DNA of 35,059 nt from Halomicronema sp. CCY15110 (GTDB lineage Bacteria > Cyanobacteriota > Cyanobacteriia > Phormidesmidales > Phormidesmidaceae): the NCBI RefSeq assembly GCF_016888165.1, contig NZ_JACSWC010000276.1, positions 1 through 35,059 on the forward strand. Reading direction: 5' to 3'. The notes below the pieces were generated by a model that did not search any database, was not told the origin of the DNA, and was given only the letters and a program-made list of their open reading frames with translations. The position numbers and the translations under genes are program-made. Below, one piece after another: positions 1-35,059 of the stretch; within the stretch, counting starts at the first letter, position 1; each line of letters starts with the position of its first letter.

Positions 1-409
1 TATAGCGACTCCACTCCTAACTGTCAATCACTTTGATGGAGAAATTTTGGGGTGCTGAAAGCAAGATTGCACGGTGGGTTCAGGGTTTTTGCGGCAAGCG
101 TTGTTTCAACTTCGTGAAAAATCTTTTGCAGATGACAAACTTTTTTTAGGGCCATTCGCTGCTGACGCTCTTTGGTGATGAGCCCAGTTGAACGGTTATT
201 GTCAAAGCGGGGCAGAGTTTCGGTTGACTTGCATGCTCCGCTGTCACGAGTCACTACATTTGGCGTTTCTTTTTGCTTAAAAGTTTAGAGCTTTGCTAGA
301 TATAGCGGGTTCATGAGCTACTCTATTGGCATCTCAGGCATAGTTTGGTTTGGTACGGAACTTGACTATGCTTTCGCAGTATATTTGCACTAATGCCAAG
401 GCTGGGCTT
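1..409. other. non-coding region upstream of dnaE
   Basis: I see no gene I can support here. A 76-codon open frame on the minus strand (24-254) has no recognisable domain and no good ribosome site. A weak promoter-like pair (TTGCTT at 273-278, TAGATA at 297-302, 18 bp apart) could drive dnaE, but only the upstream box is a fair match. The words tatagcg at 1 and 301 are similar but too short to call a repeat. Confidence 0.4.
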
Positions 410-3400
410 ATGTCGTTTGTAGGTCTACATATTCATAGTGACTACAGTTTGTTGGATGGGGCGAGTCAGTTACCGCACCTTGTCGAGTATGCGAAGTCAC
501 TGGAAATGCCCGCGATCGCTCTTACTGATCACGGCGTGATGTACGGCGCGATTGAACTCATCAAAGTTTGTAAGAAGGCTGGCATTAAGCCCATCATCGG
601 CAACGAGATGTACTTAATTAACGGGGACATCGATAAGCAACAGCGACGTCCTCGTTATCACCAGGTGATTTTGGCGAAGAATACCCAGGGCTACAAGAAC
701 CTGGTAAAGCTGACAACGCTCTCCCATTTAGAAGGGATGCAAGGGCGAGGGATCTTTTCACGTCCCTGTATTAACAAGGAGCTATTAGAGAAGTACAAAG
801 AAGGGCTCATCGTTACGAGCGCTTGCCTGGGCGGTGAAGTGCCTCAAGCGATTTTGCAGAAACGGCCGGAGATCGCGCGACGAGAAGCTCAGTGGTATAA
901 GGACGTTTTTGGGGACGACTACTATTTAGAGATCCAAGACCATGGGTCACCCGAAGATCGCATCGTGAATGTCGAAGTGGTGAAGATTGCCCGCGAGCTG
1001 GATATCAAGATTATCTGCACCAACGATTCTCACTTTATCTCGTGTCTCGATGTGGAAGCCCACGATGCCTTGTTGTGCATTCAGACCGGGAAACTGGTGA
1101 CCGAAGATAAACGGTTGCGATATAGCGGCACCGAATATTTGAAGTCGGCGGATGAGATGCGGCGACTGTTTCGAGATCATTTGCCTGATGACGTGATCGA
1201 AGAATCGATCCAAACCACGTTGGAAGTGGCGGATAAGGTCGAAGAATATACCGGAATTTTGGGGCAACCGCGAATTCCCGACTTCCCAATTCCGGAGCAA
1301 TTTGAGGGAGCCGAAGACTACATGGCTCACGTTGCCCGAGAGGGGTTGGTGCAACGGATGAAAGCGGCAGACTACACGGAAATTGAGCAAGAGTATCGCG
1401 ATCGCCTCGAATACGAAGTCGAAATGATGATTCAGATGGGTTTCCCCACTTACTTTTTGGTGGTGTGGGACTACATCCGATTTGCGCGGGAGAACAACAT
1501 TCCAGTCGGGCCGGGGCGGGGCTCAGCCGCAGGGTCTTTGGTGGCCTATGCGATGGGAATTACGAATATTGATCCGGTACACCACGGACTACTGTTTGAG
1601 CGCTTCCTTAATCCTGAACGGAAGTCGATGCCGGATATTGATACGGACTTCTGCATCGAACGGCGAGACGAAGTCATTGATTATGTGACGGAAAAGTACG
1701 GCAAAGAGCGGGTGGCGCAGATTATCACTTTCAACCGCATGACCTCTAAAGCCGTACTCAAGGATGTGGCCAGGGTGCTGGATATTCCCTACGCGGAATC
1801 CGATCGCATGGCGAAACTCATCCCCGTGTCGCGCGGCAAGCCGACCAAACTCAAGGTCATGGTGTCGGATGACACACCTGCGCCCGAGTTTAAGGAGCGC
1901 TACGACAAAGATCCGCAGGTGCAACGCTGGCTGGACATGGCGATGCGGATTGAGGGCATGAACAAAACTTTCGGAGTTCATGCGGCCGGGGTCGTGATCT
2001 CGAAAGATCCGCTGGATGAGATTGTGCCGCTGCAGCGGAATAACGATGGCCAGGTGATCACGCAGTACTACATGGAAGATGTGGAAGCCCTGGGACTCCT
2101 GAAAATGGACTTCTTAGGGCTGCGCAACTTGACGATGATTCACCGGGCGGTGGAGTTGGTGGCAGCGGGCAAAGGCGAAGTCCTCGATATGGACGATTTG
2201 CCGATGGATGATCCAGCGACCTTCAAGCTGCTAGAAAAGGGCGATTTGGGGGGCGTATTTCAACTGGAATCTTCGGGGATGCGGCAAATTGTGCGGGATT
2301 TAAAGCCGTCGGGTTTAGAAGACATTTCGTCGGTCTTGGCTCTATATCGACCGGGGCCGCTAGATGCAGGGCTGATTCCCAAGTTCATAAACCGGAAGCA
2401 CGGGCGCGAGAAAATTGACTTTGCGGACAAAGTTCTGGAGCCAATTCTCAGCGAGACCTACGGCATCATGGTCTACCAAGAACAGATCATGAAAATTGCC
2501 CAGGATATGGCGGGCTATTCGCTGGGACAGGCTGACCTGTTGCGAAGAGCTATGGGTAAAAAGAAAGTCTCGGAGATGGAGAAGCACAAAGGACAATTCA
2601 TTGAAGGGTCGGTAGCCAAGGGTGTTCCCAAGAAAGTGGTCGAAGAGCTTTGGGATCAGATGGTGAAGTTTGCGGAGTACTGCTTCAATAAGTCGCACTC
2701 TACCGCCTACGGATTTGTGACCTTTCAAACAGCGTATCTGAAGGCGAATTATCCCGTCGAATATATGGCGGCGCTGCTGACCTCGAACAGCGGCGACCAG
2801 GATAAGGTGCAGATGCACATTGCGAACTGCATCAGCATGGGCATTGAAGTGCTGCCGCCGAATATCAATGAGTCGCGGGTGGATTTCACACCGAAGGGGC
2901 AGCAGATTTTGTTTGGCCTGTCGGCGGTGCGCAACCTTGGGCAGGGAGCCATTGAGTGTCTTTTAGAGAGTCGCGAGGAGGACGGGCCATTCACGTCGTT
3001 GCCGGAGCTGTGCGATCGCGTTGATATGCGGGCAGTAAACCGGCGAGCGTTGGAGGCGTTGATTCTCAGTGGCGCATTTGACCCCATTGACCCGAATCGC
3101 AACCAGTTGATGCACGATTTGGAACTGGTCTTGGAATGGGCGCAAAGTCGGGCCAAGGATCGAGAGATTGGTCAGGGCAACTTGCTGGATATGCTGGGCG
3201 TGGGAGGCGATCCGGCGGGAGAGATCGCGTCCATGGGAGGCTTTGAAAGTGCTCCGAAAGCGCCACCGGTAGATGATTTTGAACCGCAAGACAAGCTCAA
3301 ACAGGAAAAGGAACTACTCGGCTTCTACATTTCAGACCATCCCCTGAAGTCGGTGCAAAAGTCAGCCCGCATTTTGGCTCCGGTGAACTTAGGCGAACTG

Positions 3401-3928
3401 GAAGGATTACCGGAAAATGTGACGTTGAGCGCGATCGCAATGTTGGCGAACGTGAAACCCATCGTGACGAAAAAAGGCGATCGCATGGCCATCGTGCTGC
3501 TCGAAGATCTCTCCGGCAGCGTGGAAGGGGTCGTGTTCCCCCGCTCTTATGAACGGATTGGGCAGCACATTCAGCCCGATGCCCGGTTGATGGTGTGGGG
3601 TAAATGCGATCGCCGGGACGATCAGATTCAATTCATCGTTGATGATGCTGAACCCATCGAAGACGTAACCATGGTCATGGTGGATCTGGATGCCAGCATT
3701 GCCGCTGATATTGAGCAACAGCATCGCTTACGCAATGTGATTCGGAGCAATCAAGGCGATGATCCGAAATATGCCCGAGTTCCTGTGATTGCCGTGATTG
3801 GCAAAGATGTCGAGCGGCAGGTAGTACGGTTAGGGGCTCAGTTTCGGGTCAAGGATGCGGAAGCCGCGATCGCAGCGCTAGCCCGAGCCGATTTCAAGGC
3901 CCGCACCAGTCCTTTGATCAGCGCTTAG
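410..3928 (+). CDS. dnaE: DNA polymerase III subunit alpha, intact and intein-free
   Basis: This is the replicative DNA polymerase catalytic subunit (C-family), which works in the cytoplasm within the holoenzyme. I chose the ATG at 410 because the conserved N-terminus [13 protein letters not shown] begins there and an AAGG ribosome site lies about 8 bases upstream. An in-frame TTG at 350 would add 20 unconserved residues. The product is 1172 aa, close to the extein total of cyanobacterial DnaE. The PHP domain starts at once with HIHSDYS (His7, His9). The polymerase palm has DIDTDF with Asp409, Asp411 and Asp413, matching the E. coli D401/D403 pair. The fingers and tau-binding parts follow, with an OB-fold near residues 990-1070. 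Many cyanobacteria split this gene at a trans-splicing intein between KFAEY and CFNKS; here Tyr757-Cys758 are contiguous. The gene appears monocistronic and is followed by an inverted-repeat element. Confidence 0.97.
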
Positions 3929-3963
3929 GAAACTGCAACTAAAAAAAGTATCCGTTTAATCCG

Positions 3964-4036
3964 GTTTCGACTTCGCTCAACCTTCCAGTATCGAGAGTTG
4001 AGCGGAGTCGAAACTCGGTCCATGGGGGTCTTTTTT
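3964..4036. repeat. interspersed inverted-repeat element, copy 1
   Basis: An 18-base left arm (gtttcgacttcgctcaac, 3964-3981) pairs with a right arm at 3997-4014 with one mismatch around a 15-base loop. A GGGTC-T6 tail follows and ends at 4036. The right arm and tail recur at 26013-26050. The element lies between the convergent genes dnaE and the diguanylate cyclase, so it may end transcription from one or both sides. The T run is about 16 bases from the stem, so it is not a classic tight terminator. Confidence 0.75.
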
Positions 4037-4180
4037 GCGCGCAAGTCCCTTAGGCACGGCGAGCACGGCGAACTCCGGTGGGGGCAGTGGATGGGGAAAT
4101 GCGTTTTGGGAACGCCCCTGATCAGCTATCCCCTATCGGGCGTCGATACCTTGAGCGTGGCTTCCTGCGCTTGCGAACAT

Positions 4181-5695
4181 CTAAGAAGTGGGCAGGGCGA
4201 TGCGGTTACGCCCCTGCGCTTTGGCCTGATACAACGCGCGATCGGCCAGATTGAGTAACTCATCAGGAGCGATCGCTGCTTGGGGCACCATTGAGGCCAG
4301 GCCAAAACTCAGGGTCAAACTCCCAGATTGAGAATCTTCGTGCCGAATGGCCAATGCCTGAATACGGCAGCGCAGTATCCCAAGCAACTCTACGGCCGCA
4401 TCGGCCTCCGTATCCGGCAGCAGAATGACAAACTCTTCGCCGCCGTAGCGGGCGACCAAGTCTTGCGATCGCTTAAAGACTAACTGCATCGTGCTTGCCA
4501 CCTGTTTAAAACAGGTATCGCCTTCAGGGTGTCCATAGCGATCGTTGTACTGTTTGAAGAAATCAATATCCGCCAGAATCAACGTCAACATGCCACCCCG
4601 AGTCTGTTGCTCTCGCCAACACTCTTCTAGGTAATGGTCAAATCGACGGCGATTGGCGACCCCGGTCAAACCATCCATGGTCGCGAGGGTTTGCCAATGC
4701 TCGTACAGTTCTGCTTGAAATACCGCAATGCCAAACTGCATGGCGATTCGAGACAACAGTTGAATTTCAGTCTCGGTCCAGTAGCGTGGCCCCCGGCAAT
4801 GGTGGGCAATCAGCAATCCCCAAAGCCGCCCCTCTTGCAACACGGGCACGACCAGATTGGCCCGCACGCCAAAGCCGCTCAGTAACTCGATATGACAAGC
4901 ATCGATGCCAGCAGTGTAAATATCGTTGATCGCTCGCACGCGACCTTGTTCGTAGAGCGAGACATAGCCATCGCGAAAGCACGGCTCTTCGATGTGGGTA
5001 AAGAGAATGGGCATCACCCCCGGTGCCGCTGATTCAACGGTCACGGTACCGCTCCAGTCAGGCTTGAAACGGTAAAGCACAACCCGATCTGTCCGCAAAA
5101 ACAACCGCACCTGCGCCACGGTAGTGTCTAAAATTTCATCTAACTCCGTACACTCATAGATGCGTTGAGAAATCGTGTCAATCAGTCGTTCTTGGGATAA
5201 CTCTCGTTGCGTTAACTGGCGTTGCCGCCGGAGGATTTTGATCTTTTGCTGTAGGGCTTGATTAATTCTTTTCAGTTCCTGGGTCTCAGCCTGAATGGCC
5301 GCAGCCACCGCTTGATTACTCTGCCGCATCACCTCAGACACGATTTGACGATCTTGCAGTTTTTTCAAACACCAACAGACGATGAGTTGCCCATTGGCAG
5401 TGGCGATAGAGTCAGCATTGACCTGCACTCGAACGGGTTGTCCCAGGGTTTGTAATGACATTTCCCAGGGGGGAATCTGCGCTGCCGTCGTCGCGATATA
5501 GTTCAGTCGCTGCTGTAGCCGCGATCGCTCCGTCGCAACGACAAAATGTGACAAAGACTGCCCCTGCAATGCGGCCAAAGGCTTACCCAGCAAGGTCTGA
5601 GCCGCCTGATTGGCATCTTCAATGTAACCATCAGCAGTTGTGATCAGACAGGATTCAGAGCACAGCTCAAACAGTTTTTGATACTGACCAGTCAT
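4181..5695 (-). CDS. PAS-cyanobacteriochrome GAF-GGDEF diguanylate cyclase
   Basis: A 504-aa soluble sensor that probably makes cyclic di-GMP from two GTP under light control. A PAS domain spans about residues 5-110, followed by a coiled-coil linker (about 125-175), a GAF domain (about 184-330) and a GGDEF domain (335-500). The GAF domain has Cys267-His268 in ACHIELL, the canonical bilin-attachment site of cyanobacteriochromes, and a second cysteine (Cys239) in EPCF, 28 residues earlier. That resembles the DXCF class with Asp replaced by Glu. The cyclase site is intact: GGEEF at 418-422, metal-binding Asp376 and Asp378 in ADID, and an RSQD inhibitory site (409-412). No EAL or HD-GYP partner lies nearby. 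The GGDEF call is certain; the chromophore and wavelengths are inferred. Confidence 0.93.
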   Translation of the reverse strand: MTGQYQKLFELCSESCLITTADGYIEDANQAAQTLLGKPLAALQGQSLSHFVVATERSRLQQRLNYIATTAAQIPPWEMSLQTLGQPVRVQVNADSIATANGQLIVCWCLKKLQDRQIVSEVMRQSNQAVAAAIQAETQELKRINQALQQKIKILRRQRQLTQRELSQERLIDTISQRIYECTELDEILDTTVAQVRLFLRTDRVVLYRFKPDWSGTVTVESAAPGVMPILFTHIEEPCFRDGYVSLYEQGRVRAINDIYTAGIDACHIELLSGFGVRANLVVPVLQEGRLWGLLIAHHCRGPRYWTETEIQLLSRIAMQFGIAVFQAELYEHWQTLATMDGLTGVANRRRFDHYLEECWREQQTRGGMLTLILADIDFFKQYNDRYGHPEGDTCFKQVASTMQLVFKRSQDLVARYGGEEFVILLPDTEADAAVELLGILRCRIQALAIRHEDSQSGSLTLSFGLASMVPQAAIAPDELLNLADRALYQAKAQGRNRIALPTS

Positions 5696-6070
5696 CTATA
5701 TCAATCAGCTTCTTAAAAGCGCCTATGGTTGACTTAATTACCACTTGCGAACGACGGCCTGCACCAATACGTATTCCATACAGAAAAATCATTGAGGAAG
5801 CGATATGGACGGTAATCCATCAATCGCGCCAGCCCTTTAAAGCAGCCATGAGAACCACTGAAATACAGCGTTCCCCCGCTGGATAAGGGACAAATTCAGA
5901 TCTAAGACTTAAGCGTGACAAGGATTTCAGGGCTGACGCTGTACCTCACGGGAACAGGAAACGCTGTAGGGGATATTTTCACGGAGTAGCTTGGCGGACC
6001 AAACTTGCGTACCTTCGCAAAACAGCGCGACCATCCAATCAATTTACTTGGTCATGAAGGAATCCGGATG

Positions 6071-6094
6071 AATGTAAAGCGTTTCGTTTACATT
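6071..6094. promoter_or_regulatory. 8-bp inverted repeat, possible operator or RNA hairpin
   Basis: AATGTAAA at 6071-6078 is matched exactly by TTTACATT at 6087-6094 with an 8-base spacer that can extend the pairing by two CG pairs around one bulge. It lies about 270 bases upstream of the DUF4079 gene. Its function is unknown. Confidence 0.3.
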
Positions 6095-6320
6095 GCCCCG
6101 TGCCACTCAATGATTGAGGGGATCCGTTTGGGGCCGTAGGGCAAAGGCATACCTCCTATGTTTGCATTGCGGAATTCGCTTGCGGATGAGATCCGAGTTT
6201 TAAACCATTGATGGATTGGCAAATTTGGGATTTGCTGGGGCAAAGACCGATCGCAGACAGTCAGGCCCGGCATCAATGATTCTGCCAACCGGTAAGGTAG
6301 CTCTCAGTCGGCCAGCAATC

Positions 6321-6357
6321 TATAATTTTTGTGTATGAGAGCAGCCGTTAGGAAGGG
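6321..6357 (+). promoter_or_regulatory. -10 box and ribosome site of the DUF4079 gene
   Basis: A perfect TATAAT lies at 6321-6326 and a GGAAGGG ribosome site at 6351-6357, 8 bases before the ATG. No convincing -35 box is seen at 16-18 bp, so the promoter may need an activator or be an accidental match. Confidence 0.4.
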
Positions 6358-6365
6358 TAAGAAAT

Positions 6366-6842
6366 ATGGACATTGGCCCATTGGAACCGTTGAAGCCTTA
6401 TTTGAACTTTTTTCATCCCATTTTTATGTGGGTTTTATTAGGGCTGAGCATTTATGCCATGTATCTCGGGTTCAAAATTCGCCAGACGCGGTCAGCGGAA
6501 GGTGATGTCAAGAAGGAATTGATTAAAGGCAAGTTTAACGCGCGGCATCACAAGTGGGGCTCAGCCTTGCTCGCACTGATGGTGTTGGGCAGTATCGGCG
6601 GCATGGGAGTGACCTACGTCAACAACGGCAAGCTCTTTTTCGGCCCGCACCTACTGGTGGGGTTGGGCATGACGGGGATGATTGCCACCTCAGCTTCTTT
6701 GGTACCGTTTATGCAAAAGGGCAATGACACGGCGCGTTCAGCCCATATTGCTCTGAACGTGATTTTAGTCGGGTTGTTTGGCTGGCAAGCTGTCACGGGG
6801 GTGCAGATTGTGCAGCGCATCCTCGAAAACTTCGGGAGCTAA
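6366..6842 (+). CDS. DUF4079 four-helix membrane protein
   Basis: A 158-aa integral membrane protein resembling the DUF4079 family, found mainly in cyanobacteria and plastid-bearing lineages; its biochemical role is unknown. Four hydrophobic segments are visible at about 15-36, 63-85, 95-116 and 124-147. A hydrophilic basic loop (about 37-62) ends in His61-His62. Histidines at 17, 61/62, 95 and 127 sit at or near the helix ends, an arrangement like b-type cytochromes of the b561/ferric reductase sort; haem binding is my inference. The start is supported by a strong ribosome site (GGAAGGG). The gene stands alone and ends at a perfect hairpin terminator. Confidence 0.85.
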   Translation: MDIGPLEPLKPYLNFFHPIFMWVLLGLSIYAMYLGFKIRQTRSAEGDVKKELIKGKFNARHHKWGSALLALMVLGSIGGMGVTYVNNGKLFFGPHLLVGLGMTGMIATSASLVPFMQKGNDTARSAHIALNVILVGLFGWQAVTGVQIVQRILENFGS

Positions 6843-6884
6843 TTGCGGCAGCCACAACCGTCACCGACGTATCCAGGCAATTGA

Positions 6885-6918
6885 AAACTCGGCAGGGGCG
6901 ATCGCTCCTGCCGAGTTT
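6885..6918. terminator. bidirectional terminator hairpin with HIP1 in the loop
   Basis: AAACTCGGCAGG (6885-6896) pairs perfectly with CCTGCCGAGTTT (6907-6918) around a 10-base loop that contains GCGATCGC. The right arm ends in TTT followed by GTTTA, and the left arm starts with AAAA. It lies between the convergent DUF4079 and kinase genes, so it can serve both. Confidence 0.8.
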
Positions 6919-6954
6919 GTTTATGGCCCAATTTGCCTGACGGGCGATCGCTCT

Positions 6955-8301
6955 TCACGACAGCGACGTTTCGGTTGCCAAACTGTCCAAGATCTCAACG
7001 ATGGCCTGCCAGGTGGGGCGATCGCCGAGCTGTGACGACAGACAGGCTTGCTGCAGGTGCTTCAGGGTGTGCCAGCGATCGCTGTGGGCCTCGATATCTG
7101 GCGGCGGACAACGGTCTAACAGATCTTCTAACAGACAGCCAAACGCCCTCACTTCAAGGCGGGCTAAATCCGTGCTGAGATGAGCCTCGGTAGCGTCGAA
7201 AAATCCAGCGGCCCCAAAATCGCTCAAAAAACTGTCGCCGCTAGCATTCGTCAAAATATTGTGCGCGTAAAGGTCGCCATGCAGAATGCCACGACCATGC
7301 AAATGAGCGGCAGCGGCGGCAATCCCGCTGGCGATCCGCAGACTCACCGCCAAAGGAAACTGCGTCTCGGCAGGGTAGGTGTCGCGGGTGCAACTGGCCA
7401 AACTAGGCGGGCCGCCCAAGGTTTTGTAGTCAGCTTCGATAAAGGGAAAAACCAGTCCGGCTTTTTGCGCTGGATGATTCACCACCTGCCCCAATACGCT
7501 CACCAAATGAGGATGACGCCCAGCCGCCATACAGGCCTGCATTTCATCGATCGGGGAGCCATCGCTGGTGATAGCGCCTTTGAATAATTTGACGGCAACG
7601 GTCTGCGAGGAGTCCTGGCGTTGCCAAACGGCTCGGTAAATGACGCCAGAGGCTCCCTGTCCTAGTTCTTCAGCCACGGCGAGATCGCCCCAATCAATTG
7701 TGGTCAAATCTCCAGACGATTGGGGAACTGGGGAGAATTCAGTGCAAAAGGGATTGCCCGCATAGGCCAGCCAAGCGAGACGGGGCAACGACAGTAACCA
7801 ATCGGGCAGAGCCGATAACTGATTGGCCGCGAGTCGAATCAGTTCTAAGTTTTGACAGGCGGCCAACTCATCCGGCAAAAACTGTAGGCGATTGCCTGCC
7901 AGCATGAGTTTTTGCAGTTTAGACAATTGGCCCAGCGAGGCGGGTAGGGTGGTGAGTTGGTTGTTGGTGAGAATCAACCACCGGGTTTGGGGGGGCAGGG
8001 CGGTTTCGCTCAGGTTGGTGAGCTGATTGGCCTTAAAGCTAATCATGGAGAGTTGAGGACACTGTGCCAATACTTCGGGCACGGTCTCAAATTGATTGTT
8101 GTTCAGAAACAGCACCTGGAGGTGGCGCAGCCGAGGCAAGTCGTCGGGTAATGCCGATAGACGATTGTTGGACAGGTCCAAAATCTCTAAGCAATCCGCC
8201 AGCTTAAAGATCTCCGGGGGAAATTGGGTCAGCTGCTCTGACAAACTGAGGCGCTTGACGCCTTGAATCTCACCGCTTCGTAATTGCTCCAATGTGGCCA
8301 T
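6955..8301 (-). CDS. leucine-rich repeat protein kinase
   Basis: A 448-aa protein with N-terminal leucine-rich repeats (about residues 25-190, of the type LxxLxLxxNxLxxLP) fused to a Ser/Thr-type protein kinase domain (about 205-445). Kinase motifs numbered from the ATG at 8301 are the glycine-rich loop GQGASG (214-219), Lys238 in VAVKLF, HGDLYAHN in the catalytic loop (His341, Asp343, Asn348) and DFG (361-363). The catalytic Asp, Asn and Lys are all present, so it is probably active, though HRD is HGD as in kinases not activated through an activation-loop phosphate. An upstream TTG at 8346 would add 15 residues without support. There is no signal peptide or membrane segment. The substrate is unknown. 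The convergent neighbour is separated by a terminator. Confidence 0.9.
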   Translation of the reverse strand: MATLEQLRSGEIQGVKRLSLSEQLTQFPPEIFKLADCLEILDLSNNRLSALPDDLPRLRHLQVLFLNNNQFETVPEVLAQCPQLSMISFKANQLTNLSETALPPQTRWLILTNNQLTTLPASLGQLSKLQKLMLAGNRLQFLPDELAACQNLELIRLAANQLSALPDWLLSLPRLAWLAYAGNPFCTEFSPVPQSSGDLTTIDWGDLAVAEELGQGASGVIYRAVWQRQDSSQTVAVKLFKGAITSDGSPIDEMQACMAAGRHPHLVSVLGQVVNHPAQKAGLVFPFIEADYKTLGGPPSLASCTRDTYPAETQFPLAVSLRIASGIAAAAAHLHGRGILHGDLYAHNILTNASGDSFLSDFGAAGFFDATEAHLSTDLARLEVRAFGCLLEDLLDRCPPPDIEAHSDRWHTLKHLQQACLSSQLGDRPTWQAIVEILDSLATETSLS

Positions 8302-8430
8302 GGTGTTGGGGGTGCTTTGAAGGTGTGCGTCGCTGTTTGGGGTCAAGCAGATTTTAGCCGTGGATGCGGCCCGGATAAATTCTCAAGGTGCTTACCCGCA
8401 GTAGATGAAACATGACGACCAGCCGAAAAT

Positions 8431-8883
8431 CTAGGCGGTGGCTGCTCGCTCTAGCACGAGGGTAAACGGGCCATCGTTCACGATATCGACCTGCATCATC
8501 GCGCCAAATCGGCCCATTTCCACCACTAAACCACTTTGCGTGAGCATCTCGACAAACTGCTCATAGAGCATTTCCGCTTGGTCAGGTGGGGCGGCTTGGG
8601 CAAAAGAGGGGCGACGACCTTTATTGCAATCGCCATAAAGGGTGAACTGGCTAATGACTAAGAGTTCCCCCTGGATGTCTTGGACAGATAAATCAGGGCG
8701 ATCGCTCCCCGGCGCGGAAAAAATTCTCAGGTACAGACATTTACGGGCCATCCAAGCGAGCTCGGCAGGCGTGTCGGTGGGGGCAATGCCGACGAGCAGG
8801 TTGAGGCCGCGACCGATTTGCCCCACGATTGCACCGGCCACCGACACACTGGAGGACTGCACTCGCTGAACGACAACACGCAT
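8431..8883 (-). CDS. dtd: D-aminoacyl-tRNA deacylase
   Basis: This cytoplasmic enzyme removes D-amino acids (D-Tyr and others, and Gly from tRNA-Ala) from mischarged tRNA. At 150 aa it has the normal family length. The signature SQFTLYGD lies in the middle, with KGRRPSF just after it, and the cross-subunit Gly-Pro motif is seen in [10 protein letters not shown] near the C-terminus. I chose the ATG at 8883 because MRVVVQRV is the family N-terminus; an open frame continues 26 codons upstream but is not conserved. It is co-directional with its neighbours but has gaps of about 130 bp on each side, so it may be transcribed alone. Confidence 0.95.
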
Positions 8884-9010
8884 GGAACGGATTCTCAGGG
8901 AAGGGGTAAACACGGGCCGAAGGGGCAAGGGAGCAGCCCATCGCCGGGCTGTAGACAGCATAAACGCCGATGCGATCGCTCACCAGCGATCGCGCCATCC
9001 CCATGTCTCC

Positions 9011-10291
9011 TCAGGCTGACTCTTGACGTGTCGGGGCCGCTGTTGACTCAGCTGACTGTGCGGGGATTTCCAGTAGTTGCGCGGCCAGAATTTGCGCGAT
9101 CGCTGCTGCGGCTCCGGGTGGCCCCAGGCGGCGCTGACCGTTTTGACGAATAGCGTCCAGGCGATCGCCATCAGCCAACACCTGAGCCATCTTGCCGCCA
9201 ATGTCCTCAGTATTCGGGACTAACACCACGGACGACCCTAACAGCCGGGTTTGCAGCTTAGCAAAGGTGGGGTTGAATTGCGGCCCTGCGCCCGGCGTAA
9301 TGAAAGCTGGCTTGCCCAGTCCCACAAATTGCTCGGTAGCCGTACCCGCCATGGCGATCGCCGTATCCGCCGCTTGCAAACAGTCAGCGTAAGCAGTTTG
9401 GGTCAAGACTACCTGCCCCTGGGCTTTCGTGAATTGGGTCTGGGGATGCCGGGGATCGGGTTGCCAACCAGCGGCAGCTAACCCTGACTGTAATTCAGTC
9501 AAATCGAGAGCGGGGGCGATCGCCCCAAAAAACTGCACGGCACGCGGGGCAAATTGTGACAACACGCTGTCCATTGCGGTAACGATCAGTTGCCAGTTGG
9601 CATAAGCTTCAGGCGATCGCGACCCTGGTAACAACGCCACCGTCAGGGTCTCGGCGGCATCTGGTTTGAGCGCACTCAACTGCGCCGTGGGGTCCAAGCC
9701 ATCCATCATCGGATTGCCCGCAAACACTTGGGGCACGCCGAGTTGCTGCAATTCCCCCCGAGTCAATTCATCGCGAACGATCGCCGCCCGACAGCGATCG
9801 CGACTCATTAGCCAGCGCTCCCACGGCAAATACATCGAGCCCGCCCAACCCGCATACCAGGGCAAGTCCGGCAGTGGCCCCTGCTCATCCCGCAGATAGT
9901 AGGCCGACTTGGCCGTGCCAATGACGGCATAGGGCAACCCACTCCACCAAGCAAAAGCGGCAGGAATCACATCGCCTACTGCCAGCACGGTGCCGCCTTC
10001 CCGAGCCCACTGTTTCAACGCTTTGAGCTGCCTCAGGGTGAGCTGCACCAGTCCGCCTTTGAGATCGCGTGCCAGTTGCCGGCTATCCATATAAATGAAA
10101 CCACCAGACGGTAAAGTCTGAGTCGCGGCAATCAGGGGAATTTGCTGGTTGACGAATGAGCTGCCTACTCCCACTAAAGGCAGGGCGGCCATTTCCACCG
10201 CTGGATGCCGCGATCGCAACTCTGAAAGGATGCGGAGGGCGATCTCGTCTTCCCCATGACCATTACTAATGCAGAGCAACCGAGTCGTCAT
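9011..10291 (-). CDS. lipid-A-disaccharide synthase-related protein
   Basis: A 426-aa GT-B-fold protein of the cyanobacterial family distantly related to LpxB. The N-terminus RLLCISNGHGED and the C-terminal donor-site region with ALLPGSRSPEA and AGTATEQFVGLGKPA match that family as I know it. True LpxB joins two acylglucosamines in lipid A synthesis, but this group lacks the other lpx genes nearby and its acceptor is unknown. The ATG at 10291 fits the conserved start; the frame opens 12 codons earlier. There is no signal peptide. It lies downstream of the RluA-like gene on the same strand with an 82-bp gap. Confidence 0.85.
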   Translation of the reverse strand: MTTRLLCISNGHGEDEIALRILSELRSRHPAVEMAALPLVGVGSSFVNQQIPLIAATQTLPSGGFIYMDSRQLARDLKGGLVQLTLRQLKALKQWAREGGTVLAVGDVIPAAFAWWSGLPYAVIGTAKSAYYLRDEQGPLPDLPWYAGWAGSMYLPWERWLMSRDRCRAAIVRDELTRGELQQLGVPQVFAGNPMMDGLDPTAQLSALKPDAAETLTVALLPGSRSPEAYANWQLIVTAMDSVLSQFAPRAVQFFGAIAPALDLTELQSGLAAAGWQPDPRHPQTQFTKAQGQVVLTQTAYADCLQAADTAIAMAGTATEQFVGLGKPAFITPGAGPQFNPTFAKLQTRLLGSSVVLVPNTEDIGGKMAQVLADGDRLDAIRQNGQRRLGPPGAAAAIAQILAAQLLEIPAQSAESTAAPTRQESA

Positions 10292-10373
10292 ACTCACAGA
10301 ACTGAATGACTGGACTCTAAGCAGCATAGACCGAGACTGGGTGAGTCATCCCGCTAACTCGTTCGCGGTTGGT

Positions 10374-12020
10374 CTAAAACGGGACTGGACTCGTCAGCAC
10401 TACGTCTTCAGCCGTCACGGGATGGCGGAATCGGATCGCTTTGGCATGGAGGTGGAGGCGGTCAGTTTGCCCCTTCGTTCCGTACAGGGTGTCGCCCAAG
10501 ATGGGCGCGTTGAGGCCGTGGGGATGGGCGGCGTGGACGCGAAGTTGATGGGTGCGGCCCGTGTGGGGTACGAAGTGGAGGCGGGGGCGATCGCCCGCCG
10601 TTAACACCTGATATTCAGTCAGACTCGGTTTTCCATATTCGGGGTGAACGGTGGTTTTGGGGCGGTCGTGGGGATCGCGCCACAGGGGTAAATCAATCCT
10701 GCCTTGGGGCTGCTCAACGGGGGCGCTCAGCAGGGCCTCGTAAGTTTTTTGCACCTGACGATGGGCAAACTGCTGGTGCAGATGCCGCTGGGCCACCTCA
10801 GTTTTGGCGAGCACCAACAAGCCCGACGTGCCTTTGTCGAGCCGATGCCCAGCGGCCAAATACGCGATGTCCGATCGCTGGCACCGGAGGCGACTCACCA
10901 CGCTGTCTTGCAACGCCTGGGTGCGTCCCGGCACTGAGAGCAAGCCGCTCGGCTTATCCACCACCAGCAGCGATGCATCTTCGAATAAGAGCGGGAGTGG
11001 CTCATCGGCGATCGGTTTCGGAACATCGGCTGGCGTTAACCCCGAGAGCAAAAAGCCCATAATCGGTTGACAGCGATCGGCGCAAGCGCCGTAAAACTGA
11101 CCAGGATGCTTGTCATCCGTCGCTGGCCCCCACCAAAATTCCGCCATCGCCAAAGGCTTCAGGTCATGGGTCGCAGCGTAGTGCAACAGTTTGGGGGCGG
11201 CGCAGTCACCGGTGCCCGTAGGCAGTCCTATGGGCCAAAGGGCGGCTAAGGCCGCCGTTTCTCCCGCAAAGTTAGTGAGGGAATACGCCGCATGCATTTG
11301 GGTTTGCAGCTGTCGTGAGAGGGCTTGGCGCTGTTGTTTCAGCTCGCGAATTTGGGCGTCGGCTTGGGCGATCGCGGCTCGCAACGGGGCCAAGACGGCA
11401 TCACGTTGTCGTTTGAGTCGGCGCTTTTCGCCACCCTCGTGTTGACTCTGGCGCACAAGTTCTGACTCCGTCTGGGCCAGCTCGGGGCCAGTCAAGGTCT
11501 GAGCATCCTGCTCGCGGCGGCGATCGCGGGCTTGCTTCTGCTGACGGTGCCACTGTGACCAGGCTTGCAACTGCTCAGCAAATATTTGGGACTGGGCCGT
11601 AAACAAAGCCCGCTCGGGCATCTGTTGCCGCGTGATGATCTCCTGCTTCAGCTGCTCTAGCTGTCGCAAGGTCTGTATTTCTAACAAAGACACTTGCTCC
11701 CGACCAGGAATCGGCGGCACCCAGCCCGCCACCGTGGCTTGACCGTGCCATAAGCCAGAAAAGGCTTTGAGAACGCCTCGTTCGCCCGTGGGCGTCGCGA
11801 CGAGCAATACCCCAATCATTTTGCCTTCGGTGGGATCACCGATCGCGGCGGGCAGGATGGGCATCAGGCCCTGGGCGATCGCTTCCGCCTCGGGCGTCCG
11901 GGGCAGCCGTAACCATTGGTGCGTCTGGGGACAGCGGCCCTCATACCAGTAATCCGGTGGGTTGGAGGGAATCGCGCGATCGCCCGCCACAAAGTCCGTC
12001 ACTGGATAAAGCCGCCCCAT
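10374..12020 (-). CDS. RluA-family pseudouridine synthase with long N-terminal domain
   Basis: A 548-aa enzyme expected to isomerise uridine to pseudouridine in rRNA or tRNA. The catalytic domain fills the C-terminal part (about 340-548): HRLDKGTSGL carries the catalytic Asp395, and PHTGRTHQLRVH is the later family motif. The N-terminal 330 residues are not an S4 domain; they hold a long Gln/Arg-rich coiled coil at about 116-246 flanked by small globular parts. Such long forms are known in cyanobacteria and other bacteria, but the role of the extension is not clear to me. The ATG at 12020 starts 5 bases after the last base of the queF stop codon, which suggests translational coupling; an earlier start at 12077 would overlap queF by 53 bases. 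Confidence 0.9.
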   Translation of the reverse strand: MGRLYPVTDFVAGDRAIPSNPPDYWYEGRCPQTHQWLRLPRTPEAEAIAQGLMPILPAAIGDPTEGKMIGVLLVATPTGERGVLKAFSGLWHGQATVAGWVPPIPGREQVSLLEIQTLRQLEQLKQEIITRQQMPERALFTAQSQIFAEQLQAWSQWHRQQKQARDRRREQDAQTLTGPELAQTESELVRQSQHEGGEKRRLKRQRDAVLAPLRAAIAQADAQIRELKQQRQALSRQLQTQMHAAYSLTNFAGETAALAALWPIGLPTGTGDCAAPKLLHYAATHDLKPLAMAEFWWGPATDDKHPGQFYGACADRCQPIMGFLLSGLTPADVPKPIADEPLPLLFEDASLLVVDKPSGLLSVPGRTQALQDSVVSRLRCQRSDIAYLAAGHRLDKGTSGLLVLAKTEVAQRHLHQQFAHRQVQKTYEALLSAPVEQPQGRIDLPLWRDPHDRPKTTVHPEYGKPSLTEYQVLTAGDRPRLHFVPHTGRTHQLRVHAAHPHGLNAPILGDTLYGTKGQTDRLHLHAKAIRFRHPVTAEDVVLTSPVPF

Positions 12021-12024
12021 CGGT

Positions 12025-12492
12025 CTACAGCAGGTTGGGCGTGTAAGGCGTAAAGAGCGAACCATCGCCCTTGGCAACGGTAATCACCGTTTTGACGCCC
12101 CCCCGCCGGGTATAGTCGCCAATCACTCGCAGACCAATCGGAGCGAGTTCTTGCCAGAGGCGATCCGCGATCGCATTCGTCACCAGCTCATGGCTGATGC
12201 GCTGATCCCGAAATGAATTGATGTACAGCTTAAAGGCTTTCAGCTCGACCACCCAGGCACCAGGCTGATAATCCACCACAATGGTGCCAAAGTCGGGATA
12301 GCCCGAACGGGGGCACAGCGCCGTAAATTCTGGATGTTCCAGGTGAATGGTGTAAGTGTTATCGGTTGGATTCGGCCATTTTTCTAACGGCTCGACGGCA
12401 GCTTGAACAATGGCGCGATCGCCATATTGCTGATCGGTTGCTACCGGAGCAGAACGCGGCTGTTTATGGTCTACGGATTGGAAAGTCGTCAT
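12025..12492 (-). CDS. queF: NADPH-dependent 7-cyano-7-deazaguanine reductase
   Basis: QueF reduces preQ0 to preQ1 in queuosine synthesis for tRNA wobble positions. The 155-aa size fits the short single-domain type. FTALCPRSGYPDFG contains the nucleophile Cys60 and the proton donor Asp67, and ELKAFKLYINSFRDQRISHE is the QueF substrate/NADPH motif. The gene is followed after 4 bases by the RluA-like pseudouridine synthase, so two RNA-modification enzymes probably share a transcript. No preQ1 riboswitch-like element was recognised in the 95 bases upstream. Confidence 0.96.
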   Translation of the reverse strand: MTTFQSVDHKQPRSAPVATDQQYGDRAIVQAAVEPLEKWPNPTDNTYTIHLEHPEFTALCPRSGYPDFGTIVVDYQPGAWVVELKAFKLYINSFRDQRISHELVTNAIADRLWQELAPIGLRVIGDYTRRGGVKTVITVAKGDGSLFTPYTPNLL

Positions 12493-12587
12493 AAGGTCGG
12501 CATCAATATGGCGGGCAACGTCTGATTCAAGATTAATCCTAGCCAGTTCTCAGGCGATGGCTAACCGCGACGCCCTCGACCCAGCCG

Positions 12588-13025
12588 TTAACTGGCGCTC
12601 TCTTCAAGTTGAGCGAGAACGCGATCGCGAAACTCCGGGTCGGTGTTCGCCAAGCCCAGCAGTTGAAAGTAGTCCTGTCGAGTTAGCCCCGCCGCTTGAA
12701 TGAGGGTAAACGCTTCCGACTCGACGGCCCGTTGGAGCTGTACAGACTCAGCTTCAGTTTCGGCCCGCTGGAGGTCGGTAGTGTGATCGTCAATCAACTC
12801 GGCCACACTGAGGTAAGCCGAGACAAACTGATCGACCTTCTCAGACGGAATATCCGTCGCATTCAGCTCCGTCACGGGTTCCATCACCGCTGGCGTGGGG
12901 GCATCGGTACCATCATCAGCCCAAGCGATCGCACTCGGCCAGCACAAACTACCGATCAAACAAACTAGACCAGCCACCACCCAAAACGACTGCGGCCATT
13001 GAGCAAGCGGTTTAACTTTGGTCAC
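12588..13025 (-). CDS. secreted DUF4168 protein
   Basis: A 145-aa exported protein with the DUF4168 domain, whose function is unknown. I placed the start at a GTG (13025) because AGGAGA lies 6 bases upstream; an upstream frame would add 19 residues before this point. The N-terminus is basic, then a hydrophobic stretch (WVVAGLVCLIGSLCW), then AWADD, which looks like a signal peptidase site. The mature part begins with an acidic linker and contains the domain: IPSEKVDQFVSAYL, a Glu/Ala-rich helix with many charged residues, and AGLTRQDYFQLL towards the end. It should act in the periplasm or outside. It follows the M23 peptidase gene on the same strand after about 80 bp. Confidence 0.85.
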   Translation of the reverse strand: MTKVKPLAQWPQSFWVVAGLVCLIGSLCWPSAIAWADDGTDAPTPAVMEPVTELNATDIPSEKVDQFVSAYLSVAELIDDHTTDLQRAETEAESVQLQRAVESEAFTLIQAAGLTRQDYFQLLGLANTDPEFRDRVLAQLEESAS

Positions 13026-13030
13026 ATCCG

Positions 13031-13037
13031 TTCTCCT
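13031..13037 (-). promoter_or_regulatory. ribosome binding site that sets a GTG start
   Basis: AGGAGAA on the minus strand lies 5 bases before the GTG at 13025. No comparable site precedes the longer frame that begins at 13082, so this decides the start of the DUF4168 gene. Confidence 0.7.
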
Positions 13038-13108
13038 GTTTACGGCTGATTTTAGTATGACGAACTTAATACTCGATGCCACGCTTGCAGTCCATCATGC
13101 CGGGAACG

Positions 13109-13987
13109 CTATTGATCCTGCTGTGCCCACAAGTCATTCAGATCAAGGTAGTAGCGCGGATTAACCGGCTGACCATTTCGATGAACTTCGTAATGCAGGT
13201 GCGGCCCCGAAGAACGCCCAGTCGACCCCAGTGCACCAATTAACGCGCCCCGCTTGACGCGATCGCCCGCTTGCAACTCGATTTCAGACAAGTGGGCATA
13301 CAGTGTTTCATAGCTATAGCCGTGGTCAATCACCACATGCTTCCCGTAGCCGCCCGAATACTCAGCTTTCACGACAATGCCATCTGCCGTCGCATAAATT
13401 GGCGTGCCCGTTGGGCCGCGAAAATCGATGCCATTGTGCATCTCGTAGCGGGAGCCGCCAAACGGATTGCGCCGCAGGCCAAACTCCGAAGTCACTTCCA
13501 ATGCTCCTTCAATCGGCTTGGCACTGGGGAAAGCCGCCGCTTGAGCCGCTTCCTCGGCGAGCGTATCTTCGAGGGCTGGCCGCACGTGAGCCTCAAGCTT
13601 GGTGTCAATTTGCGGCATCCGCGACTTCGCCAGCGCAAAGAGATCGCTAGCGGCAGCGGTCTGCTCCACGCCACCTCGGGGAATGTCCACCGAGGAACGA
13701 TCACTAGAACTCGCTTCAGGAACTCCAGCCCGCTCGCGCAGATTCTCGACTTCCGAGTCCAAGGTTTCCAGCTCAATCAAGACTTCAGTAGCCGTCTCGG
13801 TCAGGTTTTCGTTTTCCTCTGCCAGCTGCTCGTTTTGCCCCAATAATTGGGACACCCAAACCACCGGCAAAGCCGCTAACAGCAAGCCCATCACTGCCAA
13901 CGGCAGGGGTCTCAGGGTAATTGCCATCGGCGTTTCACCAGTTCGGGTAATCAAAATGGTGTAGGGCCTGGGTAATCGAAATCGCAT
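13109..13987 (-). CDS. M23 family peptidase, membrane-anchored
   Basis: A 292-aa zinc endopeptidase of the LytM type, expected to cut peptidoglycan cross-bridges or to regulate amidases in the periplasm. A single hydrophobic segment (about residues 28-48) anchors it, followed by a Glu-rich coiled coil (about 52-86) and the M23 domain in the C-terminal half. The zinc and catalytic residues are present: His184 and Asp188 in HNGIDFRG and His263, His265 in HLHYEV, so it is probably active, unlike degenerate EnvC/NlpD types. The ATG at 13987 gives the common RFRLPRPYTILI start; a TTG at 14011 is possible but less likely. A sigma70-like promoter lies about 60 bases upstream. Confidence 0.93.
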   Translation of the reverse strand: MRFRLPRPYTILITRTGETPMAITLRPLPLAVMGLLLAALPVVWVSQLLGQNEQLAEENENLTETATEVLIELETLDSEVENLRERAGVPEASSSDRSSVDIPRGGVEQTAAASDLFALAKSRMPQIDTKLEAHVRPALEDTLAEEAAQAAAFPSAKPIEGALEVTSEFGLRRNPFGGSRYEMHNGIDFRGPTGTPIYATADGIVVKAEYSGGYGKHVVIDHGYSYETLYAHLSEIELQAGDRVKRGALIGALGSTGRSSGPHLHYEVHRNGQPVNPRYYLDLNDLWAQQDQ

Positions 13988-14044
13988 ACGCTTTTCAGGG
14001 AACGAAGACAAAGTCTTAAGATTTCCAACAGATTTACCTACAGG

Positions 14045-14073
14045 ATTATACGGGGATCATTCCCATCAGGCAA
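14045..14073 (-). promoter_or_regulatory. sigma70-type promoter of the M23 peptidase gene
   Basis: On the minus strand a TTGCCT box (14068-14073) is followed after exactly 17 bases by a perfect TATAAT (14045-14050). Transcription would start near 14038, giving a leader of about 50 bases before the ATG at 13987. Confidence 0.6.
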
Positions 14074-14587
14074 TTTTTACGCTGGAATGCCACCCAAAAC
14101 AAGCGCTCAGCCAATGCCGCAACGCTGCCGTGCGCGGGCGATCGCGCTGTTTTCGGTAGCGCCACAAAAATCAGGAGCGCGGCGGACTATCGCCAGAGGG
14201 CACGACAAAGTCTCCACGCTGCGGCCTCCGCCACAGTTCGCAACCATCAAAACTGGAGGAAGCGAACGCGGCAACAGCGTTGAAAGTAACCCCAAGAAAG
14301 TCTTGCTTGCCGACGTTTCGGGACTTGCGTGAAGCAACCCAAAAGGCACGAGGCGGCAGCGCTGAGATTGCAGATCCCAGAGAGCCGACAACTAAACCGA
14401 TGAGGAAGACTGGGCTAGTGGCCGCTGTCAAAAGTGTCCCAAACAAAGGAGCGCTCAAATTTTCTGAGACCATCTGGCTCCAGAGACGAACACCGATTAG
14501 CGATCGCGATCGCTCCCCCAACCATCCACCTCATCGGGCAATCAGTCCAGCAGCCCAAGGTAGCGAGCCAGGCACAAGGTGACGATT
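14074..14587. other. intergenic region with an orphan frame of doubtful status
   Basis: No gene is firmly supported. The best candidate is a 116-codon minus-strand frame (14171-14521) with a hydrophobic stretch near residues 25-50 that could be a membrane helix. I recognise no family, and other frames on both strands are open over similar lengths, which is typical of GC-rich non-coding or decayed DNA. It could be a remnant gene. The stretch also holds the overlapping HIP1 palindrome at 14499-14514. Confidence 0.35.
14499..14514. repeat. two overlapping HIP1 octamers forming a 16-bp palindrome
   Basis: AGCGATCGCGATCGCT contains GCGATCGC at 14500-14507 and again at 14506-14513. The whole 16-mer is a perfect palindrome. 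HIP1 is abundant in this window, but overlapping pairs are less common. Confidence 0.8.
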
Positions 14588-17200
14588 CTAATGAGATTCG
14601 ATCGCTTGTCGCAACGCCGCATCGTGGGTCAATAGCGCCTGTGGGTCAATCGCCAACGACTTTGCGAGTTTCAGCAGGGGTTTCAGCCACATCATGGCTT
14701 GCGCGGGATCTTCCTGTCGTAGCACGCTCAGCCAGTCGGAAAGGTGTTGCCAATACAGTTCTTGCGATCGCACCAACGCAATCCCGCCCAGCTCATAACC
14801 CAGGCTAATCAGCCGTCGCAGCCAGTCCACATCCTCGACCAGATGCTCTGGCTTCGGATGATTCAGAAAATGGCGCAGCGATCGCCAGATGATCCCTTCC
14901 AAAATGCGCTGGCCTTCGGGAATGGCACAATCGCATTGAAACTGCTGGGATTCTTGGGCGATAGTCTCTAGCTGCATCAGGTGAACCGTGCCCCGATTGA
15001 GCGGCCCGCCATTGAGATCAATGGTTTCTTGATCCAGCAGACGCAGACTTTCCAAAGCGCGATGACGGATTGCCACTTCTGCCGCGACTTGTAACTCTTG
15101 GGGCACCGTCAGACCATCGCGGTGAAAGGCTTTGAGCAAGCCGTGATTGTTGCGATAGACCTGATCATAAAGCTGGTCTAAACGCTGCAAGGTGTCGCGG
15201 CTGAGGAGCTGCATGATGCGGTGGCGCTCTTCGGCAAACAGGGTCTGCAAGTTATAAGCGTGATCCCCAAAGGCTTCGTTCATGGCTAAAATCACCTGCG
15301 CCGCGCTGCCACTGGTAAACGCGGCCAGCACCGTCTCCTTGGCTCGCTGATAGTCCAGCCGTCGCCGGAAGCCGTTGACACTACAGTGGAAATCCCAGCC
15401 GCCCAAGTGCAGCACCACAAAACTCAGGTCAGAGCGATCGCCGGTCACATCCGACGTCACCTGCAACCGCCCCACCGCCAGCGACAACGGCCCCATGCGC
15501 TGCACCTGATAGTCGTGTTGCTGAATGGTGTAGCAATAGAGGCGCTGTTCGACGTGGTAAGGCGTGAACAGGGAACTCATGGCGTAATGGGCCACCACCT
15601 GTTCTAGGCTCACCTGGGAAGGAATCGCCAATTGGCGATAGACGCCCGCCGCATTGTGAAACTGGGGCACATTGCTGAGCCCCGGTTCCAGTCGGTTGAT
15701 GAATTCCGTTTCCAGCTCGACGCCGCTGATTTCGCCCGCGAGTTCGATCGCCCGCGCCGCATAGCGCAAAATCTGCGTCCCCTCAGGGCGCGACACCTCA
15801 TCAAAAAACCAGCCGCAACTGGTGTACATCAACAAAGCATGGCGCTGCATTTCCAGCAGTCGCAACGCCTCGACCTGCTCAGCATTGCTCAGGGCATGAT
15901 GCTGATATTGACGAAAGAACTGATCGCGACTCTGGGCCGTGCGCTGACGAATCACTTGGACGTAGCTATCCCGCGCCGCCCAAGGATCAATAAACAGGGT
16001 GGTGCCATACTGCTCAAAGATGTCTGCCAATTCGTCGCGCAGCCAGTCGAGGGCATCGCGTAGGGGCCGCCGCCACTTTTGATGCCACAGGCCGCCGCCG
16101 CCGCACCCGCAGTCATCTTGCCAGCGATCGACCCCGTGGGAGCAGCTCCAAGCGGTCACGGGTTTCAGCACGGCTTCCCACGTCGGCGGGCAATGGTGCA
16201 GGTAATAGGCATAGTTGGTGACCGTCCACCCCTGATTCGGAAACTCTTTCGTGACGGCATAGGCGAGGGTTTTCTCCGCGCCGCCCCGGTGGTGGCCAAA
16301 GGTTTCACCATCGGTAGCCACGCCCACCAGTTGCGACGGCCGATGATCGCCTCGCACCGCTTGACCAATGCGCCCGGCAAAATGCTGGGAAGAACTGAGC
16401 ACATCGTTAAAGCCCATGTCACGCGAAATCGGGCCATCGTAGAAAAAGACATCGATATAGCGATGGGAACCGTCCGCATTATGACTCGGCAAATAACAGC
16501 GGTAAGGTCGATTGGGATCAATTTGCCCACCCCCCACTTCATGCCATGCCGATTCCGGCTCATCGGCCCCGGGGATCACGCGACATCGCTGGACTTGGGA
16601 GGGCGCGAGGATGGTGAATTTAAAGCCTTCATCCACTAAAGCTTCAAGGGTGGGATAGTCCACGGCGGTCTCAGCTAGCCAGATGCCCTCGGGCTCGCGG
16701 CCAAACCGGGCCACAAAATCAGCTTTGCCCCAGCGAATCTGCGTGTGTTTATCGCGATCGCTCGCCAGGGGCATGATGATGTGGTTGTACACCTGGGCGA
16801 TCGCATTGCCGTGGCCCGCAAAGCGATCGCAGCTCTCGCGATCGGCCTCTAAAATGCGGCGATAGGTTTCGGGATCATGGCGCTCCATCCAACTCATTAG
16901 CGTGGGGCCGATGTTGAAGCTGATATGGGCGAAATTATTCACGATATCGATTACCTCGCCATGCTCATTCAGAATGCGGGCGTAGGCATTGGGACGATAG
17001 CACTCGTGGTGAACGCGCTCATTCCAATCGTGAAAGGGCGCGGCGCTGGGCTGGTGTTCGATGGCCCCAAGATACGGATTTTCGCGCGGGGGCTGATAAA
17101 AATGTCCATGAATACACACGCACACGCCCAGCACCGTGGGGGGATCAGGCAGGGGCTGAGAGGGCGCGGTCACCGGGGACATTTTGCTGATTTCGCTCAT
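14588..17200 (-). CDS. GH57 glycoside hydrolase with DUF3536 domain
   Basis: An 870-aa protein with an N-terminal glycoside hydrolase family 57 domain and a long C-terminal DUF3536 region. GH57 enzymes are retaining amylases, pullulanases or branching enzymes acting on alpha-glucans such as glycogen. HGHFYQPPRENP (31-42) is the first conserved block, IWLAETAVD holds the likely nucleophile Glu177, and VATDGETFGHH holds the likely acid/base Asp297. A Cys/Gly cluster (DCGCGGGGLWHQ) follows. There is no signal peptide, so it is probably cytoplasmic. The exact substrate of this GH57-DUF3536 group is not established to my knowledge. The ATG at 17200 is the first in frame. The gene appears to be transcribed on its own. 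Confidence 0.92.
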   Translation of the reverse strand: MSEISKMSPVTAPSQPLPDPPTVLGVCVCIHGHFYQPPRENPYLGAIEHQPSAAPFHDWNERVHHECYRPNAYARILNEHGEVIDIVNNFAHISFNIGPTLMSWMERHDPETYRRILEADRESCDRFAGHGNAIAQVYNHIIMPLASDRDKHTQIRWGKADFVARFGREPEGIWLAETAVDYPTLEALVDEGFKFTILAPSQVQRCRVIPGADEPESAWHEVGGGQIDPNRPYRCYLPSHNADGSHRYIDVFFYDGPISRDMGFNDVLSSSQHFAGRIGQAVRGDHRPSQLVGVATDGETFGHHRGGAEKTLAYAVTKEFPNQGWTVTNYAYYLHHCPPTWEAVLKPVTAWSCSHGVDRWQDDCGCGGGGLWHQKWRRPLRDALDWLRDELADIFEQYGTTLFIDPWAARDSYVQVIRQRTAQSRDQFFRQYQHHALSNAEQVEALRLLEMQRHALLMYTSCGWFFDEVSRPEGTQILRYAARAIELAGEISGVELETEFINRLEPGLSNVPQFHNAAGVYRQLAIPSQVSLEQVVAHYAMSSLFTPYHVEQRLYCYTIQQHDYQVQRMGPLSLAVGRLQVTSDVTGDRSDLSFVVLHLGGWDFHCSVNGFRRRLDYQRAKETVLAAFTSGSAAQVILAMNEAFGDHAYNLQTLFAEERHRIMQLLSRDTLQRLDQLYDQVYRNNHGLLKAFHRDGLTVPQELQVAAEVAIRHRALESLRLLDQETIDLNGGPLNRGTVHLMQLETIAQESQQFQCDCAIPEGQRILEGIIWRSLRHFLNHPKPEHLVEDVDWLRRLISLGYELGGIALVRSQELYWQHLSDWLSVLRQEDPAQAMMWLKPLLKLAKSLAIDPQALLTHDAALRQAIESH

Positions 17201-17869
17201 ATGTTACTTCAAGCACTGTGGGTAAGGGGCATCGGGCTGAGACATCGCCTTCGCTAACGCTTGGTCGCGCGGTCCGACTTAACGATCGCTAGGTCATCGG
17301 GCTAGTTTCTTGGCTGCAATACCAATGCGTTATCTGGCCGATACCTTGACTTGAGAATGAAAGTAATCTTGATTTTGAGTGCTTTCCGCAGCGGCGACGA
17401 TGGGAAACATAGTCAACTCGTCTAGAAAGGATGCCTGATCTAGCAAGCGTTAATCAACCTCGCCGCAATTAAGGCTCAATCTGTCCAGGTCAAAAATTGG
17501 TTTGAGGCAGTGCATGAGATTGGAATAATTCGTCTGTAATACTTAATACTCAAGAGTTTGAGCCGTCGCCCAAAAGCGATGAGCGAGGGGCATAAAGGTT
17601 GTTCAACTTTTTATGAATCCCTGGGTCACTCCGCCATGATCCCCGTAACATTGCGTCACCGTGAGCGATCGCAGCAGTTGCCGATAAGTAGGATGACTGG
17701 CCCTAGAATTGGCAGATTTCCAGGCGGCCATGGCTGAGCCAGCCGAGCTCCTGATAACGCGGCCCGTTCCCCCATTCGTGACGGTCAACCATCTTTTAGA
17801 AAAATTTATCTGCGAATGTTGAGATTCACGGAAATTTGAGAACACTAGGCGAAAGCATAAGTAACTCTC
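17201..17869. other. 669-bp divergent intergenic region
   Basis: No gene is supported between the divergent GH57 and hpsN-like genes. Promoters for both should lie here, but I find no convincing -35/-10 pair. A small hairpin with flanking A and T runs lies at 17592-17614. A minus-strand frame (17603-18031) overlaps the start of the glycosyltransferase and is not credible. Confidence 0.45.
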
Positions 17870-17893
17870 CGGGAGCGGTGTCCCGTTCTTTTT
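17870..17893 (+). promoter_or_regulatory. terminator-like hairpin abutting the hpsN-like start codon
   Basis: CGGGA (17870-17874) pairs with TCCCG (17881-17885) around a six-base loop and is followed directly by TTCTTTTT, which ends one base before the ATG at 17894. There is no Shine-Dalgarno site. It could act as an attenuator or block ribosome entry. The stem is only 5 bp, so it may also be chance. Confidence 0.4.
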
Positions 17894-18889
17894 ATGATGC
17901 AGTGGCCCTCGATTAGCATTATTGTGCCGACGTACCAACGCGAAGCGGTGCTGTGCAGCACCCTCGCCGATGTGCTTAAGCAAGACTACCCCGACTACGA
18001 AGTCATCGTGGTGGATCAGACTCAAGACCACCAGCCCGAGACCCAGGCTTATTTAGAAGAGCTGACGGCAACAGAGCAGATTCAGTATTACCAGTTAAGT
18101 TGGGCGAGCCTGCCCGGTGCGCGGAATTACGGGGTCGAGCGATCGCGGGGCGACATCATTCTCTTTATCGACGATGATGTGGAGCTACCCGAGAGCTACC
18201 TCCACGCCCACGCCAAAGTCTTTATGGAAAAGCCCGAAGTTGGGGCCGTGGCCGGACGCGTGTTCGATCGCATGAAGCTGGGCGATGATCCCAACCTGTC
18301 GATTGACCAGCTACCACCGGAAGCAATGGATCCGGGGATCGCCTGGTATCACATTGATCTCGTCCACACGACGCAACCCCAACGGGTGATCAGTGCGCGG
18401 GGCTGCAATATGTCCTTTCGGCGCGAAATCTTTGGCAAACACGGCCTCCGGTTTGACGAGCGCTTTCGGGGTAATGCCGTGCGCGAAGAGTCGGACTTTT
18501 GCTTACGCCTACGCGAAACGGGCTATATCGTCTGGTACTCCCCCGAGGCCAATCTGATTCATATCGGCGAAGAAAGTGGTGGCTGCCACGACATCAGCAC
18601 GCGATCGCTCGCCTATCAAATCACCTTTTACCACAACCACTTTTTGATGGGGTTGAAAAACCTTACCCCCGGTCAAGCCCTGCGCCTCTACGCCAAACTC
18701 TTTGACTGCCATGTGTTGGGGCACCCCCCCTGCTACAAAAGCGGCTCGCCGATCAAAGTGGCGACCCGCTTTGTCTTCTACTGGCTAGGTTTACTGGATG
18801 CGATCGGCACCCTGATCAAAACCGGCAAAAAACATCGCGTTTACACCACGCCCGCCGATACCCCCATGTCCCTCTCAGCCCAATATTGA
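17894..18889 (+). CDS. hpsN: family 2 glycosyltransferase, HpsN-like
   Basis: A 331-aa GT2 (GT-A fold) glycosyltransferase that should transfer a sugar from a nucleotide donor during assembly of an exported polysaccharide at the cytoplasmic face of the membrane. SISIIVPTYQRE opens the Rossmann-like part, and FIDDDVELP carries the metal-binding Asp93-Asp95. RGCNMSFRR and REESDFCLRLRE supply the acceptor/catalytic region. There are no clear membrane helices except a weak one near 285-300. The order GT2-GT4-GT4 and sequence blocks such as SLPGARNYG match my recollection of hpsN in hormogonium polysaccharide loci; the symbol is tentative. The product begins MMQ; either Met could be used. Confidence 0.75.
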   Translation: MMQWPSISIIVPTYQREAVLCSTLADVLKQDYPDYEVIVVDQTQDHQPETQAYLEELTATEQIQYYQLSWASLPGARNYGVERSRGDIILFIDDDVELPESYLHAHAKVFMEKPEVGAVAGRVFDRMKLGDDPNLSIDQLPPEAMDPGIAWYHIDLVHTTQPQRVISARGCNMSFRREIFGKHGLRFDERFRGNAVREESDFCLRLRETGYIVWYSPEANLIHIGEESGGCHDISTRSLAYQITFYHNHFLMGLKNLTPGQALRLYAKLFDCHVLGHPPCYKSGSPIKVATRFVFYWLGLLDAIGTLIKTGKKHRVYTTPADTPMSLSAQY

Positions 18890-18899
18890 GTCGGCCAGC

Positions 18900-18935
18900 C
18901 AGGTGACGCTCCCTTCAAAAAGGGAGCGTCACCTG
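18900..18935 (+). terminator. perfect 16-bp hairpin between hpsN-like and hpsO-like genes
   Basis: CAGGTGACGCTCCCTT (18900-18915) pairs with no mismatch to 18920-18935 around a four-base loop. It starts 10 bases after the hpsN-like stop codon. There is no U tract, so it may be an mRNA-stabilising or processing element rather than a full terminator. Confidence 0.65.
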
Positions 18936-18975
18936 AAATCCTCTTGAACCATCAAACGTCACCGGAAACGTGCCC

Positions 18976-20148
18976 ATGAGAGTTTTGGTTGCCAGTCACA
19001 CTTACATCGTTGACCTGAATTGCGAAAAGTTTCGCACCCTCGCCCAGGCAACCGATGTCGAAGTCACCGTGGTGGTGCCCCAGCGCTGGAAACCCGGTGG
19101 CGTGCAAAACCGCATCATTGAAAAAGCAGCCTGGCAGGATGGGCGGTTTCGGGTCGTGCCCATTGCCAACTTCAGCCAAAACAACCAGGGCATGTTGACC
19201 TTTGGCCTAGATCTGGTCAAGCTGCTGCGGGAGTTTCGGCCCCACGTGATTCAAGTCGAGCAAGGTTCCAAAGGCCTCGCCTATGCCGAAATGATTACCC
19301 TCAACCGCCTGCTGGGCCTCAACGCGAAAATGTTGTTTTTCACCTGGTGGAACCTGCCCTATGAGCTGAAATTCCCCATTTCCCTGCTGGAAAAATACAA
19401 CCTGGGTGGTACCGACGGCATCATCTCCGGCAATCAGGACGGGGCCGATATTTTGCGCGATCGCGGCTACGGTGGCCCTATCCGCGTTATGCCCCAACTT
19501 GGCGTCGATGAAACCCTGTTCCGACCGCAGCCCCATCCCGAACTCTTAGAAAAACTGGATATTGGCGCTGACGATTTTGTCGTGGGCTTTGTCGGGCGCT
19601 TTGTGGAAGAAAAAGGGCTGCTGACCTTAATGAAATCCCTGGGCCAACTCAAAGACCACCCCAAGTCATGGAAATGTCTGCTGTTAGGGCGCGGCCCCTT
19701 GAAAGAAGACTTGCAAAAACAGGCGGTAGAACTGGGCATCAGCGATCGCATTCGCTGGGTCGAAAGCGTCCCCCACGATGACGTGCCCCGCTACATCAAC
19801 CTCATGTCCACCCTCATTCTGCCGTCTGAAACCACCTACAAATTCAAAACCATGACCGCCGTCGGCTGGGTCGAGCAATTCGGCCACGTTTTGATTGAAG
19901 CCATGGCCTGCCAAGTGCCCGTCATCGGTTCCGACTCCGGCGAAATCCCCCACGTCATCGGCGACGCCGGACTTGTTTTTGCCGAAGGTAAGGCCGACGA
20001 ACTCAGCGATCGCATCCGCACCCTCATGGACTCCCCCGCAACCCACACCGACCTCAGCAAACGCGGCTATGACTTGGCGATGGAAAAATACACCAATCGC
20101 GCCCTTGCTCACCAAGTTCTCGACTTTTATCAGGAACTGGTGGCATGA
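18976..20148 (+). CDS. hpsO: family 4 glycosyltransferase, HpsO-like
   Basis: A 390-aa GT-B glycosyltransferase of family GT4, cytoplasmic or membrane-associated. The N-terminal domain starts MRVLVASHTYIVDLN. The C-terminal donor-binding domain has GFVGRFVEEKG near residue 203 and EQFGHVLIEAMACQVPV near 299, the E-x7-E region that holds the nucleotide-sugar. A GTG at 18970 is an alternative start two codons earlier; I prefer the ATG because the conserved sequence begins there. It overlaps the next gene by 4 bases (ATGA), which signals translational coupling. HpsO identity rests on resemblance and gene order. Donor and acceptor sugars are unknown. Confidence 0.75.
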   Translation: MRVLVASHTYIVDLNCEKFRTLAQATDVEVTVVVPQRWKPGGVQNRIIEKAAWQDGRFRVVPIANFSQNNQGMLTFGLDLVKLLREFRPHVIQVEQGSKGLAYAEMITLNRLLGLNAKMLFFTWWNLPYELKFPISLLEKYNLGGTDGIISGNQDGADILRDRGYGGPIRVMPQLGVDETLFRPQPHPELLEKLDIGADDFVVGFVGRFVEEKGLLTLMKSLGQLKDHPKSWKCLLLGRGPLKEDLQKQAVELGISDRIRWVESVPHDDVPRYINLMSTLILPSETTYKFKTMTAVGWVEQFGHVLIEAMACQVPVIGSDSGEIPHVIGDAGLVFAEGKADELSDRIRTLMDSPATHTDLSKRGYDLAMEKYTNRALAHQVLDFYQELVA

Positions 20149-21332
20149 CGCAGCCCCTCAAAATCCTCCAAATCGTCCCCTCCATCTCCCTGGTTTACGG
20201 CGGCCCTAGCCAAATGGTGCGTGGCTTTTCGCAAGCGTTGGCGGCGACCGGAGCCGAGGTCACCATTATCACCACCGATGCCAACGGCGATGTGGATGAG
20301 GCCCCCCTCGCTGTACCGCTCAGCGTCCCTGTTCCAGAAGAGAACTACACCGTCTACTACTTCCGCTGCTCGCCCTTTCGTCGCTACAAATTTTCTCTCG
20401 ACCTCCTCCGCTGGCTGTGGGATCACGCTCAGGACTACGACATCGCCCACGTCCATGCATTGTTTTCCCCCGTCAGTTCCCTCGCTGCCACAGTCCTGCG
20501 GCAGCGCCGCGTGCCCTATCTCATGCGTCCTCTCGGCACCCTCGACCCCGCCGACTTGCGCAAAAAGCAGCAGATCAAAAAACTCTACGCCGCCGTTTTA
20601 GAACGGCCCAACCTTGCCGCCGCCGCCGCCATCCACTTCACCAGCGAACAAGAAGCCCGCGTCTCCGAACGCTTTGGCACCGACACGCCCGGCATCGTCT
20701 TGCCGCTGGGGGTATCGCCTCTGCCACCAGCAACCACCGCGATTGATGTCTACGATCGCTTCGACATTCCCCGTGATCGCCCCCTCATCCTCTTTATGTC
20801 GCGCCTCGATCCCAAAAAAGGGATTGACCTACTGCTCCCCGCGTTAGAAACGTTGCAACAAACAGACGTGAGTTTCCATCTCGTCATGTGTGGGGCCAAT
20901 CCTCAAGATCGGGCATACGAACAGTCGGTGTATGAGCGGGTGGAGAATTCAGCCTTGCGATCGCACGTCACCCTCACCGGCTACGTCGCTGGCGACACCA
21001 AAGCCGCTCTGCTCCAAGCTGCCGACCTGTTCGTGCTGCCTTCCTACTATGAAAATTTCGGCATCTCCGTCGCCGAGGCGATGCTGGCCGCGATCCCCGT
21101 CGTGATCTCCGACCAAGTCCACATCTGGGAAACGATCCAGCAAACCGACTCCGGTTGGATTTGTGAATGCACCGTCGAGTCCGTCACCACTCAATTACAA
21201 GCGGCACTCCAATCCCCAGAGGAACGCACTCAACGGGGACTCAACGCCCAACGCTGCGCCAAAGACCACTACAGTTGGGGCGCGATCGCCGAAAGTGCGA
21301 TCGGAATTTATCAAAATTTACTCGCCAAGTAG
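20145..21332 (+). CDS. hpsP: family 4 glycosyltransferase, HpsP-like
   Basis: A 395-aa GT4 enzyme. The start has LQIVPSISLVYGGPSQMV, with the Gly-Gly-Pro loop of GT4 N-terminal domains. The donor domain has LFMSRLDPKKGIDLL and YYENFGISVAEAMLAAIPVV with the E-x7-E pair. Its ATG lies in the ATGA overlap with the HpsO-like gene, so the two are almost certainly coexpressed. Together with the GT2 gene upstream they would add successive sugars to a lipid-linked repeat unit of a surface polysaccharide. No flippase, polymerase or export gene is in the window, so the rest of the pathway must be elsewhere. Confidence 0.75.
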   Translation: MTQPLKILQIVPSISLVYGGPSQMVRGFSQALAATGAEVTIITTDANGDVDEAPLAVPLSVPVPEENYTVYYFRCSPFRRYKFSLDLLRWLWDHAQDYDIAHVHALFSPVSSLAATVLRQRRVPYLMRPLGTLDPADLRKKQQIKKLYAAVLERPNLAAAAAIHFTSEQEARVSERFGTDTPGIVLPLGVSPLPPATTAIDVYDRFDIPRDRPLILFMSRLDPKKGIDLLLPALETLQQTDVSFHLVMCGANPQDRAYEQSVYERVENSALRSHVTLTGYVAGDTKAALLQAADLFVLPSYYENFGISVAEAMLAAIPVVISDQVHIWETIQQTDSGWICECTVESVTTQLQAALQSPEERTQRGLNAQRCAKDHYSWGAIAESAIGIYQNLLAK

Positions 21333-21445
21333 ATACATCGATTTTCTGCATGGATGCAATCTGTGTTGTGCTTTGAAGCTTCATAGGTGGACGACTTAAG
21401 GTGTGTTCATCAGCAAACAGGTTCACCATCTCAAGGAGGCAAGCA

Positions 21446-21730
21446 ATGGTTTGTCCTAACGAAATCCAAGTTCGTCAGCAGTTAGAAGGCGTGTATCAGC
21501 GATCGCCCGCGACCCCATTCCGGCTCCAAGTCTGGAACGGGTTGCGCCAGATGGGGGCGGCTTTAGTGTATGAACTGACCCGCGATCGCAACCAACCGCG
21601 CATCACCCAGCATTACAACAGCCAGGGAGAAGCACATTGGCACATCTTTGACCCGCACTCTGGTCAAACATTCATCCGCCAATCCGAAGGTGAAGTCCTG
21701 GACTGGCTCGAAACTCGATATTCGCGCTAG
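21446..21730 (+). CDS. small conserved hypothetical protein
   Basis: A 94-aa soluble protein of unknown function. The ATG at 21446 is chosen because AAGGAGG lies 6 bases upstream (21433-21439), an unusually strong ribosome site for this window; the frame extends 15 codons upstream without support. The sequence is mixed alpha/beta: an N-terminal helix (NEIQVRQQLEGVYQ), then aromatic-rich strands (HWHIFDPHSGQTFI) and an acidic C-terminal helix. I know of no named family. Its stop codon overlaps that of the convergent recJ. Confidence 0.75.
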   Translation: MVCPNEIQVRQQLEGVYQRSPATPFRLQVWNGLRQMGAALVYELTRDRNQPRITQHYNSQGEAHWHIFDPHSGQTFIRQSEGEVLDWLETRYSR

Positions 21731-24087
21731 CCGGTGACGTTGGCCGCAGGCTCAGCACTGGCCGCATTTGGGGGCATTGCCCCCAAGACCTGCTCCAAAA
21801 TATCCACAGGCACCTCATAGAAGTATTGCTGTCGAAAGTGTTCTTCTTGCCAAGCGGTCAAAAAGCGGCGGGCGGCTTGCTCGTATTGGGCCGTGGTGGG
21901 AGTTACCAGGGGGGCACTCAGGCTCAGGTCATCACGCTGGCGCTGCACTTTATACCCCAGACTTTGCAAGGCCGCGATCGCGAAGTTGAAAGTGCGATCG
22001 CTTAACCCCAGTTTGGCCTGTAGCACGGCGATCGGACGACTGCCCCCCGTGCGGGCCAAATACTTAGCAATCCCCAACAGCTGTTGCCACTGCGGCTCTG
22101 CGGCTAAAGGTGGCGGCGGCGGATACGCCAGCGTCAGGGGATCATGGGCACTGCGGTAAGGCCCAAAGTCGGCCCAATCGGTCGGACAGTCCACCATAGC
22201 CGGTGGGGGCACTGCATCCGTAAATGATTCACGCTGATCAATCAGCCAAGATGTTTTGGTTGAGGTGGCGGGCGCGCTAGCCACCTCAACCGGGCGCAGA
22301 TCAACTAAGCGGACTTCGTAGCGCTTTTTGAAGGTATTCACATCGAGTTCGACCACCACGTCGTAAAGCCCTTCGGGTAAATCGGCACGCCGATGGCCCC
22401 ACCAGTGTCCGGGAAAACTGACCTCCGTAGCGGGGCCAACGATGTCAAAGCAAAGCTTGTGGTAGCGCTGCTTACCGCCCCGGCGATCCTTCAAAGTTTC
22501 TTCCCAGAGATTCGTAACCTGCACCTGCGGCAACAAGAGTCGGGGCGTAGGATTGCCCATACCGTAAGGTTCCAAGAGCTTCAGGGCACGAAACAAGTCT
22601 TTGCCAAGGTCAGCCACAGCAACCACGCAGTCCACCGCTAGGGGGGGCGGTTGAGTGAGGTCGGTAGTGGGCAAGTAGGCCCGCACGGCGCGATTTAACC
22701 CAGCGGTCAGCAAGGGCAAATTTTCAATGGGCAAGGTCATGCCAGCGGCAAAGGGATGACCACCAAAACTGGTCAATAGATGGTCTTGCGCTTTGACTAA
22801 CTCATACAGATCAATTTGGTGAACGGAGCGGGCTGACCCACGCGCCAACAAGGGTTGTCCGGGGGCGGCAGTCGTTTCGGTTTGAAACAGAATGGTGGGG
22901 CGATCGTATTCCTGGGCGATTTGGCTGGCCACCAGCCCCAAGACGCCGGGAGACCATTGGGGATCGCTGAGCAAAATCACCTGAGTCGTGCTGAGATCCA
23001 GGCGATCAAGCTGCATTTTGGCCTGACGCAACACGTTGGCTTGCAGCTCTTTGCGGCGAGTGTTGGCGAGTTCGGCCTCTAGGGCCAGGGCTTCAGCCTG
23101 ACGGCGATCGCGACTGGTCAACAACTCCACCCCAAAGCTGGCATCGCCATGAATGCGACTCACCGCGTTGATGCGGGGGCCAATGCCAAAGGCCACATCC
23201 GAGGGGCGATCGCCCGTGCGCTTACAAAACTCCAGCAGCTTCGTCACGCCGGGCCGCACCCCCGCTTTGGCTTGCGCCTCCAACACTTGCAGCCCCCGCT
23301 GAGTGAGATACCGACAGTCCCCCCGCAGCGCGACTAAATCGGCAATCAGCCCGATCGCGACTAAATCCAGCAGCGTTTCCAAAGGCTGTTGGGGAATCTC
23401 CGGTAATTCCTCATACAACGCCTCCACCAGTTTGTAGGCCACGGCCACACCCGAAAGGTCCCCGAGGGGATGGCCCTCCGGTAGCTGCCGGGGATTGACC
23501 AGGGCGACGACTGGCGGGCGCGTCTCAGCTAAAGTGTGGTGATCCGTCACAATCACATCTAGGCCCAGCTCAGCGGCGTAGGCCAGTTCAGAGGCTGCAG
23601 TGCTGCCCGTGTCACAGGTCACTATGAGGTCGCAGCCCCAAGCTGCCAACTCGTCCAACCCAGCAATCGACAGCCCATGGGACTCCGTAAAGCGATTAGG
23701 AATGTAGTAGCGCAATCGTGCAGTCTGGGGAAAGAACTGCCCCAACCCTTCCCAGAGAACGGCAGTCGCGGTCAAGCCATCCGCATCAAAATCGCCCCAG
23801 ATGGCAACTTTTTCCTGCTGTTGGTGAGCGGTGCGGAGGCGGGCGATCGCCCGCCTCATTTCCTCCCCAAATGCCCCCGGCGCAGTCGGTTCATACTCTT
23901 CTGCATTGAGATAACCGCCAATCTCGTGGAATTGCCGCCAGCCGCGCTGCCAGAGCAGTTGGCCCACCAGTTCAATAAACGGCATCTGCCAACCCCGATG
24001 AGCCGCCCAGTCGGCCAACGCTTGTTGCCACTGAGCCGATGGCAAGTCACGTTCATCCAAATGCCATTGAAATCGAGGAAAAGTCAT
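21727..24087 (-). CDS. recJ: single-stranded-DNA-specific exonuclease RecJ
   Basis: RecJ is a 5'-3' single-strand exonuclease used in RecF-pathway recombination, mismatch and base-excision repair. The DHH-family motifs are clear: IWGDFDADG with Asp99, Asp101 and Asp103, Asp159 in VTCDTGS, and TDHHT with Asp182-His183-His184. The DHHA1 region near residues 440-450 has SFGGHPFAAG and is followed by an OB-fold. At 786 aa it is longer than the E. coli enzyme (577 aa); the extra C-terminal part (about 670-760) looks like a winged helix (RPIAVLQAKLGLSDRTFNFA). The ATG at 24087 is the first in frame, with AAGG about 10 bases upstream. Confidence 0.95.
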   Translation of the reverse strand: MTFPRFQWHLDERDLPSAQWQQALADWAAHRGWQMPFIELVGQLLWQRGWRQFHEIGGYLNAEEYEPTAPGAFGEEMRRAIARLRTAHQQQEKVAIWGDFDADGLTATAVLWEGLGQFFPQTARLRYYIPNRFTESHGLSIAGLDELAAWGCDLIVTCDTGSTAASELAYAAELGLDVIVTDHHTLAETRPPVVALVNPRQLPEGHPLGDLSGVAVAYKLVEALYEELPEIPQQPLETLLDLVAIGLIADLVALRGDCRYLTQRGLQVLEAQAKAGVRPGVTKLLEFCKRTGDRPSDVAFGIGPRINAVSRIHGDASFGVELLTSRDRRQAEALALEAELANTRRKELQANVLRQAKMQLDRLDLSTTQVILLSDPQWSPGVLGLVASQIAQEYDRPTILFQTETTAAPGQPLLARGSARSVHQIDLYELVKAQDHLLTSFGGHPFAAGMTLPIENLPLLTAGLNRAVRAYLPTTDLTQPPPLAVDCVVAVADLGKDLFRALKLLEPYGMGNPTPRLLLPQVQVTNLWEETLKDRRGGKQRYHKLCFDIVGPATEVSFPGHWWGHRRADLPEGLYDVVVELDVNTFKKRYEVRLVDLRPVEVASAPATSTKTSWLIDQRESFTDAVPPPAMVDCPTDWADFGPYRSAHDPLTLAYPPPPPLAAEPQWQQLLGIAKYLARTGGSRPIAVLQAKLGLSDRTFNFAIAALQSLGYKVQRQRDDLSLSAPLVTPTTAQYEQAARRFLTAWQEEHFRQQYFYEVPVDILEQVLGAMPPNAASAEPAANVTG

Positions 24088-24536
24088 CTTATACGCGCCT
24101 TACCACCGGAGCCATCGTCAGGAAACCATCGTTGAAATTGCTCAGGCGATCAACGGGTGAGCCAGGGTACCAATATCAACAACAATAATTTGATCCTAGC
24201 TAATTCATTCAAGGGTAGCGATCGGCACATCAGCCTTTCCAGTTGAGCCGTGATTGCTAGAAATCAGCCGCGATCGCTCCATCAATTCCCCCTTGACCTA
24301 AACTACCGTGAAGATGTGGCGGATTTACTGGGTTTATGCCACGCAATTGGACGAGTCGCCTTAGACTGTAAGGAGTCGTTTATCCTTGTCCAAAAAGTTA
24401 CGAGCATTCCTCTCTGAAAATTTCTGGTTTGCTGACGCTAAGCGTCCATGACCTTAGCCAGAATGTACGCCAGGCAGAAGCTTAAGTATTTATCCATCTG
24501 CCCCGTTTGAATGTCACGATTAAGGAGTACGGTTAC
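24088..24536. other. 449-bp divergent intergenic region
   Basis: No gene is supported between recJ and the DUF6679-like gene. Promoters for both must lie here, but none stands out. A possible TTG start at 24507 for the downstream gene was rejected in favour of the ATG at 24537. Confidence 0.45.
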
Positions 24537-24851
24537 ATGCTTCACCGCAAGATTTATCAACTTTGCTGTGAGGGTAAAGAGGTTTGGATTTTCTTACGGG
24601 ATCAACAACGTTGGCTCGAACGCGCCACAATTTTAGATATTGAGGGCGACCTCGTTACTGTTCGGTATGAAACCGACGAAGAAGATGAGGTTTGTTCTTG
24701 GGAAGAGCTCATCCGGCTCGAAAGCATCGGATCGGTTATGCAACGCTTAGCGGCTGTACCCCGAGGTGAGTTTGACTTCCCCATGACCGACGACTGCCCC
24801 GAAAACGAGCAGCTTTCTGATCCACCCCGGCGAGAATCAAATCCTGATTAA
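24537..24851 (+). CDS. DUF6679-like small cyanobacterial protein
   Basis: A 104-aa soluble, acidic protein. The ATG at 24537 follows AAGGAG (24522-24527) by 9 bases. MLHRKIYQLCCEGKEVWIFLRDQQRWLERA reads as two or three strands and, with DIEGDLVTVRYETDEEDEVCSWEE, suggests a small beta-barrel like a Tudor/SH3 fold. The C-terminal 25 residues are polar and probably disordered. I believe it belongs to DUF6679, a family conserved across cyanobacteria; the function is not known. A strong terminator lies about 100 bases downstream, so it is probably monocistronic. Confidence 0.75.
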   Translation: MLHRKIYQLCCEGKEVWIFLRDQQRWLERATILDIEGDLVTVRYETDEEDEVCSWEELIRLESIGSVMQRLAAVPRGEFDFPMTDDCPENEQLSDPPRRESNPD

Positions 24852-24954
24852 CTCCCCGTGATCTGGAATGAGATCGGTTAGGTAAGGCTTTAGCACCATT
24901 CAACTGCCCCTGACAACAGTAGGGTTTTGGCCATTTCATCCAATCAACCATTGG

Positions 24955-24986
24955 AAACTGACTCAGCATTCGTTGAGTCAGTTTTT
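24955..24986 (+). terminator. intrinsic terminator of the DUF6679-like gene
   Basis: AAACTGACTCA (24955-24965) pairs perfectly with TGAGTCAGTTT (24974-24984) around an 8-base loop, and the T run extends to 24986. The A-rich left arm and T-rich right arm make it weakly bidirectional. Confidence 0.85.
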
Positions 24987-25222
24987 GTGCTGACAATACA
25001 AAGCGTTAGCTAGCACAACACTCAATCACATTTGTTTAAGTTATTTCATCCAAATCTTTGTGAACACAACAGTTCATGTCAGCTAGTGCCGAAAAGTGAT
25101 GGCAGGTCGGCAAAATGGAAGGTATCGTCCCCTCAATACATGGCTGTCGGTGAGTGATCGTTGCTGCCGACAACGTATTTTTCTAAGCGTAGGGGCGGCC
25201 GTTTTCTTGGATCGATAACACC
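24987..25222. other. intergenic region before the four-helix membrane protein
   Basis: With 24852-24954 this makes 371 bases without a gene, interrupted only by the terminator. It is AT-richer than its surroundings (25000-25080). No promoter, RNA gene or repeat was recognised. Confidence 0.4.
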
Positions 25223-25768
25223 ATGCTTTCTCAATCAAATTTCTCTCGCCCCGCTTGGACTCCTTGGGTACTAGCGATCGCGGCATTTTGGCTTAGCAGT
25301 AATCTCCTGCTCGACTTTTTGATCATGCCCATCATGTACGTCTCAGGCATGGCAGCCGATAGCAATTTTGCGGTTGCGGGCTATTCGCTTTTTTGGTCAT
25401 TCAACCGCGTTGAGCTACTGTGTGCCGCCGTCTTGTTGACAGGGGCCTTAGCGATGCGACACCGCCCTCAAGAGTTTGAAGTTTGCCATAGCGGTAGCCG
25501 TTGCCGTTGGACGGTCGCTTTAGGTATCGCCCTGTTAGGCCTGATCTTAGTAGATGCCTATTTTCTGGCCCCTCAAATGAGTGCTCTGGCCTTTGAGTTA
25601 GAAAATGCTCGGCAAAGCGCCCTCACTCCTGTCATGCCTGGGATGCATAGCCTGTATTGGCTGCTAGAAGTCTGTAAGCTCGCCTGCCTCGCTGGCATGG
25701 GGGGGTTATTGCTGAGTGATCTACGTCCCAGCAATGAGGCTTATGCCACCGTCGATATCGTCGCTTAG
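25223..25768 (+). CDS. hypothetical four-helix membrane protein
   Basis: A 181-aa integral membrane protein of unknown function. Hydrophobic segments lie at about 15-40, 56-78, 96-116 and 143-164. Conserved-looking features are SNLLLDFLIMP in helix 1 and an acidic residue within each helix region (Asp31, Glu64, Asp111, Glu149), which hints at ion or proton handling. There are also cysteines at 67, 88, 94, 151 and 155. I do not recognise the family with confidence; DUF4149-like proteins have a similar layout. No ribosome site precedes the ATG. The gene is alone between a terminator and the second copy of the inverted-repeat element. Confidence 0.65.
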   Translation: MLSQSNFSRPAWTPWVLAIAAFWLSSNLLLDFLIMPIMYVSGMAADSNFAVAGYSLFWSFNRVELLCAAVLLTGALAMRHRPQEFEVCHSGSRCRWTVALGIALLGLILVDAYFLAPQMSALAFELENARQSALTPVMPGMHSLYWLLEVCKLACLAGMGGLLLSDLRPSNEAYATVDIVA

Positions 25769-25964
25769 GTCACTCCATCGAGCCCATCGGTAGCTTTTCC
25801 AATGTGCGGTGAGCACGACTGAACTATTCAGGCGTAACGTTGCCAAACCCATCAGCAAGCCTGGGATTTAATTTTGGACCAATGAGCGTACTGAATAAGC
25901 GCGCACATCGCGATGTTTCCCACTTGTCCCCGTCGGCACTAGGCTAGCGCTCACAAACAACTTA

Positions 25965-26050
25965 GGGAGTTTCGGCTCAATAAAGTCATAGCTCTACCTT
26001 TCAATCTCGAAAGTTGAGCGGAGTCGAAACTCCCTCCAGCGGGTCTTTTA
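25965..26050. repeat. interspersed inverted-repeat element, copy 2
   Basis: The right arm ttgagcggagtcgaaactcc (from 26014) and the GGGTCTTTT tail match copy 1 at 3998-4034. The left arm at 25965-25980 pairs with it but lacks five bases (ACTCC in the complement), and the loop is longer (33 bases). Like copy 1 it sits between convergent genes, here the four-helix protein and the SAF-domain oxidoreductase. Confidence 0.7.
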
Positions 26051-26066
26051 TTTTCCCTCAAGCCTG

Positions 26067-27362
26067 TTAGCTTTCAGCTTTGAAGTAGGCGTCTTGTTCA
26101 GCCCGCAATTTGTCACAGTGGCGGTTTTCCGGAAAAATTACGTCGTCGTAAGTCAACACCGTATCTTTCGCGACGGGCCGCTTCAGCTTGCAGCCTTCTG
26201 CTAAGCCCATGGGCAAGAGTTTTTCCGCCAGGGTGATGTCGCTCTTTTCGCACTGGCCGTAGGTCATGTAGTAGCCGATACCATCGAGAGTCGCTCCTGC
26301 CTCTAAGTCGATTTTGGCGGTGGCCACCACATCTACCATGGGTTTGCCCAGGGGTGCCATCACCGCATCTTGGAAGAGTGCGGCCCGAGCAAGGGACAGC
26401 GGCACCTCAAAGTGGCAAATGTGATAAGGGGTGTAGAAACTGTAAAGTGGTCCTTCACCGCGCTTGTAATAGTTCAGATAATGTTGATGCTTGGGGTCTT
26501 CGTTAGTCGCGTAGATAAAGACGCCCGCCGCTGGTTGGGCACCAACAACATAATCAACAATGCCACCTAGAGCTTTGAGTTGATCGACATCGTACAGGTG
26601 AGTCATGTCGTCAACATGTCCACGAAAGTCGTATCCCAACATGCCACGCTGAGCCACTGTCATACCAGTGGCGTTGGCGACGATCGCCTGCTCAAAGGAA
26701 ATCTTCGTCCCGTCAGCAAAGCTGGTCACCATGTAGGGAGCTTGCTTCCACTTCTCGGCAAAGCTTTTTTGCGTGGTGGGATTGCGGTAGCGATCTTGCA
26801 GCCCTTTGATGTTGCCGCAGAGCAAGGGAGTAAAGCCGATGCTTTTGACGTAGCGGTAGAGGTTCATTTCCACGCCGGGCTGGTCACCGTCGCAGTTAGA
26901 CAGCACTACGCCAGCACGATCAGCATATACCTTCAGAATCGGCCCAATGGTGCCGTCCAGTTCCGCATTCATGAGTACGACATGCTTGTGGTTCGCGATC
27001 GCCTCCATCACGATCTGCGTGCCAAATTCAATGGTGCCAGTAACTTCAACCAAGGCATCAATGTTTTCGGCTTTGCACAAGAGGGAAGCATCTTCGGTGA
27101 CAGCAGGTTGGCCCGCCGCGATCGCATCTTCTAATTCAGCAACCGTCCGCACCGCTTGAATATGATCAACCCCGGCTTCCTCGTAGGGGCGCTTAGCATC
27201 CTCTAGCCGCCGACTGAAAACCGCCACCAACTCCATCCCTGGGACAGAATTAATGATTTGATTGGCAATGCCTCGGCCCATAAAACCCGCACCAATCATG
27301 CCGACTCTAACCGGATTGCCGGCCTCGGCCCGGGCCTGAAGAGCGGTATCAACAATAATCAT
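26067..27362 (-). CDS. NAD(P)-dependent oxidoreductase with C-terminal SAF domain
   Basis: A 431-aa protein of the type described as predicted homoserine dehydrogenase with a SAF domain (COG4091). The Rossmann part carries GMIGAGFMGRG (21-31), and a central catalytic-type region follows. The C-terminal 90 residues look like a SAF domain (VATAKIDLEAGATLDGIG and KRPVAKDTVLTYDDV), a fold found in sialic acid synthases, antifreeze proteins and FlgA. The gene is last in an operon with rfbF, rfbG and an epimerase, 23 bases after the epimerase gene and with its own AGGAG site. That context argues for oxidation or reduction of a CDP-4-keto-6-deoxy sugar rather than of homoserine, but the reaction is unknown. 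Confidence 0.8.
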   Translation of the reverse strand: MIIVDTALQARAEAGNPVRVGMIGAGFMGRGIANQIINSVPGMELVAVFSRRLEDAKRPYEEAGVDHIQAVRTVAELEDAIAAGQPAVTEDASLLCKAENIDALVEVTGTIEFGTQIVMEAIANHKHVVLMNAELDGTIGPILKVYADRAGVVLSNCDGDQPGVEMNLYRYVKSIGFTPLLCGNIKGLQDRYRNPTTQKSFAEKWKQAPYMVTSFADGTKISFEQAIVANATGMTVAQRGMLGYDFRGHVDDMTHLYDVDQLKALGGIVDYVVGAQPAAGVFIYATNEDPKHQHYLNYYKRGEGPLYSFYTPYHICHFEVPLSLARAALFQDAVMAPLGKPMVDVVATAKIDLEAGATLDGIGYYMTYGQCEKSDITLAEKLLPMGLAEGCKLKRPVAKDTVLTYDDVIFPENRHCDKLRAEQDAYFKAES

Positions 27363-27385
27363 GGCAGCGCTCCTAAGAAATAACT

Positions 27386-27916
27386 CTAATCACTCAATAA
27401 GGGCCAGTTAGCGTCTTTCTCAGAAATCACGCTAGCTGGCAAAGGCCAGTCAATCCCTAGCTTAGGGTCACTGTACCGGAGTCCCCGCTCGTAGCCTGGG
27501 GTATAAAATTCTGTCACCTGGTAGACTACCTCGGCATTGTCGGTCAAGGTTTGGTATCCGTGGGCAAACATTTCAGGCACATATAGAGCCCGGCGATTTT
27601 CCGCTGTCAGTTCGACGCCGACATGTTTCAAGTAGGTAGGGGAGTCTTCCCGCAAATCAACAATGACGTCATAAATCGCCCCTTGGGTGCAGCGCACAAG
27701 CTTGGTCTCAGTGGCGGGTGGAACCTGAAAATGCATGCCCCGCTGGGTACCCTTTTTGTAATTAAAGGACATATTGCACTGAGCGACGACGGGCTTGAGG
27801 CCATGCTCTTCAAACTCGCGGGCACAAAACGTGCGGGCAAAGAAGCCGCGATCGTCTTTGCGCAAATCCAGGTCAATAATGTAGACCCCCTGAATTGCTG
27901 TTTCGTTAAAAATCAT
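27386..27916 (-). CDS. rfbC: dTDP-4-dehydrorhamnose 3,5-epimerase family protein
   Basis: A 176-aa cupin of the RmlC/RfbC family. RGMHFQVPP contains the catalytic base His62 and EVVYQVTEFYTP the tyrosines (Tyr132, Tyr138) used as proton donor. DDRGFFARTF near residue 21 is the substrate-phosphate binding block. The family epimerises C3 and C5 of 4-keto-6-deoxy sugars. Here the upstream genes make a CDP sugar, so the true substrate is probably CDP-4-keto-6-deoxy-glucose instead of the dTDP form; the symbol reflects the family only. The order cytidylyltransferase, dehydratase, epimerase also occurs, as I recall, at slr0983-slr0985 in Synechocystis. Confidence 0.85.
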   Translation of the reverse strand: MIFNETAIQGVYIIDLDLRKDDRGFFARTFCAREFEEHGLKPVVAQCNMSFNYKKGTQRGMHFQVPPATETKLVRCTQGAIYDVIVDLREDSPTYLKHVGVELTAENRRALYVPEMFAHGYQTLTDNAEVVYQVTEFYTPGYERGLRYSDPKLGIDWPLPASVISEKDANWPLLSD

Positions 27917-27953
27917 TGATCTTGGCTAATGAATAGACAGAGATTGAACACAT

Positions 27954-27988
27954 GCACGACAACATCGGCGATCGCCACGCCGTCGTGC
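27954..27988. promoter_or_regulatory. nested hairpin between rfbG and the epimerase gene
   Basis: GCACGAC (27954-27960) pairs with GTCGTGC (27982-27988), and between them GGCGATCGCC (27967-27976) is itself palindromic and contains HIP1. It may shape mRNA processing between two operon genes. No T run follows. Confidence 0.35.
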
Positions 27989-28018
27989 TGAGGGGGGTAG
28001 AACTACCAGCAACTGCCT

Positions 28019-29086
28019 CTACAGATTGCCATAACGTTGAATCTGGGCGGCCGTAAGTTTCTGCATGTCTTGCTCAGCCATATAGGCTTGATACCACTCC
28101 ACAATCCATTCTAGGGTCATGCCTAAATCTAGTTTGGGTTGCCACTTGAGTCGACTCTTCGCTTTCGAGCAATCCAGCTTCAAGTAAGTCGCTTCGTGGG
28201 GATTCACCTTAGTGTCTAATTGCCAAGAAGCACCGTCTCCCCAGAGCCGAGTTAGCTGCTCAGTAATCCAAGAAACGGGTCGAGCATCTTCATCATTCGG
28301 CCCAAAGTTCCACCCCTCTGCGTAGGTGCCCCCGTCTTCCCACATTTGCTCAGCCAAAGTCATGTATCCATTCAGCGGCTCCAGCACATGTTGCCAGGGG
28401 CGAATAGCATTCGGACTACGAATCAAGACCGACTCACCCGCCATGATGGCCCGCATAATGTCAGGAATCAGCCGATCTTCCGCCCAGTCACCACCGCCAA
28501 TCACATTGCCGGCACGAACACTCGCTAAACTCGTTGTGTGCTCGTCGTATTGCTCTGGACTAAAGAAGGAATTGCGATAGGCCGCAGCGACTAACTCCGC
28601 ACAGCCTTTGCTGTTGGAGTAAGGATCATGTCCCCCCATCGCTTCGTTTTCGCGATAGCCCCACACCCATTCGCGGTTCTCGTAGCATTTGTCACTGGTG
28701 ATGTTCACGACGACTCGGGCGCAATTCGTCTGACGCGCCGCTTCGAGCAAATGCACAGTGCCCATGACGTTGGTGGAGTAGGTTTCTACAGGATGCTTGT
28801 AGGAATAACGCACCAGCGGCTGAGCGGCCATGTGGAAAATGATCTCGGGCTGATGCTGGGCGATCGCTGCCTGCAACTTCTCCAAGTCGCGAACATCTCC
28901 CTCTACTGAGGCCATGCCTTCACTAACGTTAGCCACGTCAAACAAACTGGGACTGGTAGGTGGCAACAGGGAATACCCCATCACCTCGGCCCCAGCGGTT
29001 TGCAACCAAAGGGACATCCAACTGCCCTTAAAGCCAGTGTGACCTGTCAGAAAAACTCGCTTACCGCGCCAAAAATCAGCATTCAT
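28019..29086 (-). CDS. rfbG: CDP-glucose 4,6-dehydratase
   Basis: A 355-aa short-chain dehydrogenase/epimerase-superfamily enzyme that converts CDP-glucose to CDP-4-keto-6-deoxyglucose with bound NAD+. TGHTGFKG (14-21) binds NAD. Thr130, Asp132 and Lys133 in ITSDKCYENREW and Tyr156-x3-Lys160 in YSNSK are the active-site residues. VRAGNVIGGGDWAEDRL, a CDP-glucose dehydratase hallmark, is also present. There is no ribosome site at the ATG. It lies 202 bases after rfbF, with a hairpin between, and 102 bases before the epimerase gene. Confidence 0.95.
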   Translation of the reverse strand: MNADFWRGKRVFLTGHTGFKGSWMSLWLQTAGAEVMGYSLLPPTSPSLFDVANVSEGMASVEGDVRDLEKLQAAIAQHQPEIIFHMAAQPLVRYSYKHPVETYSTNVMGTVHLLEAARQTNCARVVVNITSDKCYENREWVWGYRENEAMGGHDPYSNSKGCAELVAAAYRNSFFSPEQYDEHTTSLASVRAGNVIGGGDWAEDRLIPDIMRAIMAGESVLIRSPNAIRPWQHVLEPLNGYMTLAEQMWEDGGTYAEGWNFGPNDEDARPVSWITEQLTRLWGDGASWQLDTKVNPHEATYLKLDCSKAKSRLKWQPKLDLGMTLEWIVEWYQAYMAEQDMQKLTAAQIQRYGNL

Positions 29087-29237
29087 AATGTCAAAAAAAT
29101 ATGGTTAGCAAAAATGAGGTTGCTTTGTAGAGCAAGACGGAAAACAAGATTCATTAAAACTCAAACCAATCTTTTACGTACTAGATATGACGATTTAAAT
29201 ATCCTTGTCGAACCTCTACAAAGCAAAAGCCCTCGGC

Positions 29238-29274
29238 AGAGGAGATTAAGTCACTCAGGCAATTAATCTCCTCT
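29238..29274 (-). terminator. 12-bp hairpin just downstream of rfbF
   Basis: AGAGGAGATTAA (29238-29249) pairs perfectly with TTAATCTCCTCT (29263-29274) around a 13-base loop. Read on the minus strand, it follows the rfbF stop by 14 bases and is followed by GCCGAGGGCTTTTGC, a weak T tract. It may partly end transcription between rfbF and rfbG. Confidence 0.5.
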
Positions 29275-29288
29275 TAAAACTGAATAAA

Positions 29289-30062
29289 TTACCATACCTT
29301 CCAAGGGGCTTCATTCGCATCCCAAAGTCTTTCAAGATACTGCTTGTCACGCAAAGTATCCATCGGCTGCCAAAAGCCATTGTGCTTATAGGCTGACAAC
29401 TCTTCTTTATGAGCTAGCTTTTGCAGCGGCTCTTTTTCCCAAGAAATTGAATCATTCTCGATGAAGTCGATCACCTGCGGATTGAGCACAAAGAAACCAC
29501 CATTAATCCAGGCTCCATCGCCTTCTGGCTTTTCTTGAAAGTGAGTAATCTTAGTCTGTTCTTTAGCCAAGGCGATCGCGCCGAAGCGGCCAGGTGGCTG
29601 CACAGCTGTCAGAGTAGCCAACGTATTTTGCTGCTTATGGAATTCAACTAGAGCCGAGATATCCACATTAGATACGCCGTCACCATAGGTAAAACAGAAA
29701 TCCTCATTACCAATGTGCTCGCGCACCCGCTTTAGACGACCACCCGTCATTGTCGTATCGCCGGTATCTACCAACGTGACGCGCCAGGGCTCAGCCTTTC
29801 CAGCGTGGACGTTCATTTGATTAAAGCGCATGTCAAACGTAACGTCAGACATGTGGAGAAAATAGTTAGCAAAATACTCCTTGATCACATATCCCTTATA
29901 ACCACAGCAAACAATGAAGTCTGTAATGCCATAGTGAGAGTAAGTTTTCATAATGTGCCAAAGAATTGGCTTGCCACCAATTTCAACCATTGGCTTTGGC
30001 TTAATAGCAGTTTCCTCACTTAAGCGCGTTCCCAATCCGCCAGCTAATATGACAGCTTTCAT
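29289..30062 (-). CDS. rfbF: glucose-1-phosphate cytidylyltransferase
   Basis: A 257-aa nucleotidyltransferase that makes CDP-glucose from CTP and glucose-1-phosphate. The N-terminus [20 protein letters not shown] is the nucleotide-binding loop of the family. [11 protein letters not shown] contains the metal-binding Asp128, and [12 protein letters not shown] near the C-terminus is typical of RfbF. Length is normal. It is the first gene of the CDP-sugar operon, and its promoter should be in the 725-bp region to the right. No ribosome site precedes the ATG. Confidence 0.95.
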
Positions 30063-30787
30063 ATGACCAAAGAACCACTAAATATCAACAATTAAACAAT
30101 ATGTGCGATAGCTCACACGTAAAGGTAATATAAATCCTACGTTGTTGCTATCGCCACCATATCTGTAACATCTCCCAAATCGGGATCAGCAATGCCTCTA
30201 ACAACTTCATATAAGCTTTATGATTCGAGCTTAGTATATGAATTTTGAGTGAGTACGTCCGTTTCGTCTTGGCTTCAAGGGCTGACCTACGAAAAATTAC
30301 TGAGTAACTGAATATAGTTTGGTGTTGGTTAAACGTGAGCTTAGTACAAGTTCGGATATGAGATATCTAGTCCCATTGGTTTTGTTGGAAGATTGACTAG
30401 TGCATAACCTTGGCATGGATGTGCCCCATTGCAGTTCACTCAGCATCAAGAAATATATTGGCCGAGAGTTGAGTCAACTTTAATACATCCAGATGAGAGT
30501 GACACAGGGGACTAACGTCGTTATTTATGACCAAGGCTCTGTCTTCATACGGGAGAACTAAATGGATAATCACTGTTGGGAGGATGCCTTCCAGTCAGGC
30601 TATTTCCTAATTAAACTAGGGCGAAGTGTCTTGCCCATCAGGCATCGTCGAGGGGCAGCATTGACGGACTCTCTAGCGTATTGAATGCGATCACACTAAA
30701 ATTCAAAGCTCTGCTAGTATTTTTTCATTAGAAGTACGATATATAACCGATTAAGACTTAAGTTCTAGTCGATACAGGGAATAATTT
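30063..30787. other. 725-bp divergent intergenic region
   Basis: This AT-rich stretch separates the CDP-sugar operon from the exostosin-like gene. I find no gene, RNA or repeat in it. It contains no GCGATCGC, and none occurs between about 29572 and 31260. Promoters for both directions must be here; none is convincing enough to list. An AGGGA ribosome site for the exostosin-like gene ends 7 bases before its ATG. Confidence 0.5.
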
Positions 30788-31840
30788 ATGTCTATTGTGG
30801 ATTTAAACGTGGATCAGCAACCAGCAGCCCAAAATCTAGGTACGGTCAATTCTGATGTATCCGCTGCCACAACGGTCAATCTGATTTGGCAGATTAGTAC
30901 AGACGGGTTGATTGAGAAGGATTGGATAGATTTCCTATTTTCTGAGTTCACAGTCAATCATATCGCTGACCCCAATTTCGACGTGGTGATAGACAATGCC
31001 ATTGTGATCACTCGCGGTAACCCCAAAGGCGCAACGTCGGTCAAAGATTATCTAGGGCGCTTTAAGCAACAAGGCTATCAGATCGGTGTACTGCACCTCA
31101 GTGATGAATGGTTTACATCACCAGTTGATTTTTACCTTGAGGCAGACTTTGTCTTTCGGAACTTCTATCGCCCCGATGTAGCTCATTTACCCCACGTATT
31201 ATTTGTCCCGGTGGGATATAAGCAAGGTCTGCACAAATACACCGTGGAGCGACCCATTAGCGATCGCCAGTATTACTGGTCGTTTGCTGGTCAGTTGGGA
31301 GGAAAAGTATCCCGGCGCGCCATGATGGAACAGGCCCAGAATATTCCTGGCGGCATTGCTTACGTTGGCAAAGGATACAACGACAGCCAGGATCTGAGTT
31401 TTGAGGGATATGTTGAACTCATTTGTGACACAGTCTTTGTGCTATCCCCAGCAGGCAATCGTTGCGCGGAAACCAGTCGATTTTATGAGGCCCTTGAAGT
31501 AGGGGCGATTCCTGTCGTTGAAGATGTCAGCAAATTCAATATCATCAAGCAGATTCTGAAAGAGATTCTTAAGCCGGAGAAGGCCAAGCAGCATAAAGTT
31601 TGGACTTTTCGCTATTGGCAAGATGCTATCTCTCTGTTGCTTGAGCCTAGCTATTGGACACAGGTATTCGGACCAGAGTTTCCTTGCCCCAAATGTTCTA
31701 ATTGGAAGCATCTAGCAGCCACACTAGCAGCAGTTGACATCGAAGCTGCGGCCAAAGAGACTCAAGCATTTTGGCAGGATTATAAGCGACAATTAAAAAT
31801 TGATGTTCGGACTATTGTTTTACGTCACTTCAGTAAGTAA
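30788..31840 (+). CDS. exostosin-like (GT47-type) glycosyltransferase
   Basis: A 350-aa protein with the C-terminal block of exostosin/RXYLT1-type glycosyltransferases: YYWSFAGQLGGKVSRRAMM (about 162-180) and FVLSPAGNRCAETSRFYEAL with VGAIPVV (217-244), where Arg and Glu side chains bind the nucleotide-sugar diphosphate. The first 30 residues are polar and not a signal peptide, so it should act in the cytoplasm. EFPCPKCSNW near residue 300 holds a Cys pair of unknown use. In bacteria such enzymes add sugars to surface polysaccharides. It starts a plus-strand set with two Gfo/Idh/MocA genes. Family confidence is good; donor and acceptor are unknown. Confidence 0.75.
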   Translation: MSIVDLNVDQQPAAQNLGTVNSDVSAATTVNLIWQISTDGLIEKDWIDFLFSEFTVNHIADPNFDVVIDNAIVITRGNPKGATSVKDYLGRFKQQGYQIGVLHLSDEWFTSPVDFYLEADFVFRNFYRPDVAHLPHVLFVPVGYKQGLHKYTVERPISDRQYYWSFAGQLGGKVSRRAMMEQAQNIPGGIAYVGKGYNDSQDLSFEGYVELICDTVFVLSPAGNRCAETSRFYEALEVGAIPVVEDVSKFNIIKQILKEILKPEKAKQHKVWTFRYWQDAISLLLEPSYWTQVFGPEFPCPKCSNWKHLAATLAAVDIEAAAKETQAFWQDYKRQLKIDVRTIVLRHFSK

Positions 31841-31953
31841 TCACTGGCAAGAATGATGGAACGTCTGCTAAAGTTTGTAGTTCTCATTCAGTTGCAGTTA
31901 GCTACTTTTTGAACAACATTGTCTAAAACTCTGATTGCTATTTAACAGGTGCG

Positions 31954-33081
31954 ATGGTTGAACAAAACTTAGTGCGGTGGGGCATTCTTGGCACCGGCTG
32001 GATTGCCGGACAATTTGCCAAAGACCTCCGACGGGTCCCTGGTGCGGCGTTGGCAGCGGTAGCTTCGCGATCGCGCGATAAGGCCGAGCAATTCGCCCAA
32101 ACTTTTCCCAGCTGTCGGGCTTATGCCAGCTATCAAGAATTAGTCAAAGCGATTGATATTGATGTCGTTTATGTGGCGACCCCCCATATTCGTCATTATG
32201 AAGATTGCTTGCTGGCACTCGAAGCGGGTAAGCCGGTGTTGTGTGAAAAACCGTTCACGATTAATCGCCACGAGGCCGAGAAGATTTTCGCAACGGCCAA
32301 AGCTAAGAATCTATTTTGTATGGAAGCCATGTGGATGCGCTTTATTCCCCTGATGCAAGAAGTACGGCGCATTGTCCAACAGGGTGATTTAGGGGATATT
32401 CGCTTCATTACGGCAGACTTTGGGTATCCGGTTGGCTTTAGCGCTGAGAGCCGTCTATTTAACCCGGAGTTGGGCGGCGGCACTTTGCTAGATCGGGGGT
32501 GTTATGCCTTATCACTGGCGGTTTATTTGTTGGGAAAACCTGAGCGAATTACCGGATTTGCTCATATGGGGCCAACTGGTGTCGACGAACAATGCAGTAT
32601 GCTCCTGCAATATGCCAACGGTGCACTCGCACAACTGGCTGCCACAGTGCAAACTTACAGCACGAATCAAGCGGTAATTGCGGGCACACGGGGACAACTG
32701 GTGATTAAACCACCGTTCTTTTATCCCGAATGCCTGGTGGTTCATCAATTTCCTGACCGTGAAACTCTAGCCGCGCCCCCCCCGGCGAGTTTACCCACCG
32801 ACTTAAAAGGGCGTTTGAAATCTACCCTGAAGACCAATGCTTGGTACAAAAGGCTCCGTCGATGGCGACCGACAGGCGGCAAAACGATGACGCAACTGGA
32901 TGGCGGCAACGGTTATCAATACCAGGCCATCGAAGTCGGTCGTTGCCTACAAGCGGGACTGTTAGAAAGTCCACTGATGCCTTGGGCAGATACGCTACAG
33001 GTGCTAGATCTAATGGATACCTTAAGAGAATCGTGGCAACTAAGGTATGCTCAGGATGATGGTGTAGCGGTTTCTGAATAA
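31954..33081 (+). CDS. Gfo/Idh/MocA family oxidoreductase 1
   Basis: A 375-aa NAD(P)-dependent sugar oxidoreductase. WGILGTGWIAGQFA (9-22) is the dinucleotide loop and CEKP (97-100) holds the catalytic Lys99. GGGTLLDRGCYALS supplies Asp180, but the usual catalytic His four residues later is Tyr184, as in dimeric dihydrodiol dehydrogenase-like members. The C-terminal beta-sheet domain has an Arg/Lys-rich loop near 285-310 (RLKSTLKTNAWYKRLRRW) that is unusual and could contact an anionic partner or membrane. It lies 113 bases after the exostosin-like gene. The substrate is probably a nucleotide or free sugar of the local pathway; this is inferred. Confidence 0.88.
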   Translation: MVEQNLVRWGILGTGWIAGQFAKDLRRVPGAALAAVASRSRDKAEQFAQTFPSCRAYASYQELVKAIDIDVVYVATPHIRHYEDCLLALEAGKPVLCEKPFTINRHEAEKIFATAKAKNLFCMEAMWMRFIPLMQEVRRIVQQGDLGDIRFITADFGYPVGFSAESRLFNPELGGGTLLDRGCYALSLAVYLLGKPERITGFAHMGPTGVDEQCSMLLQYANGALAQLAATVQTYSTNQAVIAGTRGQLVIKPPFFYPECLVVHQFPDRETLAAPPPASLPTDLKGRLKSTLKTNAWYKRLRRWRPTGGKTMTQLDGGNGYQYQAIEVGRCLQAGLLESPLMPWADTLQVLDLMDTLRESWQLRYAQDDGVAVSE

Positions 33082-33140
33082 TCCAGATAGCGCAGTATTA
33101 GGTCTCTTTCACGCAATATTTTATTTTTCAAAAAGGTTCT

Positions 33141-34268
33141 ATGAAAATCGCGATCGTAGGCTGCGGATTCGTAGCTGACTTTTACCTCAGTACACTATCT
33201 TTTCATCCTCAACTTGAATTGGTTGGAGTCACTGATAAACGACCTGAGCGCGTTAAGAAATTTGCCGAATATCATTCGCTACCAACCTATGACTCACTAG
33301 AGGAACTGTTGGCAGATCCGCAAGTAGATATTGTCTTAAATTTGACAAATCCCAGAAGCCATTTTGAAGTTTCTAAGGCAGCTTTATCAGCGGGCAAACA
33401 CGTCTATTCTGAAAAGCCCCTGGCCATGTCAATTGATCAGGCGAAGGAACTGGTTTCCCTGGCCGCAGAAAAGGGGTTGCATCTCTCCTCTGCACCTTGC
33501 AGTGCCTTGAGCGAAACAGCGCAAACGGTTTGGAAAGCACTGCGGGATAATGCTGTCGGCAAGGTGTATTTGGTATACGCCGAAATGGACGATGGGCTAG
33601 TGCATAAAATGCCCTATCAGCACTGGATTTCAGACTCAGGAACGCCTTGGCCTTATCAAGATGAATTTGAAGTGGGCTGCACTTTAGAACATGCGGGATA
33701 TTACGTTAACTGGCTCACGATGTTTTTTGGCCCTGCGCAATCGGTCACGGCCTTCTCCTCTTGTTTAGTGCACGACAAGGTGCAAGATGTTGTGTTGGCC
33801 CCCAATGATACCCCTGACTTTTCTGTTGCCTGTATTCAGTTTCAATCGGGGGTTGTGGCACGTCTAACCTGCAGCATTGTGGCAACCCATGACCATCAGT
33901 TACGGATTTTTGGTGAAGAGGGTGTCCTCAGCATTCATGACTGTTGGAAGTATGATGACCCCGTCTACGTGCAGCGAATGTTACGTATTCGCCGCAAGGT
34001 CTTGATGAATCCCTTTCGGCAGAAGTTACCCTTAGTGCGTAAGACCCCGAATTTTAAGACTCGGGGAGCGCAAAAAATGGACTTTTGTCGCGGAGTGGCA
34101 GAGATGGCCGATGCCATTACCGAAAATCGCTCCAGCAGAATGGCTGCGGATGTATCGTTGCACAACAATGAGTTGGCGATCGCCATCCAAAATTCCCTCG
34201 CTACGGGTGGGCCTTATACCCTGACTACGACCTTTGAACCGCCACAGCCCATGGTCTGGGCACAATGA
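33141..34268 (+). CDS. Gfo/Idh/MocA family oxidoreductase 2
   Basis: A 375-aa enzyme of the same fold as its upstream neighbour but clearly diverged. AIVGCGFVADF (4-14) binds the dinucleotide and SEKPLA (90-95) holds Lys92. GCTLEHAGYYVNW carries a Glu183-His184 pair in the usual catalytic position, so it keeps the histidine that gene 1 lacks. A basic patch (RIRRKVLMNPFRQKLPLVRK) near residues 280-300 parallels the basic loop of gene 1. It starts 59 bases after gene 1 and has AAGG four bases before the ATG. The two may catalyse successive oxidation and reduction steps, as paired members often do. Confidence 0.88.
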   Translation: MKIAIVGCGFVADFYLSTLSFHPQLELVGVTDKRPERVKKFAEYHSLPTYDSLEELLADPQVDIVLNLTNPRSHFEVSKAALSAGKHVYSEKPLAMSIDQAKELVSLAAEKGLHLSSAPCSALSETAQTVWKALRDNAVGKVYLVYAEMDDGLVHKMPYQHWISDSGTPWPYQDEFEVGCTLEHAGYYVNWLTMFFGPAQSVTAFSSCLVHDKVQDVVLAPNDTPDFSVACIQFQSGVVARLTCSIVATHDHQLRIFGEEGVLSIHDCWKYDDPVYVQRMLRIRRKVLMNPFRQKLPLVRKTPNFKTRGAQKMDFCRGVAEMADAITENRSSRMAADVSLHNNELAIAIQNSLATGGPYTLTTTFEPPQPMVWAQ

Positions 34269-34297
34269 ACGCGCATGTGACTGCAAGTTAGGCAGGG

Positions 34298-34708
34298 TTA
34301 AACCTTACTTTCTCGCACCATCTGAACGCCATGGATCGGACAATTGGGAACCTCAGCGCCCACCTCGCGGCGATACCACGTTTGATGGCAACTCGCCACC
34401 GGGCAGCGGTAGCGGGGGCTGGCCACCACGCCTGCTTTGCCTGGCAGGGGATGATACGTCCGAATAATGCTGAGAATTTCAGCAGCTGGTTTCTGCTCTT
34501 CAAGATAGAGTCGCAGCCACTCGCGGGTCGGCTCCGCGACGGACAAAACCCGGCGAATCTCGGCTTGCTGCGCTGCTGTGTCAGTGGTGGCATTCAGGGC
34601 GAGCTCCAGGCGATCGCCCATGGCGTTGGCATCGGGACGCTCTAGTAACTCAGCTAAATAAGGGCGGATCGCTTTTGCAGCTTGCAATACGTCTGGAGAA
34701 GAAGTCAT
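34298..34708 (-). CDS. hypothetical protein with zinc-finger-like C-terminus
   Basis: A 136-aa protein of unknown function. The first 90 residues are helical and soluble (VLQAAKAIRPYLAELLE, AEILSIIRTY). The last 35 form a probable zinc site: Cys102, Cys107, Cys123 and His126 in RYRCPVASCHQ and PNCPIHG. Similar small proteins occur in cyanobacteria, but I recall no name. It is convergent with the second oxidoreductase gene, 29 bases away, and has no visible link with it. Confidence 0.7.
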   Translation of the reverse strand: MTSSPDVLQAAKAIRPYLAELLERPDANAMGDRLELALNATTDTAAQQAEIRRVLSVAEPTREWLRLYLEEQKPAAEILSIIRTYHPLPGKAGVVASPRYRCPVASCHQTWYRREVGAEVPNCPIHGVQMVRESKV

Positions 34709-35059
34709 GACCTAAAGCTGCCTAAAACAGGAAAAACACAAATATACAACTGTAATTATTGGTCACTTTTGCCGCAATCAGACACAGGCGTCACACAGCT
34801 TATCTCACCGTGTCCTCACTACGGCCTAGATACTGTAACGGCGCTCTAGCATTTTTCAAGCCTTCAACGCCTTCCCTCGAGATGTCCATTTCAACGGCTC
34901 AGGAATGAGGATCCAATAACATCCCAATTGTTTAGAGCAGACATCTTGCCTGTCTTGGGACAGCCGAAACAGCTATTCCAGCTTAGTAATTGCTCAACCA
35001 GGTTGACTCAAGCGATGAGCTAGCAGAGGATGTTAGGCTTTGGTCATGACTGAACTCCC
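34709..35059. other. 351-bp terminal region without a supported gene
   Basis: I see no coding region. It should contain the promoter of the 34298-34708 gene (reading left) and perhaps the upstream part of a gene beyond the window. No repeat or RNA gene was recognised. Confidence 0.4.

Follow-up and report, generated by a model that had tools for sequence, protein, structure and literature searches.

The window analysed here is the 35,059-nucleotide stretch of Halomicronema sp. CCY15110 at positions 1 to 35,059 of contig NZ_JACSWC010000276.1. At 4181-5695 it carries a gene for a protein of 504 residues with the layout PAS, long helix, cyanobacteriochrome (CBCR) GAF, GGDEF, as delineated by the translation of the open reading frame, by Pfam and by an orthologue with 86% identity. 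The initial annotation had placed the gene correctly and left its strand unstated; the three plus-strand frames of 4181-5695 contain 15, 27 and 15 stops, and the coding strand is the minus strand, read from 5695 to 4181. All of the following features therefore lie on the minus strand. The PAS domain (residues 4-106, 5378..5686) matches Pfam PF00989 at E 8e-8, is poorly modelled and is reached by few alignment rows. Residues 110-181 (5153..5368) form a coiled-coil-like linker, part of a long helix spanning residues 104-181 in an AlphaFold2 model, and this helix between PAS and GAF is predicted to be a coiled coil. The CBCR GAF domain follows (residues 184-325, 4721..5146; Pfam E 5e-25), and the protein ends with a GGDEF diguanylate cyclase domain (residues 338-498, 4202..4684; Pfam E 7e-47), which also matches a WspR fusion structure (3i5c, E 2.2e-39).

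The AlphaFold2 model of the 504-residue protein was built with 30 alignment rows. Its block means are mostly at or above 90 in the GAF and GGDEF domains, poor in the PAS domain, and 81 and 83 within residues 231-250, the part that contains the EPCF loop described below; as bilin is absent from the model, it is uninformative on the geometry of Glu237 in that loop. When the whole model was submitted to Foldseek, the top matches were the phytochrome-activated diguanylate cyclases 5llx, 6et7 and 5llw at rmsd values above 30 Å (33 Å for 5llx), indicating that the domains match and their arrangement does not. The CBCR 6oap ranks after these phytochrome cyclases, with WspR and TePixJ lower.

The GAF domain combines the GAF fold with a canonical cysteine in a CH motif and CBCR pocket residues, and its matches in Foldseek include TePixJ, AnPixJg2 and 6oap. 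In the PDB search its best match was 6oap, which is PPHK (PMC11480761), followed by miRFP670nano3 and TePixJ. PPHK is the closest solved CBCR by sequence (E 2.7e-48; 45-48% identical in Foldseek), but it has Tyr in place of the second cysteine, retains the Asp of the motif and is a histidine kinase. The initial annotation had proposed a dual-cysteine CBCR of the TePixJ type joined to a GGDEF domain, with Cys267-His268 at the canonical bilin site, Cys239 in an EPCF motif at the 28-residue spacing of TePixJ, and Glu at the usual Asp of DXCF. Alignment with the DXCF GAF domain of TePixJ (PDB 3vv4/4fof) bore out these residue assignments. Against 3vv4 the alignment runs without gaps (E 3.7e-34; IEEPCFRDGYVSLYEQGR...CHIELL in the query and IEDPCFREHWVEAYRQGR...CHLNQL in TePixJ), a match far beyond chance, and it pairs I-E-E-P-C239-F with I-E-D-P-C-F and C267-H with C-H. 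Cys239 of the EPCF motif (residues 237-240, 4976..4987) thus falls on TePixJ Cys494, the predicted bilin attachment site Cys267-His268 (4892..4897) on Cys522-His523, and Glu237 on Asp492; the absence of gaps makes the spacing of the two cysteines exactly that of Cys494 and Cys522, by which the bilin of TePixJ is held (PMC6955287). The proposed fusion of such a GAF domain to a cyclase is further supported by intact GGDEF motifs and by bilin-pathway genes in the genome, which has two haem oxygenase matches and one PcyA match.

TePixJ, whose chains are named methyl-accepting chemotaxis protein, shares with the window protein both cysteines, the Phe after the second and the His after the canonical one, but differs not only at Asp492 (Glu237) but also at Gln526, Trp499 and His498, which are Leu, Tyr and Gly in the window GAF; His498 and Trp499 are reported to bind the B-ring propionate in TePixJ (PMC6955287), and their replacement weighs against reading the window protein as a dual-Cys CBCR cyclase. 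We compared the pocket positions named in that study with 112 D-type dual-Cys relatives. The usual residues are present, namely Arg at R507 (found in 85 of the 112 relatives), His at H523 (93) and Asn at N535 (104), and Tyr at W499 (68) and Leu at Q526 (52) are the commonest residues at those positions in the D-type relatives too, so that the GAF domain looks ordinary apart from Glu237. As in DXCF proteins, the second cysteine stands at the Cys494 position and is followed by Phe (Cys239-Phe240), while the first position of the motif is Glu237, not Asp. We regard the domain as an EXCF variant, expected from its sequence to act like a DXCF protein, and not as a strict member of the DXCF group.

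The GGDEF domain likewise has the intact active and inhibitory sites that had been annotated. The GG[DE]EF signature appears as GGEEF (residues 418-422, 4430..4444), DIDFFKQYNDRYGHPEGD is found in the sequence, and the N and D of NDRYGHPEGD are present. In this family the metal-binding Asp and the guanine-binding N and D are needed for GTP binding. Five residues ahead of GGEEF stands RSQD (residues 409-412, 4460..4471), an RxxD inhibitory site. The motif columns are invariant in the 30-row alignment, most rows of which had been picked for a GGDEF-like motif. By its motifs the protein should be a diguanylate cyclase.

As to where c-di-GMP might act, a PilZ-cellulose synthase route has been described for SesA of Thermosynechococcus (PMC5871770). 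No PilZ domain was found in the window's genome at E 0.001, in a search that was positive, as a control, in 5 of 14 genomes, and a SesA-like route is therefore not evident. Five ComFB-family matches are present in the genome. Both c-di-GMP and c-di-AMP are reported as ligands of ComFB and of its homologue CdgR (PMC12313861), which makes these five proteins candidate receptors at most; this genome may depend mainly on ComFB-type receptors for cyclic dinucleotides.

Two further proteins of the same genome have an EXCF GAF domain ahead of GGDEF (L010 and L014). L010 (G000:C94:7500-13000), with its counterpart L011 in the second species (G001:C4:390000-395000), is a second EPCF CBCR of the genus, a short GAF-GGDEF protein of 389 residues whose canonical motif differs between the species, being CH in one and CY in the other. 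L014 (G000:C119:30000-35500) has the Cph2 order GAF, PHY, GGDEF, EAL, GAF, GGDEF, with EPCF in its CBCR GAF domain. Across proteins of this order the motif is EPCF in L014, L013 (G001:C2), L119 and L222, and DPCF in L120, L122, L220 and L221. A protein of Cph2-like order with extra GAF domains (L118, G092:C2:319233-322787) has three GAF domains between EAL and GGDEF, the third of which carries EPCF.

A homologue search of 18 other genomes, five of them from the same genus, recovered an orthologue of the window protein in one, another species of the genus (G001), with 503 residues and 86% identity from end to end; ranked by E-value, the next match showed 49% identity along some 390 residues, while identities of 53% were reached by some single-domain matches. 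The orthologue keeps both cysteines, the Glu and the CH, and its motif reads ESCF: the Glu is encoded by GAG in the two species, and the X residue is Pro in the window protein and Ser in the orthologue. The Glu is therefore no accident of a single strain. Between the two proteins dN is 0.05 in the GAF domain, 0.09 in GGDEF and 0.16 in PAS, and dS is 0.86, with 0.84 in the GAF domain; the GAF domain is the most constrained of the three and is under strong purifying selection.

Gene order is also kept between the two species, as read from translations over 10 kb of the other species, a comparison that stops short of the glycosyltransferase region. It runs from dnaE (350-3928 in the window), which neighbours the CBCR gene, through the CBCR gene itself to DUF4079 (6366-6842), a leucine-rich-repeat protein with a C-terminal protein-kinase domain (6955-8346, minus strand), found near the CBCR gene in both species, D-Tyr-tRNA deacylase (8431-8961) and one more open reading frame (9011-10327, minus strand), which encodes 438 residues with no Pfam match at E 0.001 and has a counterpart at the same place with 85% identity. 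Beyond it the window holds, in succession, genes for a pseudouridine synthase, QueF, DUF4168 and a peptidase M23, then a glycosyl hydrolase family 57/DUF3536 protein (14588-17200), glycosyltransferases, the first of which starts at 17894, and sugar-nucleotide-type genes (28019-30062). The suggestion in the initial annotation that the sensor feeds the polysaccharide genes did not hold up: more than 12 kb separates the CBCR gene from the first glycosyltransferase, with nine scanned open reading frames of at least 120 residues between them, eight of which have a Pfam match, and the genome search for PilZ domains was negative. We rejected the link as one of proximity only, since nothing ties the sensor to the glycosyltransferases.

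The frequency of Glu at the Asp site was read from several samples; one comes from six genomes, and in all the others the ranking was by similarity to either the window protein or E-type rows. A first sample of 144 loci, biased towards the query, gave 125 distinct dual-Cys GAF domains (rows being counted as distinct if any letter differs), with Asp in 112, Glu in 12 and Val in one; in its named-genome subset 86 of 88 had Asp, and Glu and Val occurred once each. From six genomes not picked for similarity we took the best 82 of 163 GAF matches, which gave 101 GAF domains that were read, 87 with both sites aligned and 46 dual-Cys; among these best 82 of 163 matches, Asp was found in 42 of the 46, Pro, Gln, Ala and Asn once each, and Glu in none. 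A search over 388 genomes with E-type GAF domains only added 29 new loci and 60 regions lower in its ranking, and the pooled set, enriched for relatives, comprised 237 distinct dual-Cys GAF domains (213 with Asp, 17 with Glu and seven other). One dual-Cys GAF domain (L056) reads EVPCI: Val occupies the Asp position and Ile follows the cysteine, the acid being lost or shifted by one residue.

A quick tree without bootstrap, from which the trait column had been dropped, was built from 225 of the 237 rows, excluding seven with neither Asp nor Glu (one of them a gap) and five cut at an edge; an earlier tree, also quick and without bootstrap, had kept the trait column. On the 225-row tree Asp and Glu interchange at least four times on supported branches and nine times on the best tree, L021 lies on a long branch, and one supported five-row group of Cph2-like GAF domains mixes Glu (four rows) with Asp (one row). 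Sample counts and tree together thus identify Glu at the Asp site as a rare but recurrent natural variant that changes among close relatives. In the pooled, biased sample 16 of the 17 E-type dual-Cys GAF domains stand directly ahead of GGDEF, and at least 32 of the 213 D-type domains are followed by one (31 by motif scan and L220 by Pfam, with five of the 213 cut at an edge). The first query had included the start of GGDEF, and with relatedness taken into account only four supported independent pairs are left, too few for significance to be attainable (median p 0.5); we do not claim Glu as a marker of GGDEF output. The sole E-type domain without GGDEF just downstream, and so a counter-example, is an ESCF dual-Cys GAF (L299, G393:C4:96300-98700) with, by reading, a PAS-like stretch downstream and a response-regulator-like domain ahead.

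The possible effect of Glu237 can be approached through TePixJ, in whose early photoproducts the bilin is reported to shift towards Asp492 and Gln526 (PMC6955287). For the 15E isomer, Asp492 is described as facing the D-ring, which is said to help stabilise the photoproduct (PMC6121604). At the corresponding position in two insert-Cys CBCRs, exchange of Asp for Glu is reported to have preserved bilin binding and lowered photoconversion, more mildly than exchange for Ala, from which the authors inferred that the green state requires a negative charge (PMC5240096). The role of Asp492 and these engineered variants lead us to expect that the photocycle works but that photoproduct stability or yield is altered, and, as the engineered Glu variants photoconvert less well, the photocycle of the window protein may be weak. 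The annotated idea that Glu237 tunes colour or protonation is plausible, and the literature points to photoproduct stability and photoconversion efficiency rather than to colour or protonation.

A Glu in the same loop is also found in the green/red CBCRs of the RcaE/CcaS type (PDB 7ckv), and in the RcaE structure a Glu, assumed here to be that of the loop, adjoins a pyrrole nitrogen (PMC11480761). We rejected the equation of Glu237 with this residue, since the RcaE Glu (QEVF) aligns one column later, at the X of DXCF, and RcaE has Val for the second cysteine. Relatives with an EVFP loop (L154, L150 and L212) have Glu at both columns, however, so that the RcaE alignment alone is not beyond doubt. 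Two GAF domains with QECFP and PGCFP (L149, G117:C1:5561900-5564500; L204, G020:C1:3576300-3581300) have a cysteine at the second-Cys position and CH at the canonical site; their loop resembles those of RcaE (QEVFP) and of relatives with EEVFP, and they are possible dual-Cys members of the RcaE lineage. The literature searched, which misses many spectroscopic papers on DXCF proteins, contained no paper in which EXCF or EPCF, in the spellings searched, occurs with cyanobacteriochrome, and no spectra or enzyme data on an EXCF protein, which may well have been measured or tabulated elsewhere; we therefore infer every photochemical step that follows. We think it rather improbable that EXCF is a repeatedly evolved tuning switch of dual-Cys CBCRs, mainly of sensors that make c-di-GMP, in which the longer acidic side chain would alter how long the green state lives or how it is protonated, making the two-colour switch dependent on dose or intensity.

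SesA, which we take to be Tlr0924, is reportedly termed a DXCF CBCR in the title of one paper. With one CBCR GAF and one GGDEF domain it resembles the window protein, and it is described as a blue-light-induced cyclase with an RxxD site (PMC5871770, PMC5812497); the front domain of the window protein differs in being a PAS domain. Cph2 of Synechocystis is alike by description, having a dual-Cys CBCR GAF domain directly ahead of a GGDEF domain that is active there (PMC5812497), but its front half is a phytochrome-like GAF-GAF-GGDEF-EAL, whereas the window protein has a PAS domain and comprises, by Pfam, PAS-GAF-GGDEF only, not the Cph2 domain order. Judged by its residues and domains, the window protein is a well-known kind of light sensor, and its sole unusual feature is an acidic-residue swap that recurs in related sensors.

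We consider it probable that the protein is a dual-cysteine blue/green CBCR diguanylate cyclase, like SesA or the C-terminal half of Cph2. Typical DXCF CBCRs are reported to make phycoviolobilin, to ligate C10 through the second cysteine and to switch between blue and green (PMC11284453). Phycocyanobilin would here be attached at Cys267 and probably isomerised to phycoviolobilin, and in the dark state Cys239 would probably add to C10 of the bilin to give a blue-absorbing form. Light would isomerise the 15,16 bond, upon which the bond to Cys239 would break, leaving a green-absorbing form, and the helix that joins GAF and GGDEF would relay the change to the GGDEF domain, present as a dimer. Glu237, replacing the Asp that faces the D-ring, would most likely alter photoproduct stability or photoconversion yield and not abolish photochemistry. 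The blue/green switching of DXCF proteins and the shared GAF-GGDEF arrangement make blue light the most likely activating signal, which would raise c-di-GMP synthesis subject to product inhibition at RSQD.

The sign of light control is not readable from sequence, and the PAS domain is a further input. The photoreceptor could thus work as just described and yet have its green-absorbing (15E) state as the active one, or be controlled mainly through PAS, blue light then lowering c-di-GMP. In a LOV-GGDEF-EAL protein of Synechococcus elongatus blue light is indeed reported to raise c-di-GMP breakdown (PMC5812497), but it raises synthesis in Cph2, SesA and SesC (PMC5871770, PMC5812497), and we consider the inverse sign unlikely. 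We hold it to be quite unlikely that the GAF domain binds bilin while Glu237 displaces the chromophore, so that Cys239 ligates C10 partially or not at all and the photocycle becomes a single-Cys one, such as green/teal or red/green, or a mixture. Motif swaps are reported to disturb photocycles in insert-Cys CBCRs (PMC5240096) and close single-Cys relatives exist, such as 6oap with Asp-Gln-Tyr-Phe; against this, the orthologue retains Cys239 and Phe240 even though the X residue differs, and the two EXCF paralogues retain the second cysteine, as do their own orthologues. That the cysteines are invariant in the 30-row alignment carries no weight here because its rows had been chosen as dual-Cys. 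That the GAF domain has ceased to bind bilin and uses its two cysteines to sense redox state or a small ligand is very improbable: GAF relatives without the canonical cysteine, presumably bilin-free, do occur in the same genomes, but the window GAF is strongly constrained and retains both cysteines, the His following Cys267 and the usual pocket residues.

If the reading as a dual-cysteine blue/green cyclase is correct, the protein would add one more compact light-driven c-di-GMP synthase with a single CBCR domain to those already known. Should the Glu variant behave like a DXCF protein, the finding would be an ordinary one. Should it behave differently, natural Asp/Glu pairs, present even within one supported Cph2-like group that contains both EPCF and DPCF, already exist for testing the acidic residue beside the bilin.
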